Shown here in pieces: positions 1-64,000 of a DNA stretch of 64,000 nt. The position numbers were made by a program, and so were the translations under genes. Origin of the DNA: Pyrodictiaceae archaeon (lineage in GTDB: Archaea; Thermoproteota; Thermoprotei_A; Sulfolobales; Pyrodictiaceae); NCBI GenBank assembly GCA_027036135.1, contig JALVSY010000007.1, positions 996,880-1,060,879 of the forward strand. Reading direction: 5' to 3'. The notes under the pieces were generated by a model. It was not told where the DNA came from. It made no database searches and saw only the letters and a list, made by a program, of their open reading frames with translations. The stretch's first letter is position 1; each line of letters begins with the position of its first letter.

Positions 1-615
1 GCCTCTTTGTTCTAGATGACTTAGGGCTTCATCGTACATTGACTTATCCATTAGGTGTAGTATGTGGTCTTGCTCTTCGTCTGCTAGGCCAAAGTGCTTA
101 AACATGCTTCTATAAATCCCTATGTTTCCTATTTTAAGGACTATCTTGTCCAGCATTTTTATCTTTTCATAGTAGTTTATGAGAAGGTTTATTGTCTCTA
201 TATCAGCTACTTTCCCCTCGGCGCCAAGTAGTTCTATTCCTGCCTGCCAGAACTCTCTATACCTTGCTCTCTGAGGCTCTTCGTAACGGAAGCAATTCAC
301 TATATAATACAGTCGTAGTGGTTTTGGCTTTGCCCTTAAGTGTTTTAAGTATATGCGTGCTATGCTAGCAGTAGCCTCAGGGCGTAGAGCTACCTCGCGG
401 CCAGCCTTGTCTCTGAAGACGAACATCGACCTTCTGATCTCTTCCCCTGATTTTATCGCGAATAACTCAAATCTTTCAAGTGTTGGCGGTATGACCTCCT
501 CATAGCCATAGCTCTCTACGAGTTCCCTAAATAAGCTCATTAAGTGACGAAGCGTAGTCGAATCTGGTGCCAGTATATCTCTAAAGCCTCTTAGAGGCTC
601 TAGCGGGATTTTCAT
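1..615 (-). CDS. hisS: Histidyl-tRNA synthetase, N-terminal part (cut by window edge)
   Basis: Class II aminoacyl-tRNA synthetase that charges tRNA-His with histidine. The first 205 codons are present and the gene runs off the left edge. The translated start reads MKIPLEPLRGFRDI, and class II motif 2 is visible as CFRYEEPQRARYREFWQAG, the usual HisRS signature where the arginine contacts ATP. The stretch RPEATASIARIY is typical of HisRS too. A HisZ-like paralogue cannot be excluded because the histidine-A and motif 3 regions lie outside. The start ATG overlaps the TGA stop of the upstream tRNA endonuclease gene (ATGA), so the two are probably translated from one transcript. Confidence 0.9.
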   Translation of the reverse strand, partial: MKIPLEPLRGFRDILAPDSTTLRHLMSLFRELVESYGYEEVIPPTLERFELFAIKSGEEIRRSMFVFRDKAGREVALRPEATASIARIYLKHLRAKPKPLRLYYIVNCFRYEEPQRARYREFWQAGIELLGAEGKVADIETINLLINYYEKIKMLDKIVLKIGNIGIYRSMFKHFGLADEEQDHILHLMDKSMYDEALSHLEQRG

Positions 616-1160
616 AACTTGTTCTCCGCTTCCGTGAGCCTCGTCTCGCCAGGTCTAAATAGTAACGCTTCATAATAGGTTAAGTCACCGTACCTATCTA
701 CTATTGCTAGTATGGGTTCCCAGCTATTGCTAAATGCCTCTCGTATAAATGAGTAAAGGGTTTCAAGGCTGATGGGCCGGTTCTCTTCTAGTACCAGCAC
801 ATAGTGGGTATATTTTTGCTCCATTTTCCTTCGGCGTAGGAGGAATGTATGTGGACGAGGACCCGGTATGGGGTGGCGTCCCCGCTTTTTTAGGTCAAGA
901 TATGTTTCGAACTCTACCCATGCGTAGGGATTATCGATACTATATAGCCTCATGAGTTCCTCGAAACTGATAGGTTCCCCCTCTCTGTTAAATGCATTAG
1001 CTATCCCACGGTATATGAGGTAAAGTGCTTCTATGACGTGGATCTTGTTATTATTAAGCGGTCCTAGTATTTTAGTAACCTCTTCTACTCCTTGCACTAT
1101 AGTTATACTCCATGGTAGCGACTCGATACGCAATACTACGCTTCTTTGCGTGGCCTCCAA
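612..1160 (-). CDS. tRNA-splicing endonuclease subunit, probably the structural (non-catalytic) one
   Basis: 182 residues. The C-terminal half carries the EndA nuclease fold: a dLkkRG segment near residue 90 and the diagnostic AIVDRYGDLTYYEA near 152-165. Crenarchaeal splicing endonucleases are heterotetramers of a catalytic and a structural subunit. Here the position usually held by the catalytic histidine (HsxYLV) reads YTHYVLV, with tyrosine three residues before the conserved tyrosine, and the usual basic residue just before the AIVD strand is absent (NSWEPILAIVD). I therefore infer the structural partner; the catalytic subunit would be elsewhere. Stop overlaps the hisS start. First gene of a two-gene unit divergent from mtnA. 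Confidence 0.8.
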   Translation of the reverse strand: MEATQRSVVLRIESLPWSITIVQGVEEVTKILGPLNNNKIHVIEALYLIYRGIANAFNREGEPISFEELMRLYSIDNPYAWVEFETYLDLKKRGRHPIPGPRPHTFLLRRRKMEQKYTHYVLVLEENRPISLETLYSFIREAFSNSWEPILAIVDRYGDLTYYEALLFRPGETRLTEAENKL

Positions 1161-1212
1161 TCAGTAGCCCTCATTAAGCTCTTTTATTCTTCCCTCTTTT
1201 GTTCTTGTCTCC

Positions 1213-2295
1213 TTGGTGGAGTTTTTGTCTGTACTCGAGAAGCTCCGAATAAAGCCTATGGAATGGGTAGAGGATTCTGAAGGCCCTCGTTTTCGATGGC
1301 TAGATACAAGGCTTATTCCTTGGGAAGAAGTCTATAGGGAGACAACAGACTATGAGCGTGTTGCAAGGGCAATAAAAGAGATGGAGATTCGTGGGGCCCC
1401 GGCCATAGGGATAGCAGCAGGCTACGGTATGGCTCTAGCAGCTTACTACTCTAACACAAATGATGTAAACGAACTATTAGCTCATCTCGAGAAGGCCAAG
1501 AAGGTTCTAGCTGCTACTAGGCCAACAGCCTATAACCTCTTCTGGGCTCTTGATAGGGTTATGAAGAAGGCCAAGGATTCTCTAGGTAAAGGTGTTGACG
1601 CTATTATTCGAGCCGTTGTCGAGGAGGCCAAGCGCATCCATGAGGAGGATGTACGCCAGAACATGGAAATGGGTAAGATAGGTTCTAAACTAATAGATGA
1701 TGGCGATGTTGTTCTCACGCATTGTAATACTGGTGCATTGGCTACTGGAGGGTATGGCACTGCTCTAGGCGTTATAAGAGCTGCTGTCGAAGAGGGTAAG
1801 CGTATAAGAGTTATAGCGACTGAAACACGTCCTCTCCTCCAAGGCGCGAGACTAACCATATGGGAACTAGTTAAGGAAGGTATAGATGCAACACTAATAA
1901 CCGATAACATGGTTGGTTATGTTATGTATAAAGGACTTGTCAATAAAGTCTTTGTCGGTGCTGATAGGATAACTCTTGACGGCTATGTAGCTAATAAGAT
2001 AGGAACGTATATGATAGCAACAATGGCGTCAAGGCATCGTATACCATTCTATGTTGTTGCACCTTCATCGACTTTCGATCTAGGCTTAGAGGGCGACGCG
2101 ATTTCAATAGAAGAGCGCTCTCCCGATGAAGTTAGAACAGTGTTAGGTAAGGTACTGATTACTGTTCCAAGTATTAACGTTATTAATCCTGCTTTCGATA
2201 TTACCCCGCCTAATCTAGTGACTGCTCTTGTAACGGAGCGTGGTATTATAACGCCGCCCTATAGAGAAAATATTAAACGAGTATTATCAAGATAG
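1213..2295 (+). CDS. mtnA: S-methyl-5-thioribose-1-phosphate isomerase (aIF2B-like family)
   Basis: 360 residues, normal length for MtnA, which isomerises methylthioribose-1-phosphate in methionine salvage. GAPAIGIAAGYGMALA near residues 62-77 is the family hallmark. The putative catalytic cysteine is C171 in THCNTGALATGG and the catalytic aspartate is D231 in ITDNMVGYVM; the GADRI and NKIGTY segments follow. The family also includes eIF2B subunits and ribose-1,5-bisphosphate isomerase; the Cys/Asp pair occurs in both isomerases, so MtnA is preferred mainly from the IRGAPAIG N-terminus. Start is TTG 1213 (GTG 1216 also possible). Divergent from the endonuclease gene, with 52 bp between. Confidence 0.88.
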   Translation: MVEFLSVLEKLRIKPMEWVEDSEGPRFRWLDTRLIPWEEVYRETTDYERVARAIKEMEIRGAPAIGIAAGYGMALAAYYSNTNDVNELLAHLEKAKKVLAATRPTAYNLFWALDRVMKKAKDSLGKGVDAIIRAVVEEAKRIHEEDVRQNMEMGKIGSKLIDDGDVVLTHCNTGALATGGYGTALGVIRAAVEEGKRIRVIATETRPLLQGARLTIWELVKEGIDATLITDNMVGYVMYKGLVNKVFVGADRITLDGYVANKIGTYMIATMASRHRIPFYVVAPSSTFDLGLEGDAISIEERSPDEVRTVLGKVLITVPSINVINPAFDITPPNLVTALVTERGIITPPYRENIKRVLSR

Positions 2296-2312
2296 GCAAT
2301 GTTTTCTCTAAA

Positions 2313-3602
2313 TTAGAATATTTTTGTATATAATATAGTTGTTATGTATAGTATCAATGGGGTAGCGAAATTAGCGGTAAATAATCGTTTAAAGATAGTG
2401 TAACCTATGGTCATGCTTGCTATGCTGCTGCTTAGTGAAACCACTAATGAGGCATAACTGGTTGCGTTCTTGCTCATAGGTATTCCATAGAAAAGACCCA
2501 ATGGAGAAATAGTAGCTCCTAATAATGATGATATGTATCTAAACACTAAGAGAAGCACCATTATGCTTCCAGCTAGTAGGCTTAGCTGCACTATGCCACT
2601 CATTATTATTTTCCTTACAGCCTTGTATATATTATCTATAATGCTATGCATTAATCTTATTGAGAGAACGGCTTCTCTACCACTTCTCATAACTGAGACC
2701 AATGTTTCGGAAACAATAAGCATAAGTTTATCGTTCCTAGCTTCATTACGTGTTAATGGGACGCCCTTAAGTACGGAGATTATTTCTCGTGGAACCCTAG
2801 GATCTCTTGTGAGCATTCTAATTATCCCTGTATTAGCAGTTGATATCGATAGTAGCTCTGTTAATAGTCGCAGTGTGTAAAGTATGTCCTCTATCTTTTT
2901 CATCAATTTTGCTATATTCATATACGACTTTACCACTGCTATAAGTGAGACCGTGAAACCTATTGATGATATGTAGAAATTTTTTAAATAGAGCCCTATA
3001 ATAAGCAATAGTATAGATATAATGTATGAAACTGCTATTACATTACTATTACTATTTTGGAAATATATATCTAAATACTCTATTTTAGTGAATGGGATAA
3101 GAATTATTGATAATAGTGATACCAATATAAGTAATAATGAAAATGAGACAGTATTGCTAAAGCCGGCTAAGAGAACAACAATAGAGAAAAGAGATATCAA
3201 TAGTACAATTAATTCTATCCATTGAACGAGTATAGACATTTTATTTGATATGCGTTGTTTTAATTCCGCAAGGACACGTAGAGCGAACTCATCTAATGTA
3301 CCTAGGTCAATACCTTTTGATAGATATATCATAACGTATTCGTGGATTAGACGTGTAAGAAACGGCTCATTTATTAAGTCAGCTATTTTCCCTAGTACTG
3401 TTATATCATTTATATATATTTTCTCCATTTTCTTATATATTTGAGATACTTTCTTATATTCTCTTAGGTACTCTGATAAGTTATTTATTTTAGATAATAT
3501 TGTATGTGGGCTACGCTTAGCTAGAGCGTAAGGTATCGAGGATAGTATAAGTATTGGTGTTTCTGCAAGTAGTTTTTCTTTGTTAATCTTATTTATTTTC
3601 AT
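2313..3602 (-). CDS. TadC/FlaJ-like membrane platform protein of an archaeal type IV pilus
   Basis: 429 residues. A soluble N-terminal part of about 130 residues is followed by two hydrophobic hairpins (about 135-175 and 185-230), a cytoplasmic loop with many charged residues (about 230-330), and two or three more membrane segments ending at the C-terminus. This is the architecture of the GspF/TadC inner-membrane platform. Its start overlaps the end of the ATPase gene by 14 bp, so ATPase and platform are co-translated. The gene is strikingly AT-rich compared with the surrounding housekeeping genes, which suits fast-evolving or transferred surface-appendage genes. Family assignment rests on topology plus context, because sequence conservation is low. 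Confidence 0.75.
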   Translation of the reverse strand: MKINKINKEKLLAETPILILSSIPYALAKRSPHTILSKINNLSEYLREYKKVSQIYKKMEKIYINDITVLGKIADLINEPFLTRLIHEYVMIYLSKGIDLGTLDEFALRVLAELKQRISNKMSILVQWIELIVLLISLFSIVVLLAGFSNTVSFSLLLILVSLLSIILIPFTKIEYLDIYFQNSNSNVIAVSYIISILLLIIGLYLKNFYISSIGFTVSLIAVVKSYMNIAKLMKKIEDILYTLRLLTELLSISTANTGIIRMLTRDPRVPREIISVLKGVPLTRNEARNDKLMLIVSETLVSVMRSGREAVLSIRLMHSIIDNIYKAVRKIIMSGIVQLSLLAGSIMVLLLVFRYISSLLGATISPLGLFYGIPMSKNATSYASLVVSLSSSIASMTIGYTIFKRLFTANFATPLILYITTILYTKIF

Positions 3603-5139
3603 TATTAATCACCTTAATTTGTTTTTCGTTATAGTATTTTCTTATAGTGTTTATAAACGTTGTATATTGACATTTTATACATTTTTCAATAATATCTTTT
3701 AATTCAATTATATCATGAATTATTTCATTTTTACTAATATATAACATTTTACTAATTGTATCTAATCTATAACTTTTGTTTACTAATTCCTCAACGGAGT
3801 CAGGAAGAAGTTTATCAACCTCCTTATTCCATTCAGCTATCTTTAGCAATTCTATTCTATCGCTAGCAGGTTTAATCTCATAGAGTTCAACCACTCTTCT
3901 CGTATATGTACCATCTTGGTTTTTTACCCGCTTGAGTACAACTATGCTCCATATGAGTTGGAGAAAGCTCTCACCAATATTTATTGGAGCTGCTTTCAAG
4001 CGCTGAATGACTGATAAGGCGCTATCGGCGTGAAATGTTGTTAATGCCCCATGCCCGCTTGCTGCTGCGTGAATCAGTGTTCTTGCTTCCTCGCCCCGAA
4101 CTTCTCCTATTACAAAGTAATCAGGTCTTCGGCGAAGGGCAAACTTTGTGAGATCAAGTAAGTTAATGCTTTCTCCGCTATTAGTTTCAGAGATTATTCT
4201 TGTAACTAGGCTGTCCCAGTTATCGTGGTATCTCAGATTTATTTCCGGCGTATCTTCTATTGTCACTACTCTATCAGTTGGAGGTATTAGCATTAGTAGT
4301 GCTTGGAGCAGAGTCGTTTTTCCCGAAGCCGTTGGTCCTGCTATGATGACGGTTGCCCTTAGTCTTAGCAGCAGCCATAGGTAAGCCATATAAAGGGATG
4401 ATATCAGCTTGTTCCTTACTAAATCGCTAGGTGTAAGGGGTTCCTCTAAATGCTTCCTAATAACTAGTGACGTTCCGAACCTAGTTATTTCGTTTGAAAA
4501 AGTAGCTGCAATACGATTCCCATCTGGTAGTGGCGCCTCAATATAAGGATGAGCTATGCTTAGCTCCTTCCCAGCTATACGGGAAAGCCTAATAACTATA
4601 TCATCAAGATCCTTGTCATCGAGGAACACGTTTGTTTTAATCCAGGTATAGTTATAGAGTCTGTGAAATATGAGTGCATAAGAACCTGGTTTATTAACCA
4701 CTATTTCCTCTATATACTCGTCCCTAGTCAGTGGATAAATTTTGCCATAACCGCTCAAAACTTTGTTTAAGAAATAGACTATCTTAGTCACATTTGATGA
4801 TAATAAGCGATAATCTAATTGATACTTTGAGCTTAGTTCTTTGAGTCTTTTAGGGTTATATATCTCGGATAAGTCTATATTTGTTGAAAAAATGATGTCT
4901 ATGAGTTTGGTTACTTCTTCGATTAATCGTTCATTCTTATCCATTTCGGGCTCGTCGATGCAATATAAGAGTTCGTCTTTATCATTTATTCCAATTGTTA
5001 CCTCAACTAGACCACTTGTTGTGTATTTCTTTAAGATTTTATTTATTTTTTCATTACATTTAGTTGCTTGGAAAACTTTTTGTACGTGTAGTTTTTCATA
5101 CATATTTGTATCCCTTCGCGGATAATGTGCCCTAGTCAT
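3589..5139 (-). CDS. Type IV pilus/secretion ATPase (GspE/VirB11 superfamily)
   Basis: 516-residue cytoplasmic hexameric ATPase that powers pilin assembly. The N-terminal domain covers roughly residues 1-240. Walker A is GPTASGKTTLL near 268; the Asp box is IEDTPEINL near 295; the Walker B region is YFVIGEVRGEEART near 340; the His box is LTTFHAD near 363. It lies between the pilin gene (ATGA overlap at 5136-5139) and the TadC-like gene (14-bp overlap), giving the minimal pilus operon. Could serve adhesive pili or another filament; the absence of fla/arl accessory genes argues against an archaellum. Confidence 0.9.
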   Translation of the reverse strand: MTRAHYPRRDTNMYEKLHVQKVFQATKCNEKINKILKKYTTSGLVEVTIGINDKDELLYCIDEPEMDKNERLIEEVTKLIDIIFSTNIDLSEIYNPKRLKELSSKYQLDYRLLSSNVTKIVYFLNKVLSGYGKIYPLTRDEYIEEIVVNKPGSYALIFHRLYNYTWIKTNVFLDDKDLDDIVIRLSRIAGKELSIAHPYIEAPLPDGNRIAATFSNEITRFGTSLVIRKHLEEPLTPSDLVRNKLISSLYMAYLWLLLRLRATVIIAGPTASGKTTLLQALLMLIPPTDRVVTIEDTPEINLRYHDNWDSLVTRIISETNSGESINLLDLTKFALRRRPDYFVIGEVRGEEARTLIHAAASGHGALTTFHADSALSVIQRLKAAPINIGESFLQLIWSIVVLKRVKNQDGTYTRRVVELYEIKPASDRIELLKIAEWNKEVDKLLPDSVEELVNKSYRLDTISKMLYISKNEIIHDIIELKDIIEKCIKCQYTTFINTIRKYYNEKQIKVINNENK

Positions 5140-5534
5140 GCTATCTCTATCGGACTTGTTGAGAATGTCTTCCCCGTAGAGTCTTTGTAGTTAAGTACTA
5201 TGTAGATCGGTGTGCATGTCTCGTTAGTGAGGGGCAAGGATAGTGTCTTTGATTGTCCTACGCCTATAGTTGTTGTAGTGTTTATTGTCAGCTCTGTATT
5301 ATTTTTGCAAATTATGTTAGCAGATTGTATAGTTATGGTTTTTGGCCCTGAGTTATAAATTGTCACAAATATTCTTTTTATAGAGTCCATGTATTGTGCG
5401 TTATTGACGTATACCATGGGTTTTGTGGTCATGCCCTTAACTGTTCCTATGAAGTACTGATAAACTATTATTCCGGCAGCTACGGTAGCCATTATCAATA
5501 TGACTGCTGACAATATGGGAGAGAGGGCTCTCAT
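5136..5534 (-). CDS. Archaeal type IV pilin-like protein
   Basis: 132 residues from ATG 5532-5534, chosen because MRALSPILSAVILIMATV is the usual archaeal pilin N-terminus and GGTGA lies just upstream; an open frame continues upstream to 5639 but that extension looks non-coding. The short basic leader MRA would be cut by a prepilin peptidase, leaving the hydrophobic helix that packs in the filament core. The rest is a small beta-rich domain with several N-x-S/T sequons (INTTTT, NET) and two cysteines that may form a disulfide. First gene of the pilin-ATPase-TadC operon. A suitable peptidase is encoded at 17196-17894. Confidence 0.75.
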   Translation of the reverse strand: MRALSPILSAVILIMATVAAGIIVYQYFIGTVKGMTTKPMVYVNNAQYMDSIKRIFVTIYNSGPKTITIQSANIICKNNTELTINTTTTIGVGQSKTLSLPLTNETCTPIYIVLNYKDSTGKTFSTSPIEIA

Positions 5535-5693
5535 ACTCTTTTCACCGTTATTCTTAGTTTTTATGTTAAGATGTAGAAACATAATTGATAATGATAACAT
5601 ATTTAACCTTAGAAACTGTTTCGGCAGGTTGATATCCATGTATGTTACTAGTTTTAAGGGAATAATTGCTAGAAAGGATGAGCAGGGGGCTGT

Positions 5694-7289
5694 ATGAGCA
5701 AGGTGCAGGAGCCGCTAAGAGAAAAATACCGCAGTATGACGCCATCTCAGTTCTTCTACGAGCATAGAGAGCTTGCAGGCTTTGGCAGTCCTTCTCGTGC
5801 TCTCTACCAAACTATCCGCGAGCTCGTAGAAAACGCGCTTGACGCAACCGATGTCTATGGTATTATGCCCCGCATAGTGATAGTTGTAGAGAAGCTCGAG
5901 GAGCGCCAGGATTTCTATCGCATAACCGTTGAGGATAACGGTATTGGCATTAACCCCAAGTATGTCCCACAAGCTTTTGGCCAGGTTCTCTTCAGCTCTA
6001 AGTATAAACTAAGACAGGCTAGGGGGCGATTCGGTCTAGGCGCAAAAATGGCCATACTCTATGGCCAGATTAAGACGGGAAAACCTGTCGAGGTATATAC
6101 CTCTCCTATAGGATTTACAAAGATATATTATTATAAGCTAAAGATAGATATCGAGCGCAATAAACCGATCATACTAAGTTACGCGGAACACGATAATAAG
6201 ACTCTATGGCATGGAACACGCATAAGTGTTGTCATAGAGGGGGATTGGTCAAGAGCGAGAAGCCGAGTATACGAGTACATAAAACGCACCGCAATAGCTA
6301 CACCATACGCCGATATAGTATTCATAGACCCCGAAGGCAATATGATAACCTATTGGCATAGTATAGAAAAACTACCACGCCCACCAAAAGAGGTAAAACC
6401 CCACCCTCACGGCGTTGATATCGAGCAGTTAAAGAGACTCATACGTGATGTAAAAGCAAAAACACTCATAGAGTTCCTTGTCTCCGCGTTCCAGGGCGTA
6501 GGCAAGAGGTCAGCGGAGGCTTTCCTAAAATGGGCAGGTCTTGACCCAGGTCTGGACCCTCATAGGCTGAATGATTCTCTACTAGGTGAGTTAGCACGCA
6601 AGCTCAGAGAGTACCCGAAGTTCCGGCCGCCATCAGCTGAGTCGCTATCACCTTTTGGGCCGGAGATAATAGAGGCTGGTCTAAGAGCGATACTGCACCC
6701 AGAGTTCGTTGTAGCTGTCTCGCGTAGGCCAAAGGCCTATGAGGGGCATCCATTCATAATTGAGGTCGGGATAGCCTATGGTGGAGAGATTCCTCTTTCC
6801 AATGAACCTATACTGTTAAGATATGCTAATAAGATACCCTTACTCTATGATGAGAAATCCGATGTAGCTTGGAAGGTTATTGATCCTCGAAGCTTTAATT
6901 GGAAAGACTACATGGTGGTTTTTCCAGCACCAGTAGCGGTGCTAACACATATAGCTAGCACAAAGGTACCTTATAAGGGAGTAGGTAAGGAAAGTGTAGC
7001 AGATGTACCCGAGATAGAACATGAGTTGCGTAACGCGCTCCGAGAAGCAGCAAGAAAGCTGCGACTCTACCTCTTACAAAAGAAGAGAGAAGAGGAGGCA
7101 AAGAGAAGAGTTATCACATTCGTAAAATACACGCCAGAGGTAGCTAAGGGGCTAGCAACTATACTCGGTGATATAGACGAGAAAACAGTGCAAGAAATGC
7201 TCCTTAGTGCAATGAAGCGCCGTCTAAGACTCGATGACGAGGAGTTCGCAAAACTAGTACAAGGGCTAGAGATAAGTATAGAAGAGTAA
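5694..7289 (+). CDS. top6B: DNA topoisomerase VI subunit B
   Basis: 531 residues, family length. This is the ATPase subunit of the type IIB topoisomerase that relaxes and decatenates DNA in archaea. The GHKL ATP-binding motifs are clear: ELVENALDATD near residues 42-52, DNGIG near 83, and GRFGLGAKMA near 105-114. A helix-two-turn-helix region (about 230-310, with FQGVGKRSAEAFL) and the transducer domain follow, with a switch lysine expected in the second half. Located 15 bp upstream of top6A, the usual order. ATG start at 5694 follows AGGGGG. Confidence 0.97.
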   Translation: MSKVQEPLREKYRSMTPSQFFYEHRELAGFGSPSRALYQTIRELVENALDATDVYGIMPRIVIVVEKLEERQDFYRITVEDNGIGINPKYVPQAFGQVLFSSKYKLRQARGRFGLGAKMAILYGQIKTGKPVEVYTSPIGFTKIYYYKLKIDIERNKPIILSYAEHDNKTLWHGTRISVVIEGDWSRARSRVYEYIKRTAIATPYADIVFIDPEGNMITYWHSIEKLPRPPKEVKPHPHGVDIEQLKRLIRDVKAKTLIEFLVSAFQGVGKRSAEAFLKWAGLDPGLDPHRLNDSLLGELARKLREYPKFRPPSAESLSPFGPEIIEAGLRAILHPEFVVAVSRRPKAYEGHPFIIEVGIAYGGEIPLSNEPILLRYANKIPLLYDEKSDVAWKVIDPRSFNWKDYMVVFPAPVAVLTHIASTKVPYKGVGKESVADVPEIEHELRNALREAARKLRLYLLQKKREEEAKRRVITFVKYTPEVAKGLATILGDIDEKTVQEMLLSAMKRRLRLDDEEFAKLVQGLEISIEE

Positions 7290-7304
7290 GAGGGGTGAGC
7301 AGTA

Positions 7305-8471
7305 ATGAGTATCGAGGAATACATCGATAAGGCTGATATAGAGGCGCGCAAAAGAGCACTCCGGGTATTCCGGGAGAGATTTAGAGAAATACTTGAGCAG
7401 ATAAAGAGAGGCGAGAACCCTACAATAATGCTACCTAAGCGCACACTGGCAAACACAATATACGATGAGAAGAGGAAACTTCTCCTACTAGGCCCGGAGA
7501 AGCTTAGCAGAAGCTTCTTCGACCTCCACGAGTCAAAGAAGTTCATGCAAACACTTCTAATGGCGAGAATAATCTATGAAGCACTTGAGAGAAATGAGTA
7601 TCCAACTATCCGTGACCTGTACTACAGAGGAAAACACACGATAGTATATCGGGAACCAGGAGGCCGCAAGCACGAAGAAAACACATGGGATGAACAAAGA
7701 GAATCAGACTCTGTGATAAGAGACATAGAGGTCTTCACCGGGCTACTTCGTGAAGAAATGCTCATACTCAGCAAGGAGAAAGGAAAAGTCGTAGGCAATA
7801 TGAGGATACGAAGCGGAGGAGACGTAATAGACCTAAGCAAGATGGGACATGGAGCCTATGCTATAGAGCCGACTCCTGACCTTATAGAATTCGTCGATGT
7901 AGATGCCGAGTACGTGCTAGTAGTAGAGAAAGACGCAGTATTCCAACAGCTTCACAGAATAGGCTTCTGGAGAAAACACAAGGCAATACTAATAACAAGC
8001 GCTGGGCAGCCAGACAGGGCAACGAGGCGATTCGTTAGAAGACTAAACGAGGAACTTGGATTACCGGTATACATACTGACTGATGCTGATCCTTACGGAT
8101 GGTATATATACAGTGTGTTCAAGATTGGATCAATAACTCTAAGCTATGAAAGCGAGCGCCTAGCAACACCAAATGCAAGGTTCATAGGCGTAAGCATGAC
8201 AGATATATTTGGCTACAAGAGGAAAAAGCCATACTTAACAGAGCAAGAGCGCCGAAACTACATAATCAAAGCAAAGGACGCAGACATAAAGAGAGCCTAC
8301 GAGTTAAGGAACTATAAATGGTTCCAGACAAAGAAGTGGAAGATAGAGATAGACATATTCCTTGAGAGAAAAGCTAAGCTAGAGATAGAAGCCTTAACAA
8401 GCAAAGGCCTAAGATTCCTTGCAGACAAATACCTACCAGAGAAAATTGAAACAGGGGACTGGATAGAATAA
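7305..8471 (+). CDS. top6A: DNA topoisomerase VI subunit A (Spo11-like)
   Basis: 388 residues. DNA-cleaving subunit that forms the transient 5'-phosphotyrosyl bond. The active-site tyrosine lies in TIRDLYYRGKH (Tyr106/107) in the CAP domain. The Toprim domain follows, with the acidic E at VLVVEKDAVF near 208 and the DxD-type motif LTDADPYGWYIY near 258. GGGTGAGCA precedes the ATG. Together with the upstream B subunit it makes the complete A2B2 enzyme. Confidence 0.97.
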   Translation: MSIEEYIDKADIEARKRALRVFRERFREILEQIKRGENPTIMLPKRTLANTIYDEKRKLLLLGPEKLSRSFFDLHESKKFMQTLLMARIIYEALERNEYPTIRDLYYRGKHTIVYREPGGRKHEENTWDEQRESDSVIRDIEVFTGLLREEMLILSKEKGKVVGNMRIRSGGDVIDLSKMGHGAYAIEPTPDLIEFVDVDAEYVLVVEKDAVFQQLHRIGFWRKHKAILITSAGQPDRATRRFVRRLNEELGLPVYILTDADPYGWYIYSVFKIGSITLSYESERLATPNARFIGVSMTDIFGYKRKKPYLTEQERRNYIIKAKDADIKRAYELRNYKWFQTKKWKIEIDIFLERKAKLEIEALTSKGLRFLADKYLPEKIETGDWIE

Positions 8472-8517
8472 AGTTCTAATTACCTACAAGTACTAGTCAC
8501 AGCAACGGACGAGGAAA

Positions 8518-9234
8518 ATGTCTAAACAAGACATTTGCAGAATGAGTGTAAATGAACTAGCCTCTAGGATAGATCACGCTGTTCTACGTCCCTGGAATGG
8601 CAGAAAAGAGCTAGAGACAGCTATAGAGGAACTAGAAAAGCTGGGCCTAAGATGCCTCATCCTATCCCCTATGCTCCTCAATGAAGCAAGAGGATTAACC
8701 AAGAGCTGCTTAGGCGCAGTAGCCGGATTCCCCTATGGATACCATAGCATAGAGGCAAAGATAAAAGAAGTAGAAGACCTAATAGCTATGGGTGCCGACG
8801 AAATAGACTTCGTAGCAAATCTCCAGCTATACCTACTTGGTAAAACAGAGCAATACATTAATGAGATAAAAGCAGTAACAACTATATGCAAAAACGCTAA
8901 CGTAAAATGCAAAATAATCGTGGAGGCCCCCGCACTAAGTCCCGCACAGCTAAGAAAAGTAGTAGAATTAATAGCTACAAAAACTGAGCCGGACTTCATA
9001 AAAACAAGCACAGGTTACGGGCCGAGACACACTATACCAGATGACATAGTAATAATAGATGAGACCCTTAGACAACTAGGACTTCGTAACCGTATAGGCA
9101 TAAAAGCAGCTGGCGGCATAAGGCAGGGACTACAAGCAGCCCTCTATATAGATATAGGGGCAGACATAATCGGGACAAGTACTCCTAGGAAAATCCTAGA
9201 CACATATAAGGAGATATGTCTACAGAAGCATTAA
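8518..9234 (+). CDS. deoC: Deoxyribose-phosphate aldolase
   Basis: 238 residues, class I aldolase that cleaves 2-deoxyribose-5-phosphate into glyceraldehyde-3-phosphate and acetaldehyde. The Schiff-base lysine is K162 in DFIKTSTGYG, the second lysine K196 in GIKAAGGIR, and the proton-relay aspartate D97 in DEIDFVANL. The N-terminal IDHAVLRPW is also typical. ATG 8518 is preceded by GAGG. Separated from top6A by 46 bp with the same orientation, so possibly read through. Confidence 0.95.
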   Translation: MSKQDICRMSVNELASRIDHAVLRPWNGRKELETAIEELEKLGLRCLILSPMLLNEARGLTKSCLGAVAGFPYGYHSIEAKIKEVEDLIAMGADEIDFVANLQLYLLGKTEQYINEIKAVTTICKNANVKCKIIVEAPALSPAQLRKVVELIATKTEPDFIKTSTGYGPRHTIPDDIVIIDETLRQLGLRNRIGIKAAGGIRQGLQAALYIDIGADIIGTSTPRKILDTYKEICLQKH

Positions 9235-9256
9235 CCCCGGAACCATGCTCTGCGAG

Positions 9257-9322
9257 CTAAATGATGAAACGACGGTCTCGAGAGCCTCTTGAAGCGATGA
9301 AGAACATTCTCCTTTCTGATAA
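9257..9322 (+). ncRNA. Candidate C/D box guide RNA (weaker candidate)
   Basis: In the 204-bp gap after deoC there is an ordered set of boxes: C box ATGATGA at 9261-9267, imperfect D' TTGA at 9289-9292, C' GCGATGA at 9294-9300, and D box CTGA at 9316-9319. D' to C' spacing is short, as usual in archaea. The guide before D is about 15 nt (9301-9315). The terminal stem is poor and I recognise no rRNA target, so this is the least certain of the three sRNA candidates. Confidence 0.4.
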
Positions 9323-9438
9323 CCAGGCATGGATGGAGAACCTTCCTTATAAGAGGGTATCAGCTGAGACAGGTTTCTTCATAGCTACTTGCTCCGAACC
9401 CCTATATCATCACGTCAAAGAAAAATAGTGCATCGGGA

Positions 9439-9597
9439 CTAGTCCTCTAATTTACCTAGGATTTCGTGGAAAGTATTCTCGCCACAGTACTTACAATAGT
9501 GATAAAGACGCTTATCCTTAAGCTTTAGCAAGTCAAAGCTAACCTCTAATTCCCAGGTATTCCCACACTTTGTACAGCGCAACAGCCACTTAGTCAT
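9439..9597 (-). CDS. Small zinc-ribbon protein, 52 residues
   Basis: A short open frame from ATG 9595-9597 encodes a protein starting MTKWLLRCTKCGNTWELEV. Two knuckles, CTKCG (residues 8-12) and CKYCG (35-39), form a four-cysteine zinc ribbon separated by a beta-rich linker; the tail is EILGKLED. It begins 18 bp after the ASCH-domain gene on the same strand, so the two are likely one transcript. Zinc ribbons of this size often bind nucleic acid or a protein partner; specific function is unknown. Confidence 0.7.
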   Translation of the reverse strand: MTKWLLRCTKCGNTWELEVSFDLLKLKDKRLYHYCKYCGENTFHEILGKLED

Positions 9598-9615
9598 GGG
9601 TCGGCCACCTATCTC

Positions 9616-10251
9616 TTACCTTCTTTCTTTGCCCCTCTTAGAAGGCTTAGAGATACCTCTGGGCTTAATTAGTCCTCTTCTTAAAAGCTCGTTGAGGCTT
9701 CGTCTCAGCACGCGACGCACACGCCACCGTCTTTCAATGCTGCCGAATAGGCGAATAGCTGTAGAGCGGATGCTGTTCGTAATAGTTAGGTCGCGAAGTA
9801 TCTTCTTCTCTTCATCACTTAGCACGTCTTGTAAGTAGCGCAGAGCGAGCCTGGCAATATCGGCAGGCGACAAGCCAAGGTAAGGATCCTGGGGCTCCAG
9901 CTCGCTCAGGTTCTGTATAACATCAAACTCTATTATAGTAACAGTATCGTCCGGCTTAATGTTGCCATAAACCTTCCTAAGTGCTTCAAGAAGCTCGCTA
10001 AGATCCCGAAAACCGTCCTTTCGTGCATCCTCATCCGTGAGCTCTTTCACTTTCTTATAAACAACATTGGTCACCTTGACTTTTGCTACCGGTCTTCCGC
10101 CTCCATGGACTATAAGTTCGTCATACTTTACCTTAACCTTGCCAAGCCTTATAGTTGCCCTCTTACGGCCAGATAATATGTCATCAACGTATTCCCCCTT
10201 AACCATTAAGTGTCTGCCAAGAAACTTTGCTCTCTCGCCCGCTTCGGGCAA
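9616..10251 (-). CDS. ASCH-domain protein with basic helical C-terminus
   Basis: 211 residues. The N-terminal half is an ASCH (PUA-like beta-barrel) domain: GEYVDDILSGRKRATIRLG near residues 19-37 is the diagnostic GxKxxTxR region, and the later strand DTVTIIEFDVI completes it. The second half (about 125-211) is helical and strongly basic, with RRWRVRRVLRRSL, suggesting RNA or DNA contact. ASCH proteins are thought to bind RNA or modified nucleotides; no substrate can be named. The start is TTG 10249-10251 behind GGATGA; an internal ATG (residue 16) is possible. Followed by the zinc-ribbon gene. Confidence 0.8.
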   Translation of the reverse strand: MPEAGERAKFLGRHLMVKGEYVDDILSGRKRATIRLGKVKVKYDELIVHGGGRPVAKVKVTNVVYKKVKELTDEDARKDGFRDLSELLEALRKVYGNIKPDDTVTIIEFDVIQNLSELEPQDPYLGLSPADIARLALRYLQDVLSDEEKKILRDLTITNSIRSTAIRLFGSIERRWRVRRVLRRSLNELLRRGLIKPRGISKPSKRGKERR

Positions 10252-10344
10252 TAATTCATCCCGAGAAACAGCTGGGAAGTAACGGAAGCCCTTATTAGAA
10301 ATAAGCTATGTATCCGAGAAACGGGGCTATGAAGGTTCTACTAT

Positions 10345-10367
10345 CCCGGCCCCTAGCCAGGGCCGGG
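10345..10367. other. Perfect GC-rich hairpin between ASCH gene and GlmU-like gene
   Basis: CCCGGCCC (10345-10352) and GGGCCGGG (10360-10367) form an 8-bp perfect stem with a 7-nt loop in the 169-bp spacer. A second 5-bp hairpin (10407-10419) sits directly after the GlmU-like stop codon. No U-tract follows on either strand, so it is not a classical terminator. Confidence 0.5.
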
Positions 10368-10420
10368 CACCTGATCAAAAATGTAGTGAAGAAGGGCCAA
10401 AGCGCTGAGCCCCAGGCTCC

Positions 10421-11557
10421 CTACTGTTCTCTGTAAATTGTTGCTGGTTCTATAACCTCATGAGGCCTTGTCTTGGAGCGTGCAGGTATTACTGAGCCTA
10501 TTTTTAGCGCCTCAAGAGGCTGTGTTGATGTTAACTTGATTTCTTCGCTTACTTCGCCATAAGGTATGTTAGTCGTAACAGTATAGGGGGCTAATGAGGC
10601 ATACGCTCCTATAATGCTATCAGCTATATAACTATGTGAACCTATCTTTGCCTTAGTGTACACTATGCTTCGCTTTATCTCCGTATAAGCACCTACGATC
10701 GAGTTATCAAAGAGAGCTACATGGTTTCTAACAAAGCTATGTGCACCTACGAGGACGCCATTACCTATATATGCCGGACCCTTTATTACAGCATAGTGGT
10801 CTATACGTGCGTCTTTTGCTACATAGACGGGTCCCTCTATCACAGCGGTACTAGATATATTGGCCTCTTTCTCTATTACGGTATCTTTTACTTTCTCTAA
10901 GTCAAGGCGTACGGCTAACAAATAGTCCCAAGGCGTATCTAGATCAACCCATTCTCCTATCCATATATCAGCTCTAAGTCCTTTGGCGACAATCTCTCCT
11001 ATAGCGTCATGAAATCCTTTCCCCTTGTTACATAATAGCTCGCGTAGTACAGAGGAGTCTATGGTTAGCAGGCCAGCGAACACGTATGGGCCTCGGCCAA
11101 TACCCGTCACGCGCTGATCTATCGGGTCAACCGTTATGCGCAGGAATGAGCCCCTCATAACGACAGGCTTTGTAATCGTGATCAAGGGCTCATAGTCTCG
11201 AAGCACCTTAGCTATATGTGAGGAGATCATGGCCTCCTCCGAGTATATATCGCCATAGAGTATCGTTATGAGTCGTTCACCGGTCACAACACTAGATGCA
11301 AGCGCAGAGCATAATGCCCCCTCTATGCCCTTTACCCGCTGCTCAACAAAGACGCATCCTCCCATATTATTGCAGTAATTTGCGACCAAATTATCATCCG
11401 AGACTACTGCTACGCTATCAAAATATTTCAACATAGTATTTATATGTATATCTATTAGTCTGCCACGAGGAAACCTTAGTAAGGATCGAGACCCATCTCT
11501 ACCCATTACAAGTTTTAGCCTCTTAGCCGAACCACCAGCTAATATGATCCCTTTCAA
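10421..11557 (-). CDS. GlmU-like sugar nucleotidyltransferase with left-handed beta-helix
   Basis: 378 residues. The N-terminal Rossmann domain (about 1-220) is a nucleotidyltransferase: KGIILAGGSAKRL at the start, the metal aspartate in ILYGDIYS near 100, and WVDLDTPWDYLLA near 205. The C-terminal part (about 235-330) is a left-handed beta-helix of hexapeptide repeats (AVIEGPVYVAKDARI, AYIGNGVLVGAHSF). That layout matches bifunctional archaeal UDP-GlcNAc pyrophosphorylase/acetyltransferases. The signature is unusual: after GGSAKRL there is no PK pair, but GSRSLLRF. It lies directly downstream of glmS on the same strand, supporting a role in UDP-GlcNAc-type sugars, possibly for surface glycans. 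Start is TTG. Confidence 0.8.
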   Translation of the reverse strand: MKGIILAGGSAKRLKLVMGRDGSRSLLRFPRGRLIDIHINTMLKYFDSVAVVSDDNLVANYCNNMGGCVFVEQRVKGIEGALCSALASSVVTGERLITILYGDIYSEEAMISSHIAKVLRDYEPLITITKPVVMRGSFLRITVDPIDQRVTGIGRGPYVFAGLLTIDSSVLRELLCNKGKGFHDAIGEIVAKGLRADIWIGEWVDLDTPWDYLLAVRLDLEKVKDTVIEKEANISSTAVIEGPVYVAKDARIDHYAVIKGPAYIGNGVLVGAHSFVRNHVALFDNSIVGAYTEIKRSIVYTKAKIGSHSYIADSIIGAYASLAPYTVTTNIPYGEVSEEIKLTSTQPLEALKIGSVIPARSKTRPHEVIEPATIYREQ

Positions 11558-11640
11558 GACCTATCCCTCAATCATATTACAATAAATAACTCTCTACACT
11601 ATTATCCATAAAACAATAATTATAACATTATGTATAATAA

Positions 11641-13482
11641 TTACTCAACTGTAACAGTCTTAGCTAAGTTCCTCGGCTTGTCAGGATCCCTTCCAAGTAT
11701 TACTGCAAGCCTATAGGCGAGAAGCTGAAGAGGCGGCGTTATGGCATATGGTGCTAGTAGCTCATTCCACTCACCAGTACTAATGACTATATCTGCTCCC
11801 TTAATGTCCTCATACCCCCTCACCCCGATTATGATCGTGCTTGCACCACGAGCCTTCATCTCCATAACGTTTCCTTGGATTTTCTCCTTAAGGCTCTCCA
11901 GTGGGGGTGTACCTAGGAATATAACGGGGAAGCCGGGCTCAACAAGAGCTATTGGGCCATGTTTGCTCTCTCCAGCAGGATAAGCCTCGGCATGTATGTA
12001 ACTAACTTCTTTTACCTTAAGGGCTCCTTCATAAGCTAGTGGTATGCCTAGCTCTCTCCCAAGAATATACATGTTTCTAGCCTCTTTGAGCTTCATGACG
12101 AGTCTCTCAATAATCCTAGAGGATCTCTCAATAGAGATAGATGCAGCCTCACCTGCTCTTCTAAGTTTCTCGATAAGCTCTTTGTGCTCGTTCTTAGTAA
12201 TAGTTCCTTTATTTACTCCAAGGTGTAGAGCTAGGAATGTTAATGCAAGCACTTGTGTGAGAAAGGTCTTGGTTGCTGCTACTCCTATCTCAGGCCCCGC
12301 TCTAGTATATATCGTCCTATCTGATTCGCGTGGAATAGAACTACCTATGACATTCGATACCGCTACAATCCTTGCTCCTCTATTTTTAAACGCCCTAAGG
12401 GCTTGTAAACTATCTATTGTTTCGCCGCTCTGACTCACAACTATTAGGGCCGTATTCTCGTCCGCAAGCCTGCTATAGGTAGTGTATTCGCTTGCAATAA
12501 ACGGTACAATCGGCTCTTTTGCGAAGAGTGATGAATAATACATAAACACTAATGAAGCGTGATAACTAGTCCCAGCACCCGTTATAAATATCTTATCCGT
12601 ATCCAGTAGGAGTTCTGCTGCCTTCTCTACCTCGTTACTAGAGACAAGCCCCGTATAGGTCTCGTAAAGTACTCTTGGTTGCTCCATAATCTCTTTCAAC
12701 ATGTAGTGTGGATAGCCGCCTTTCTCGGCGTCCTCTAGGCTCCAAGTGATTGTTGCGACTCTTCGTCTCCACTCAACTGGTTTCCCGCCTCTCTCTATGT
12801 ATACTTTGTAGGGTTCGATGTACCCATACTCTCCGTCATTGAGCACAATGAATTTCCTAGTATAGGCTAGCATTGATGGAATATCGCTGGACAACATGTT
12901 AAAGCCTATACCTAGTCCAATAAGCAGTGGGCTAACGTTTCTAGCAAAGTATATTCTGCTGGGCTCGCCGCGATATATGACCGCAAGGGCATATGAGCCC
13001 TCTATCATCTTTAATGTTTTCTTAAATGCGGTAAAGAAGTCGTTTTCTACTCTATTGAAATGCTCTAGGAGGTGAGCTACAACCTCTGTATCAGTATCGC
13101 TTCTAAACCGGTGTCCTTTACTTATAAGCCATTCTCGTAGTTCTGCAAAGTTCTTAATAATACCGTTATGGACTACAGCTATCTTGGAATCACAGTCTAG
13201 ATGTGGATGTGCATTAACTTGGTTCGGTTCCCCATGGGTTGCCCAACGCGTATGAGCTATGCCAGCTATAGCACAATAATTAGAGACCATGTATTGGTTA
13301 ACGACCTCGTCTATCCTGCCCTTGTTCTTAAATACCTTTAGATTAAGTGAGCCGCACTCTATGAAGGCGAAGCCAGCGCTATCGTAGCCACGGTACTCTA
13401 GTCGTTTAAGCCCCTGTATTAGCATAGGCACTACATTAGGTACTTGGTCTGGATCGGCAGTAACGCCAACTATCCCGCACAA
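11641..13482 (-). CDS. glmS: Glutamine:fructose-6-phosphate aminotransferase (isomerising)
   Basis: 613 residues, full length. Makes glucosamine-6-phosphate from fructose-6-phosphate and glutamine. The N-terminal glutaminase nucleophile is Cys2 (MCGIVGVT), with IAHTRWATHGEPN near 77 and NGIIKN near 109. Two SIS isomerase domains follow: ITGAGTSYHAS near 298 with VSQSGETIDSL near 345, and the second near 470 with SKHGPIALVEP around 520. The C-terminus DKPRNLAKTVTVE carries the conserved K of the ketose site. With the downstream GlmU-like gene it forms the amino-sugar branch. Confidence 0.97.
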   Translation of the reverse strand: MCGIVGVTADPDQVPNVVPMLIQGLKRLEYRGYDSAGFAFIECGSLNLKVFKNKGRIDEVVNQYMVSNYCAIAGIAHTRWATHGEPNQVNAHPHLDCDSKIAVVHNGIIKNFAELREWLISKGHRFRSDTDTEVVAHLLEHFNRVENDFFTAFKKTLKMIEGSYALAVIYRGEPSRIYFARNVSPLLIGLGIGFNMLSSDIPSMLAYTRKFIVLNDGEYGYIEPYKVYIERGGKPVEWRRRVATITWSLEDAEKGGYPHYMLKEIMEQPRVLYETYTGLVSSNEVEKAAELLLDTDKIFITGAGTSYHASLVFMYYSSLFAKEPIVPFIASEYTTYSRLADENTALIVVSQSGETIDSLQALRAFKNRGARIVAVSNVIGSSIPRESDRTIYTRAGPEIGVAATKTFLTQVLALTFLALHLGVNKGTITKNEHKELIEKLRRAGEAASISIERSSRIIERLVMKLKEARNMYILGRELGIPLAYEGALKVKEVSYIHAEAYPAGESKHGPIALVEPGFPVIFLGTPPLESLKEKIQGNVMEMKARGASTIIIGVRGYEDIKGADIVISTGEWNELLAPYAITPPLQLLAYRLAVILGRDPDKPRNLAKTVTVE

Positions 13483-13539
13483 GGGCCTTCCCTATTCAAG
13501 CCTTAGTACAAGTTATCAAAATATGAGGTAAAAAGAATA

Positions 13540-13550
13540 CTATTTTAAGC
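13540..13550 (-). promoter_or_regulatory. Probable TATA element for glmS
   Basis: Read on the minus strand, GCTTAAAATAG lies about 60 bp before the glmS start in an AT-rich stretch, spaced to give a transcription start near 13515-13520. Placement follows the archaeal TATA-to-start distance of about 25 bp. Confidence 0.4.
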
Positions 13551-13576
13551 ACTTGCTACGCGCGGAACTTGTATAT

Positions 13577-13645
13577 GGGCATATGATGAATGAACCCTGT
13601 AGCGAGCAATACCCGGTATGAGCGTCCTTCAGCGTACTGATGCCT
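13577..13645 (+). ncRNA. Candidate C/D box guide RNA with terminal stem
   Basis: Between glmS and thrS: GGGCAT then C box ATGATGA (13583-13589), a weak D'/C' pair (CGAG 13603-13606; GTATGAG 13616-13622), D box CTGA (13637-13640), then TGCC, which pairs with GGCA of the 5' flank to close the K-turn stem. A TTTT run follows at 13645-13648. Total about 65 nt, the usual archaeal size. The D guide is CCTTCAGCGTA; I recognise no certain target. It would be transcribed away from glmS and antisense to thrS direction. Confidence 0.55.
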
Positions 13646-13656
13646 TTTCATGTTCA

Positions 13657-15558
13657 TTAATTAGTTTTTGTGCGTTCCTCTTGTCTAAGAGTGATACTTT
13701 TCTCCAAGTATACTAGGCTTGGTCTCTGGGATACGTAACGTGGAAGTGTTTGTTGGACCCGTGGATACCCGCGTATGTCGTTTATTACTCGCTGTAGCAA
13801 TTCCTCTGGTGTTAACGCTATTCTGTCATTAGTTCTACGTATTGTAACGTTTATAGTTCCTGTTTCAACTTCTCGTGCACCTATTACACCTATATAGGGT
13901 ATCCATTCCCTTGCTGCATCCCTTATGCGTTTCCCAAGGCTTAGATCCCTATCATCTATGTCTACTCTTACAAGATTCTCTTCGAGGAGTGTAGCGGTTT
14001 TTTCTGCAAGGTTAAGCTGTTTCTCGTCCTTCGGGTTAAGTGGTATTAATCTAACCTGTATAGGGGCAAGCCATGTTGGTAGGTAGGGTGTCTGGCCTTT
14101 TTGCTCTGTCTTAACTGCTGAGTCAAATATCATGTATATGTAGCGCTCAACAGAGCCTATAAGAGCTGTATGTATAATGATTGGGTATTTCTCGTTATTA
14201 TTCTCGTCAACGTATTTTATCCCAAACCTTTTCGCATTACCTATATCGAATTGATATGTTGCTATCTCGCGAGGACGCCCAGCGGAATCTACTATGTGGT
14301 ACTCAACATTAACGACCCAATAATATATGCCAGCGGGATATAATGCTATCAGAGCTGGTTTTCCATCCCTCCTTATTAGCTCTAGTAACATGTCTCGTTT
14401 TTCTTCCCAGAAGTCTTCAGTTACGTTATAAACAGCGTAATATTCTTGTCCTAGCTTTTTAGCCTCTCTATGAATTACTTCCTGTAGCTTCTCGCTTACT
14501 TTTACAGCCTCTTCAAGGCCCTTTGTGAGGATGTGGAGGTCTGGCATGTAGAATCTTCTCAGTCTAAAGCAGAGGGTTACCTCACCGCTCTGTTCTAATC
14601 GGTAACTATCCGCTACCTCGAACATCCCAAGGGGTAGGTCTCGGTAGCTTAGCACGTAGTCTTTTAGCATTGCGAATTGTTGGTGACAAGCAGCGTATCT
14701 AAGAACCAGGTGCTTCCTATCGGTCCAAATCTCGTAGAGTCTATCTCCATAGAGCTGTGCATGTTCATAAACTGGTTTCGAAGATAGGTCGAACATGTTT
14801 GTTCCTCTTATTTTGAGGACGGGTATTCCTAGGGTTCGCGCTAGTAGCCATGCATATTCCGATACGGCATCTATTAGAAGAGACGCGTGTGGCTCGTACC
14901 TCATGTGTCCATAGTCTCCCATAGGCTCCCATTCGAAGCCGAACTTTGAGCAGAGCTCGTTAACAGGGTTCTCCACTTCTCCTATCTCTTTACCGAGAGC
15001 TTCTTTCTCTATTAGTATCTTCATTTCCTTAGAGGCTTTTTTGAGATATTCTTCGGGTTCGTATACCTCGCCGCTCGGTGTTAGCACGAAGTACTTCTTT
15101 TCTATCTTCGGCCTAGTAATGGTCTGCGGTGTATATGACCTGGATAGTTCGGATAAGGGGTGGCCTAGACAATGTAGCTTAAATTCCTTATACCAGCCGA
15201 ATGGCGCCCTATATACAGTGTAAGCATCTTTAGCAATATTGTCTAGTTTTTCTGCTAGCATTCTCAGAATCTTAACCGCTATGTGGCCTGGGGCAAGCTT
15301 GCTTGATAGATGAGCATAAGGATATACGAGGACATTCTTAGCTCCAACTCTTCTCGCTACATCATCTATATCTAGGGCTGCTTTCTCGACGACATCGGAG
15401 GGAGCTTGTGCATCTACCTCTTCAACTGTTGTAAAAGCTACTAAGACATTCTCAAGGTGAAGCGACTCAGGAACCGCTCCTAGCTCTTCTGCATCGGCTA
15501 TGGCTTTTGACCTTGCCTTGTAATAGAACTCCTTTGCATGAATAAGAAGTGCTTTCAA
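13657..15558 (-). CDS. thrS: Threonyl-tRNA synthetase, archaeal type with editing domain
   Basis: 633 residues. The N-terminal 140 residues (MKALLIHAKEFYYKARSKA) are the archaeal D-aminoacyl-deacylase-like domain that removes mischarged serine. The catalytic core keeps the zinc ligands: Cys in YAACHQQFAM, and His in MPDLHIL; motif 2 reads SYRLEQSGEVTLCFRLRRFY. An anticodon-binding domain follows (about 515-620). Some crenarchaea split editing and catalysis over two genes; here both are in one protein. Divergent from radA. Start ATG 15556-15558. Confidence 0.95.
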   Translation of the reverse strand: MKALLIHAKEFYYKARSKAIADAEELGAVPESLHLENVLVAFTTVEEVDAQAPSDVVEKAALDIDDVARRVGAKNVLVYPYAHLSSKLAPGHIAVKILRMLAEKLDNIAKDAYTVYRAPFGWYKEFKLHCLGHPLSELSRSYTPQTITRPKIEKKYFVLTPSGEVYEPEEYLKKASKEMKILIEKEALGKEIGEVENPVNELCSKFGFEWEPMGDYGHMRYEPHASLLIDAVSEYAWLLARTLGIPVLKIRGTNMFDLSSKPVYEHAQLYGDRLYEIWTDRKHLVLRYAACHQQFAMLKDYVLSYRDLPLGMFEVADSYRLEQSGEVTLCFRLRRFYMPDLHILTKGLEEAVKVSEKLQEVIHREAKKLGQEYYAVYNVTEDFWEEKRDMLLELIRRDGKPALIALYPAGIYYWVVNVEYHIVDSAGRPREIATYQFDIGNAKRFGIKYVDENNNEKYPIIIHTALIGSVERYIYMIFDSAVKTEQKGQTPYLPTWLAPIQVRLIPLNPKDEKQLNLAEKTATLLEENLVRVDIDDRDLSLGKRIRDAAREWIPYIGVIGAREVETGTINVTIRRTNDRIALTPEELLQRVINDIRGYPRVQQTLPRYVSQRPSLVYLEKSITLRQEERTKTN

Positions 15559-15688
15559 GATGTTACACCATTGATGCTCATACTTCTTGCTACCTAGGCG
15601 TTTTTAGCGCAGTCAAGGGGAATATAAGATTAGAGCTTACGGCCGTCTCCACGTCGTAATAGAATAGTTTCGGCCAGGTAAAGAGTAG

Positions 15689-15696
15689 TATATAAG
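15689..15696 (+). promoter_or_regulatory. TATA box of radA
   Basis: TATATAAG lies 39 bp before the radA ATG, predicting a transcription start about 25 bp downstream and a short leader that contains GAAAGGT as ribosome binding site. It sits in the 176-bp divergent thrS/radA region. Confidence 0.6.
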
Positions 15697-15734
15697 GGTA
15701 CTACTCACCCCTCTCAGCTACGGGTTAGAAAGGT

Positions 15735-16706
15735 ATGGCAAAAAAGGAAATCAAGACCATTACAGACTTGCCTGGAGTAGGCCCAGCCACCGCTAATAAG
15801 CTAATAGAAGCAGGATACGGAACACTAGAGGCGATAGCGGTAGCAACGCCCCAGGAGCTAAGTGCAGCAGCAGGAATACCCTTAACGACGGCGCAAAGGA
15901 TAATCAAGGCTGCACGTGAGGCCCTTGATATACGTTTCAAGACAGCACTAGAGATAAAGAAAGAGAGGCTAGCAGCAAGGAAAATTACGACAGGGAGTCG
16001 TAACCTCGATGACTTGCTTGGAGGCGGGATAGAGACTCGAATGATAACAGAGTTCTTTGGCGAATTCGGTAGCGGTAAGACGCAGATCTGTCATCAATTA
16101 GCAGTAAATGTGCAGCTGCCGCAGGAAAAGGGTGGGTTAAGCACGAGCGATGCAGTAGCTAAGGCTGTATACATAGATACTGAGGGGACTTTTCGATGGG
16201 AACGTATAGAGAACATGGCTAAGCGATGGGGCCTTGACCCGGACGAGGTAATGGCTAACATATTCTATATACGTGCAATAAATAGTGACCATCAAATGGC
16301 CATAGTTGATGAACTCTTCAACTTGGTTCCAAAGGAGAACATCAAGTTAGTAATAGTTGACTCGGTTACTAGTCACTTTAGAGCAGAGTATCCTGGCAGA
16401 GAAAACCTGGCAGCACGCCAGCAGAAGCTAAACAGGCATCTGCATCAACTAGCTAGGTTAGCTGAGATATACGACTTAGCAGTCATAATAACAAACCAGG
16501 TAATGGCGAGACCAGATGTATTCTATGGCGATCCTACTCAAGCTGTTGGCGGGCACGTACTAGGGCATGCCCCAGGCGTGAGGGTGCAATTGAGAAAAAG
16601 CAGAGGAAATAAGAGAATAGCTAGAGTTATTGATGCACCACACTTACCAGAGGGCGAGGCCGTATTCGTAATAACAGACTATGGTATAGCTGACCCCGAG
16701 GAATAA
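15735..16706 (+). CDS. radA: RadA recombinase
   Basis: 323 residues, archaeal Rad51/RecA homologue that forms filaments on single-stranded DNA for strand exchange. Helix-hairpin-helix N-terminal domain ([17 protein letters not shown], residues 13-29), polymerisation linker with [11 protein letters not shown] near 73, Walker [10 protein letters not shown] near 109-117, Walker [13 protein letters not shown] near 210, loop L1 [18 protein letters not shown] and loop L2 region [18 protein letters not shown]. All catalytic residues seem intact. No intein. Confidence 0.98.
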
Positions 16707-16760
16707 CTTAATGGTAGCTCACGAAACCTTATAGCTAGAGCGATGGCGTGCACAGCCCTA

Positions 16761-17171
16761 TCATAGTTGTTTACATATAGCGCACTCACTTATCCTTTCA
16801 ATAGGGAGCACAAATCTAGATTTTTTCCAATTGAACTCCATGCAGCAGTTATCTATGCAGAGAATGGGTTGGCGAAGTCTTAGGTTAAGCCCGCTAAGTT
16901 CATCACTAATAATCAAATTCTTAAATTCAATAGATAAACCTACACCACTACATATGAATAGCTTATCCTTAAGTCCCTTGGCTATGAACATGATAACGGA
17001 TATACTCTTATCCCCGCACTTAAGCTTATAGATGGATTCAAATATAACATGGGTTATGGCGTTAGGGTTTCTACTCTGATAAGGAAGCTGTAATGACTTG
17101 CCTTGTTTCTCGATAACACAGTTTGGAAACACTCTTCTTAGAGAAGCATCGTAATTAGTCTTGGTGTTCAC
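16761..17171 (-). CDS. Unrecognised cysteine-containing protein
   Basis: 136 residues from GTG 17169-17171. No family recognised. Mixed alpha/beta composition with no signal peptide or membrane segment; cysteines are scattered, with a pair at CIDNCCMEF near 105-112 and CAICKQL at the very end, which could bind metal. It is divergent from the prepilin peptidase gene with only 24 bp between the starts, so the two may share a control region. The gene is convergent with radA. Coding status is supported by length, amphipathic pattern and absence of a better alternative frame. Confidence 0.55.
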   Translation of the reverse strand: MNTKTNYDASLRRVFPNCVIEKQGKSLQLPYQSRNPNAITHVIFESIYKLKCGDKSISVIMFIAKGLKDKLFICSGVGLSIEFKNLIISDELSGLNLRLRQPILCIDNCCMEFNWKKSRFVLPIERISECAICKQL

Positions 17172-17195
17172 CAGCTAGCACCGCGGGGAAAGAGC

Positions 17196-17894
17196 TTGAT
17201 ATTAGAGATTATAACAGTTATAGTTCTAATCGTGCTTTCGCTATACGATATGAGGACACGGGAGCTTCCACGTGGCCTTGTGTATTCATCATTATTCCTT
17301 CTCCTTGTGGGCAGAATACTATATGGCATAAGCATGCCTCATAAACTTCTCTTGATCTATGCCATATTCGACTCTATCCTTCTAGCTATGATGGCGCTCA
17401 TGGCCGGGCTAGGACTCATAGGGTGGGGTGACGTAGCGGCGCTCACGATAATAACTGTCTCGTCGCCAACACCTAGTTATGCGGCACGCATAATGCCACC
17501 ACTGTTACTCGTACTCATATACTATGTGATAGTGGTTGGAATCATAATGGTTTTCACAGCAATATATAATGTAATATTCCATAAAGAGGCATTATCAGAA
17601 CTACCTGGTCGCTACAAGGTAATATATCTCTTTATAGCTAGGCCTATGAAGGTTCAAGAAATACTCAAAAAGCCTGGATGGTGGTATCCATTAAACCTTT
17701 GCGGGGAATACAAGATATCATTCAATATATACCTAGATCCACCCGATATAGTAAAACAAGTGAAGCAAGCATTAAACAAGGGCTGTATAAAAAAAGACTC
17801 AATAATATGGGTGACCTATGGCTTGCCGGGTCTGCCAATAATAACACTTGCCTATATTCTTGCATTAACAATTGGAGATAAACCCTTTATATAG
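17196..17894 (+). CDS. Archaeal prepilin peptidase (A24 aspartic protease)
   Basis: 232-residue polytopic membrane protease that cuts the leader of type IV pilins and archaellins. The catalytic aspartates are D18 in LYDMRTRELP and D79 in the GxGD motif GWGDVAAL. Four to six hydrophobic segments plus a cytoplasmic loop (about 130-205) are visible. TTG start behind GGGGAAAG. Its likely substrates in this window are the pilin at 5136-5534 and the large pilin-like protein at 30162-32153. Not placed next to a pilus operon. Confidence 0.88.
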   Translation: MILEIITVIVLIVLSLYDMRTRELPRGLVYSSLFLLLVGRILYGISMPHKLLLIYAIFDSILLAMMALMAGLGLIGWGDVAALTIITVSSPTPSYAARIMPPLLLVLIYYVIVVGIIMVFTAIYNVIFHKEALSELPGRYKVIYLFIARPMKVQEILKKPGWWYPLNLCGEYKISFNIYLDPPDIVKQVKQALNKGCIKKDSIIWVTYGLPGLPIITLAYILALTIGDKPFI

Positions 17895-17903
17895 CCGAGG
17901 AGA

Positions 17904-18431
17904 GTGAATGAAGCCATGACTCAATGGTTAAGACTATTATACGCTCCCTGGAGGTTCACGTATATAAAATCAATATCAGAGAAAAAGGATCATACATGCA
18001 TATTCTGCGAAGCCCCCAAACGAGACGACGACGAGTCCCTCATACTGGCTAGGGGTACATATAGCTACGTTATAATGAATCTTTATCCGTACAATACAGG
18101 GCATGTAATGGTTGTTCCCTATAGGCATGTTCCTAGTCTAGAAGACCTAGACGAAAGCGAGGCAGCAGAAATATTCAAGTTCATAAAAATATCGATGAAG
18201 GCGCTGAGAGAGGCAATGAATCCTCATGGATTCAATATAGGTGTAAACATAGGTAGGGTAGCCGGAGCAGGAATAGATAAACATGTTCATGTACATATAG
18301 TTCCTCGCTGGAACGGTGACGCAAACTTTATGCCAGTAATCGGCGGTGTTAAAGTAATATCACAAGACGTGCGAGAAACATATAGATTGCTCAAACCAAT
18401 ATATAAAAAGTACCTTGGAGAGAAGGTATAA
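17904..18431 (+). CDS. HIT-family nucleotide hydrolase/transferase
   Basis: 175 residues. The histidine triad is HVHVHIVPRW near 131-140, and the N-terminal LLYAPWRFTYIKS plus the CIFCEAP zinc-type knuckle are typical of archaeal Ap4A-hydrolase-like HIT proteins. Members cleave dinucleoside polyphosphates or nucleotidyl-phosphoramidates. Start is GTG 17904 after GAGGAGA, or ATG 17916 (MTQWLRLLYAP). Follows the prepilin peptidase by 9 bp, possibly co-transcribed without functional link. Confidence 0.92.
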   Translation: MNEAMTQWLRLLYAPWRFTYIKSISEKKDHTCIFCEAPKRDDDESLILARGTYSYVIMNLYPYNTGHVMVVPYRHVPSLEDLDESEAAEIFKFIKISMKALREAMNPHGFNIGVNIGRVAGAGIDKHVHVHIVPRWNGDANFMPVIGGVKVISQDVRETYRLLKPIYKKYLGEKV

Positions 18432-18445
18432 GAAGAGAAGACATG

Positions 18446-18790
18446 TCATTGTTGCAAATATGCTTGAACTCTCCTGATAAATGTCTCTATGTCATTCAAG
18501 TTTCTTAGAATCTCATCACGAGCCTCGCTGAGCCCCCGTGTCCCAAGCCTCATAACTCTAACTCTTAGTGCTCGAGCATATTCAGCAAGCAAGTGGGCAC
18601 GATTACTGTATCCTCGAGCCTCAGCTACCCCGGCGTGATGGAGCTCGGTTAAAATGCTGTATAACTTACTAAAGTCGCGTTCTAGTGCACCACTCATCAA
18701 GGAGTAATCTATGTTAATAAGCTCTTGTTTTACAGATTCAAGAATAGATAGCGCCTCACTTACTAGGTGCTGAGCTTTCTTCGCATCCAC
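18446..18790 (-). CDS. Small all-helical protein, function unknown
   Basis: 114 residues from GTG 18788-18790, chosen because AGGAG precedes it by six bases; the frame stays open to 18832 but that start would overlap the upstream gene by 77 bp. The product is almost entirely helical, with heptad-like stretches (LVSEALSILESVKQELINI and LRNLNDIETFIRRVQAYL), suggesting a coiled-coil or PadR/phoU-like bundle. It overlaps the winged-helix gene upstream by 35 bp, so the pair is translationally coupled and may act together. Confidence 0.6.
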   Translation of the reverse strand: MDAKKAQHLVSEALSILESVKQELINIDYSLMSGALERDFSKLYSILTELHHAGVAEARGYSNRAHLLAEYARALRVRVMRLGTRGLSEARDEILRNLNDIETFIRRVQAYLQQ

Positions 18791-18995
18791 TTTTGCTCCT
18801 AAAAACCATGCGTCTACGCTCATAATCTGCAACCCTCTCCACCTTACCCGTCCTAATAAGCTTTGAAAGAATCTCCCGTACCTCTATTTTTCTTATACCC
18901 TCATGGCTGCCTAATAGTTTCTCATAAACCTCGTTGAAGGCTAGTCCGCGCTTACTTCGACAAAGGATTTCAAGTACCTCATGTTCTAGGCTCAT
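18756..18995 (-). CDS. Small winged-helix DNA-binding protein
   Basis: 79 residues. LEHEVLEILCRSKRGLAFNEVYEKLL...IEVREILSKLIRTGKVERVADYERRRMVFR shows helix-helix-recognition helix followed by the beta wing, that is a winged helix covering residues 3-68. The C-terminal tail is Ser-rich. Probably a local transcription regulator or a binding partner of the helical protein encoded by the overlapping downstream gene. Confidence 0.7.
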   Translation of the reverse strand: MSLEHEVLEILCRSKRGLAFNEVYEKLLGSHEGIRKIEVREILSKLIRTGKVERVADYERRRMVFRSKSGCEESSAPSK

Positions 18996-19126
18996 GGCCT
19001 CGCTTCCCCCTTAATGTTGTTAGGACTGTCACGAGCCTTAATTAAGTAGCTCAACCATACTAGTGACACGACAACTAGGCGATAGGCAAGCGTAGAGTAA
19101 TATTAAATAATAAGCTATGGTGATGC

Positions 19127-19327
19127 GTGTTGAGTTTGAGCGAAATAGAACTCGAGATAGTGGAAAAGTATGAACTCTTAGGCGAGAAACGTTATCGGGT
19201 AAGGATAAAGGGTACATCAATATACCTAAATGTAGCCGCTAATAACGAGCAAGAAGCAATTAATAAGGCAAACAAGATGATAAAAGAGCTTAGTCTTGAT
19301 AAACTCGTAAGAGAAATATTTAAATAG
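19127..19327 (+). CDS. Small conserved-looking protein, 66 residues
   Basis: GTG start at 19127 after GGTGAT. The sequence predicts beta-beta-alpha: two strands (ELEIVEKYELLGEKRYRVRIKG, TSIYLNVAAN) and a helix (EQEAINKANKMIKELSLDKLVREIF). No catalytic motif, no cysteine. Looks like a small nucleic-acid or protein binding unit; family not recognised. Convergent with the treble-clef gene, 9 bp apart. Confidence 0.55.
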   Translation: MLSLSEIELEIVEKYELLGEKRYRVRIKGTSIYLNVAANNEQEAINKANKMIKELSLDKLVREIFK

Positions 19328-19336
19328 TCTTGGAGA

Positions 19337-19588
19337 CTAAATCCTCTTTACTGCTTGCTTTGCTTTAAGAGATTCTTCGAACTCCTTGATGACTTCTCTT
19401 GCTGCTCGCTTAAACTCGCTTTCATCTAGTCGCTCAATAAATAATTTAAAGAATTTTGCTAGACAACTCTTGCTATGAAAGGCAAGCTCTATTCCAGCTC
19501 TTCTAATCACTATTCCCTGTCCTTCAGGAAAATAGCGTCCACACACTATGCAGCGATATCTCCGCGGCTTCGGCAACCCTGTTTTCAC
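19337..19588 (-). CDS. Treble-clef zinc protein (TRASH/L24e-like)
   Basis: 83 residues. CIVCGRYFPEGQGIVI (13-28) supplies the zinc knuckle, and ELAFHSKSCLAKFFKLF (34-50) gives the FHSxxC half typical of TRASH or ribosomal L24e-like treble clefs. The remaining C-terminal 30 residues form one charged helix. Such proteins bind nucleic acid or sense metals; no partner is evident from context. Confidence 0.75.
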   Translation of the reverse strand: MKTGLPKPRRYRCIVCGRYFPEGQGIVIRRAGIELAFHSKSCLAKFFKLFIERLDESEFKRAAREVIKEFEESLKAKQAVKRI

Positions 19589-19788
19589 CCCAAGGAGGCC
19601 TGGGACCTAACTTATATTAACCTATTGCATAAGAAATCTAAGAGTGCTAAATCTACTCTGGGGCCTAGAAAAGAAGTTAGCTACTCGCTTAAACCGCGGC
19701 TCTAGATGCAGCTGGCCTACCAAGTGAGTATTGAGAGGGGTGCTGCGGGGTAAAGGTATAGGAGTATGAATGGAGAGGTAGATGTAAC

Positions 19789-22644
19789 ATGAGTACAAGG
19801 AATGAATCACCGTTAATGATGCTAAATGAGAAAGTAGTAGAGCTCATTAAGAGGCGTGGATGGAGCAACCTAACAGAGGTACAGGAGAAAGCTATAGGAC
19901 CGATTCTACGCGGCGATAATGTTGTGATTGTGGCTCCGACAGGGTTTGGCAAAACAGAGGCAGCGCTGCTCCCAATACTTTCGCGGATGGTTGAAGAGCA
20001 ACCAGAGCCAGTTTCAGTGCTCTACATCACGCCGCTTCGTGCACTCATAAATGATCTCTATGAGCGGATTAGCTGGTGGGCAGAGCAGCTGGGCTTCATT
20101 GTAGCACGTAAGCACGGTGACGTGTCTCATGCTGAGAGGGCGCGTCGTTTACGGAAGGTCCCACACATCCTTATAACAACGCCTGAGAGCCTTGAGATAG
20201 ACCTTGATTGGGCTTCTCGTTTCCGTGTACATTATCGTAACCTTAAATGGGTAATAATAGACGAGGTCCACGAAATAGTCTCCTCTAAGCGTGGTGTGCA
20301 ACTGGCTGTGCTTCTTGAGCGTTTCAGAAAGCTTGCTGGCGATTTCCAGCTAATAATGATATCAGCTACAATAGGCAAGCCAGAAGTAATCGCAGAAGCC
20401 TTCAAGGGTAGCTCGAAGAGACGAATAAGTGTTATTAGTGTTGATAAGCGCAAAAACATTAAGATAACGATAGATTATGTTAATGCACCAAGTACTGAGT
20501 TCTGGAAGAAGTCGGCAGAGAAGCTACTAGAGCACATGGAGCCCCTTACACTAGTATTTGTTAACTCGAAGCATGTTGCGGAGAGACTTCACGAGGAAAT
20601 AGAGAAGAAGGGAATAGATGGAGTAGTTGTGCACCATGCGTCAATCTATGGTGAAGAGAGACAGAGAATAGAGAGAATGGCAAAGCAAGGAAAAATAAAA
20701 ATGATAATAGCCACGAAGACTCTCGAACTCGGCATTGATATAGGCTCTGTTAAAAAGGTCATATTATTTAGGCCGACAGGCACGGTCTCATCACTTATAC
20801 AGAGACTGGGCAGAAGCGGGCACAGTATCGAGGGAGACATTAGAGGCGTAATAATAACAACTGATAAAGTAGAGCTTCTCGAAGCGCTTTCGGAAGCCCG
20901 ACTCGCTATAAGAGGCGAGGTCGAGCCCCCGCGTCTTCCGAGAAAACCACTCGATATGATAGCACGAGCCATTATAGGCATGGCGCTCTCCGGCATGTAC
21001 ACGGTAGATGAAGCATATGAAACACTAAGAGAAGTTAGCTACTTTAAGGACCTATCTAGGGAGGAATTTGATCACCTCATAAAATACTTGATAGAGAACA
21101 AGATGATCAAGATCAATGGTGAAAACAAGGTAGTTCCGGGCTCACAGTTCTACAGAATATGGCGCTTCGACGCGGGAGATACAAGCAGGTATAGCTGGTG
21201 GGTACACAACTTCTCAGAATTCTTCACCACGATAGGCGAGAAAAAAGCATACATAGTTAAAACAGTTGACGGGAAAACAGTGGGTGAGCTGGACTCAGAG
21301 TATGTTATGAGGCTTCTTAGAGTCGGGCAGGTTCTTCGACTTGGAGGCAGGAACTGGCAAGTAATAGACATAGATGAGCATACAAACAAGGTAACAATAA
21401 CAGAGGCAAGTACCGGGACAGCGGCAGTACCCTTCTGGAAGGGACAGGGACCGCAGGCATCTAGCCTCGTTATAGGAGAGTTGGAGAAAGTTCTAAGTGA
21501 ACTACATAATGGTGGTGTGAAGCTCCCAGAAGGTATAGAGCTCACACAAGACGCGAAGAAAGCAATGATGGAGCTGGAGGACGAGGTTCGTAAGTATCGG
21601 TATCCTCATCCAAGCTCTAGGAGAATCATTGTTGAGCAACTAGCCGACGAGATAGCCTATATGATGCTTGCACCAGAGCCAGCGGTGAGAACACTTGCTT
21701 ACATAGTGATGTTGGAGATGTACAGAGAGAACTCCGAGACATATACAAAGATAACGCATTACGGCTTCGCGGTACCCTCAAAGATACTAAGCTTTGATCC
21801 AATAAAATTCCTAGCATCGCTAGAGAGGGAAGAGTTCGAAGAAAGGGTACGCGAAGCAGCTGAGAGATCACCTTTCTTTGTAGAGACTGTGCATAATATA
21901 CAACTAGTATTTGGTATAACACGTAAACTGCTTCCTAGCGATATGCTCGTATACAAAGAGGCTATACGCCAAACCATAGAGAACTACTTCGACCCCATAA
22001 ATGCATGGAGAATAATCGAGGGCTTGAAGAAGGGAGACATAGAAGTTGGCATTAATACTAGTAGATCAAGCATCTATGCCCGCACATTAGTTAAAGAAGC
22101 ACCTGAGAAACCATGGATAGGTAATGTACAAGACCTCGTAGCAGAAGTACTAAAAGGCATGGCATTCACTGTTGAAGAGCTTTCAGAAGCACTAGGGCTC
22201 CCAATAGACATCATAGAGTCGGCGTTACGTTCAATGAAGATGCCGGGTTCGCGGTACAGAGTGTTCAGCTTCATAGACGTTGATACCGGCGAGGAAAGAT
22301 GGGCCCTAGTAGAGGACGCCGAGGAGATTGCATCCTCAGAGGAATTCTCGTCATCGTTTACTCCGCAGAACAAAGACACGCTATACCTAATGCTCGTCAA
22401 GAACGAGACGGGAAGCCTAGTCCATGTGGTTGCGAGAGTAATCGATGTAATGAATAACCCCGAGACCATTATTAAGCAAATACCCTTTGAAGAAATATAT
22501 GAGCTCAGGGTGATGCCGCTAACAAGCTACTATGAAGGCAAGCCTATAAAGTACCAACTAGTCCCTAGGAAAATAGCCCCCCTGCTGCTGCTAAACGCTG
22601 CAGCAATTACACAGAAGATAGAAGTATCGAATCTACTAATATAA
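19789..22644 (+). CDS. lhr: Lhr-type ATP-dependent DNA helicase (Lhr-core)
   Basis: 951 residues, superfamily 2 helicase involved in repair and replication-coupled processing. Walker A VAPTGFGKTEAAL near 45-57, motif Ia YITPLRALINDLYER, Walker B/DEVH motif VIIDEVHEIVSSKRG near 150, motif III MISATIGKP, motif V TKTLELGIDIG near 305, motif VI QRLGRSGHS near 337. A winged-helix domain and the Lhr-specific core follow (about 400-950). A conserved region with IWRFDAGDTSRYSWWVHNFSEFF-like composition around 455 is typical of Lhr-core proteins. Single gene with its own upstream region. Confidence 0.93.
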   Translation: MSTRNESPLMMLNEKVVELIKRRGWSNLTEVQEKAIGPILRGDNVVIVAPTGFGKTEAALLPILSRMVEEQPEPVSVLYITPLRALINDLYERISWWAEQLGFIVARKHGDVSHAERARRLRKVPHILITTPESLEIDLDWASRFRVHYRNLKWVIIDEVHEIVSSKRGVQLAVLLERFRKLAGDFQLIMISATIGKPEVIAEAFKGSSKRRISVISVDKRKNIKITIDYVNAPSTEFWKKSAEKLLEHMEPLTLVFVNSKHVAERLHEEIEKKGIDGVVVHHASIYGEERQRIERMAKQGKIKMIIATKTLELGIDIGSVKKVILFRPTGTVSSLIQRLGRSGHSIEGDIRGVIITTDKVELLEALSEARLAIRGEVEPPRLPRKPLDMIARAIIGMALSGMYTVDEAYETLREVSYFKDLSREEFDHLIKYLIENKMIKINGENKVVPGSQFYRIWRFDAGDTSRYSWWVHNFSEFFTTIGEKKAYIVKTVDGKTVGELDSEYVMRLLRVGQVLRLGGRNWQVIDIDEHTNKVTITEASTGTAAVPFWKGQGPQASSLVIGELEKVLSELHNGGVKLPEGIELTQDAKKAMMELEDEVRKYRYPHPSSRRIIVEQLADEIAYMMLAPEPAVRTLAYIVMLEMYRENSETYTKITHYGFAVPSKILSFDPIKFLASLEREEFEERVREAAERSPFFVETVHNIQLVFGITRKLLPSDMLVYKEAIRQTIENYFDPINAWRIIEGLKKGDIEVGINTSRSSIYARTLVKEAPEKPWIGNVQDLVAEVLKGMAFTVEELSEALGLPIDIIESALRSMKMPGSRYRVFSFIDVDTGEERWALVEDAEEIASSEEFSSSFTPQNKDTLYLMLVKNETGSLVHVVARVIDVMNNPETIIKQIPFEEIYELRVMPLTSYYEGKPIKYQLVPRKIAPLLLLNAAAITQKIEVSNLLI

Positions 22645-22676
22645 GAGCAACTAACACGGTTCCATTAGTTATGGGA

Positions 22677-22738
22677 GGGTGCGATGAAGATCGCCGCGAC
22701 ACTGAGTAAGTGATGAGGGTCCGTGTTTCAGAGCACAA
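22677..22738 (+). ncRNA. C/D box guide RNA, U18-like target in large-subunit rRNA
   Basis: All elements are in order: terminal stem GTGC (22679-22682) paired with GCAC (22733-22736); C box GCGATGA (22681-22687); D' CTGA (22702-22705); C' GTGATGA (22710-22716); D box CAGA (22729-22732, one base from CTGA). The guide before D is GGGTCCGTGTTT (22717-22728). Its complement AAACACGGACC is, as I recall, the universally conserved large-subunit rRNA segment that eukaryotic U18 guides. By the D+5 rule the methylated residue would be the A in AAACACGG. Lies between lhr and the next gene. Confidence 0.75.
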
Positions 22739-22816
22739 CCTTTTCTTAAATTTAGTATTTTTGTTAATGATGAGAACTCGCCCGTCAATGACCATTTTAT
22801 CTCTAGAATATGAGGG

Positions 22817-23386
22817 ATGAAGACGTTATCCCCGGCTGAGGAGAGGACAACGGCAATGACAAAGATATATACTTACATAGTTATTACGATGAGTGTCAAG
22901 CAAACGGCCTCAATGGCCAATCTTCTCGCCATATTATCGGAAAACGAGCCTATAGAGCTAATAGACCATGATGAAGCTACACGTAGAATCATAGTGCGTG
23001 CTCCGCCTAGCGAGGCAGGTTATCTAGAACTATTAGTGAATAAGTATGCGTCGTCTGCTAGCTTTGAGGTAAAGGCTAGCATAAAGAAAAGCATTAGTTC
23101 AAAATACTTGGCGCGGCTCGGAGCAAAGTATGTGAGACATAGGAGACTGCTCTTTTACTGGAACTGCAATGGTGGAGCAGTATTCGGGGAGCAAAAGCCC
23201 CGTTCAGGAATATTGCTCAAGTATTGTAGAGAAGCAAGTGGTATAGATCCTGCAATGATACCCTACAGTCTCTGTAGCTTCAATCCATTTGAGCAAAGGA
23301 TAACCAGTATTCTAGAGAAGGCAAGACAATGCTTCATCAAGTTTGTTGCTAAGCTTAGTCGTAATGTTCCCTCCGGTACTAACTAG
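22817..23386 (+). CDS. Unrecognised protein upstream of alba
   Basis: 189 residues, or 176 if ATG 22856 (behind GAGGAGAGG) is the true start, which I slightly favour. No known family. The N-terminal part alternates short strands and helices (YIVITMSVKQTASMANLLAIL; RRIIVRAPPSEAGYLELLV); the middle is basic (YVRHRRLLFYW), with five cysteines spread after residue 128. No signal peptide. Ends 55 bp before the alba start, and the alba promoter overlaps its stop codon, so the two genes are independently transcribed. Confidence 0.55.
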   Translation: MKTLSPAEERTTAMTKIYTYIVITMSVKQTASMANLLAILSENEPIELIDHDEATRRIIVRAPPSEAGYLELLVNKYASSASFEVKASIKKSISSKYLARLGAKYVRHRRLLFYWNCNGGAVFGEQKPRSGILLKYCREASGIDPAMIPYSLCSFNPFEQRITSILEKARQCFIKFVAKLSRNVPSGTN

Positions 23387-23396
23387 CTTTATATTA
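23387..23396 (+). promoter_or_regulatory. TATA box of alba
   Basis: CTTTATATTA starts right after the stop of the preceding gene and lies 46 bp before the alba ATG. A start of transcription near 23420 would leave a leader of about 22 nt holding the strong ribosome site GGGGTGG. Confidence 0.55.
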
Positions 23397-23441
23397 CTGG
23401 AGCAAGAACGTCTACGAGCGGAAAAGAGCAGGGGTGGCAGT

Positions 23442-23711
23442 ATGGCATCAGCCGAGAACGTCGTGGTAATTGGTAAAAAACCTGTTATGGATTATGTGCT
23501 TGCCGCTATTCTTCTCTTTAACGAGGGATACGACGAGGTAATAATAAGGGGACAGGGCTCAAATATAAGCAAAGCCGTTGATGTATACAATGCACTTGCT
23601 CATAGGCTACAAGACGGTGTTGAAATAGTAAAAATAAATATTGATAGCATAGAAAGAGGGCGCCGATTAATACCGGTAATAGAGATAATTGTGAGACGTA
23701 GGATAGCATAG
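23442..23711 (+). CDS. albA: Alba chromatin protein
   Basis: 89 residues from ATG 23442, preceded by GGGGTGG; the frame is open upstream to 23343 but that part is non-coding leader. VVVIGKKPVMDYVLAAILL is the Alba hallmark, with the acetylatable lysine pair K12/K13, and GSNISKAVDVYNALAHR is the second conserved helix. Alba dimers coat DNA and RNA in crenarchaea. Only one copy is seen here; a second paralogue often exists elsewhere. Confidence 0.97.
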   Translation: MASAENVVVIGKKPVMDYVLAAILLFNEGYDEVIIRGQGSNISKAVDVYNALAHRLQDGVEIVKINIDSIERGRRLIPVIEIIVRRRIA

Positions 23712-23882
23712 CAGTTAGCATGTAAGTAGCTAATTTGTGTACTCCTAACCTATACTTATATAGTCATTGTGTGCCCCGCTCCAGTAGTTGTAATCTAATC
23801 TGTCTTGTCTTTATCCTTATTAAGACGTCCTCTTACCGAGTAATGGTATAGTAAAGAGTTATTGGCGTCGTAGGCGAGGTAC

Positions 23883-25205
23883 ATGGAGCAAGTAACTAGT
23901 GTCACTGTGCTAGAGAGGGTTATAGTTGCTCTCTTATCCGGGATGCTGATCGGCATAGAGCGTGAAAAAGCGAGGGTCGCAGCCCTAACTCAGCGAAGGA
24001 AGCGCTCCCGCATCGGTGTCGAGGAACTAGTAGTTAAGGAGTTCCCTGGTCTTCGCACATTCAGTCTTCTTGCAGTCTATAGTGCACTTGTGGGAGTCTT
24101 TATAGATGCAGGGACAATTAGCGGTATTGAGGCATCTCTGCTTATTCTTGGATTTGTCCTCGTTGTCTCGATCTTTGCTGCCTATAGGCTCCTTGTAACA
24201 CGGATAGCTGGTATAACGACAGTAATAGTTATGATGGTTGATTTCGTGATAGGACTTCTAGCGGGTCTCGGGTACATATTAATTGCTGCTAGTATTGCAG
24301 TATTAACTACCTTTGTCCTGGCAATAAAGCTTCCAGCGGAAAGATTTGTTGGCAGAATAAGCTATGAGGAGCTGCTCTGGGCGCTTGAGCTCGGCGTAAT
24401 ATTGATGGTTATTGGGCCATTCTTCATATCCTCTAATCTACGCTTCTACGGTATAAGTCTTAAAAGTCTCTACTTATTCTTCGTCCTCGTCCTCCTAACA
24501 TCCTATATAGGTTATATAGCGGCGAAGATCAAGGGTAGTGAAGGCTTCGCATATGCAGCTCTCTTTGGCGGGATAGCCAATAGTGAAGCGACCCTATCTG
24601 CTCTCTTGTCAATAGCTACTGGCGAGATACGTAGGATTGTAGCCTTCGATGTCACTATTCTCACGAATACAGCTATGCTTCTCAGGAATGGGTTCATAGC
24701 ATTCATAGTAGTCTACCTTGTATCAAACGGGGTAATTGCTCCTAAGGTAGCGCTTTCATTGTTCCTTGCATTTGCTGTTTCATCGCTGCCGATACTTTAT
24801 TCTTGGCAAAGATTAGTCTCTCTGCGCACCGAGCAGCCTCTTGTACAGATAGAGAACCCGTTGAGGTTTAGCACTGCTTTCAAGATGACTATGTTCTACC
24901 TGGTTATGGCGTTTACTGCCTATTTGCTTCGCCATATAGGTTCCTTTGGGCTAGCATTAGTTGTTGTAATAGGAGGTTTTGTATCAAGTAGTGCGACAAT
25001 ACTTGCTCTTACAGCTTTGCAGGGGCTAAGTGCCTCGACGATAGCGTTCCTAGCGGTGATAGCTACTGCCGCTAGTGTCTTAAACAAGCTACTATATGCA
25101 TACCTAGCAACTAGCGATGTTATTGTTCTTCGGAAAGTCTTGATAGCATGTTTATTGCAAGCAGTTCTCATGATACCCGGTATTCTTGTCGCGATATCTA
25201 TGTAG
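23883..25205 (+). CDS. MgtC-like / DUF4010-type membrane protein
   Basis: 440 residues with 11-13 hydrophobic segments. The N-terminal half shows the MgtC/SapB pattern: LLSGMLIGIEREKAR near residues 16-31, then FPGLRTFSLLAVYSALVG near 54-70. The second half (about 160-440) is the DUF4010-type domain with GGIANSEATLSALLSIA near 233 and VIGGFVSSSATILALTAL near 363, an internal echo of the first. Likely an inner-membrane transporter or ion-related protein; substrate unknown. Stand-alone gene with TATA-like ATACTTATATAG about 130 bp upstream. Confidence 0.8.
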   Translation: MEQVTSVTVLERVIVALLSGMLIGIEREKARVAALTQRRKRSRIGVEELVVKEFPGLRTFSLLAVYSALVGVFIDAGTISGIEASLLILGFVLVVSIFAAYRLLVTRIAGITTVIVMMVDFVIGLLAGLGYILIAASIAVLTTFVLAIKLPAERFVGRISYEELLWALELGVILMVIGPFFISSNLRFYGISLKSLYLFFVLVLLTSYIGYIAAKIKGSEGFAYAALFGGIANSEATLSALLSIATGEIRRIVAFDVTILTNTAMLLRNGFIAFIVVYLVSNGVIAPKVALSLFLAFAVSSLPILYSWQRLVSLRTEQPLVQIENPLRFSTAFKMTMFYLVMAFTAYLLRHIGSFGLALVVVIGGFVSSSATILALTALQGLSASTIAFLAVIATAASVLNKLLYAYLATSDVIVLRKVLIACLLQAVLMIPGILVAISM

Positions 25206-25224
25206 ATCTATTAGATATATCGGC

Positions 25225-25761
25225 TTAGGCTGTGAAGGAGAACTGTTGATATACAACTACATGGCCTAAATAGACGAGTATGAGAAATCTCCGTACACCA
25301 CCCGCATATAGTCCCGCTAAGACGGGTGGCGGCGTATCACTCACGTCGGCTATTTTTGCGGAGAGGCCTCGAGCTATCTTAGCGACGTCGCGCACTATTT
25401 TCTTAGCGTGAACTCTACTGCTAGGACTAAAGTTGGTGCGGTAAACATGTACATAGCCTAGTTGTGCTAGTTCGTCAAGTAACGTGTTTAGAGGAGCCCA
25501 TCCACGAATAGGCTCACGTGGGGCAACAACCCTTATGGCTCTACTGCTGCCTACACTATTGAGTACTATAGCAGCTATTACATTCTCGACGGCGGCTCTA
25601 ACTACTACTGTGTCGGGTATGTACTCTCCACCTAGGAACCTAGATAGCTCCTTAGTAGCCCTCTTGGGCTCTCTTAGAAAGGATTCCACGAGTACTGCGC
25701 GGTTCTCTTCGCTAGGCTCCTCTAGGACTCTCCTATAGACCTCTATTATGGGTAGTTCCAC
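25225..25761 (-). CDS. Unrecognised soluble protein in the pseudo-phosphoesterase operon
   Basis: 178 residues, no family recognised. Helical N-terminal third (residues 1-50), then a Rossmann-like alternation: AIRVVAPREPIRG, LGYVHVYRTNFSP, AKIADVSDTPPPV, RRFLILVYLGHVVVY. No cysteines and no obvious catalytic motif. The gene begins 3 bp after the stop of the degenerate phosphoesterase and is surely co-transcribed with it. The SSRVHAKKIVRDVAKIARGL segment looks like an amphipathic basic helix. Confidence 0.6.
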   Translation of the reverse strand: MELPIIEVYRRVLEEPSEENRAVLVESFLREPKRATKELSRFLGGEYIPDTVVVRAAVENVIAAIVLNSVGSSRAIRVVAPREPIRGWAPLNTLLDELAQLGYVHVYRTNFSPSSRVHAKKIVRDVAKIARGLSAKIADVSDTPPPVLAGLYAGGVRRFLILVYLGHVVVYQQFSFTA

Positions 25762-25764
25762 GGC

Positions 25765-26358
25765 TTACTCACCACAAAGTACCCTACTAGATAAGCCCTT
25801 GTCATCTAGATCCGTGAGACTTGTACAGCTCCCGCCGCCTAGACATAGTATTGTGATGCCTTTGTACTCTACCGCCCCAGGGCCGCAGTCGCACGAAACG
25901 AGTATTTTCACTGGGTAATTATTAATAATTTCGCGTAATTCGTGTAAACCTCTTCTTCCACCAAGCAGGGATTCGTCGCAGATCCTGTATGGGCAAAAAT
26001 AGCTCGCAAGGATTATGTACCTCTTAGTCCCTCTCGCTAATATTTCGTTGAGCATTCTTTTCACTGCATTGATGTTAGCTATCGGATCTCTTCCACCTAT
26101 TCCTGCAATATACCAATTATCACCAATATATTGAACCCTGCTCTCAATGAATATTGTTCTCCTGTCAAGAAGCGTAGCTATGTAGTGGTCGTCGAAGCGC
26201 CCAGTAATGCTGTACACCTTGTCTATTCTATTCTCATCTAAGGGTAATGTCCCGCCTAGAAGCAGTACTATAGATTCCTCAGTACCCCTACGGTTAATAA
26301 GGTTATACAAGTGCTCATTGCCCCTGTTGCAGAGAGCTATCAGTCGCAAAGGGGACAA
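25765..26358 (-). CDS. Calcineurin-like phosphoesterase fold with lost metal ligands
   Basis: 197 residues. The full length follows the archaeal single-domain metallophosphoesterase pattern strand by strand, but the ligands are replaced: expected DxHGN reads CNRGN (10-14), GD reads GGT, GNxDD reads GRFDD (53-57), the (T/H)xPP histidine reads SYFCPY, and GHxH reads CDCG (156-159). One aspartate of the GNxDD motif remains. The spacing of hydrophobic strands (YIAGIGGRDP, ITILCLGGGS) is retained. I infer a pseudoenzyme, perhaps a binding or scaffold protein. Several added cysteines (CNRG, CPYRIC, CDCG) could form another metal site. Operon with the downstream unknown gene. Confidence 0.65.
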   Translation of the reverse strand: MSPLRLIALCNRGNEHLYNLINRRGTEESIVLLLGGTLPLDENRIDKVYSITGRFDDHYIATLLDRRTIFIESRVQYIGDNWYIAGIGGRDPIANINAVKRMLNEILARGTKRYIILASYFCPYRICDESLLGGRRGLHELREIINNYPVKILVSCDCGPGAVEYKGITILCLGGGSCTSLTDLDDKGLSSRVLCGE

Positions 26359-26498
26359 GCCCCTCCGCGCTACAATGTATCCTCATTCATGACCGTCTGG
26401 CCGCCCATCGTTCTTCATCGGGGCCACGAATCAGTAACAATTACTCCTTGTTTAATATATGGTTACACGCAAAAGAGTGAATGGCTCGTCCTGAGCCC

Positions 26499-27056
26499 CT
26501 ATTCTTTACATGTTGCCCTTTGCGTCTTCTTATTAGTTACCTTGTTTATATGGATTTGGAGAAGGAATGCTAAGTCACTGAGCCTGTTCAATAGCTTAGC
26601 TATTGTTTCCTTCTTTGAGCTAGCTAGTTCTGCTTCAGCTATGCATCTCCAATAGCTCCTCTCTGCTCTACGAATTGTCGCTCTCGCGAAGGAAGTAGCT
26701 GCCGCTGCTGGGTGCCCTCCATTAAGCACGAAGAGCGGCTCTACTTCCGAGGCATACTCGTCTATGTATTCCTCTATGCGCTGGACATCGTTGCTATCTA
26801 TACAATTATGCCCGGCTAGCGTAAACCCTATGCGGAATAAGATCTTCTGCATATATTCTAGGACCTTGGCCTCCTCACTAAGGTTCGGTGCAAGCGCCTC
26901 TAATAGGCTCTGTGCGAGCCCAAGACTCGCCTCGGCCTCATCAAGTGCTCCAACGAACTCTATACAACTATGAGTTTTAGGTACTTTGCGCTTAGTTATA
27001 ATGCAATAAGTATAGCCCTCATCGCCGCTCCCTATTCGTGGCTTAAATACTCTCAT
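26499..27056 (-). CDS. ATP:cob(I)alamin adenosyltransferase, PduO type
   Basis: 185 residues. The N-terminal GSGDEGYTYC matches the ATP-binding TGDxGxT segment; the cofactor/ATP-site helix is SFARATIRRAERSYW near 132-146, including the conserved RRAER. ALDEAEASLGLAQ corresponds to the usual GxxDELNAxLG. Converts cob(I)alamin to adenosylcobalamin. Compared with bacterial PduO it lacks the classical first glycine pair spacing, so mild divergence. 140 bp separate it from the downstream phosphoesterase-like gene, so an operon is uncertain. Divergent from the acetyltransferase gene. Confidence 0.85.
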   Translation of the reverse strand: MRVFKPRIGSGDEGYTYCIITKRKVPKTHSCIEFVGALDEAEASLGLAQSLLEALAPNLSEEAKVLEYMQKILFRIGFTLAGHNCIDSNDVQRIEEYIDEYASEVEPLFVLNGGHPAAAATSFARATIRRAERSYWRCIAEAELASSKKETIAKLLNRLSDLAFLLQIHINKVTNKKTQRATCKE

Positions 27057-27137
27057 TCTTCGTCGCCGCCAGGAGAGCCCAGTGTAGTGTGGAGGGGATG
27101 GTATTGCTGAAAAATAGTGTTCGGACAGCCAGTACTA

Positions 27138-27164
27138 GGTCTCACGAGACTAGATATATAGTCG
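27138..27164. promoter_or_regulatory. Inverted repeat next to TATA-like element in divergent promoter
   Basis: GTCTC-AC-GAGAC, flanked by CTAG/CTAG-like bases, is followed at once by GATATATAG. It sits in the 237-bp divergent region between the adenosyltransferase and the acetyltransferase genes, so could be an operator for either. Short arms make this tentative. Confidence 0.35.
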
Positions 27165-27293
27165 TGTAATCGCTTATCCCAGCTATGAGGAGCATCTGCG
27201 CAGGTATGGAGAATTCAATGACAAAGAAGACATCCAGGTATTCAGGGAAGAGCTTTAGTACACTAGCTACTCCGGCTGAGGAGGTGGTAACTG

Positions 27294-27788
27294 ATGCAAA
27301 ATACTAGTATAGACGAATTAGTCATTATTAGGAAGGCAAAGAAAGAGGATATACCAATAGTTATGTACATTAACAAGGTCTCCCTTCCGGAGAACTATCC
27401 GGAGTGGTTCTTTGAGGAGCACCTCGAGAGATGGGGTGAAGCATTCTACGTAGCCGAGGTAGGCGATAAAGTTGTTGGTTATGTGATGTCGAGGGTTGAG
27501 TTTGGTGCACCCTATGTGGTTGAGGGGAGCATTGTTAAGAAGGGGCATATAGTCTCTATCGCTGTTCTTGAGGGCTATAGGCGGAGAGGCATAGGCCGCC
27601 GATTAATGGAGAATGCGCTACGTTCCCTTAAGGAGGTATATGATTGTAAGGAGGTTTATCTTGAGGTCAGGGTATCTAATATGCCTGCTATTAGGCTTTA
27701 CGAGAAACTCGGCTTCAAGAAGGTACGTATTATCCCGATGTATTATCTTGACGGAGAAGATGCTTACCTAATGGCTCGGCCTCTATGA
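27294..27788 (+). CDS. N-terminal protein acetyltransferase (RimI/Ard1-like GNAT)
   Basis: 164 residues. GNAT fold: VIIRKAKKEDIPIVMYIN at the start, substrate-loop LPENYPEWFFEEHLE typical of archaeal Nat proteins, HIVSIAVLEGYRRRGIGRRLM near 82-102 as the acetyl-CoA pyrophosphate loop (RRxGxG), and NMPAIRLYEKLGF near 125 as motif B. Acetylates N-termini of nascent proteins; the Sulfolobus homologue has broad specificity. Strong ribosome site GAGGAGGTGG before ATG. Confidence 0.92.
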   Translation: MQNTSIDELVIIRKAKKEDIPIVMYINKVSLPENYPEWFFEEHLERWGEAFYVAEVGDKVVGYVMSRVEFGAPYVVEGSIVKKGHIVSIAVLEGYRRRGIGRRLMENALRSLKEVYDCKEVYLEVRVSNMPAIRLYEKLGFKKVRIIPMYYLDGEDAYLMARPL

Positions 27789-27858
27789 CTATTATTTGCA
27801 TCGATTACAAAATAATCAAAAAGGTTATGAAGAAGCTACGAAATATTGTTTATCTCAG

Positions 27859-28170
27859 TTACTTTAGCCCGAGTCTCTTTAACGCATAGTATACTGTTGA
27901 TTCGGGTCTATCGAGTCTCCTAGCAATCTCGTAGATACTTGCTCCCTGTGTATAGAGTCTCTTTATTTGTTCTAGTTCTTCTTCGCTTAGGCGCCTATGC
28001 TTAGTATAATGCCCTCTTCTCCTCTTTATACGACCCATCGCCTCTAGTCTGTCAAGGACCTTGTATACCGTGCTCATACTATTACCACAATGCTTCGCTA
28101 TCTCCTTGACAGGGACTCCTTCCTTATACAGCTTCTCCACTATCTTTAGGCACTCATCTACTGAGGGCAC
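27859..28170 (-). CDS. Small tandem helix-turn-helix regulator
   Basis: 103 residues from GTG 28168-28170. Two HTH units: EGVPVKEIAKHCGNSMSTVYKVLDRLEAMGRI (about 17-48) and QGASIYEIARRLDRPESTVYYALKRLGL (about 75-102), joined by a basic linker RRRGHYTKHRR. Each resembles Hin-type/resolvase HTH (STVYxxL). Probably binds DNA as a regulator or nucleoid-like factor. Convergent with the acetyltransferase gene. Confidence 0.75.
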   Translation of the reverse strand: MPSVDECLKIVEKLYKEGVPVKEIAKHCGNSMSTVYKVLDRLEAMGRIKRRRGHYTKHRRLSEEELEQIKRLYTQGASIYEIARRLDRPESTVYYALKRLGLK

Positions 28171-28254
28171 GCCTTATCCCCCCAAGCCTTCTCTGCTGGA
28201 GGGGCTTTTGAACATTCGGCTCCTTATAATACATAGTGAGGTGATGTCGCGGGC

Positions 28255-28494
28255 ATGAGCGGTGTTATACTTGTCTCGTCACGCAGTATAAGTGATGTGT
28301 GCCTATCTATAGGCTCTAGGGTGTTTACTCTCAAGAGCTTCATAGTTGTCAGAGACGATTCTGAAATAGGTATGCATGATATTCTACCTAGTGCTCTAGG
28401 CATGAGTAGTGCCCGTGATATCGTTGTTTGTTTAGAGAAGAGTGATTACCGATATGAAGGCTTTGACTTGGTAAGAGGATATTTAGTGGTCTAG
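28255..28494 (+). CDS. Small hypothetical protein, 79 residues
   Basis: ATG 28255 follows GAGGTGATG at good spacing and CTTATAATAC 30 bp upstream could be its TATA. The product alternates strands and short helices, VILVSSRSISDVCLSIG and KSFIVVRDDSE, ending DLVRGYLVV. No recognised family. It precedes the RAM-domain gene by about 70 bp in the same direction. Confidence 0.5.
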   Translation: MSGVILVSSRSISDVCLSIGSRVFTLKSFIVVRDDSEIGMHDILPSALGMSSARDIVVCLEKSDYRYEGFDLVRGYLVV

Positions 28495-28566
28495 GGGTAG
28501 TCCTAAATTCGGTTACGAGTGCACTATATCTACATGACTGTGCTCTCTCGTAGAGGTGGTGTCTCC

Positions 28567-28815
28567 GTGGGGGAAGAAAAAGTACTAGCTTATCTCCTAA
28601 TAGTCGCAGAGGTTGGTAAAGAGTACGAAATTATCGAGAAAATAAAGGATATAGCTCGTAATGTAGGGGTTGAAGCAGAACCCAGTGTAGTCTATGGTGA
28701 GTATGATATAGTAGTGCGTATAATATCGGATAGTCTTAGAAAGATAGATAAAGCTGTAACAATGATAAGATCCTTGCCCGGTATACTAAGGACTATAACC
28801 CTTATAGCTGCCTAG
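28567..28815 (+). CDS. Stand-alone Lrp/AsnC ligand-binding (RAM) domain protein
   Basis: 82 residues from GTG 28567, selected because AGGTGGTG lies seven bases upstream; the frame is open back to 28519. The sequence covers one RAM (SAM-like amino-acid binding) domain: AYLLIVAEVGKEYEIIEKI, VEAEPSVVYGEYDIVVRI and MIRSLPGILRTITLIA. There is no HTH, so it cannot bind DNA itself; such proteins assemble as octamers with full Lrp regulators or sense amino acids. Convergent (4-bp overlap) with the next gene. Confidence 0.82.
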   Translation: MGEEKVLAYLLIVAEVGKEYEIIEKIKDIARNVGVEAEPSVVYGEYDIVVRIISDSLRKIDKAVTMIRSLPGILRTITLIAA

Positions 28816-29306
28816 TCAGCACTTATATTAATAACTAGTATATCTCCTTCCTCTTTCATCTCGACACCGTATGCCTTTGCAACGCCTTTTACAAGGTCCT
28901 TAATAGCCCTATCAGTTTTATTAGACACCATTACTATTATCTTGTCCTTCTCCTGTATGGCTGTCTTTAGGTTCTCTAGGAACAGCTCAATAGCTTCCTC
29001 TAGGCGCACTCCTAGATTCTTAAGCAGGATACCGATGCGCTCCCCTTCTCGCTCTAGGTCGTTCTCGTCTAGATTGCATTCACTAACTATATCTGCTGGT
29101 ATAAGTAAGAGTCCTGCTCCACGTAGCTTCGAGAGTAGTAGCGCTTTTCGTAGCGCTAGGGGCGCGAATAATCCTCGATTCTCAGCCTCGATGAGGTTTG
29201 TTAAGAGGCTACGCATGTAGGCAGCGAGGGTCATTCCATGTTTGTTAGCTATGTTCTTTACGGCATCGACTAATTCAGCGTCCAACATCATTGGCTTCCT
29301 ACGCAT
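28812..29306 (-). CDS. Ribbon-helix-helix-like protein, paralogue A
   Basis: 164 residues. RRKPMMLDAELVDAVKNIANKHGMTLAAYMRSLL (2-35) has the beta-helix-helix pattern of a ribbon-helix-helix DNA-binding domain. The C-terminal 100 residues (GAGLLLIPADIV..., LEEAIELFLENLK..., EGDILVINIS) form an alpha/beta domain shared with the neighbouring gene at 29403-29996. Both may be paralogous regulators or nucleoid proteins; family name not known to me. An inverted repeat lies just upstream. Confidence 0.6.
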   Translation of the reverse strand: MRRKPMMLDAELVDAVKNIANKHGMTLAAYMRSLLTNLIEAENRGLFAPLALRKALLLSKLRGAGLLLIPADIVSECNLDENDLEREGERIGILLKNLGVRLEEAIELFLENLKTAIQEKDKIIVMVSNKTDRAIKDLVKGVAKAYGVEMKEEGDILVINISAD

Positions 29307-29362
29307 GGTTGCCTAGTCCCGTGGGGCAGTATGCTGGTCCTAGCTTATAGGGGATTGGTTCC

Positions 29363-29376
29363 CTCAACTTGTTGAG
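29363..29376. promoter_or_regulatory. Inverted repeat at the predicted start of transcription of paralogue A
   Basis: CTCAAC-TT-GTTGAG sits about 25 bp downstream of AGTATAAACTC (minus strand, 29390-29400), that is at the expected start site. This is where archaeal repressors often bind. The gene product itself carries an RHH-like domain, so autoregulation is plausible. Confidence 0.45.
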
Positions 29377-29402
29377 TATTTCAATAAAAGAGTTTATACT
29401 GA

Positions 29403-29996
29403 TTAGGGTTCTTCTTCCCTCTTTTTCTTATCCCTGTACTCGATGATTACGATTGAGCCTAGTTTCTCGCTTGATAGTACCTGGTATCCCATTTCTTCTA
29501 TGATTGTTGATGCTATATCCCTTACATAGCTCGCCAATAGTTCCGAAGAATTACGTTGGCTCAGTGATATTATGAGGCGTTTCTCGCCATTTGTGTCATC
29601 AACTGTGTCTATTGTGGAGAAGGGGGTAAAGAGGGAAATGATATCCTTTGGCTCAAGGCCTTCAACGCCGTGTGCTTTCAGATAAACTGTTGCAGTACGA
29701 GCAAATTCTCGGACATGGTTTATGAACCGTGTCCTAGCCTCGTCGCTGCTCCCCTCAAGTAGTGCTAGCAATGCATCGCTAGGGATTACTACGGCGCCTA
29801 GCCTTTTGGTATCGGCTAGCATCACGCTATCACGGAATATAGTTGTTATATTGTCTCTGCCCTGAAGCATGCGGGCAGCATGTGCCAGCATAAGGCTGGC
29901 AAGCTCTGATATAGTAAGCCCTGTGCGCTTAGCGATCCCCATTAGGTCGCGTAGAACAGTCTCTGGGACCACTATGAGCTTCTTGGGCCCCTTCAT
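29403..29996 (-). CDS. Ribbon-helix-helix-like protein, paralogue B
   Basis: 197 residues. N-terminal KKLIVVPETVLRDLMGIAKRTGLTISELASLMLAHAARML again suggests a strand plus two helices. The mid-part LGAVVIPSDALLALLEGSSDEA aligns with GAGLLLIPADIVSECNLDEND of paralogue A; the last third ends SEKLGSIVIIEYRDKKKR as in A's EEGDILVINIS. A tandem duplication of an unknown family is the best reading. It has its own promoter, with CTTATATAACC (minus strand) about 45 bp upstream. Confidence 0.6.
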   Translation of the reverse strand: MKGPKKLIVVPETVLRDLMGIAKRTGLTISELASLMLAHAARMLQGRDNITTIFRDSVMLADTKRLGAVVIPSDALLALLEGSSDEARTRFINHVREFARTATVYLKAHGVEGLEPKDIISLFTPFSTIDTVDDTNGEKRLIISLSQRNSSELLASYVRDIASTIIEEMGYQVLSSEKLGSIVIIEYRDKKKREEEP

Positions 29997-30161
29997 TAAG
30001 TCCTCACGCCGCTCGCTACTCCAGAGATTATGCTGGTATTTCGGTTATATAAGACTAAGGCTAAAGGTAGGGACTTAGTTTTCTAAAGGGGATGTGGCGC
30101 GTTTTTATAATGTCGCTGAGTCTTGTAACCAGCTTTGTGCTAAGGTATACCGTTTAGGATT

Positions 30162-32153
30162 CTACTTGATTATTAATGCACTTTGTCCTATCTGTGCTAC
30201 TCTCTCAAGTATGGTTGTGGCTGAGACACAATCTGTTAAGCTAGCCTTGGTGATTCCGGTCGTGTATATATCGTTGGTATTAATTATTTTAACGCTGGTA
30301 CTAGGTGGCATCAATACCTTACAGCCTTGGCACACAACAGAAAGTGGTGAGGCGCTGAACACTTCAACATACTCGCCTGTATAATCTGGTTCTTGGAACT
30401 CTATCTTAGCTGATAATGAGCTTGGCAGATATAATTCCGAGACATTATAGGCGGTGGATTCGTAACTTTCTATTCCTTCGCCGGGTAACAGCAATAGCCA
30501 TGAGCCTTGCGGGACACGAGTATTTGTTGGCAGTATTGACAAGTGTATATAATCATCAATGCCACTGATAAAAGCTACACCAGTATTGCAGAAGAGACTA
30601 TCCCCTACATCATCAGTGTTGTTCGTTGTATCAACTATTAGCCTAGAGCCCTTACCCACTAATACGAGTTCTATTGCAAGTATAGCGTTGTTGGATAGAA
30701 GTCCTGCCTTATTAAAAAGCTTTCCCGGATCTATGCTTATTATGCCACTTAGTGCCTCGTTACTAGTGATTTTTGTTAAGTTTAATAATGTAGTCTTATA
30801 TACGGCCTTGATAACTTGATTAGACTTTGTAAGCTGTACTATCTGCATATCTACTGGGAGTCCAAGCCTCCACTCCGATAATGGAACAAGGTAGGCATAG
30901 ATAGCGATGTACTGAGGCGAGCTTCTATATGCTCCGTAAGTCTTAACAGTATATCCGCTCAATGGAGTATAATAAAATTCCCAAGAGAGCTTTCCTTGTG
31001 CATTGTACTGTACTGGTAGTACTCCATAGCTAAGTGTAATGGGTGCTGAGTCTCTACTAATAAGGAGTGGTATTAGTAATATATCAATGCTTCTGCTATA
31101 AAGACTTGATATAGACTTCTTTGTGCACACAGTAAAGCTATATCCATCACTAAGTCTTGTAGCTTTCTCCACTACTCTTGCATAGAAGAATGGAGGCGAC
31201 ATATTAGCCTCAACGAGCCAAGTGTACCGCCAGCCCCAGCCAGAGTACTCGCCAGCAGAATCGCCATATAACTGGATATGCAGGGGCAGTACAACCCTAT
31301 AATCCCTTATATGTAGCCATCCAGGCCGCTCAGCTACTAAGCTAGCATACTCGTACTCGAGATGCATAGCTACACGAGTAGCATTCTCGGGTAGTGGTGT
31401 ATGGTAAGAGTTGTCCCGGTATAAGCAACCAATCCCGGGCCTGCAGTAGATAGGGTATGATACATCAACTGTAAGATTGTTATCATACAGAGTGGCGCTA
31501 GCTGATACCCGTGACGGGATAAAACGGTACACATAGCTATTAGACCTGCCCAGAACTACATAATTGGTCTCGTTAATAACAAGGCCAGGTACTACACCAT
31601 ACTCGTTCAACAAGCTTAACGCATCATTGCTTACAAGAATACCGCGTATCCACAAAGGCTGTAACATAGATGAATAAGTATCCATGTTGCCTATATTATT
31701 CTTACATCCCTTAAGCAACGCTGACGCATTAACGATGTATCCGCTAAGACAATGCATATTTGGGTCAAGCTCGTATCTATAGATCCAGAACCCACCATTA
31801 CTACTATTCACGGTAATTACTACGTCCTCGTTGCAAGGTATATTGATATATACAGAGCCATTATCACTGCTGTAAGCTCCTACAACCCGGCCAGACAAAT
31901 CATAAACAATTACGTCAAATCGCCCCAACCCATTATCGTTAATCTTAAGCTCTGCAGCCAAGAACCCATCATTACAAGTATTGCTCAACGGTCCCAATTC
32001 CATAGTAGGCGGCATGGCCATTAGCGCCCTTGAAGTAATAATGTGTATACCGCCGTATACGGCGCGAGAAATGAGAATAGAAGCAGCTGCCGCCAGGGAA
32101 ACAATCATAGCAATCACAAAGATAGCTGCAACTAAGTTCTCTAGTCCACGCAT
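30162..32153 (-). CDS. Large secreted protein with pilin-like N-terminus
   Basis: 663 residues. MRGLENLVAAIFVIAMIVSL is a short basic leader followed by one hydrophobic helix, as in class III (type IV pilin) signal peptides, with G3 as the possible cut site. The rest is a long beta-rich ectodomain with about a dozen cysteines (CNDGFL, CNEDVVI, CLSGY, CRPGIGCLY, CQGCKVLM) and many N-x-S/T sequons, so likely disulfide-bonded and glycosylated. No second membrane segment. Divergent from slaA, 185 bp apart. Could be a pilus tip/adhesin or surface-anchored protein; function not known. Confidence 0.7.
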   Translation of the reverse strand: MRGLENLVAAIFVIAMIVSLAAAASILISRAVYGGIHIITSRALMAMPPTMELGPLSNTCNDGFLAAELKINDNGLGRFDVIVYDLSGRVVGAYSSDNGSVYINIPCNEDVVITVNSSNGGFWIYRYELDPNMHCLSGYIVNASALLKGCKNNIGNMDTYSSMLQPLWIRGILVSNDALSLLNEYGVVPGLVINETNYVVLGRSNSYVYRFIPSRVSASATLYDNNLTVDVSYPIYCRPGIGCLYRDNSYHTPLPENATRVAMHLEYEYASLVAERPGWLHIRDYRVVLPLHIQLYGDSAGEYSGWGWRYTWLVEANMSPPFFYARVVEKATRLSDGYSFTVCTKKSISSLYSRSIDILLIPLLISRDSAPITLSYGVLPVQYNAQGKLSWEFYYTPLSGYTVKTYGAYRSSPQYIAIYAYLVPLSEWRLGLPVDMQIVQLTKSNQVIKAVYKTTLLNLTKITSNEALSGIISIDPGKLFNKAGLLSNNAILAIELVLVGKGSRLIVDTTNNTDDVGDSLFCNTGVAFISGIDDYIHLSILPTNTRVPQGSWLLLLPGEGIESYESTAYNVSELYLPSSLSAKIEFQEPDYTGEYVEVFSASPLSVVCQGCKVLMPPSTSVKIINTNDIYTTGITKASLTDCVSATTILERVAQIGQSALIIK

Positions 32154-32218
32154 GGGTACCCTAGGTATCTTCCTGTATCAGATGCAGCGGCGTGGAGGGG
32201 CCGGGCCGTAACTAAGCA

Positions 32219-32251
32219 GTAACACTGTATGCAAATGTATACACTTGTTAC
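32219..32251. promoter_or_regulatory. Imperfect inverted repeat in the divergent pilin-like/slaA region
   Basis: GTAACACTGTATGC (32219-32232) and GTATACACTTGTTAC (32237-32251) form arms GTAAC-A-TGTAT with a one-base bulge around AAAT. It is central in the 185-bp divergent promoter and could serve both genes. No clear TATA could be assigned to slaA; its ATG follows GGGTGA. Confidence 0.4.
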
Positions 32252-32338
32252 CGCATACCCCAAAAACCCTCCACAACAACCTACCACTACCACACGGCCT
32301 AGAGAAAAGGTAGACTCTAAGCGCAGGGTGAACCACGT

Positions 32339-35300
32339 ATGAGATCCAGGCTACTAAACACGCTCATAATAGCAATCTTCCTCCTCTCCATAGCAGCACC
32401 ACTAGTACCAATAATGACCACACCTATAACAAAGATAGCTAAGGCACAAGCAGCACCAACAATATGGGCTAATGCGACAAAAGTAACATGCAACACGACA
32501 GTAAAGGTAGTAGTAACAGTACCAGGAGCCACGGCGAGCACCGTAAAGGTCAATGTAACTGTTAATGGCGCTCCTAATACAGTTACACTCGAGAGAAATG
32601 GTACCACAGACCAGTATGTTGGCTACCTATATATAAAACCGATCCAACCGGAATGTGGTGCTGCAGAAGTAGTATACATATCGCTAGGCGGGTATACTTC
32701 ATACGCTCTCTCGGGCACGCTTAACAGCAATGGGCAAACAATAGTAATAAGCATGAAGGGTGCAGAGAACACGTGGACCATCTACTTCTATAACAAGGCG
32801 AAACTAGTAATTGAGGGACGCGAATACCCGCCAAATAGCGGAGTATATTGGATACCAAGAATCTGCAACTGTACAATAGGTAGCATAAATCCATACTATG
32901 CCTATAACCCCTGGGAGTGGTACATAATAGCGCCATTTGCTACGCCTGGAAAACAATACAATGTATCAATAAATATAACTAATATCGTCAATAACGAGCC
33001 GGTAGCAAGCATAACTGCAGTATTCAATGCAACAACAAAAGGCGGCATAACAGTACTAATCCCGGCGAACAAGACTGAGGCAATGAAGATAAACTACCTA
33101 CTCCTAGAGGCCAGTAACAAGACTACACCTTGGTACATAATGGGCAACAACTTTGATGACGTCATAAGCCAGGGAGACCTTCTACAAGTAACAGCCACAA
33201 TATATAACGCGACAAGTTCATCAAAGAGTATTACGACAAAGAGCATACAACTAAGAATATTCGTAAGTATAGCGAAAATATATACCGAGCCAGCAACACT
33301 AAGCCTAAACAACCCAGAATTCACAATATACGTAGCCGATGCTGACGCCAACTTCAACTCAACATACGCAGAGACATACCCATTCAATCTAACAATAGGA
33401 GGGATACAGGTAAAGCTAAAAGAAACTGGACCCGACACCGGCCTCTTTGCCGCACAGCTAAACTTATTAACAAAAGGCCTCTATCCACAAGGCTTCAACG
33501 AGACGAACAATAAGTTATACTGGAACCTAACAGAAATAAGGATAGACAAGCCAAGAAAAGTAGTAACATGCCTAAGAAGCGGCTACTTCACAATACAATA
33601 CCACTATGGTATAGTAAAGACAGCGCAGGCATCAGTAATACTAAGACAAGCAGTGCACTGCTGCCCGGTTCTCGAACTAACATTAGAAACCAATGATACG
33701 GACCTATTGCTAGGATATCCATCAACAGTACCGGTAGCAGCAACAATGATAACGCCTGGTACCCCATTGATAAATGTTACAGCGAATTATACAGAATACT
33801 ATTCATCAACCAATACTATAGAGCAGACAAAAGTACCAGCACTAATGATCTCGTTGTATCTAGTGGGAGTAAACGAGACCAATGGGACAAAGGCAATACC
33901 TCTAACAGCAACCGCTAACTTTACACTAGCATTCTACCAGACAAGCAGCAATACAATCACGGCACAGATACCACTAAGCCTGATTAACTGGGCGCAAGCA
34001 AATAAGAACCTAACAGAGAGCGGATATAACCCCAAGTGCATCGAAGTAGTATACTATGATCTCTTCAACCCGAGCCTGCAAGTACAAAAACACATAGTGT
34101 GTGTGAAGGTGCAACATGTAAGTATGAGCTTGGATCGCTATATATTACCAGTAATAGCTAGGACATTGAATGCAACCAATCACTACACTAATATATCTGG
34201 GTCACAGTATCAAGTAGTACATATAAAAATCTATGATGAGGGTATGAACAAGAACTGCTGCCAAGTAGACAATATTAGTGCTTCTAACATCAAATTAATA
34301 CTAACAAAGTATGATAAAGTAATAGGTAAAAGTATCGTACTGAACGAATCTTATGGTGAGATAACACTGCCTCTCAAGGAAAGACTGAGCAACGGCTCTA
34401 TAATCACTGTTGGAAAATGTTATATGGAGGTAACGAACTTTACTGAGACCGGGCCAAATACAGGAGTATTTACCGGCGAACTCAGAATATACTCAATTGT
34501 TAATATAAGCGGTAAGACCTACTGGTTCCCAGGGTGCCCATCACCATGGCTAAATGGCGCCACGTTAACCCTTAAGTACATAAGTGGAGCTGTAGGATAC
34601 GCAGAGAAAACAATTAAGTTCAAAGTAGATGACGCTATGCTAAAAGTATCATCCACGAGCGTATACTTTGGGAAGAACCTAACAATAATAGTAAATGACC
34701 CAGACGCTAACCTGGATAATAGCGTGAACGAAACCATACCGGTAATTATAGAAGCTTATTGTCCGGTAAGCGGGGAGCTTAAACAATACACGGTGTCTCT
34801 AAAGTCTGTTGCCGCGAATAGTAGCATATTTGAGGCCACGATACCAGTCACTAAACCATATGTACCAGGCCCTTGTACCCAGCTAATTATTCGCTACATA
34901 GACCCAACACCATATAATCCGATGTCATTAAGCCTAGCGCAGCAGTTATTTGAACAAGCATACGCAGAGAACGGCTCCGTCCATTGGTTGCTGTACTATA
35001 GTAGCCCATACACCCCATCCAATTCATTGGCGACAAACTTTGCTCCGTCCTCAGATGCGGTCCACGAAGTAACCATTAATGTGGTGCCTATGAAAGGCAA
35101 GGTTGAGGTATTCTACGAGTTGCCGCCGTTTATAAATAACTGGATAAATGTTACCAACAAGGTTATACCGGCATCTAACTACACATTAATTAACATAACG
35201 GTAATCGATAGCGACCAGAACAAAAACGCTATGGAAATAGACACGATATCGCCAAGCTATATATCAATAACCTTTAACGGGACAACGGTGTCTCTACCGT

Positions 35301-36397
35301 CACAGTATGTGTTAATAGAGACTGGGCCAGACACTGGAGTATTTACAACAACCTTGTCGCTTGGCGACATATTATCGATGTTGGGACTTAATAGTCCACT
35401 AGAGCTAGCAGGGAAAACTATAACTATAACATATCATGACCCGTCAGCGTCATGTCAGACTGGAATATGCGGTGGAACTGGTACAGCAACGGCATCAGTA
35501 GCACTGAAAGTGATAGATGTAACTGGTAACCTTTCAGTAATTAATGCGGTTACTGGTAAGCCTCAGAACAGCTTTAACTGTTATTGCATGAGGACCCATA
35601 AGCCAGGCAACATAATAACTATTAGCGTTGCTGATCTGGATCTCCTACCATACAGTATGCCATACAGCGGGTTAAGCCAAGTAAATCTTAGCAAGTTTAT
35701 CAGCATATATAATGTAAGAGGTACGAGCATGTCTCCAGCTGCTAATAGCATAACATTTAGATACGCTGGAACATACAATGTAACAGTAGATGGCGTACCA
35801 ATACCTGTAGCGGTCTTTAACGCCACTAACATACAGCTACTTTGTAGCAGTTTTGAGACGACGAGTGTGAGTGGAAACTATATTGTAGCACCACCATTCA
35901 CTACGTTGAAGATAGTATACCATGACCCGGCCAGCAGCAATGGTATGCCTGTAAACGTGAGCAAGTCATTTAGCATAGGTATAGCGACAATAACTAAGCC
36001 CGAGGAGACAGCTAGTATTAATACGTCAAAGACAGCAGTAGTAGTCTACAGAAATGGTACATTCGTACAAACGACGCTAGTGGTACAAGGTGAGCCGGTA
36101 ACAATAGAGGCACCGATAACCTATAACCCGCTGGCAGCCTCGATGTTCGCTGGCAAGACCTTCGATGTAGTGTATCTAATCACTGATAACACCGGACACG
36201 TCTATGCCTTCGGCTACGTGCCTGTAAGCGTATCGCAGAGCGGTTACGTAGTAGTACCATTGCAGATTAGTAGCTTAGTAACAAAGAGCTTAGCGCCAGG
36301 GACATATAAGGTAGTAATTTATGCTGTCAACAACTTAGTGAATTTGGTATCGCTATCAAAGCCCGTTGAAGTAACAATAACGGTACAAGCGGCATAA
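32339..36397 (+). CDS. S-layer lattice protein, SlaA-like
   Basis: 1352 residues. Signal peptide at 1-38 (LLNTLIIAIFLLSIAAPLVPI ending AQA). The mature part is a string of beta-sandwich domains. A recurring module starts with a D-x-D-x-N calcium-type segment (VADADANFNS near 330, IVNDPDANLDNS near 790, VIDSDQNKNA near 955) and ends ETGPDTGLF (~362), ETGPNTGVF (~702), SSIFEATI (~830) and ETGPDTGVF (~998), as in Sulfolobus SlaA-type proteins. More than 20 cysteines and dozens of N-glycosylation sequons. No transmembrane segment, so it must be anchored through the downstream SlaB-like protein. Gene order slaA-slaB matches Sulfolobales. Confidence 0.82.
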   Translation: MRSRLLNTLIIAIFLLSIAAPLVPIMTTPITKIAKAQAAPTIWANATKVTCNTTVKVVVTVPGATASTVKVNVTVNGAPNTVTLERNGTTDQYVGYLYIKPIQPECGAAEVVYISLGGYTSYALSGTLNSNGQTIVISMKGAENTWTIYFYNKAKLVIEGREYPPNSGVYWIPRICNCTIGSINPYYAYNPWEWYIIAPFATPGKQYNVSINITNIVNNEPVASITAVFNATTKGGITVLIPANKTEAMKINYLLLEASNKTTPWYIMGNNFDDVISQGDLLQVTATIYNATSSSKSITTKSIQLRIFVSIAKIYTEPATLSLNNPEFTIYVADADANFNSTYAETYPFNLTIGGIQVKLKETGPDTGLFAAQLNLLTKGLYPQGFNETNNKLYWNLTEIRIDKPRKVVTCLRSGYFTIQYHYGIVKTAQASVILRQAVHCCPVLELTLETNDTDLLLGYPSTVPVAATMITPGTPLINVTANYTEYYSSTNTIEQTKVPALMISLYLVGVNETNGTKAIPLTATANFTLAFYQTSSNTITAQIPLSLINWAQANKNLTESGYNPKCIEVVYYDLFNPSLQVQKHIVCVKVQHVSMSLDRYILPVIARTLNATNHYTNISGSQYQVVHIKIYDEGMNKNCCQVDNISASNIKLILTKYDKVIGKSIVLNESYGEITLPLKERLSNGSIITVGKCYMEVTNFTETGPNTGVFTGELRIYSIVNISGKTYWFPGCPSPWLNGATLTLKYISGAVGYAEKTIKFKVDDAMLKVSSTSVYFGKNLTIIVNDPDANLDNSVNETIPVIIEAYCPVSGELKQYTVSLKSVAANSSIFEATIPVTKPYVPGPCTQLIIRYIDPTPYNPMSLSLAQQLFEQAYAENGSVHWLLYYSSPYTPSNSLATNFAPSSDAVHEVTINVVPMKGKVEVFYELPPFINNWINVTNKVIPASNYTLINITVIDSDQNKNAMEIDTISPSYISITFNGTTVSLPSQYVLIETGPDTGVFTTTLSLGDILSMLGLNSPLELAGKTITITYHDPSASCQTGICGGTGTATASVALKVIDVTGNLSVINAVTGKPQNSFNCYCMRTHKPGNIITISVADLDLLPYSMPYSGLSQVNLSKFISIYNVRGTSMSPAANSITFRYAGTYNVTVDGVPIPVAVFNATNIQLLCSSFETTSVSGNYIVAPPFTTLKIVYHDPASSNGMPVNVSKSFSIGIATITKPEETASINTSKTAVVVYRNGTFVQTTLVVQGEPVTIEAPITYNPLAASMFAGKTFDVVYLITDNTGHVYAFGYVPVSVSQSGYVVVPLQISSLVTKSLAPGTYKVVIYAVNNLVNLVSLSKPVEVTITVQAA

Positions 36398-36482
36398 ATA
36401 CATGATAGCTAAGTGGATGAGAAGGTTAAAACCCCTAATGTTTTTTACTTATTTATCGTATTCTGTTATAAGCTATAGATAG

Positions 36483-36507
36483 AATGTTCGAACATTACAT
36501 ATATGTA
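36483..36507. promoter_or_regulatory. Two adjacent palindromes upstream of the slaB TATA box
   Basis: AATGTTCGAACATT (36483-36496) is a perfect 14-bp palindrome, immediately followed by ACATATATGT (36498-36507). Both lie just upstream of GCTTAAATAC (36517-36526), the probable TATA box, a position typical for activator binding in archaea. Confidence 0.5.
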
Positions 36508-36516
36508 GCTCTCAAC

Positions 36517-36526
36517 GCTTAAATAC
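36517..36526 (+). promoter_or_regulatory. TATA box of slaB
   Basis: GCTTAAATAC lies 53 bp before the ATG; a start about 25 bp downstream leaves a leader of roughly 30 nt holding GGAGGGTG as ribosome site. This indicates slaB can be transcribed separately from slaA, giving its own level. Confidence 0.5.
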
Positions 36527-36578
36527 GTGCTCCAAAGAAAAATCCCCTTGATGGTGTATAATTGGAGGGTGTAGGTAA

Positions 36579-37937
36579 ATGAGAAAGATAATAACTCCAA
36601 TAGCTGCCCTACTAGTGATAACAGTGCTAGCACTAAGTATAGCTAGTTACGCTGCCTCAGTAACCTATAGCGGCGTGACCCTTAGTACTAATAAGAACAA
36701 GTACCTACCCGGTGAAACAGTAACAATAACTGTTAGCTTCGAGAAACCATTCACGGGGTCTGTATATCTATACATCTATAAGCCAGGAGGAATTCTAGAT
36801 TTCTTCAAGTATGTAAGTCTAACGAATGAAACAACTTACACGGTGACTTACAAGCCACAAGAACTGGGTGTCTATACGGTCAAGGCAAGCGTTCAAGGTA
36901 GCTTTGCAGGAGAGAATCGGACAATAGTGATACCAGTTAGTGCCTTATCAGTAACATTTACTGTGGCGGCGCAATATGCGATTAAAGGCCGAGTAGTTGA
37001 TGAAAACGGTAATCCGGTTCCTGGGGCAACGGTTATGATTAAAGAAGCAGGGCTAAAGACAACTACTGATAGTAATGGTTACTTTGTTATATCGGTAGCG
37101 AAGCCAGGTACATACACGCTATGTGCTTGTAAGGAGGGCTACTTACCAAGTATGGCTACTGTCCAAGTGACCCAGATGGGTATAACAGAGCTAAGTAAGC
37201 CAATAGTCATAGAGAGCTTCACTCATGCGATACTAAGACTACAAAACAATATACAGCAACTAGATAATAAGTTAGCAGAACTAAATATGACACTAAGCAA
37301 TGCTATAAAGACACAGGTAAGTAACCTGCGAACAGAGCTAACAAATAGCCTAAATCAGTTAAGCAATGATGTTAACAAGAAGATAAACAATCTAACACAG
37401 AGAGTAACGGGTCTAGAGAATACAGTAGCCGGTATAAGTGATGCATTAAAGCAGCTAAGCACTAGCATACAATCGCTACAGACAAGTATACAGAATCTAC
37501 AGGCGCAACTAAGTAATGTACAGCAGCAGTTACAAGGAAAGGCTGATAAAGCTGCACTACAACAGCTAGCAACTATGTTAAACAATATGAATACTAAGAT
37601 AAGCAATATGGATAAAACGTTATCGACTCTGCAGACAACGGTAACCCAGTTGCAAGGCGTCGTCAAAGACCTCAAGACGACTGTTGGGGGACTAAAGACA
37701 ACGGTTAGTAGTTTGCAGACGAGTGTATCCGACTTAAAGTCAACTATGAATAATGTACAGAACAAGCTTAATACTGTAGCGAGCCAGGCGAACAGCGCTG
37801 CGCAGCAGGCTAGCAAGGCTACAAAGAAGGCCGATGACGCTGCATCGAAGGCGATGCTCGGCATAGTGATAGGCATAATTGGCCTCATAATAGCAATTAT
37901 AGCTGTTATACTAGTTTATCGGAAAATAGCTGTCTAA
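36579..37937 (+). CDS. S-layer stalk/anchor protein, SlaB-like
   Basis: 452 residues. Signal peptide (1-25, LLVITVLALSIASYAA); an Ig/MG2-like domain (about 30-120, GETVTITVSFEKPFTG); a carboxypeptidase-regulatory-like domain (about 135-205, IKGRVVDENGNPVPGATVMI); a long coiled coil (about 215-425) of LQxSIxxLQ, VxxLKTTVGGLKTTV type heptads; and a C-terminal membrane helix (LGIVIGIIGLIIAIIAVILVY) with a basic end. This is the SlaB plan: a trimeric coiled-coil stalk that holds the SlaA lattice off the membrane. The coiled coil contains tandem sub-repeats (KTTVGGLKTTVSSLQTSV). Confidence 0.85.
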   Translation: MRKIITPIAALLVITVLALSIASYAASVTYSGVTLSTNKNKYLPGETVTITVSFEKPFTGSVYLYIYKPGGILDFFKYVSLTNETTYTVTYKPQELGVYTVKASVQGSFAGENRTIVIPVSALSVTFTVAAQYAIKGRVVDENGNPVPGATVMIKEAGLKTTTDSNGYFVISVAKPGTYTLCACKEGYLPSMATVQVTQMGITELSKPIVIESFTHAILRLQNNIQQLDNKLAELNMTLSNAIKTQVSNLRTELTNSLNQLSNDVNKKINNLTQRVTGLENTVAGISDALKQLSTSIQSLQTSIQNLQAQLSNVQQQLQGKADKAALQQLATMLNNMNTKISNMDKTLSTLQTTVTQLQGVVKDLKTTVGGLKTTVSSLQTSVSDLKSTMNNVQNKLNTVASQANSAAQQASKATKKADDAASKAMLGIVIGIIGLIIAIIAVILVYRKIAV

Positions 37938-37956
37938 GCTACGCATAGCCCCTTAG

Positions 37957-37980
37957 TTTTTTAACCGTATACGGCTTTTT
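37957..37980 (+). terminator. Probable slaB terminator
   Basis: Two U-tracts (TTTTTT 37957-37962 and TTTTT 37976-37980) bracket the palindrome CCGTATACGG (37965-37974), 20 bp after the slaB stop. Archaeal termination mainly depends on such U-runs. Confidence 0.5.
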
Positions 37981-37999
37981 AATAATACATTATTATTCT

Positions 38000-38012
38000 T
38001 ACCTATTAGGTA
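38000..38012. promoter_or_regulatory. Short palindrome upstream of acyl-CoA synthetase gene
   Basis: TACCTA-T-TAGGTA is a 6-bp-arm inverted repeat 64 bp before the ATG at 38076. May be an operator; single occurrence in this window. Confidence 0.25.
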
Positions 38013-38075
38013 TCTCCCTTATTATTCTACTTTAAACTCTTATCGTTTTTATCCCCTAGGTACGCGTTTCCTAAA

Positions 38076-39512
38076 ATGGTGTGTAGCGTCGTGGCTTCTC
38101 AGCGTCCATCCATCGGGGAAGGCGTAGATTTTCTCTTCCGTCCCCGCGGAGTAGCGGTTATTGGTGCCTCTAGGCACCCTGGCAAGGTCGGCTACATGGT
38201 GCTATATAATCTAAAGAACAGCTACCGTGGCCCCATATACCCCGTGAACCCTAACGCCACGGAGATACTTGGGCTAAAAGCCTATCCAAGCGTACTCGAT
38301 GTCCCCGATCCAGTTGAGTTAGCAGTTATAGTTGTTCCTGCGCCCCGTGTACCCGAGGTTATGGACCAGGTTGGGCGCCGCGGCATAAAGACTGCTATTA
38401 TTATTAGTGCTGGTTTCCGCGAAGTAGGCGAGGAAGGCGCTAAGCTCGAGGAGGAGGTTCTCCGGATAGCTAGGCGTTACGGGGTACGCATTTTGGGGCC
38501 TAACTGTCTTGGTGTTTACTCGCCCTCAACTGGTATCAACACTACCTTCTTGGATCCAGAGAAGCAGAGCCTGCCAGGTAATGGGCCAATAGCATTCATT
38601 AGTCAAAGCGGGGCCCTAGGCTCAGCGCTGTTAGATGTTGCAGCTCTACGCGGCCTAGGCATGAGCAAGTTTATTAGTATTGGTAACCGTGCTGACATAG
38701 ACGAGGCAGATCTACTAGCTTATCTAAAGAATGACTATCATACAAAGGTCATAGCAATATACGTTGAGGGCGTAGAGGACGGCCCCGTATTTAGAAAGGC
38801 GCTTGAGGACACTACGCCGGTAAAACCGGTAGTAGTGCTCAAGGCTGGTAAGACGAGCGCGGGTGCTCGGGCAGCAGCTAGCCATACTGGTAGCCTCGCA
38901 GGTAGCTACCAGATCTACAACGCCGTGTTCAAGCAGACAGGTGCGATAGAGGTTCTGCACACAGAAGAGCTCTTCGATGTGGCTCAGGCATTGGCGCTCC
39001 AGCCCCCGATGAGAGGTGACCGCGTAGCAATCATAACGGTTGGTGGTGGCAGCGGCGTCATGGCTACTGACTGGCTCTCTGAGCTAGGCTTCCAGGTACC
39101 ATTGTTTAGTAAGGAGATACAGGAGAAGCTCCGGAAGATACTACTGCCAATAGCTAGCCCGAGAAACCCCGTGGACATAACTGGCTCGGGGACAGAAGAC
39201 CATATGGTGGAGAGCACGCGGATAGCAATAGAGAGCGGCGAGGTAGACGGTATATTCCTAATACCATACTTCAACATAGCAACTATGACCGAGCGACTAG
39301 CAGACCTCATGGAGCCAATAGCCCAGAAAGCAAAGGAGATGGGAATACCCATAGTAGCCTCGGTCACCGGTGGCCAAAAATCCTGGCGCATAGCAAAGCT
39401 CTTCGAGGCGAAAACAGGGATACCAGTATACCCAGGCGAACACAGAGCAGCAAGAGCGCTCTGGGCGCTCAGGCTCTATGGCAGGTGGCTCCAAAGAATA
39501 GGGAAGCTCTAA
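38076..39512 (+). CDS. acdA: Acyl/acetyl-CoA synthetase (ADP-forming), alpha subunit
   Basis: 478 residues. Converts acyl-CoA, ADP and phosphate to acid, CoA and ATP, the main energy-yielding step of peptide and sugar fermentation in hyperthermophiles. CoA-binding domain: RPRGVAVIGASRHPGKVGY near 22-40 and GIKTAIIISAGFREVGEEG near 107; succinyl-CoA-ligase-like domains with ILGPNCLGVYSP near 145 and FISQSGALG near 179. The phosphorylated histidine lies in AAASHTGSLAGS near 270. Only the alpha subunit is here; the ATP-grasp beta subunit is not in the window. Fits with the aldehyde oxidoreductase at 46598-48463, which generates acids from aldehydes. Confidence 0.93.
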   Translation: MVCSVVASQRPSIGEGVDFLFRPRGVAVIGASRHPGKVGYMVLYNLKNSYRGPIYPVNPNATEILGLKAYPSVLDVPDPVELAVIVVPAPRVPEVMDQVGRRGIKTAIIISAGFREVGEEGAKLEEEVLRIARRYGVRILGPNCLGVYSPSTGINTTFLDPEKQSLPGNGPIAFISQSGALGSALLDVAALRGLGMSKFISIGNRADIDEADLLAYLKNDYHTKVIAIYVEGVEDGPVFRKALEDTTPVKPVVVLKAGKTSAGARAAASHTGSLAGSYQIYNAVFKQTGAIEVLHTEELFDVAQALALQPPMRGDRVAIITVGGGSGVMATDWLSELGFQVPLFSKEIQEKLRKILLPIASPRNPVDITGSGTEDHMVESTRIAIESGEVDGIFLIPYFNIATMTERLADLMEPIAQKAKEMGIPIVASVTGGQKSWRIAKLFEAKTGIPVYPGEHRAARALWALRLYGRWLQRIGKL

Positions 39513-39620
39513 CAAGACTTTCTCCGGAAAATACCTTAGCACCATATGGAGACTTGGCCGAGACCTAGGGAGTAATTGGGGTCGGGCTCGCCCTCGCTCA
39601 GCACTACCGTTTTTTCAGCA

Positions 39621-39690
39621 AGGGGTTAGGGAGTCCTCATCCCCTCTTAGGAGCTAGCCGTTTCTCCTCTAAGCGGGGAGGGGAATAAAA
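39621..39690. other. GC-rich region with alternative pairings
   Basis: In the 268-bp gap after acdA, AGGGG (39621) can pair with CCCCT (39641), while CCCCTC (39641-39646) can instead pair with GAGGGG (39679-39684) enclosing an AGGAG/CTCCT stem. A T6 run at 39610-39615 probably terminates acdA. AATAAAAGG at 39684-39692 may be the TATA of the next gene. No conserved RNA recognised. Confidence 0.3.
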
Positions 39691-39780
39691 GGGGCCTTAA
39701 GCCCGGTTAGAAGGGTAGGGAAGTACACAATAACGTAGAGCCCCTATTCGTATAAACGGTAAGTTGGTGGTGCATGGGCC

Positions 39781-40221
39781 TTGAGTAGACCGGGAGAAAT
39801 ACGTGTAATTGATTATGCTTTTCTCAAACAGCTAGAGGAGTGGGTCAAGGCACAGAAGAAGCTCCTTGAGACGTTCCGGGAAACGGCTGCCAGGGTTGAA
39901 CAGGGGGATAGACTTGATATAATAGTAGCGACTCGTGCTGCTTTCCAGCACATGATAAGGACGATAAAGGCGTTTGATAACTGGCTGCAAGACCCAGTAA
40001 TAATAGCTCATGTCCCTCGGGAGATGTTGTTAGAAGTCTGGAAGGTCATGTACAATGTGCTTAATCAGCTCCTCGAGATAGATATCAAGCATACAAGCGA
40101 TGTACGACAACTACTAGAGGAACTGGCAAAAGAGGGCAAGTTAAACCCCCTGGTAGCTACCGTGAAGCCTGGAGGCGAGGAAGAGGAGTCTCCGAGAAGG
40201 CCGCCAACAATGATGATATAG
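39781..40221 (+). CDS. Crenarchaeal helical protein, DUF2153-like
   Basis: 146 residues from TTG. Helical throughout: LKQLEEWVKAQKKLLETFRE, DIIVATRAAFQHMIRTIKAFDNWLQDP near 50-75 and MLLEVWKVMYNVLNQLLEIDIKHTSDVRQLL. This pattern recalls crenarchaeal proteins grouped as DUF2153, from memory only. Acidic/Pro-rich tail (GGEEEESPRRPP). Function unknown; no membrane segment. Confidence 0.65.
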   Translation: MSRPGEIRVIDYAFLKQLEEWVKAQKKLLETFRETAARVEQGDRLDIIVATRAAFQHMIRTIKAFDNWLQDPVIIAHVPREMLLEVWKVMYNVLNQLLEIDIKHTSDVRQLLEELAKEGKLNPLVATVKPGGEEEESPRRPPTMMI

Positions 40222-40373
40222 TCCGTGTCATTCCTTATTTCTCGATGGAGCTTTGTAAGCTTTGTATTGACTCCTTCTCCCGGAGTCTCTATTATCATTG
40301 CTGTATTTTTAGCAAATATAGTGGGTGGTGAGGGACTCGGTTTAGGTTATTTGGCTTGCCTGTGGTGAGTGGT

Positions 40374-40832
40374 GTGCGCGTTCTCCGTATGCCCCCTAGG
40401 ATAAAGATACTTGAGGCGATGGGTGCTATAGCTGATGGTCGTGTAGAGAAGATAGGCCCTAGGCGCTACCGGGTTGTTAGTAGCGAGGGAGACCGGGTAT
40501 ACAACGTCTACGTTGACCCGGACTCGTTGCTCGTTTTCAGCGACGATAACGGGACAAAGTACCGTGGCTACGTGGGGTACCCGATAATAGCTGTCCTTAT
40601 GCTGGAGGGTATAATTCCCTATGACAAGGAGGTTGCAGAGGCTCTCCGAGGCATACCTTGGAGAAAGCTTAACGAGACGTACAAGCGCTACGCCCTGGTA
40701 GAGAAAGAGGTCAAGCGCATAGCAGTGCAGCGAGGCGTATCAGTTAATAAAATAGATGAGATCGTGGATAGAGCTATGCAGGCCCTACGTGGGCTCAGAC
40801 TACGCCTAGCTCCCTCGATGCCACTAGTCTAG
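40374..40832 (+). CDS. Hypothetical protein with basic C-terminal helices
   Basis: 152 residues from GTG 40374 behind GGTGAGTG; the frame is open back to 40356 and an ATG at 40389 is possible. N-terminal beta-rich half (GRVEKIGPRRYRVVSSEGDRVYNVYVDPDSLLVFS) then a helical half (YPIIAVLMLEGII; RYALVEKEVKRIAVQRGVSVNKIDEIVDRAMQAL). No known family. Followed 25 bp later by the FeoC-like gene in the same direction. Confidence 0.6.
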   Translation: MRVLRMPPRIKILEAMGAIADGRVEKIGPRRYRVVSSEGDRVYNVYVDPDSLLVFSDDNGTKYRGYVGYPIIAVLMLEGIIPYDKEVAEALRGIPWRKLNETYKRYALVEKEVKRIAVQRGVSVNKIDEIVDRAMQALRGLRLRLAPSMPLV

Positions 40833-40857
40833 AATGAATAACTCATAGTAGTGGTAA

Positions 40858-41181
40858 ATGTGTATGGGTAGCGAGGAAGAGCTCTGCAGAATAGCTCTCA
40901 CAATAGCGGAGCTGGGCATAGCAGCCCCCGAGTACATAGCGCTAAGACTACGTATGCCAGTCCACCGGGTGCGCTCAGCACTGGGTCTCATGGAGGCCTT
41001 TGGCTGGGTAGAGCGCATAGAGCAAGGTGGCTCGGCTTGCCCTTGCTCGAAGTGCCCGCTGAGAAAAATATGCCCAATTGCTCAGGGCAAGGAGCCAAGT
41101 AGCGGGGTTAAAGTCTACCGTGTAAGGAGAGAGATAATAGAGCATTGTAGGCGCCTCTTATCCGATAACAGAGATAAATAG
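40858..41181 (+). CDS. Winged-helix protein with cysteine cluster (FeoC-like)
   Basis: 107 residues. HTH/winged helix over residues 5-55 (LCRIALTIAELGIAAPEYIALRL-type helix, RMPVHRVRSALGLMEAFGWVERI), then CPCSKCPLRKIC (61-72) with four cysteines, as in FeoC-like regulators that bind an iron-sulfur cluster or zinc. A C-terminal helix follows. Likely a metal/redox-sensing transcription factor. No feoB next to it, so the target is unknown. Confidence 0.7.
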   Translation: MCMGSEEELCRIALTIAELGIAAPEYIALRLRMPVHRVRSALGLMEAFGWVERIEQGGSACPCSKCPLRKICPIAQGKEPSSGVKVYRVRREIIEHCRRLLSDNRDK

Positions 41182-41271
41182 GTTCCGGGTAGACACATAT
41201 ACACGAGGAAGGAACATATACCCTCGATACAGGGCGTTTTGTTTAGTCTCATTGTTTAGGTGTAGTGTATT

Positions 41272-42172
41272 ATGGATACAACATTGTTAATAAAAACGGC
41301 TTATGCTCAACAAGCAGCGCCTAGCAGCGCCCTAAGCAACATAGGAACTATAATTGCCATCTTCTTTGCACTGCTCATAATATTTATAATATTATTGTAT
41401 AGTATAAGAATCGTGCGTGAATATGAGAGGGCAGTTATCTTCCGACTAGGCAGGGCAATAGGTGCGAAGGGGCCAGGAGTAGTAATAATCGTTCCTCTCA
41501 TAGATCGGGTAACAATTGTTGACCTACGAATACACACAGTTGATGTTCCTCGACAAAGAATCATAACCAAGGATAACGTAGAGGTCTCCGTCGACGCTGT
41601 TGTGTATTACAGAGTAGAAGATCCCTTGAAGGCGGTATTAACTGTAAGGAACTACAATTTAGCAGTAACGATGCTTGGTCAAACAACCCTAAGAGACGTA
41701 ATAGGTAAGAGCGAGCTAGACGACCTCCTTGCACGCAGAGAGGAGATAAACAAGGAGTTACAAAAGATACTAGACGAGCTAACAGATCCATGGGGAATAA
41801 AGGTAACAATGGTCACCATCAAGGAGGTTGTGCTCCCAGAGGGCCTAGTAAGGGCTATGGCGAGACAAGCAGAGGCAGAGAGATGGAGAAGAGCTAAGGT
41901 TATTGAAGCGGAGGGTGAGAGGCAAGCAGCGCGAATACTTGGAGAAGCGGCCAGGGTCTACGAGGAGCACCCGGTAGCTCTTCGTCAGGGTCTACGAGGA
42001 GCACCCGGTAGCTCTTCGTCTAAGAGAGTTGCAGACACTAATAGAGGTAGCTAAGGAGAGAAACATGGTCGTATTCTATCCGATAGGCTTGGGCAAGGAA
42101 CATGCTACCGAGACAGCGCTCGGAATAGTTGGCGGGAAGCTAGCTAGGCAGAAACCACCAGAGGAGCAATGA
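41272..42172 (+). pseudogene. Stomatin/SPFH (band 7) gene frameshifted by a 34-bp tandem duplication
   Basis: Reading starts at ATG 41272: one N-terminal membrane helix (about 22-45), then the SPFH domain (IVREYERAVIFRLGRAIG, DLRIHTVDVPRQRIITKDN, VSVDAVVYYRV, REEINKELQKILDE). Translation of the present sequence stops at 42054 after 260 residues with an aberrant tail (RQGLRGAPGSSSSK). The cause is visible: 41953-41986 is repeated exactly at 41987-42020. Removing one copy restores a 288-residue stomatin that ends at TGA 42170-42172 with the family-typical LRELQTLIEVAKERNMVVF. Stomatins form membrane scaffolds, often with NfeD proteases; no nfeD is nearby. Recent mutation or assembly error. Confidence 0.85.
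41953..42020. repeat. Exact 34-bp tandem duplication inside the stomatin gene
   Basis: Two identical, directly abutting 34-bp copies (41953-41986, 41987-42020), each beginning AGGGTCTACG and ending CTCTTCGTC. The length is not a multiple of three, so it shifts the reading frame. Confidence 0.97.
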
Positions 42173-42341
42173 AGCAGGTGCGTCGGCTGGGTAACCGCCC
42201 AGTCATCCCCCAAGACACTAGTTTTTGGCGCGATGCGGGGTCACGCTCCCCGAAAAGATCCCCATTTCCCAGCTACCCTTGTCTCTACCTAGGCAAGGCC
42301 TATAAGTCCTTATTTCCTGGTATTTCCTCGTGCCTAGCACC

Positions 42342-43007
42342 CTATTGCCCAAAACACCTATCGCCGGCATCACCGAGCCCTGGGACTATGAAGCCCTCTT
42401 CATTGAGCACGGGGTCGAGGGCCCCACTATAGATTACGAGATCTACTCTAGCTCTTCTAGCGGCTTCCTCGAGAGCCTCTATTCCCTGCTTGGTAGCTAT
42501 GAGGCTTATGGCCACTATCTTTGCCGGGTCGTACTCGCTTAGCCGCTCAATTATTCTGGACAAAGTACTACCCGTCGCGAGCATCGGGTCAACGAGTATA
42601 ACGTGCCTACCACTCATGTCGCCAATGCTCCAGTACGGCGTCTCCACGTCAAATACTAGTCTCTCGCCTTGCCTCCTACGCTTCTCCTCAACTCTCTTCG
42701 CGGCAATAAAGCCGAGACTAGCTCTCCTGTAGAGCTTCCTAGCCCCGAGCGCCATTGGGAGCGCGGCTCGGAGCACAGCGATAATGACTACGTCCTCGTC
42801 TCTCACACGTGTCGCCTCCGCCTTGGCGCCCAGAGGAGTTAGAACACTGTCCTTGACTAGGGGCAGCTCGCGCGAAGCCTCATAGGCCAGCAGGAACCCG
42901 GCCTCCTCCAGTAGGTCGCAGAACCGAGTAGGTGGTGTATCCCTGTCGCGTAGCTCGAGCAAGATGTTCTGAAGAGCAGGATTAGCTACTACGCTTAGCC
43001 TTGCCAC
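42342..43007 (-). CDS. upp: Uracil phosphoribosyltransferase
   Basis: 221 residues from GTG. PRPP-binding loop HVILVDPMLATGSTL near 133-147 is diagnostic, with the flexible hood region IAAKRVEEKRRRQ and the uracil-binding C-terminus YSGALDPVLNEEGFIVPGLGDAGDR near 193-217. Salvages uracil to UMP, GTP-activated in archaea. Convergent with the stomatin remnant, 169 bp apart; that gap holds two small hairpins (CTGGG/CCCAG and CGGGG/CCCCG) but no gene. Confidence 0.95.
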   Translation of the reverse strand: MARLSVVANPALQNILLELRDRDTPPTRFCDLLEEAGFLLAYEASRELPLVKDSVLTPLGAKAEATRVRDEDVVIIAVLRAALPMALGARKLYRRASLGFIAAKRVEEKRRRQGERLVFDVETPYWSIGDMSGRHVILVDPMLATGSTLSRIIERLSEYDPAKIVAISLIATKQGIEALEEAARRARVDLVIYSGALDPVLNEEGFIVPGLGDAGDRCFGQ

Positions 43008-43059
43008 GGCCTAGAGCCCAGAGAGTAAGAAGAAGCACTGCCCTAGGGGTCTTTATTCG

Positions 43060-43863
43060 CTATCCCTTGTCCCTGGTTGCACAGATGTACTCATAGTCTC
43101 GTCTGGAGTGACGAGCTAGGTGAACAAGACCCTTCTCAGCGTAGACCCTCGCCTCCTTGGGGAGGTACCTGCACAGCCTCTTCCTATCCTCAATAACTTC
43201 AAGAACCTGGCTCCCCGGCCTAATCTCCAAGACATCTTTGCCACCCAGGGGGTTCCTAGCAGCTCTCGTGCGCAAGGCTTCTCGTGTATTAATATGGGCA
43301 AAAGAGCTAGGCGACAATACCCCTAAGAGCGACGATCCTACTAGTACAGAACAGCGGGAAAACCGTACATAGTCTGACGGACGAACATCGCCCCGAAGAG
43401 CACACATAGCCTCGGCTACGTGCTGCATAACTGGGAGAAAAGAGCTCCTCACAACAAGAACCAGTGTTTCCAAGAACCCGTTACCATGCAGCGGGACGGC
43501 TATGTCGCAGCCACTAAGGTAGCTCATCAAGTTCTTATAAATATTAGGAGGAAGCCACGGCGCATCACCTGGGGCTACAAACACGTAGCTAGCATCAAGC
43601 CCGGCTAGGGATGCGAGAGCATAGCCAGGCCCTTGGCACCTACTGGGCTTGTCGTAGAGACAGCCATCAAGTCCTGCAAGAGCAGTATAGAGCTTGCAAC
43701 GCGCCTCGTCACGAGTAAGGACATACACGAGACGAGCACCGGCTCGGCGCAGAGTACTAGCAACCCTCGTTACAGATGGATAGCCGTCAACGAGAGCTAC
43801 TAGCTTGTCGCCGCCGAAGCGCCTACCTTCACCACCACCTAGCACAACACCAACAATATCCAA
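43060..43863 (-). CDS. MobA-like nucleotidyltransferase
   Basis: 267 residues from TTG. VGVVLGGGEGRRFGGDK (4-20) is the MobA signature; FVAPGDAPWLPP near 94-105 carries the metal aspartate. The first 190 residues form the guanylyltransferase fold; 60-70 extra C-terminal residues are unusual for MobA. It would attach GMP to the pterin cofactor of molybdenum or tungsten enzymes, fitting the AOR and MoaD-like genes 3-5 kb away. A CobY-like role in cobalamin synthesis is the alternative. Confidence 0.75.
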   Translation of the reverse strand: MDIVGVVLGGGEGRRFGGDKLVALVDGYPSVTRVASTLRRAGARLVYVLTRDEARCKLYTALAGLDGCLYDKPSRCQGPGYALASLAGLDASYVFVAPGDAPWLPPNIYKNLMSYLSGCDIAVPLHGNGFLETLVLVVRSSFLPVMQHVAEAMCALRGDVRPSDYVRFSRCSVLVGSSLLGVLSPSSFAHINTREALRTRAARNPLGGKDVLEIRPGSQVLEVIEDRKRLCRYLPKEARVYAEKGLVHLARHSRRDYEYICATRDKG

Positions 43864-43958
43864 GACGGTTACACCATTAAGAACTAGGCAGCGCTCTGCT
43901 CCTGGAGCAATTACGATAATAGGTAGGTATTATAGTGTCTTCTCAGTCTCTTTACTTA

Positions 43959-43989
43959 GAGAGAATACTAGGGTCTTCCTAGTTCTCTC
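43959..43989. promoter_or_regulatory. Long inverted repeat between mobA-like gene and the bPH-SHOCT pseudogene
   Basis: GAGAGAA-TA-CTAGG (43959-43972) pairs with CCTAG-TTCTCTC (43978-43989): 12 bp with a two-base bulge and a five-base loop. Placed in the divergent promoter region, upstream of the pseudogene. Could be an operator or a remnant transcript hairpin. Confidence 0.45.
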
Positions 43990-44021
43990 AACCTGTTTCC
44001 AAAACGTGAGCTAACTTGTAA

Positions 44022-44593
44022 ATGGGGTAAGAAGATCTCGAAGGGGGCTCGCTGATAGCCTCGAACCAGGAGAGGAAGCACTCTTCATGGTTAAGAAGAG
44101 ATTCGTTATCGAGAAGCCGAAGTGGCTAGTCGTAACAGATTAGGCGAATAATAGTGTTTAATGAGAAGGTGCTGGGCAGGTATGAGCTGAAGGCTGTGCC
44201 TTACGAGAAGCTCGAGAAAATAATATATCATGGAGGCGTAGTTGGGTCAGAGTTCTACATAGTGTTTGAGAGCGGCGAGAAACTCGAAATGTCCTGGACG
44301 GATAAGGATGACTCAAAGAAAGTAATAATAGCTGTGTATATAACGCGTTAAGAGAGGTATCGATAAAGCCGCCGACACTTGACAAGAAGAACCTTGCCAG
44401 CGAGGACTGGGTTCTCCATAACCTTAAGGAACTAGTAGCTCGCTCGGCCAGAAGTACTCCTACCTCTATCGCCGAGGATAAGGAGGACTCGGGTATTGAG
44501 CTTTTACGGAAACTAAGAGAACTTAGAGAAGCAGGGATAATAAGCGGGGACGAGTACGAGGCGAAGAGGCAATCCATCCTGGACAAGATATAG
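44022..44593 (+). pseudogene. Bacterial-PH domain plus SHOCT protein, broken by several insertions
   Basis: Reading pieces in three frames joins into one 188-residue protein: MGKKISKG + LADSLEPGEEALFMVKK... (frame from 44048) + RRIIVFNEKVLGRYELKAV... (frame from 44142) + NALREVSIKPPTLDKK...(frame from 44342) ending ELREAGIISGDEYEAKRQ. The first part is a bPH domain (WLVVTD-RRIIVF motif), the end a SHOCT motif. Frame changes: extra G in G4 at 44024-44027, extra G in G5 at 44043-44047, extra T at 44141 (creates TAG after VVTD), extra two bases in TATATA at 44338-44341. The last segment has no start codon of its own. The two inner lesions are certain as frame breaks; the two G-run ones are inferred. 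Confidence 0.75.
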
Positions 44594-44654
44594 GAGACGA
44601 GGGATAGAAAAAGACACGGCCCCAGGCAAAGCATAGCCGCGGGATAGGAGCGAG

Positions 44655-45686
44655 ATGGGTTGCCGAGAAGCCGTTATACGCCTTGATAAGCTAGAGGCTC
44701 CTTACCCGCCTCCTGAGAGCGTCCTAGCAGCTCTTGAGAAAGGGCTCCAGGAACTAAACAAGTACAGCGATGAGGGTCTTGCTGAGGAGCTTCGCTCAGA
44801 GCTAGCTAGTCACCACGGCCTCGAAGAGGACTCGGTAACTCTCCTAGGGAGCCGTGCTACCGCGGTTCTTGCTGTACTAGGCCTCGTGGCTAGGCTCAGG
44901 AAGAGGAGGCCTAGATTAGTGGCGCCGAGCCCGGGTCTCCAAGAGCTACGCAGGCTGCTAGAGAGCCATGCTGATGGCGTCATAGAGGTGGCTCTCGTTG
45001 AGCGGGACGAGTCTTGGCGAATCCCTCTAGACGAGCTACTGGGAGAAATAGGTAGAGCCGACCTAGTGGTGCTAGATAATCCCAGTGATCCCACGGGCTC
45101 ACTCATACTAAGGAGTCTTGGTGAGGCTAGGGACTTGCTAGAGGAGGCGTGTAGGCGAGAAACAATAGTGCTCATGGATGAGAGTTTCTACGAGTTTAGC
45201 GGGTTCAGCATAGCCGACCTCGTCGAGCCTTATCCCTGCCTCATAGTTATGCGGAGCATGGAGCAGGCCTACGCGCTCGCAGGCACCGGGCTAGTGTACC
45301 TCATCTCATCCGACAAGCTAGCCCAGGAACTATCCCGGCTAGTGCCACAGCCCTCTAGGCTATCGCTGCTAGCTGGCCTAGCGGCTCTAAGGAACCAGGG
45401 ATACTATTTCAAAATGGTCGAGAGACTCATAGCTGAGCGGGAGAGGACCCGGCAGCTCCTCCTAGGCCTCAGCGGAGTCTACGCCTACAGGTCTTGGAGC
45501 AGCTTCCTCTTGGTAAGAACGAGTATTGAACGAGTAGCAGAGAAGCTATGCAGCCAAGGAGTAGCGGTAGCGGGGACCACGCTCGGCAATAACTATGCGA
45601 GAATAAGCATCGGGAACCAAGGCGATAACAACTCATTACTAGCAGCACTAACCAGGCTACTCATGGAGGAGTCTAAGTTATCCTAG
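44655..45686 (+). CDS. HisC/CobC-like aminotransferase-fold protein lacking the PLP lysine
   Basis: 343 residues, fold-type I aminotransferase related to histidinol-phosphate aminotransferase. Conserved: N-terminal LDKLEAPYPPP and YSDEGLAEELR, NPSDPTG near 142-148, DESFYEF near 175-181, and ARISIG near the end with the substrate arginine. The PLP-binding segment reads RSMEQAYALAGTGLVY (200-215) where the family has R(T/S)xSKAYGLAG; Gln204 (codon CAG 45264-45266) replaces the Schiff-base lysine. As it stands it should not do normal transamination. It could be a non-catalytic relative or a point-mutated enzyme. Downstream of the bPH-SHOCT remnant. Confidence 0.75.
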   Translation: MGCREAVIRLDKLEAPYPPPESVLAALEKGLQELNKYSDEGLAEELRSELASHHGLEEDSVTLLGSRATAVLAVLGLVARLRKRRPRLVAPSPGLQELRRLLESHADGVIEVALVERDESWRIPLDELLGEIGRADLVVLDNPSDPTGSLILRSLGEARDLLEEACRRETIVLMDESFYEFSGFSIADLVEPYPCLIVMRSMEQAYALAGTGLVYLISSDKLAQELSRLVPQPSRLSLLAGLAALRNQGYYFKMVERLIAERERTRQLLLGLSGVYAYRSWSSFLLVRTSIERVAEKLCSQGVAVAGTTLGNNYARISIGNQGDNNSLLAALTRLLMEESKLS

Positions 45687-46049
45687 GTAGCCAGCATAGC
45701 GACAAAGGCTAGAGACGATAGAGTACAGTGTATCAACCAATATTCTCGCCAGCTCCTCCTCGCCCTCGGTATTTAGCTTTCCAACCCGTTCAAGCCTAAT
45801 AGCCGCGCCTTGCATAACAGCCTGCAACCTATCAGCAAGATCGCCTAGTACGCAGCGAGGCTCAGAGCTACCATCGCATCCTCTAATGCACTCAGAAGCA
45901 GCGTCTCCGAGGCAATAAGCTGCTTCACGAAGCAAACGGGCAAGCCCAGAGCCCTTCCCGCGCCCCTTACCAATAGCCTCGGACATAGAGCCGAGTATTC
46001 CGAGAACCTCGTCGCAAGCATTACGCAACGGTTCACAATCAGTGTTCAA
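45678..46049 (-). CDS. Cysteine-containing helical hypothetical protein
   Basis: 123 residues, mostly helical, with seven cysteines (C5, C12, then YCLGDAASECIRGCDG and PRCVLGDL, LCRYAGYLG). No family recognised. Starts 24 bp after the stop of the MoaD-like gene on the same strand, so probably its operon partner, and downstream of AOR. Overlaps the aminotransferase-like gene convergently by 9 bp. Confidence 0.55.
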   Translation of the reverse strand: MNTDCEPLRNACDEVLGILGSMSEAIGKGRGKGSGLARLLREAAYCLGDAASECIRGCDGSSEPRCVLGDLADRLQAVMQGAAIRLERVGKLNTEGEEELARILVDTLYSIVSSLCRYAGYLG

Positions 46050-46073
46050 GCCCCGGTTACCTCGCCGTGGAGC

Positions 46074-46373
46074 TTAGACAACGAAGAGAGCTCTTGGGGA
46101 GAAAACCACTCTGTCACCATCATGCAGCTCGGTGTTGAGTCCCTTAAGGAACTCTACTCTCCTACCATTAACAGCTATCTCTACAGGATACCTTATCTCT
46201 CCTTTCTCGTCTAGGACACGGTTCTTGAACCCTGACTTAATCTCCCAATCAATATAGTTGATGAGATCCCTTACAGTTGAGCCCCTGGGCAGCTTTACCT
46301 TCTTCTCAAAGCCTCCTATCAGTTCACGAAACTCCTGGAGAAACACGGCTGTGACCTCTATATAGTCACCCAT
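46074..46373 (-). CDS. MoaD/ThiS-like ubiquitin-fold protein without C-terminal GG
   Basis: 99 residues from ATG 46371-46373 (GGTGGGA precedes it); the frame is open to 46403. IEVTAVFLQEFRELIGG, KLPRGSTVRDLINYI and VEIAVNGRRVEFLKGLNTEL followed by DGDRVVFSPRALFVV give the beta-grasp order of MoaD, which carries sulfur in pterin cofactor synthesis. Instead of the diglycine end the protein finishes ALFVV, so it cannot be adenylated in the usual way unless processed. Positioned downstream of AOR, like the MoaD-type genes often next to tungsten AORs. Confidence 0.78.
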   Translation of the reverse strand: MGDYIEVTAVFLQEFRELIGGFEKKVKLPRGSTVRDLINYIDWEIKSGFKNRVLDEKGEIRYPVEIAVNGRRVEFLKGLNTELHDGDRVVFSPRALFVV

Positions 46374-46597
46374 GTTGTCCCACCCTCTAGTACCAGGCTC
46401 CATTCCTGCCGAAACCGCGATGAATGTGTTCTAATTCAGCTTGGGCGAGCATTCTCTATACACATATACAAGGGACGAACCTTTGCCCTAATATGTATGC
46501 TGCAAGGCTTTGAGGAATCGAGAGCTAGGCTTGGAACAGATTTGAGAAAAATGAAAATATTGAGCATGGAGCCTTATCCGTTATGTTGCGTAGCTGG

Positions 46598-48463
46598 TTA
46601 GGAGACTATGTAGAGGAACTCGTCTAGTCCGAGTCTCTTCAGAGTCTCCGGTGTTGGTTTGCCGTCTACCCATCCGCGGGCCTTGTAGTAAACTGGTAGG
46701 TAGGCCTCGAGCGCCTCCTTAGCGGTCTTGCCTTTGGCTGGGCCGTCGGGTAGTGGTTCCTCTAGTAGCCTCTTGGGCAGTGTGTCGTGGTACCCTGTTC
46801 CCTCTCTTACAGCGAAGAGCCTCTCAACGTTATAGATGCGCTCGCCCGTGGTTAGTAGCTCGTCAACTGTTAGGTCCTCCCAGCCCATAGCAGCCTTCAA
46901 TAGCTCCACGTAGTACTCGGGTGCATCAGCAAATGTATTGAACTTGCACACTACTAGGCTATCGATTACAGAGAAATAGTCTTGCTGCCACTTAACGAGC
47001 TCCGCCTTCTTCGGGTCAATCTTCAGTGGGTCGTACTTCTCTGGCACACCTAGTACGTCGAAGCTGACGCTATAAGCTCTTAGGTGGCATCCTCCCCTGT
47101 TAGACGTAGCGTAGCTTAGCGCCATGCTATTAATTGCTCTGGGGTCATAGGCTGGTAGCTCGAGGCCTTTGACATGGATGGCGCAATCTGGGCAGCCAAA
47201 GGCCTCGGCCAGTCTCTTAGCGCCCTCGGCTGTATATTCTCCTATTCCGTCGCGGTACGCGGTTTTCCATATCAGCCTTATTACCGCCTCTGCGTTGCCC
47301 CATGTGGGCTCAACGTCCTCGAGGAGGCTGAGGAGCTTCTCGGCCTTATCCTTGGGTAGTTCGCCTTTCTGCGCCTTCTCGTACAGCTCCATGAGGACTG
47401 CCGCGGTGTTGCCGAAGCTTATAGTGTCGAACCCCATGTCGTTGAGCAAGTAGTTTATCTTGATAATTGCCTCTATGTTGCCTATCAAGGTATTGGCTCC
47501 ATTGGCCCAGATTGTCTCGTACTCTGGGCCCTCTGATACCGGTGTGCGGTAAGGCCCGCTCTTCACCTCAGCTACCCTAGCGCAGCGGATTACACAGCCC
47601 CAGCAACCCTTGTTTGTCCTTAGGTAGTGCTCGGCGAGGTACTCGCCGCTAATATCGTAGGCCTTCTCAAAGGTTCCTCGTGTCCAGTTCTTGGTCGGGA
47701 GCCCGCCGTGCTCGTTTATAATATTGACCAGAACAGCTGTGCCGTACTTTGTCAGGGCCTGCTCAACGCTGTGTTCCATTATCTTCTTCGCTAGCTCCCT
47801 GGCGACCTGGGCGAACTTTGACCTATCGTATAGCTCTATCTTCCGGTGCCCATAGACGAATATTGCCTTGACCTTCTTCGCGCCCATTACCGCTCCTAGC
47901 CCGGTGCGGCCAGCTGCACGGTACTTGTCATTCATTATCGCTGCTATCTTTGAGAGGTTCTCGCCAGCAGGGCCTATAGCCATGACGCTGCCGAGATCGG
48001 GTTTGGTTATCCCCATTGTCTCTCTTATAACGTTCTCAGTGTGTATAACACCACGGCCCCATAGGTTCTTAGCGTCATGGAACTTAACTTCACCATCAAC
48101 TATGCTTATCCATACTGGCTCCTCGCTAACGCTCTCCAAGACTATTCCATCGTAGCCTGCGAAGCGTAGCCAGGGACCGAACTGTCCACCCGAGTTACTA
48201 TCACCGAGTATGCCCGTGAGAGGGCTCTTACCAATAACATGGTACCGGCCAGTCTCAACAGCAGCAGTGCCAGTGATTGGCCCGGTTAGTATGAAGAGCT
48301 TGTTCTCGGGGCCAAATGGGTCAGCGCCCTTGGGTATCTCCTTGAGTGCTAGGTAGGCTCCGAGGCCTCTGCCGCCGATGAAGCGGCGAAGCGTCTTCTC
48401 ATCAACTTTTTCTTCCCGCGTCTTCTGGGTCCAGAGGTTTATTCGTAGGAGTTTGAACTCCAC
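46598..48463 (-). CDS. aor: Tungsten-containing aldehyde:ferredoxin oxidoreductase
   Basis: 621 residues. Oxidises aldehydes to acids with ferredoxin reduction; binds a tungsten bis-pterin and one [4Fe-4S] cluster. Start GGRGLGAYLALKE (30-42), pterin-binding stretches TGTAAVETGRYHVIGKSPLTG and GRTGLGAVMGAKKVKAI, cluster cysteines CWGCVIRC near 290 plus the fourth CKFNTF near 506. DPRAINSMALSYATSNRGGCH is another hallmark. AOR versus FOR/GOR type cannot be settled. GTG start. Promoter-like CTATTATAATAAGC just upstream. Confidence 0.93.
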   Translation of the reverse strand: MEFKLLRINLWTQKTREEKVDEKTLRRFIGGRGLGAYLALKEIPKGADPFGPENKLFILTGPITGTAAVETGRYHVIGKSPLTGILGDSNSGGQFGPWLRFAGYDGIVLESVSEEPVWISIVDGEVKFHDAKNLWGRGVIHTENVIRETMGITKPDLGSVMAIGPAGENLSKIAAIMNDKYRAAGRTGLGAVMGAKKVKAIFVYGHRKIELYDRSKFAQVARELAKKIMEHSVEQALTKYGTAVLVNIINEHGGLPTKNWTRGTFEKAYDISGEYLAEHYLRTNKGCWGCVIRCARVAEVKSGPYRTPVSEGPEYETIWANGANTLIGNIEAIIKINYLLNDMGFDTISFGNTAAVLMELYEKAQKGELPKDKAEKLLSLLEDVEPTWGNAEAVIRLIWKTAYRDGIGEYTAEGAKRLAEAFGCPDCAIHVKGLELPAYDPRAINSMALSYATSNRGGCHLRAYSVSFDVLGVPEKYDPLKIDPKKAELVKWQQDYFSVIDSLVVCKFNTFADAPEYYVELLKAAMGWEDLTVDELLTTGERIYNVERLFAVREGTGYHDTLPKRLLEEPLPDGPAKGKTAKEALEAYLPVYYKARGWVDGKPTPETLKRLGLDEFLYIVS

Positions 48464-48493
48464 CTGTAGAGCACCATGTAATAACTAAGGGAG

Positions 48494-48507
48494 CTTATTA
48501 TAATAGG
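48494..48507 (-). promoter_or_regulatory. TATA box of the AOR gene
   Basis: On the minus strand CTATTATAATAAGC lies about 31-44 bp before the GTG start, predicting a very short leader of about 10 nt or less. Confidence 0.5.
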
Positions 48508-48557
48508 GTTCCCCAAACAAGGCCACTAGCTGTGCTTAACCCGGGTAAAAATCGGGC

Positions 48558-50111
48558 TCAGCAAGGCTCTATTGTTGAGGGAGGCTTCGTGGTGACAGCA
48601 TACGTTACCATGGTGACGCCGGGTACCTCGCTCGTAATCCTCCAAGCTATCTTGTCGAGGACCTCGTAGGGTATACGGGCCCAGTCAGCGGTCATCCCAT
48701 CATCGCTCAGTACTATGCGGACAATTACTATCCTGCCAATAGCTCTCTGGTCGCCCTTAACACCGACCCACTCATCGTCGCCCACTACGGCGAATGCCTG
48801 CCACACATCATAGTATAGGCCTGCTTTCTTTAGCTCCTCCTCAACTATCCAAGAAGCCTCCCTTACTACGCGGAGCTTCTCCTCGGTAACCTCGCCTATG
48901 ACTCGGACAGCGAGCCCAGGGCCGGGGAATGGGTGGCGATAAGCATAGCTACGTGGAACGCCTAGCGCCATGGCTATTCTTCTTACCTCGTCCTTGTAGA
49001 AGTATCTTAGGGGCTCAAGCACCCTTAGGCCAAGCTTCTCGGGCAAACCGCCCACGTTATGATGACTCTTTATCCGGTCAGCTCCGGGCACGGCACCGCT
49101 CTCGATAACGTCTGGATAAGTTGTTCCCTGGGCAAGCCACTTTATAGCCGGGTCTCTTCTCGCTATTTCCTCGAATATCTCCACGAAGGTTCTCCCAATG
49201 ATCCTGCGCTTCTCCTCGCAGTCTCTTACTCCTCGTAGCCTCTCAAGGAAGAGCCTAGATGCGTCAACGTATATGGGCTCGATGCCGAGGCTCCTTAGAA
49301 GCCCTAGTACCTCCTTGGCCTCGCCCTTGCGGAGCAGTCCGTGGTTAACAAACACGGCTACCAAGCGGTCACCTATAGCCTTCTTCACGAGCAATGCGGT
49401 AGTTGTTGAGTCAACGCCGCCACTAACAGCTACAAGAACTTTCTCATCGTGGCCGATCCTTGCCCTAATCTCCTCAACGAGTTTCTCAACTATGTTCTCG
49501 GGTCTCCAGTTCTTCTCCAACCCGGCCACAAGGGATACGAAGTTATCGAGGAGCAGCCTGCCTTTCGGAGTGTGGCTAACCTCTGGGTGGAACTGAACAC
49601 CATAGATTGGCTTATCTCTTAGCCTGAACGCGGCTATGTACCCGGTATCCTTGGAGACAGCTAATACCTCTGCGCTATCGGGGAGCGAGGCCACGTAGTC
49701 CCCGTGGCTCATCCACGTCTCTTCCTCAAGGCCCCATCCCTGGAACAAGGGGTCATCGCGCCGTAGCACTCTTATCCATGTACGCCCATACTCGCCGGGC
49801 CCTTTCTCAACACGGCCACCAATCATTGTCGCGAGTAATTGGTGGCCGTAGCAAATCCCTAGCACGGGGACATCGAGCCTGAGCACCCAGTCACCTATAC
49901 GTGGCGCGCCGGGCTCATGGACGCTACGAGGACCACCTGAGAGAACTACAGCGTCAGCCCCGAGCTCCCCAACTTTCTCCGGGCTAGCCTCGTAGTAATG
50001 AAGTATCTCTGTGTAGACACCGAGCTCCCTAAGCCTACGAGATATCAAGTGCGCGTATTGTCCACCAAAATTAATAACGATAACGGTGCTGTACTTTCCG
50101 CTAATTCGCAT
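48558..50111 (-). CDS. guaA: GMP synthase (glutamine-hydrolysing), two-domain
   Basis: 517 residues. Amidotransferase domain (1-190) with GICYGHQLLA nucleophile near 85 and the His/Glu of FHPEVSHTPKG; ATP-pyrophosphatase domain with SGGVDSTTTALL P-loop near 233; C-terminal dimerisation domain ending VTKPPSTIEPC-like (TMVTYAVTTKPPSTIE). Many archaea split GuaA into two subunits; here it is a single fused protein. Converts XMP to GMP, the G branch after the purine operon. Divergent from purB with a shared 194-bp region. Confidence 0.96.
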   Translation of the reverse strand: MRISGKYSTVIVINFGGQYAHLISRRLRELGVYTEILHYYEASPEKVGELGADAVVLSGGPRSVHEPGAPRIGDWVLRLDVPVLGICYGHQLLATMIGGRVEKGPGEYGRTWIRVLRRDDPLFQGWGLEEETWMSHGDYVASLPDSAEVLAVSKDTGYIAAFRLRDKPIYGVQFHPEVSHTPKGRLLLDNFVSLVAGLEKNWRPENIVEKLVEEIRARIGHDEKVLVAVSGGVDSTTTALLVKKAIGDRLVAVFVNHGLLRKGEAKEVLGLLRSLGIEPIYVDASRLFLERLRGVRDCEEKRRIIGRTFVEIFEEIARRDPAIKWLAQGTTYPDVIESGAVPGADRIKSHHNVGGLPEKLGLRVLEPLRYFYKDEVRRIAMALGVPRSYAYRHPFPGPGLAVRVIGEVTEEKLRVVREASWIVEEELKKAGLYYDVWQAFAVVGDDEWVGVKGDQRAIGRIVIVRIVLSDDGMTADWARIPYEVLDKIAWRITSEVPGVTMVTYAVTTKPPSTIEPC

Positions 50112-50185
50112 ACCTAGGACTTCCTCCAGCAGCGGCTACCATCTCGTGTAGCATGTGTCTCTGGGTCTCAGCCTTATTAGCCTAG

Positions 50186-50232
50186 GTGTATAAGAGGAAA
50201 CAAGACACGTTGTTACATAATGTGATATAAAA
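50186..50232. promoter_or_regulatory. Back-to-back TATA elements for guaA and purB
   Basis: CTTATACA on the minus strand (50186-50195) fits guaA, and GATATAAAA on the plus strand (50224-50232) fits purB with a leader of about 50 nt. No copy of the purC-type palindrome occurs here. Confidence 0.45.
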
Positions 50233-50305
50233 ACGATGAATAAGCATTGATGCAGCTAGGCGTTATTTTAGGCCTATGCCTCGGGAATACCCTAAGCGGT
50301 GAACA

Positions 50306-51667
50306 ATGAAGGAGCGCTCCCCGGTCTGTGTCTATGAGTGGCGCTACGGAAGCCAGGAGATGAGGCAGGTATTCTCCCGCGACAACATGGTTGAGACATA
50401 TAAGCGTGTTGAGCTAGCCCTATTAGAGAGCCTCGTAGAGCTAGGCGTTGCTCCTCCAAAGGCTCTTGACGAAGCGAAGAAGGCAGCCTCCAAGCTAAGC
50501 GCGATACAAGTCTATGATGAGGAGAAAAAGAGGGGCCATGACATAGCATCACTAGTATTCCTCATGGGTAGGCTCGGCGGCGAAGAAGCTGCCCGCTGGA
50601 TACACTTCGGCGCAACAAGCAACGATGTAATCGATACCGCCTGGGCACTAGTTATTCGGGACGCACTTAGTATTGTTAAGAAGAGGCTAAGACTCCTAAT
50701 AGAGAAGCTAGTAGTCCTTGCTGAGAAGCATAGATACACCGTCATGCCCGGGCGCACTCATGGCCAGCACGCAACACCGATAACACTCGGGTTCAAGGTA
50801 GCGAACTACGTCTACGAGCTAGCTCGTAGCTACGAGAGAATATGTGACGCGGAGAAGAGGATTCTCCGCGTAAAGCTAGGTGGAGCAACAGGAACCATGG
50901 CTAGCTGGAATGGCTACGGCCTCGAGCTCCGCAAAGCCTTCGCCTCAAAACTCGGCCTAGAACCACACATTATATCAACACAGGTTGCGCCCCGCGACGG
51001 CTTCGCAGAGCTAGCAGCAGTACTAGCAATACTAGCTAGTACTCTTGATCGCTTCGCCGTAGAGATTAGAGAACTAGCGAGACCAGAGATCCACGAGCTA
51101 TGGGAGGAAAGGGGCAGTGCTATTGGGAGTAGCGCGATGCCCCAGAAAGCGAACCCCGTCACAGCTGAGAGGATAAGCGGCCTAGCAAGGATAGCTAGGA
51201 GCCTCGTGCACGTCTTCTTAGAAAACATGGTGCTCTGGCACGAGAGAGACTTAACGAATAGTAGCTCCGAGCGAGTAGCAATACCACATCTCTTCCTAAC
51301 AATAGACCAAATACTCATCGATGCTAATAATCTTGTTGATAGGCTACGCGTAGACAGAGACAAGATGAAGAGAAACTTGTACCTAACAATGGCCACAGCA
51401 ACCACGGAGGCGTTAATGAACCTCCTCATACAGCGAGCAAGACTGAGCCGCGAGGAGGCATACAGTCTAGCACGCAAAGCAGCGCAAAAAGCACTACAGG
51501 ATCAAAAACCATTATGGATCGCGGCAAGCGAGCTACCCGAGATAAGAAAGCACCTGGAAGACGTCGATCTAGAGGAGGTACTACGCCCAGAGAACTACAT
51601 CGGTGAAGCACCACGCCTAGTAAGCGAGGCAACAAGCTACGCAAGAGCCGTGCTCAAGGAGTGCTAG
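50306..51667 (+). CDS. purB: Adenylosuccinate lyase
   Basis: 453 residues, fumarase/aspartase superfamily. Catalyses SAICAR to AICAR and adenylosuccinate to AMP. The signature loop SSAMPQKANPVTAE near 272-285 is intact, with the serine as catalytic base; HFGATSNDVIDTAWAL near 93 and MPGRTHGQHATPIT near 148 carry the histidine. ATG preceded by GGTGA. Ends 4 bp inside the convergent regulator gene. Confidence 0.97.
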   Translation: MKERSPVCVYEWRYGSQEMRQVFSRDNMVETYKRVELALLESLVELGVAPPKALDEAKKAASKLSAIQVYDEEKKRGHDIASLVFLMGRLGGEEAARWIHFGATSNDVIDTAWALVIRDALSIVKKRLRLLIEKLVVLAEKHRYTVMPGRTHGQHATPITLGFKVANYVYELARSYERICDAEKRILRVKLGGATGTMASWNGYGLELRKAFASKLGLEPHIISTQVAPRDGFAELAAVLAILASTLDRFAVEIRELARPEIHELWEERGSAIGSSAMPQKANPVTAERISGLARIARSLVHVFLENMVLWHERDLTNSSSERVAIPHLFLTIDQILIDANNLVDRLRVDRDKMKRNLYLTMATATTEALMNLLIQRARLSREEAYSLARKAAQKALQDQKPLWIAASELPEIRKHLEDVDLEEVLRPENYIGEAPRLVSEATSYARAVLKEC

Positions 51668-52377
51668 GATAGCTCCAAAAGGGCATGGACATCGCTTATA
51701 CCAAGTCTCTCTAAGCGCTTCCTCCACTCAGAACCGATAGCTATAACGACGACCGCTCCGACGACCTTGCCTCCTGCTCTCTTAACGGCTTTTGCAAGAG
51801 CCTCGAATGTGGCACCAGTACGAGCAAAGTCATCGACGAGTAGCACCTTGGATCCCTCAGACAGAGAGTCTCTGGGCACGTAGAACACCTTTACACCGAA
51901 AGGTTGCTCGCCGCCTTCGCTCCTAATGTACTCCCGGCCAGGGCTACCAGGATGACGCCTAGCCAGTACAAGGCGTGCATCAAGAGCCAGCGCTACCAGT
52001 GTGGCCAGGGGTACACCTATAGTCTCAGCTGATAGGACAGTGTCAACCCTTTCCTTATACTTGTACTCAGTCCATGCCGAGACTAGGCGCAGTACAAGAG
52101 GATCAAGCATAACGTACTCTAGGTCAGCTATGCTTCTCGTGGCTCTTAGACGCGAAGCTATCAATGATGCGAGATTTATTCTACTAAGGATAGTATTGAG
52201 GATTACTCGTGCCTGTGATGGGCTTGGTATTCTAGCACCTGTCGCGTACTGGGCTAGGACGTTCCTTGATATACCGAGCAGTTTCTCGAGCTCAGCATAG
52301 CTCATATCCCGGTGTAGTAGTCTTAGGATCTCTACTACGCTTAGCTGAAGCCGAAGTGTGTCAATCTTCTTAGCCAT
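51664..52377 (-). CDS. HTH-PRTase transcription regulator (GfcR/PurR-like)
   Basis: 237 residues. Helix-turn-helix at 20-60 (MSYAELEKLLGISRNVLAQYATGARIPSP), then a type I phosphoribosyltransferase domain with the PRPP loop VLLVDDFARTGATFEAL near 177-193. These orotate-PRTase-like proteins are regulators that sense PRPP or nucleotides; haloarchaeal members control sugar genes, while this one sits between purB and purC, facing purC across 155 bp with a perfect palindrome. It most likely controls the purine genes and itself. Confidence 0.85.
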   Translation of the reverse strand: MAKKIDTLRLQLSVVEILRLLHRDMSYAELEKLLGISRNVLAQYATGARIPSPSQARVILNTILSRINLASLIASRLRATRSIADLEYVMLDPLVLRLVSAWTEYKYKERVDTVLSAETIGVPLATLVALALDARLVLARRHPGSPGREYIRSEGGEQPFGVKVFYVPRDSLSEGSKVLLVDDFARTGATFEALAKAVKRAGGKVVGAVVVIAIGSEWRKRLERLGISDVHALLELS

Positions 52378-52440
52378 GTCTAGGACACCGTTACTCGCTC
52401 AAGACAATAAAGCATTTAGAAAGGCTTAGTTATGCCTATC

Positions 52441-52458
52441 TTTACTTAGCTAAGTAAA
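52441..52458. promoter_or_regulatory. Perfect 18-bp palindrome, candidate operator of the purine operon
   Basis: TTTACTTAGCTAAGTAAA is self-complementary over 18 bp. It lies in the 155-bp region between the divergent regulator and purC, about 28 bp upstream of GGTTAAAAAG (52484-52493), the likely purC TATA. A half-site TTTACTTAG also occurs at 43951, without its partner half. Confidence 0.65.
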
Positions 52459-52532
52459 TAGAATGAAGTAGCGCAATAAGGGTTAAAAAGAGTCTCAATC
52501 CGTAACCGCGTAAAATAGGGGCTAATAGGGCC

Positions 52533-53267
52533 TTGAGCACCAAGCCACAAGAGCTTTCTCTGCTTTACGAGGGCAAGTCAAAAAAGCTATACAAGGTGAG
52601 CGCTAACGAGGCAATAATGGTGTTTAAGGACGAAGTAACAGCATACAACGGGAAATACCACGACATAGTCCCTGGTAAGGGACTATACTCCGCCATACTT
52701 AGCTCAAAGCTCTTCGAGGTACTCGAGCAAAACAACATAGGAACCCACTACCTATGCTACATGGGCGGTAACAAGGTCAAGGTAAGGATACACAAGGTAC
52801 TCCCCATAGAAGTCATAGTGAGGAACTATGCATATGGGAGTATGCTGAAAAGGCTACCGCTACTAAGAGAACTCGAGCCCATAAACCCACCACTAGTAGA
52901 GTACCACTACAAAGACGATCGCCTCGGAGACCCCCTGGTTCATCCACGCGACCTTGTTATAGCAGGGCTAGTCAACAGCGACGAGCTCGAGGAGCTAGAG
53001 AACCTGGCCATAAGAACGAACGAGATCCTCAAAAGGTTCTGGGAAGATAGAGGACTAAAGCTAATCGACTTCAAAATAGAGGTAGCCAAGACGAGGAAAG
53101 GCCTAGTAATCGTTGACGAGATAACAGGCGACTCTATGAGGCTGCTTGACGAGAAAGGAGCACACCTTGACAAGGAGATCTACCGGAGAACAAGGAACAC
53201 CAAGGCCCTTCTCTCAGCCTACCAGCGCCTAGCCGAACTAGCAGGCTCTCCTATGAGGAGGTGCTAA
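52533..53267 (+). CDS. purC: SAICAR synthetase
   Basis: 244 residues. LLYEGKSKKLYKV at residues 9-21 is the classic PurC start; VIVRNYAYGSMLKRL near 94 and LIDFKIEVAKTRKGLVIVDEI near 178-198 with EITGDSMRL follow. Ligates aspartate to CAIR. First gene of the large purine operon; TTG start at 52533. Overlaps the next open frame by a few bases; ribosome site GGAGGTG for purS lies in its end. Confidence 0.97.
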   Translation: MSTKPQELSLLYEGKSKKLYKVSANEAIMVFKDEVTAYNGKYHDIVPGKGLYSAILSSKLFEVLEQNNIGTHYLCYMGGNKVKVRIHKVLPIEVIVRNYAYGSMLKRLPLLRELEPINPPLVEYHYKDDRLGDPLVHPRDLVIAGLVNSDELEELENLAIRTNEILKRFWEDRGLKLIDFKIEVAKTRKGLVIVDEITGDSMRLLDEKGAHLDKEIYRRTRNTKALLSAYQRLAELAGSPMRRC

Positions 53268-53275
53268 TAATAACC

Positions 53276-53560
53276 ATGCCTGTTTATAGAGTGCTCATGG
53301 TCGTAACCAATAAGGAAGCTGCACGAGACCCCGAAGGAGAAACGTTAGCGCACGAGCTAAGAAAACAAGGGTACAGCTACATAGTATCGCTGAGGGCTGG
53401 AAAATCCTACATAGTTGATATCGAGGCTGCTAGCGCTGAGAAAGCCATTCTCCTCGTAAAGGAGCTCGCTTCTAGGTCAAGGCTCTATAACCCAGTAGTG
53501 CATGATCTCCGGGTGCTCCTCCTTGCCGAGAATAGCCGTGGTAAAGTATCCGGGGACTAA
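53276..53560 (+). CDS. purS: FGAM synthase, PurS subunit
   Basis: 94 residues from ATG 53276 (GAGGAGGTG 12 bp upstream; frame open to 53261). VYRVLMVVTNKEAARDPEGE and LRAGKSYIVDIEAASAEKA match the small beta-alpha PurS subunit that bridges PurL and PurQ in the three-component FGAM synthase. The end overlaps purQ. Confidence 0.92.
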   Translation: MPVYRVLMVVTNKEAARDPEGETLAHELRKQGYSYIVSLRAGKSYIVDIEAASAEKAILLVKELASRSRLYNPVVHDLRVLLLAENSRGKVSGD

Positions 53561-54197
53561 CTGCGAGGAGGAAACAGCGTTCGCCGTGAAACAAGTAGCA
53601 GGGCTTGAGTCCAGCATAGTGTGGCATACCGAGCTTCACTGGAGACTATGGGATGCCATAATAATACCTGGAGGCTTTAGCTATGGAGACTATGGCCGCG
53701 CCGGCTTAATAGCTTCTTGGACTAAGTCGATCGACGAGATAAGAGAGGCTATCGACAACGGGACCCCAGTCCTAGGCATATGTAATGGGTTCCAAGTACT
53801 AGTGGAGGCAGGTATACTGCCCGGAGCCTTGCTAGCCAACAGCAATGGATCCTTTATTGCTAGGTGGTTATGGCTCCGAATACGCCGTCCCCGTGGCCCC
53901 TGGTTATCCGTGGCAACAGAGTCACAGCTGGTCTCAATGCCGATAGCTCACGCCGAAGGACGCTACTATGTAAACAACCTAGACGAAGTAAGGCAAGGGC
54001 CTTGGATAGAGTACTTAGAGAACCCTAATGGGAGCATAGCCAACCTTGCCGGGGTATCGTCTCACGACGGCCTAGTTCTCGGCCTAATGCCTCATCCCGA
54101 GAGAGCAGCCTTCCCATGGCAAGCCCCGCCAGGCTACACAGCTGGTGGACGCCTCATCTTCGAGAGCATATCCCAGAGTCTGAGAAACGGTTGGTGA
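53523..54197 (+). CDS. purQ: FGAM synthase, PurQ glutaminase subunit
   Basis: 224 residues from TTG 53523, preceded by GGGTG; ATG 53502 is an alternative that adds seven residues. RIAVVKYPGTNCEEE at the start, nucleophile cysteine in VLGICNGFQVL near 87, GGFSYGDYGRAG near 52, catalytic histidine in MPHPERAAF near 192. Supplies ammonia to PurL. Overlaps purS by 38 bp and is followed at once by purL. Confidence 0.95.
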   Translation: MPRIAVVKYPGTNCEEETAFAVKQVAGLESSIVWHTELHWRLWDAIIIPGGFSYGDYGRAGLIASWTKSIDEIREAIDNGTPVLGICNGFQVLVEAGILPGALLANSNGSFIARWLWLRIRRPRGPWLSVATESQLVSMPIAHAEGRYYVNNLDEVRQGPWIEYLENPNGSIANLAGVSSHDGLVLGLMPHPERAAFPWQAPPGYTAGGRLIFESISQSLRNGW

Positions 54198-54205
54198 TCC
54201 GCACT

Positions 54206-56377
54206 ATGCCGTTAGCGCCCGAGGAGATAGAATACGTGAGAAAGGCCCTAGGCAGAGAGCCAAGCCGAGAAGAGCTAGCAATACTTGAAGCCGAGTGGAG
54301 CGAACACTGCAGCTATAAGAGCACAAAGAAGCTCCTAAGAACGCTCCCAACAAAGGCTCCATGGGTGCTAGTAGAGCCTGGCCGAGACGCAGGCGCAATA
54401 AGGCTCTTCGATGACGTGGCCCTAGTAGCCCGCATAGAGAGCCACAATCATCCATCAGCTATTGATCCATACAATGGAGCGGCTACTGGTATCGGAGGAA
54501 TAATACGCGATGTGCTCAGCCTAGGCGCTAAGCCAGTACTCCTGCTCGATTCACTGTACCTTGGCTGCCTAGATGATGACTATGCTCGGTGGCTAGCTAA
54601 GGGAATAGTAAAGGGGATAAGCGACTACGGTAACAGGGTAGGTGTCCCAACAGCAGCTGGTCAAACCTGGTTCGCAAAGACATATAACAAGCAACCCCTG
54701 GTCAATGTCGCCTGCATAGGCCTTGTACACCCCGGCAAGATTCTTGAGGGAAGAGTAGAGCCCGGCGACATCATAGTACTTGCTGGCAACACTACGGGGC
54801 GAGACGGTCTCCTGGGAAGTAGCTTTGCTAGTAAGCCTCTCAGCGGCAACGAGGAAGACCTAGCAGCTATACAAGTTGGAAACCCATTCCTCGAGAAACT
54901 ACTAATAGATGCTCTCCAAGAAGCTTTCAAGAAACACGTACTAAGACACGTGAAGGATCTAGGCGGTGGAGGCCTAGCAACAGCTATTATTGAGACGGCT
55001 GCGCAAAACAATGTAGGATTCCGCGTCCACCTAGACAGGGTGCACCTAAGAGAGCACGATCTCTCAGCAGTAGAGATAATAGTGTCTGAGAGCCAGGAAC
55101 GAATGCTCCTTGTTCCATACCGTGATAAGCTCGGGGAACTATTAGAGATCCTTGATAGATATGGTGTAGAGTACAGCGTAATAGGCTACTTCACGAGGAG
55201 CAAGAGAGCAGTATTCCTTTACAGGGGCATACCCGTCGCCGATCTTCCTGTAGAACTAGCAGTAAACCCACCAACTCCGCGTAGGGAGATTAACCCTCTT
55301 CCCCCGCCTCCACCTCTCCCAAAGCTTGAGGCCGATATCGTTGATACGTTGATAAGAGTTCTACGAAGTCCCAGGGTAGGCTCTAAGGCATGGATATACG
55401 AGAGCTATGACTGGGGAGTCGGTGGCAGAACGATAGGTGTACCGGGAGCCTATGACGCAGCGGTCATATGGCTGAGAGATGGAACGCTCCGAGGCTTCGC
55501 GGCGGCTCTTCACGGTAATCCACGCTACACGAGACTTGACCCGTTCCGTGGAGCTGCTCTTAGCCTCGCAGAAGCGTATCGCAAGGTAGCGAGTGTAGGC
55601 GCCGAGCCCCTGGCTGTCCTCGATAACGTGAACTCGGGTAACCCAGAGAAGCCGTGGCAACATGCATACACGGCTGCGATGATAGAGGGCTTGGCATGGA
55701 TGGCCCGGGGCCTCGGGCTCCCTGTCATAGGAGGAAATGTGAGTCTTTATAACGAGGACTCCGAGGGCAACATGATAGACCCCGTTACCAGCGTCCTAGT
55801 AGTTGGCCGCGTAAGTGATGTATCTAAAGTGTTCCCTAACTCGCTGCAGGGTTGCGGCCCAGTTCTATTAGCAGGTATTACTGAGCCAGAGCTAGGCGGT
55901 AGCGAGGTGGCAGAAATAATCCTAGGTAAACCGGTGGGCCGCCCTCCTAAGCCGAGGCCATCCATGGAGAAGCGCGTAGCGCAGCTCGCAAAACTGCTTG
56001 CCCAAGAGCAGCTAGCTTGTAGCGCTCATAGCGTCGGTATTGGCGGCGTACTAGTCGCATTAGCGAAGATGACTATACGTGGGCGCCGAGGCCTCGAGGT
56101 CTCTCTCAAAACAGTCTGTGAGAAGTGTACAGCGTTTGAGGCAGCATTCTCGGAGACTCCTGCCAGAATACTCTTTGAGGTAAAGGAGGACAAGCTAGAT
56201 CTTGTTTATGAGTATGCAGCCAAGCTAGGTGTCCCAGTAAAAATAGTGGCTATGCCAATAAAACAAGAAAAGCTAGTAATCAAGATAAACAACTACATGC
56301 ATCAAATCAGCATTGATACCCTCGTAGAGGCCTATACATGGGCCGAGAAAAACCTTGTCAGACCCAAGGGCGACTAG
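54206..56377 (+). CDS. purL: FGAM synthase, PurL subunit
   Basis: 723 residues from ATG 54206, chosen because GGTGAT lies eight bases upstream; open frame extends to 54116 inside purQ, and GTG 54194 is also possible. Characteristic EWSEHCSYKSTKKLL near 30, ATP-site HNHPSAIDPYNGAATGIGG near 85, DLGGGGLATA near 255, and the second half repeat with GGNVSLYNED near 510. Small-type PurL that needs PurS and PurQ. Makes FGAM from FGAR. Confidence 0.96.
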   Translation: MPLAPEEIEYVRKALGREPSREELAILEAEWSEHCSYKSTKKLLRTLPTKAPWVLVEPGRDAGAIRLFDDVALVARIESHNHPSAIDPYNGAATGIGGIIRDVLSLGAKPVLLLDSLYLGCLDDDYARWLAKGIVKGISDYGNRVGVPTAAGQTWFAKTYNKQPLVNVACIGLVHPGKILEGRVEPGDIIVLAGNTTGRDGLLGSSFASKPLSGNEEDLAAIQVGNPFLEKLLIDALQEAFKKHVLRHVKDLGGGGLATAIIETAAQNNVGFRVHLDRVHLREHDLSAVEIIVSESQERMLLVPYRDKLGELLEILDRYGVEYSVIGYFTRSKRAVFLYRGIPVADLPVELAVNPPTPRREINPLPPPPPLPKLEADIVDTLIRVLRSPRVGSKAWIYESYDWGVGGRTIGVPGAYDAAVIWLRDGTLRGFAAALHGNPRYTRLDPFRGAALSLAEAYRKVASVGAEPLAVLDNVNSGNPEKPWQHAYTAAMIEGLAWMARGLGLPVIGGNVSLYNEDSEGNMIDPVTSVLVVGRVSDVSKVFPNSLQGCGPVLLAGITEPELGGSEVAEIILGKPVGRPPKPRPSMEKRVAQLAKLLAQEQLACSAHSVGIGGVLVALAKMTIRGRRGLEVSLKTVCEKCTAFEAAFSETPARILFEVKEDKLDLVYEYAAKLGVPVKIVAMPIKQEKLVIKINNYMHQISIDTLVEAYTWAEKNLVRPKGD

Positions 56378-56379
56378 CT

Positions 56380-57741
56380 ATGTGCGGCATAGCTGCCTGG
56401 ATGGGCGAGCTCCCCTACTATAATCTCTACCAGCTTCTCCTAGAACAACAGCACAGAGGACATGATGCAGCCGGCATAGCGATACGATATCGTAGTGATC
56501 TAAGAGTTTTTGGCGGCGGAGGTTATGTATGGAAGGCATTACCTGAGCCAGAAAGCATTAGCCTTGAGTCCAAGCTGGGTATAGGCCACGTAAGGTACTC
56601 AACTAGCGGCGGTTATGACGAGGTATATCAACCAGTCCTATCAAATAACAGGACCATAGCCCTCGCGTTTAACGGTAACATATACAACTATGTGGAGGCA
56701 AGCAAAGAGATTCTAGGAGACAGGAAAAGCTATGACTGGGATGCAGCAGCCTTTGCGGACCTAATCGAGCACTACTATGGTGAGACCCGTAGCCTCATCG
56801 AAGCAGTAAGAGAGACAGCTAAGCTGGTCAAGGGAGCCTATAGTCTCGTTGTCATCAGCTCGAAGGGGGAACTAGTTGCGGCAAGAGACCCCCATGGTAT
56901 AAGGCCTCTCGCAGTTAGCATTAATGACGAAGTAGTGGCAGTTGCCTCTGAGACCGCTGCTCTAGGAGCACTGGGTCTCAATTGGGCTGAGCTACCTAGA
57001 TCCGGGGCACTATATTGCCAGGGGTCTCCTAGAAATTGCTATACAGATAGTATTGCTTCGGCGAAGCCTCCGCGGCCGTGTGTGTTCGAGTACATATACT
57101 TCCTTCGCCCAGACAGCGTCTTTGAGGGAGTGGTTGCCCACGAAGCTCGTAAGAGAATGGGGATGCTTCTTGCCAGGATAGATGATGTAGTAGTTGACCT
57201 TGTTGTCCCGGTACCCGATAGTGGTAGGAGCGCTGCAATAGGTTACGCGATCGAGAAAGGGGTACCACTAGACGAGGGTCTCTATCGTAACCGGTTTGTT
57301 GGTAGAGCATTCATATCCTCACCATCAATTAGGAAGAGACGCTTACTGAGAAAGTTCTCGCCAATACCAAGCACTATCCGTGGCAGGCGTGTGGCAATAG
57401 TTGATGACTCAATAGTGCGTGGAGATACCTCGCGCTGGATAACAAGGCTAGCCCGCGCAAGTGGTGCAAGAGAAGTTCACTTCCGTAGCGCTTCCCCTCC
57501 GCTCCGCTATCCATGCTTCTTCGGAATAGATATCCCGAGTAGAGACGAGCTAATAGCCAGCAAGCACAGCGTTGAGGAGATCCGTAGAATTATCGGAGCC
57601 GACACGCTCCTATACAATACCGTTGAGAACCTCGTGAAAGCAATAGGCAAGCCGGTTTGCCTAGGATGTTTTACTTCGAAGTACCCATATCCTCTCCACT
57701 TACAACTCCTTGAGCAAAGATTCGTCTCAGGCAGAAGGTGA
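56380..57741 (+). CDS. purF: Amidophosphoribosyltransferase
   Basis: 453 residues. First committed step of purine synthesis: PRPP plus glutamine to phosphoribosylamine. The glutaminase nucleophile is Cys2 after the start (MCGIAAWMG); HVRYSTSGG and FNGNIYNYVEA support the Ntn domain. PRPP loop VAIVDDSIVRGDTSRWI near 348 is canonical. No propeptide: ATG 56380 directly precedes the cysteine. C-terminal CLGCF and FTSKYPYPLH typical. Starts 2 bp after purL. Confidence 0.96.
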   Translation: MCGIAAWMGELPYYNLYQLLLEQQHRGHDAAGIAIRYRSDLRVFGGGGYVWKALPEPESISLESKLGIGHVRYSTSGGYDEVYQPVLSNNRTIALAFNGNIYNYVEASKEILGDRKSYDWDAAAFADLIEHYYGETRSLIEAVRETAKLVKGAYSLVVISSKGELVAARDPHGIRPLAVSINDEVVAVASETAALGALGLNWAELPRSGALYCQGSPRNCYTDSIASAKPPRPCVFEYIYFLRPDSVFEGVVAHEARKRMGMLLARIDDVVVDLVVPVPDSGRSAAIGYAIEKGVPLDEGLYRNRFVGRAFISSPSIRKRRLLRKFSPIPSTIRGRRVAIVDDSIVRGDTSRWITRLARASGAREVHFRSASPPLRYPCFFGIDIPSRDELIASKHSVEEIRRIIGADTLLYNTVENLVKAIGKPVCLGCFTSKYPYPLHLQLLEQRFVSGRR

Positions 57742-57750
57742 TAAGGAGGG

Positions 57751-58959
57751 ATGGGTCTCTTACTGACATACTTCTATGAGATAGACCAAGACGCCGGGAA
57801 ATACGCCTACTATGGAGTAATGGGTCTACGTCATAGAGGATATAGAGTTGTTTACGCTGTTCTAGGCCCCAATGGGTTTGAGATAGGGGAAGCGAATCCT
57901 TGGAGCGAGTGGGGACTTCCAAGCGGCTACGCAGTTATTGCTGGAATATCTCCGACAGCTAGGCTGGCTACATCGAGGCATAATGGTAGACGCGTAGTAG
58001 CGATAATCGATGGGCCCTGCCCCGTAGAGAAGCTTGCAGAAACAATGGCTAAGAATGATCTACGCGATGTAGCTGAGGAGCTAGTAAGCGGCGATGAGTA
58101 TCGGTGGTGCGCTGCAATAGCTCTCCGCAGCGATGGAGCGTTTATCGCTGGCCGTGGAAAGGAGAGCAGAAGGCCACTAAGCATAGGAGGCTATGGCTTT
58201 GAAGCATTATATGCAGCTACGGAGACAGCACCAATAATCCTCATGGGTGGCTCCCCGAGATACGATCTTGGCGGCGGAGAGGCTGTCTATGGTGATCGCT
58301 ACAGCCTTGACCGTGTACATGTACCGGGACGGCGGAGAACCTCCCTCTTCGAGTACGTCTACCTAGCTAGACCCGATAGCTTGGTTGACGGGGTTAGTGT
58401 CTATGCCTTTAGGAGAGAGATGGGTAGGCAACTAGCCCTTATACATGACGCTGACGTGGATGTAGTGGTTGGTGTGCCTGAGACAGCAATACCCTATGCA
58501 ATAGGATACGCTGAGGCAAAACACGTGAGGTTGGAACAAGGATTTGTCTCAACGCTTGGCCGTGTACGTACAGCCTTAGCGCCAGTAAGCCTAGAGGAGC
58601 GCCTTATGATGCTCAGCCTCAAGCTTAACCCGGTGCCAGGGATATTTGAGGATAAGTCAATAGCCATAGTGGATGATAGCGTCGTTACTGGTTTGACTCT
58701 GAAGACCGTTATCCAGCGACTAAGACGCCTCCATGGTGCAAGGGAGGTACACGTAGCCGTCTCTAGTCCAAGGATAATATCTAGATGTAGGTTCGGTGTA
58801 CAATTAGTTGATGAGAGTAGCCTTATAGCGCGATACCTGTCCGACGAGGATGTCTCACGCGTCCTTGATGCTGATAGCCTAGTCTGGCTTCCCTTGAGGG
58901 AAGCTGTTCGCTTCCTCAGAGAGCATGGAGTAGAGCCCTGTACGGAGTGTATGAGGTGA
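57751..58959 (+). CDS. PurF paralogue with inactive glutaminase domain
   Basis: 402 residues, same two-domain plan as PurF. It begins MGLLLTYFYEIDQDAG, so the nucleophile Cys is gone, and the Ntn-domain glutamine-binding elements are absent (RYSTSGG region reads LATSRHNGR; FNGNIYN region reads AIIDGPCPV). The GLRHRGY motif remains. PRPP loop reads IAIVDDSVVTGLTLKTV against VDDSIVRGDTS in PurF, keeping the acidic pair but losing the R and first T. C-terminus PCTECMR resembles the PurF end. AGGAGG precedes ATG. Likely a regulatory or structural partner of PurF, or an ammonia-dependent form. Confidence 0.85.
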   Translation: MGLLLTYFYEIDQDAGKYAYYGVMGLRHRGYRVVYAVLGPNGFEIGEANPWSEWGLPSGYAVIAGISPTARLATSRHNGRRVVAIIDGPCPVEKLAETMAKNDLRDVAEELVSGDEYRWCAAIALRSDGAFIAGRGKESRRPLSIGGYGFEALYAATETAPIILMGGSPRYDLGGGEAVYGDRYSLDRVHVPGRRRTSLFEYVYLARPDSLVDGVSVYAFRREMGRQLALIHDADVDVVVGVPETAIPYAIGYAEAKHVRLEQGFVSTLGRVRTALAPVSLEERLMMLSLKLNPVPGIFEDKSIAIVDDSVVTGLTLKTVIQRLRRLHGAREVHVAVSSPRIISRCRFGVQLVDESSLIARYLSDEDVSRVLDADSLVWLPLREAVRFLREHGVEPCTECMR

Positions 58960-60452
58960 GACCTTCCTTGCCCCGCGTCTTGCTTGTGGGAAGTGGTGCT
59001 AGGGAGCACGCAATCGCCCTCCTCCTAGCGGGTAGCCCAGAGGAGCCAGAGATAGCAGCAGTAATGGATCACTTTAACCCAGGCATTGCCGAGGTAGCTG
59101 AGAAGACTGGAGGCAGGGTATACTTAGCTAAGACAACTAGTGCTGATAGCGTCCTATTAGTAGCGGAGGAGTACTCGCCAGACCTGGTAGTCGTAGGGCC
59201 CGAGGAGCCCCTCTTCGCTGGAATTGCTAACAAGCTACGGGAGAAGGGATTCACCGTCTTTGGCCCGGACAAGGAGCTTGCCAGAATAGAGAAAGACAAG
59301 GTGTTCGCAAGAAGCCTTATGTGGAGACACGGTATCCCGGGAAGACTGCGTTACAAAGCCTTCCGCGACCCAGAGGAAGCATCTAAGTATGCACGCGTTG
59401 CAGGAGACGTTGTCGTCAAGCCTGCTCGCCAAGCTGGAGGAAGTGGTGTAAGAATATTCGCTGAGCCATACGAGCACCTCTCCAAGCTAGCAAGGAGCGT
59501 TGCATCAGAGTACGTCAGCGCAGTGGCGGAGAAAGTCAAGGCAAAGTACAGCGACATGGATTACTTAGTCTTAGTAGAGGAGCGCGTAGACGGCGTAGAG
59601 TACACGGTAATGACCGTTACAGACGGCGACAGCGTCGTAGCACTACCTGTTGTACAAGATCATCCACACGTCTATCCCTTCGACATAGGCCCTGAGACTG
59701 GCGGGATGGGGGCAATAGCCGGGCCTTGCTGGACTCTCCCATTTATAACGGAGGAAGAGTACAGTGAGAGCATAGAAATCATTAGAAAGACCATTGATGC
59801 GTTACGTAGTGAGATAGGCAAGCCATATGTTGGCGCACTTAGCGGCCAGATGATGCTCACTGGTTTCTGGGGCCCGACACTCATAGAGTATTATTCGCGA
59901 TTCGGTGACCCAGAGATATCAGCGCTACTATTCCTCCTAGAGAGTAGCTTCCTGGAGCTCTTGGATAGGGCTGCTTCCCGTAGACTAGCGGGATATAAGC
60001 TCTCAATAAAGTGCGACCAATACGTCGTTGTAAAAGCAGTTGCGCCCTCCGGTTATCCTCTCGAGAGAGCTAGGGCAAGAGGTCACCCGGTCGCAGTAGA
60101 TAAAGACATTGTTGAGAAGCTTGGCTGCGAGCTACTCTACGGCGGCGTTGATAAGAATAGTACCGGAGACCTGGTCTCAACAGGCTCTAGGCTCGCAGAG
60201 ATAGTATGTCCTAGCGACAAGGGCTTCGAGGATGCATCAAAGCGAGCTGAGAAAGCCATAGCTGGCATCTGGCTTAGGGATGGCCATCCGCTTATCCATC
60301 GCTGGGACATAGGCTCGCGAGTCCTCCTCGAGCAAAGAGTTGCTATGGCTCGCCGGGCCCGGATATCCTATACTCGTCGCCGCGAAAAGGGACTCATGGC
60401 TATTTATGACTGGGTTCCTGGTCAAGGCTTAGTCAAATACAACTATGAGTGA
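58956..60452 (+). CDS. purD: GAR synthetase
   Basis: 498 residues from GTG 58956, overlapping the previous stop (GTGA), with GGAGTG upstream. VLLVGSGAREHAIALLL at 8-24 is the PurD signature; ATP-grasp with VVKPARQAGGSGVRIF near 155 and VDGVEYTVMTVTDG; PETGGMGAIAG near 245. Ligates glycine to phosphoribosylamine. Somewhat longer than bacterial PurD (about 430), with the extra residues mostly in the C-terminal half. Confidence 0.95.
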   Translation: MRPSLPRVLLVGSGAREHAIALLLAGSPEEPEIAAVMDHFNPGIAEVAEKTGGRVYLAKTTSADSVLLVAEEYSPDLVVVGPEEPLFAGIANKLREKGFTVFGPDKELARIEKDKVFARSLMWRHGIPGRLRYKAFRDPEEASKYARVAGDVVVKPARQAGGSGVRIFAEPYEHLSKLARSVASEYVSAVAEKVKAKYSDMDYLVLVEERVDGVEYTVMTVTDGDSVVALPVVQDHPHVYPFDIGPETGGMGAIAGPCWTLPFITEEEYSESIEIIRKTIDALRSEIGKPYVGALSGQMMLTGFWGPTLIEYYSRFGDPEISALLFLLESSFLELLDRAASRRLAGYKLSIKCDQYVVVKAVAPSGYPLERARARGHPVAVDKDIVEKLGCELLYGGVDKNSTGDLVSTGSRLAEIVCPSDKGFEDASKRAEKAIAGIWLRDGHPLIHRWDIGSRVLLEQRVAMARRARISYTRRREKGLMAIYDWVPGQGLVKYNYE

Positions 60453-60492
60453 TGTTTTATCTATAGAACCCATATAGTCTCGGGTGATTGAA

Positions 60493-61734
60493 ATGGGTAT
60501 ACCTAAGCCAATGAAGCATTTGCCTAGCCCTGTGGGCCCTGAGTCGGCAAAGATACTACTATTGGGAGGAGGAGAGCTAGGCAAAGAGGTGGCAATAGAG
60601 GCTCATCGCCTCGGGCTAGAGGTCATAGTAGTTGATAGGTATGATTGGGCACCTGCGATGCATGTAGCACATAGGAGATACGTTGTAGATATGCTCAACT
60701 ACGAGGCCGTGAAGAGTATTGCTGAGAAAGAGAAGCCGCTTGCCATAATACCCGAGATAGAGGCAATCAATACAAGTGCTCTAGCCTATCTCGAGGAAAG
60801 AGGCTACCACGTTGTACCAAACGCTGAGGCCGTGCGTATAGCCATGAACCGTATAGAGCTTAGACGCTTCGCAGCAGAGAAACTAGGTCTACCCACAACC
60901 AGGTACGCTTTTGCCTCAAACGAGGAGGAGGCTTATGAGGCATGCGAGAAGGTGGGATACCCTTGCCTCATTAAGCCCGAGATGAGCAGCAGCGGGCATG
61001 GCCATGTAAAAGTAGTGGAGCCATCAAGGCGCAGCGTCTACGAGGCTTACCGCGAATCAATAAGCCATGCACGCGGAGCGAGTAAGAGGGTTATTGTTGA
61101 GGAGTTCGTGGAGCTCGAGACAGAGTTCACCGTGCTAGCCTATCGCTGGGTTGACTGCAACGGGAAGCCTAGAACGGATACAATGGAGCCTATCGAGCAT
61201 TGGCGTTACGGCGAGTACCACTACATAGAGTCCTGGCAGCCATCCACAAGGCCCAGCTCGGTACTCGAGGAGGCTAAGAGAATCGCTGCCAGGGTTGCAG
61301 AGAGGCTTGGAGGCGTAGGCGTCTTTGGAGCAGAACTTTTCCTCGCTAAAGACGGAAGACTATTGTTTAGCGAGGTAGCGCCTCGTCCACACGATACGGG
61401 ATTAGTTACTCTTGTTAGTCAGGACCTTAGCGAGTTCGCGGTACACGTTAGGGCGTCAATAGGGCTCCCAGTACCAGAGGTAAGAGTACTAACGCCGGCA
61501 GCAAGCCTAGCAATATACACCGACTTGGACAACGAGTGGTATCCTAGGCTCACTGGAGTCTACGACGCGTTGACTAAACATGGCGTCCACCTCCGCTGGT
61601 TTGGGAAGCCCTATACTTACCGAGGAAGAAGAATGGCCGTTCTCCTAGCGAGAGGCGATAGCGTCGATGAGGCACGGAGAATAGTTCACGAGGCAGCTAA
61701 AAACCTCAAGGTGGTGTCAAGGAGCAATGAGTAG
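60493..61734 (+). CDS. purT: Formate-dependent GAR transformylase
   Basis: 413 residues from ATG 60493 (GGGTGA five bases upstream; GTG 60484 possible). ATP-grasp enzyme forming FGAR from GAR, formate and ATP. KILLLGGGELGKEVAIEA near 18-35, DRYDWAPAMHVAHR near 47, KPEMSSSGHGHVKV near 155, GVGVFGAELFLAKDGRLLFSE and RPHDTGLVT near 295 are all PurT hallmarks. Its presence removes the need for folate-dependent PurN. Overlaps purM by 8 bp. Confidence 0.96.
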   Translation: MGIPKPMKHLPSPVGPESAKILLLGGGELGKEVAIEAHRLGLEVIVVDRYDWAPAMHVAHRRYVVDMLNYEAVKSIAEKEKPLAIIPEIEAINTSALAYLEERGYHVVPNAEAVRIAMNRIELRRFAAEKLGLPTTRYAFASNEEEAYEACEKVGYPCLIKPEMSSSGHGHVKVVEPSRRSVYEAYRESISHARGASKRVIVEEFVELETEFTVLAYRWVDCNGKPRTDTMEPIEHWRYGEYHYIESWQPSTRPSSVLEEAKRIAARVAERLGGVGVFGAELFLAKDGRLLFSEVAPRPHDTGLVTLVSQDLSEFAVHVRASIGLPVPEVRVLTPAASLAIYTDLDNEWYPRLTGVYDALTKHGVHLRWFGKPYTYRGRRMAVLLARGDSVDEARRIVHEAAKNLKVVSRSNE

Positions 61735-62758
61735 CGAGACTTGGAGCTATAAGCGAGCTGGCATCGACCTAGATAAGCATAGCTTGATGCACGACCAAGC
61801 GCTAAGAGCCATAGAAAATGTTGCAGCGCACCTAGGGGTAAGGATAGGTGGGCTTGGCGGCTATGCGGCTTGGCTCCGATTAGGTAATCGGAGAATAGCA
61901 CTGCACATGGATGGCGTCGGTACAAAGACCCTGGTACTCGAGAGCACGGGTAAGCTCTGGGTCGCAGGATGGGACTGCGTAGCTATGAACGTAAACGACC
62001 TAGCTGTTGCAGGGTTTAGGCCCCTAGCTCTCGTAGACTATGTAGCCATGCCTAGTAGCGACGAGGAAGCCTTCGCGGAGATTATCCGAGGCCTCGCTGA
62101 GGCCTCGAAGAAGGCTCATGTAGCAATACTTGGTGGGGAGACAGCGATACTACCAGACCTAGCGAGGGGAATAGATGTTGTCTGTACTGTACTAGGAGAA
62201 GCACTTAGCACAGACTATCGTGGCCAAGCGGAGCCAGGCGATGTACTTATAGGTGTTGAGAGCAACGGGCTACACGCCAACGGGTACACATTGGCTAGGA
62301 AGATCCTAGAGCAGCGCTTCGGAGACTACAAGGCCACTTACAAGGGCATCAACTTCGGAGAGGAGCTATCCAGGCCTACATACATCTACTCGAACCTAGT
62401 AATTGAGGCTATAGAGAAGGGACTTATCCATGCAGCTGCCCACATAACTGGTGGCGCATATACCAAGCTACGTAGAATACTCGGAGAAAACACGTACGCG
62501 GAGATAAACGCCCCAAAGCCTCCCCGCGTCTTCCAAGCACTTATGGAGCTAGGCAACATAGAGTCGGAGGAGATGTACCGCGTCTTCAACATGGGTATAG
62601 GCCTAATCTTTTCATCGCCTCCCGATAAAGTACCCAGGCTCAAACAAGTAATCAAGGAGCATGGGTTCAGACATTTTCTCATAGGTAGTGTTCGTACAGG
62701 CTCGCCTAGAATAATAATTAATACCCCTTGGGGCGAAAGAATTGAGTACAAGATATGA
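61727..62758 (+). CDS. purM: AIR synthetase
   Basis: 343 residues. ATP-dependent ring closure of FGAM to AIR. N-terminal SYKRAGIDLDKHSL; HMDGVGTKTLV near 64; NDLAVAGFRPLALVDY near 92; GGETAILPDLA near 140; ESNGLHANGYTLARKIL near 180; HITGGAYTKLRRIL near 234. ATG behind AAGGAG. Overlaps purT upstream and purP downstream (17 bp). Confidence 0.96.
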   Translation: MSSETWSYKRAGIDLDKHSLMHDQALRAIENVAAHLGVRIGGLGGYAAWLRLGNRRIALHMDGVGTKTLVLESTGKLWVAGWDCVAMNVNDLAVAGFRPLALVDYVAMPSSDEEAFAEIIRGLAEASKKAHVAILGGETAILPDLARGIDVVCTVLGEALSTDYRGQAEPGDVLIGVESNGLHANGYTLARKILEQRFGDYKATYKGINFGEELSRPTYIYSNLVIEAIEKGLIHAAAHITGGAYTKLRRILGENTYAEINAPKPPRVFQALMELGNIESEEMYRVFNMGIGLIFSSPPDKVPRLKQVIKEHGFRHFLIGSVRTGSPRIIINTPWGERIEYKI

Positions 62759-63851
62759 TCCAGAAGAACTACTTAGGGGCTATGACTACTCATCACTAAG
62801 CATAGCTGCTATCGCGAGCCACTCTGCTCTCGACGTCTTTGATGGGGCGAAAGACGAGGCATTCTATACTATAGCTATTTGTCAGAGGGGGCGGGAGAAA
62901 CCCTACACGAGGTTCAAGAGAGTAGTCGATAAAGTGATTGTGCTGGAGAGGTTCAAAGACGTACTGAGAGAAGAGAACATCGAGTTCCTACGGAAAAGAA
63001 GCGCAATAATGGTGCCCAATAGGAGCTTTGCGGTCTACGTCGGCTATGACGATATCGAGAAGAGCTTCCCCGTCCCTATATTTGGTAACCGCTACCTCCT
63101 ACGCTACGAGGAGCGAACAAGTGAAAAGAACTACTACAAGCTACTCGACACGGCGGGAATAAGGAGGCCCAAGACATTCCGAAACCCGGATGAGATAGAT
63201 CGCCCAGTTCTCGTAAAGATGCCCCACGCCCGTAAACGTGTCGAGAGGGGCTTCTTCGTAGCACTAGATAGAGACGATTTCTGGAAGAAATTCCACCAGC
63301 TTGAGAGAGACGGCGTCGTGCGGAGAGAAGACCTAAGGAGTGCATCAATAGAAGAGCTAATCATTGGAGCCCACTTCAACGTAAACTACTTCCATAGTAT
63401 TGCTAGAAAGGATACAGAAATACTCAGCATTGATAGAAGGATACAGACAAACCTTGACGGTTTCTTACGCTTAACAGCCGATACTCAACTCGAGTTGCTC
63501 AAAATAATGGACGTAGAGTACATAGAGATAGGCCATGAACCGGCCACGATAAGAGAGAGAATGCTAACAAAGCTATTCGAAATAGGCGATGCCTTTGTAG
63601 AAGCAACAAAGAGGTTAGAACCACCTGGGATCATAGGCCCCTTCACGCTACAACTAATGGTTACACCCGACCTAGATGTGGTAGTGTTCGATGTCGCGAC
63701 ACGGATAGGAGGCGGTACAAACATATACATGGGGATTGGTAGCCAGTACAGCAAGCTCTACTTCGGGAAACCAATCAGCATGGGTAGGAGAATAGCACTA
63801 GAGATACACATGTGCCTCGAAAGAGACTGCTTAGACAAGATAATTACCTAG
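62742..63851 (+). CDS. purP: Formate-dependent FAICAR synthetase
   Basis: 369 residues from TTG. Archaeal enzyme that formylates AICAR with formate and ATP, replacing the PurH transformylase. Opening SLSIAAIASHSALDVFDGAKDE-like region (18-39), IMVPNRSFAVYVGYDDIE near 87, FGNRYLLRYEER near 112, VKMPHARKRVERGFF near 158, GAHFNVNYFHS near 208 and ATRIGGGTNIYMG near 323 are PurP hallmarks. A crystal-structure-defined ATP-grasp family. The following cyclohydrolase (PurO/PurH-C) is not in the window. Confidence 0.95.
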   Translation: MSTRYDPEELLRGYDYSSLSIAAIASHSALDVFDGAKDEAFYTIAICQRGREKPYTRFKRVVDKVIVLERFKDVLREENIEFLRKRSAIMVPNRSFAVYVGYDDIEKSFPVPIFGNRYLLRYEERTSEKNYYKLLDTAGIRRPKTFRNPDEIDRPVLVKMPHARKRVERGFFVALDRDDFWKKFHQLERDGVVRREDLRSASIEELIIGAHFNVNYFHSIARKDTEILSIDRRIQTNLDGFLRLTADTQLELLKIMDVEYIEIGHEPATIRERMLTKLFEIGDAFVEATKRLEPPGIIGPFTLQLMVTPDLDVVVFDVATRIGGGTNIYMGIGSQYSKLYFGKPISMGRRIALEIHMCLERDCLDKIIT

Positions 63852-63877
63852 CATAACCAGCCAAGAGGGCTGGGAGC

Positions 63878-64000
63878 ATGCAGTGCAGGGATGCACGCGT
63901 TGCCATTGTGATAGGGAGCCAAAAGGATATTGAGTACGCCGAAAAGGCAGCAACCATACTAAGGAACAGCAACGTATCTGTTGAGGTGAGAGTACTAAGT
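63878..64000 (+). CDS. purE: N5-CAIR mutase / AIR carboxylase, start only
   Basis: 41 codons before the window ends. MQCRDARVAIVIGSQKDIEYAEKAA matches the PurE start (IxxGSxxD with the CO2/nucleotide loop), followed by ILRNSNVSVEVRVLS, the strand that precedes SAHR in PurE. 26 bp after purP on the same strand, so it belongs to the operon. Whether class I or class II (archaeal) PurE cannot be decided. Confidence 0.85.
   Translation, partial: MQCRDARVAIVIGSQKDIEYAEKAATILRNSNVSVEVRVLS

Follow-up and report, generated by a model that had tools for sequence, protein, structure and literature searches.

A PurF paralogue with a degenerate glutaminase centre and a conserved PRPP site in the purine operon of a Pyrodictiaceae archaeon

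The window, a stretch of 64,000 nucleotides from contig JALVSY010000007.1 of a Pyrodictiaceae archaeon, contains directly after purF a second gene of this family, which is PurF', an ancient paralogue of amidophosphoribosyltransferase (GPATase). The alignments indicate that its glutaminase is dead, as it appears to be throughout the PurF' family, and that the phosphoribosyltransferase (PRTase) domain retains its site for PRPP, Mg and pyrophosphate, together with most positions of the Fe-S ligands.

Proteins of this kind have been known since 2011, when Brown et al. (PMC3261824) found two PurF-like proteins, forming two clusters, in each crenarchaeon studied, and gave the name PurF' to the one devoid of the cysteine, present once in every crenarchaeon with purF. 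They remarked that it is linked to purine genes and suggested an ammonia-dependent activity as a testable possibility, so the NH3-using transferase considered in an earlier, sequence-only reading of the window is not a new idea. No biochemical or regulatory explanation was established in that paper (PMC3261824), and experiments on PurF' published after 2011 were not found in a literature search from which subscription journals were largely excluded. The window protein, with no Cys1, its place in a cluster of its own and its location near purF and other purine genes, corresponds to the PurF' of Brown et al., and nothing separates the two.

The homology of the window protein to PurF is beyond chance, since it is matched by the TIGR01134 (purF) profile with an E-value of 1.5e-43; the score misses the cut-off, which the neighbouring PurF passes (Table 1). 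PF00156 scores 25.5 bits on PurF', with the gathering cut-off at 26.3, and just 11.3 bits on the canonical PurF, while phmmer matches the GPATases of B. subtilis and E. coli to residues 123-401. The AlphaFold2 monomer, based on 31 aligned rows, has a pLDDT of 92 and a pTM of 0.91 for the whole chain including the N-terminal domain. Its best PDB match in Foldseek is 1ao0 (E 2.8e-31, TM 0.81 by query length), and the GPATases are followed by other Ntn amidotransferases, among them the beta-lactam and carbapenam synthetases. A complete GPATase fold is thus predicted with confidence, and according to the model the dead glutaminase domain is retained as a folded scaffold.

The gene and the purine operon

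The purine cluster of the window, a complete operon, comprises, in this order, purB, purC, a purS-like ORF, purQ, purL, purF, purF', purD, purT, purM, and purP. The tandem position of the paralogue, pointed out in the sequence-only reading, was borne out by its ORF and profile match; the purF stop and the purF' start are 9 bp apart, and the purD ORF shares 13 bases with the 3' end of purF'. The ribosome site of purF', regarded in that reading as good, is not so, as only 1 nt separates the GGAGG at 57745-57749 from the ATG and the Shine-Dalgarno spacing is therefore poor. The true start of purF is the MCG at 56380, which exposes the Cys, the mechanically called ORF having begun too early, at 56338. 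Divergently from purC, on the minus strand (51664-52377), lies a gene for a 237-aa protein with an adenine-PRTase/PurR-like domain (PRK08558 156.6 bits, below the cut-off of 184; purR_Bsub 9.8e-15), a candidate PRPP-sensing regulator of the operon.

Table 1. Positions of PurF', its neighbours and its main sequence features in the window
Feature	Position	Strand	Evidence or remark
canonical purF (P0002)	56380..57741	+	TIGR01134 373.1 bits; full glutaminase and PRTase signatures
purF' (P0001), 402 aa	57751..58959	+	TIGR01134 149.8 bits, cut-off 350; PurF' clade in trees
degenerate Ntn-type glutaminase domain, ca. residues 1-195	57751..58335	+	alignments; mean pLDDT of 10-residue blocks 84-97
PRTase domain, ca. 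residues 196-402	58336..58956	+	phmmer to 1ao0 3.8e-39, residues 123-401
Ser198 replacing the first [4Fe-4S] ligand (B. subtilis Cys236)	58342..58344	+	alignments
flexible-loop Arg273 (by offset, E. coli Arg332)	58567..58569	+	invariant, 90/90 PurF'
Lys291 (E. coli Lys349, contacts cPRPP, PMC7953260)	58621..58623	+	invariant, 90/90 PurF'
PRPP loop VDDSVVTGLTL, residues 307-317	58669..58701	+	D308, D309, G314, T316 invariant in alignment A1
Cys346, at the [4Fe-4S] ligand position of B. subtilis Cys382	58786..58788	+	90/90 PurF'
Cys397 and Cys400, remaining two ligand positions	58939..58950	+	90/90 PurF'
purD, consumes PRA made by PurF	58947..60452	+	TIGR00877 318.6 bits

Glutaminase centre, PRPP site and Fe-S ligands

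In the PurF' of the window the initiator Met stands in place of Cys1, and Arg73 and Tyr74 are missing, so the absence of the nucleophile and the arginine reported from the sequence alone was confirmed by the alignments. The loss of the NG oxyanion elements, claimed in the same reading, concerns the Asn, replaced by Asp (DG), and the block of residues that follows NG (106-123 in B. subtilis), which is deleted, but not Gly102, which is still present. Throughout PurF' the Asn of this pair is mostly Asp and the Gly is found in 66 of 90 sequences, the window protein included. The deletion of the block is universal in the window's order (60/60), and several deep PurF' retain a part of the region. 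Cys1 occurs in a single PurF' out of 90, the Jordarchaeum sequence, and Arg73 in none (0/90); the full glutaminase signature is present in 78/81 paired PurF and in 0/90 PurF', these and the other residue counts being counts of non-independent events.

The PRTase signature comprises nine residues, R245, D247, R311, K328, D345, D346, S347, G351, and T353 of the B. subtilis enzyme, of which the last seven are R332, K349, D366, D367, S368, G372, and T374 in E. coli (in this domain the B. subtilis number plus 21 gives the E. coli one); the numbers follow a B. subtilis reference row of which the first nine residues are provisional. The signature is intact in 89/90 PurF', including that of the window, in 64/81 paired PurF and in 9/16 single PurF. 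As counted by eye on the tree, departures from it arose in about six separate lineages of PurF and in one of PurF'. These changes do not amount to evidence for a loss of activity of PurF, since the stand-alone PurF of PurF-only lineages is changed likewise. In three Thermoproteota loci (L201, L222, L190) PurF is devoid of Lys349 and a part of the flexible loop; in the first two of them the N-terminal domain of PurF' is shortened and the gene lies beside that of PurF in convergent orientation.

The PRPP loop of PurF', described in the sequence-only reading as altered, is not degenerate. The window protein has D366, D367, S368, G372, and T374 (E. coli numbering) without exception, and D308, D309, G314, and T316 are found in 90/90 PurF' and Ser310 in 89/90. 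The change of Arg371 to Thr does not amount to damage of the loop, as Thr occupies this position in half of PurF' (50 of 90, with Arg in 31, the deep branches retaining Arg) and in type I PRTases of the ordinary kind. K349, T333, T374, and R371 of the E. coli enzyme contact cPRPP in simulations and R73 binds the glutamine analogue (PMC7953260), and in the plant enzyme the Asp-Asp-Ser of the loop is required for activity (PMC7056826). Tyr242, probably equivalent to the Tyr that contacts PRPP, is kept in 89/90 PurF'. The flexible loop of PurF' has a pattern of its own, unlike that of PurF, with T306 in 83/90, G307 in 68/90, N330 in 86/90, and P331 in 81/90 sequences, and with Ala/Met and mostly Leu/Ile replacing Phe334-Ile335, a pair (nearly) invariant in PurF.

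The cysteine pair noticed at the C-terminus is there, but it is in fact the end of a set of [4Fe-4S] ligands of the B. subtilis class, of which the window protein has three of four Cys. All four are present in 82/90 PurF', and the Ser at the Cys236 position in the remaining 8/90, all in the window's clade.

In the Jordarchaeum PurF' (L074) INTERMEDIATE Cys1, His70, the Asn-Gly pair, and Asp127 are kept and Ser-Pro replaces Arg73-Tyr74. This protein, known from one bin only, may be an intermediate, in which case the loss of the glutamine-binding Arg would have preceded that of the nucleophile, as Cys1 is there and Arg73 is not. Its PurF partner (the locus spans 4537-7329) has Ser for the Gly of the PRPP loop (VRSTT). 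In two genomes of one genus, G151 and G132, the canonical PurF itself (L063 from 7107, a locus identical with L073, and L064 from 7059) carries Gly at the positions of both Cys1 and Arg73, and Asp at that of Tyr74. Both loci also carry PurF', and as both proteins look glutaminase-dead, an ammonia-driven purine synthesis is suggested for this genus.

Distribution, descent and selection

In the class to which the window genome belongs, 81 of 229 genomes have a match, and in each of the 53 high-quality genomes among these the matches lie in two or more places, PurF and PurF'. The absence of PurF' from close relatives, one of the grounds on which its function could be doubted, was found in four congeners (G056, G069, G123, G144), and is accounted for by their having neither PurF nor PurL, which indicates that the purine pathway is gone there, within a single genus. 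Across the phylum, in a set of 397 genomes, many families carry PurF'; others have one PurF and no PurF'. In most PurF' families at least one member was read, and in nearly all of those PurF was found beside PurF'; wherever the surroundings could be read, PurF' was never without PurF. At one locus (L200) there is no PurF within the 10 kb taken around PurF', and two sequences (L219, L220) end too early to tell whether PurF accompanies it. PurF' was also found in metagenome bins named Jordarchaeum, Theionarchaea, Methanomethylicota, and Bathyarchaeota. Matches of P0001 in "phage" records, which are unannotated, are most likely host purF.

The phylogeny and residue mapping of both paralogues, proposed with the sequence-only reading, place PurF' in one clade, supported by 100/100 in the careful tree of the PRTase domain, made with a set of close relatives that includes the window protein (P_L002), and sister to all archaeal PurF; a quick tree was also made, and the root of the PurF/PurF' tree is not firmly placed. 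The branching orders of PurF' and PurF are largely parallel, which indicates that the pair was inherited together. Since PurF-only lineages (e.g. G230, G401, G280, G392) are nested among those bearing PurF', the latter was probably lost several times.

At 78 of the 91 loci with both genes, a number that includes a few duplicates, purF is followed by purF' on one strand, mostly at a distance of 0-10 bp. At nine loci purF' lies 5-6 kb upstream of purF in the same orientation and the same pur operon, and at four the two are adjacent and inverted. In L227 and L228 purF' stands between purC and purD, and purF lies farther downstream in that operon. In G018 (ca. 960 kb) and family f7 purF and purF' are far apart and both are retained.

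For pairs with a usable dS, dN/dS amounts to 0.01-0.10 for PurF' and to 0.04-0.12 for PurF of the same genomes, single values being rough, as several dS are near saturation. PurF' is thus under purifying selection roughly like that of PurF. The ratio is far from the value near 1 named beforehand as a sign of relaxed selection, and the view of the gene as a functional paralogue that lost its glutaminase is upheld by it. No broken frames were found among the places listed in the genome searches for P0001.

Possible roles of PurF' and comparison with known systems

The explanation that we favour, giving it an even chance, is that PurF' is an accessory PRPP-binding subunit of a PurF/PurF' hetero-oligomer, which we infer on the model of the GPATase homotetramer. 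In such a complex PurF would obtain ammonia from glutamine and synthesize PRA, while PurF' would bind PRPP, and perhaps purine nucleotides too, in its own intact site, either adding PRTase capacity or setting the activity of the complex as an allosteric sensor. What tips the balance is that PurF survives without PurF' but PurF' does not survive without PurF, which suits a PurF-dependent subunit. On the other hand, lineages devoid of PurF' retain PurF, which is independent of it there, parallel trees can be obtained from the co-inheritance of operon neighbours alone, the complete PRPP site fits an independent enzyme equally well, and in G018 and f7 the two genes are distant from each other. A particular form of the complex, a GPATase with divided labour in which PurF' would form a part of the PRA from ammonia that PurF sets free, seems unlikely. 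PurF would then be kept for its glutaminase (78/81), with its own PRTase site drifting in several lineages (64/81), and PurF' for its PRTase site (89/90). The options of PRPP binding, a regulatory role, and NH3 use, listed in the sequence-only reading, all appear to remain live.

The main rival of the PurF-dependent subunit, rather unlikely in our estimate, is the one put forward by Brown et al. (2011), in which PurF' works on its own as an ammonia-dependent PRPP aminotransferase producing PRA without glutamine. Its PRPP and pyrophosphate contacts are complete, E. coli PurF devoid of Cys1 can still work with NH3 (as cited in PMC3261824), the replacement of Phe334-Ile335 may give ammonia from the solvent access to the site, and purine synthesis may use ammonia where PurF too has lost Cys1, Arg73, and Tyr74 (L063, L064). 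However, such an enzyme should sometimes survive alone, and PurF' never replaces PurF; moreover, its linkage to purF is retained, as is the N-terminal domain, which is predicted to fold. It is also unlikely that PurF' transfers the phosphoribosyl group to a different acceptor, or serves as a carrier handing unstable PRA to PurD at high temperature. The conserved flexible-loop pattern around its PRPP site would fit a different chemistry, of the sort taken up by the beta-lactam and carbapenam synthetases, glutaminase-dead relatives among the amidotransferases, and purD adjoins purF' in the window, L227, and L228; yet no orphan reaction points to PurF', and purF' is linked to purF more than to purD. 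The predicted growth temperature is higher in PurF' families (median 90 against 72, p = 0.018, ignoring kinship), but several PurF-only families look thermophilic too, and thermophily as the driver of PurF' was set aside, the trend being weak and uncorrected for descent.

The missing IMP cyclohydrolase of Crenarchaeota is a very improbable identity for PurF'. PurO has an Ntn-like fold, and both PurO (PF07826) and PurH (PF01808) are missing from nearly all PurF'-bearing genomes tested; they are, however, equally missing in PurF-only Thermoproteota, e.g. G230 and G401, and G499 carries PurF' together with PurH, so that this reading was rejected for want of any anticorrelation. In addition, the conserved pyrophosphate contacts point to PRPP and not to FAICAR. 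Hardly any credence can be given to a decaying duplicate without function, for which the lost glutaminase residues would speak. The dN/dS values rule out a pseudogene or relaxed selection, the PRTase site is intact in 89/90 PurF', the clade is conserved across the phylum, and frames are unbroken among the places listed.

Beyond the work of Brown et al. (2011), PurF' is reported here from other families of Thermoproteota and from records named Jordarchaeum, Theionarchaea, and Bathyarchaeota. Likewise new are the PRPP site, strictly kept as judged from the alignments, the putative Cys1-bearing intermediate, the single clade with repeated losses, the dN/dS of PurF', and its confidently predicted fold. 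PurF catalyzes the committed, feedback-controlled step of purine synthesis, and a glutaminase-dead second copy of it is retained in a large part of an archaeal phylum. Together with the dependence of PurF' on PurF and the putative intermediate that bears Cys1, the strictly kept PRPP site makes for a testable choice between an extra catalytic site, a sensor, and an ammonia enzyme.

With the canonical GPATases (B. subtilis 1ao0, E. coli 1ecf) PurF' shares the two-domain fold and the PRPP and pyrophosphate loops, and with those of the B. subtilis class also the positions of the Fe-S ligands. It differs from them in the loss of the nucleophile and the glutamine-binding Arg73, in the changed Phe334-Ile335, and, in the window's order, in the deletion of block 106-123. 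The beta-lactam and carbapenam synthetases, derived from AsnB, are likewise descendants of class II amidotransferases with a glutaminase-dead Ntn domain, but their second domain is different and they took on a new reaction, as PurF' is not known to have done. In HisZ-HisG and in the PRPP synthetase-associated proteins an inactive homologue is the regulatory subunit of a PRPP enzyme, HisZ not being a paralogue of its partner HisG; in contrast to these systems, the PurF/PurF' complex is a proposed one. In humans the PurF enzyme PPAT is controlled by NUDT5 without use of the latter's own catalysis (PMC12853130), a partner that, unlike PurF', belongs to an unrelated protein family.
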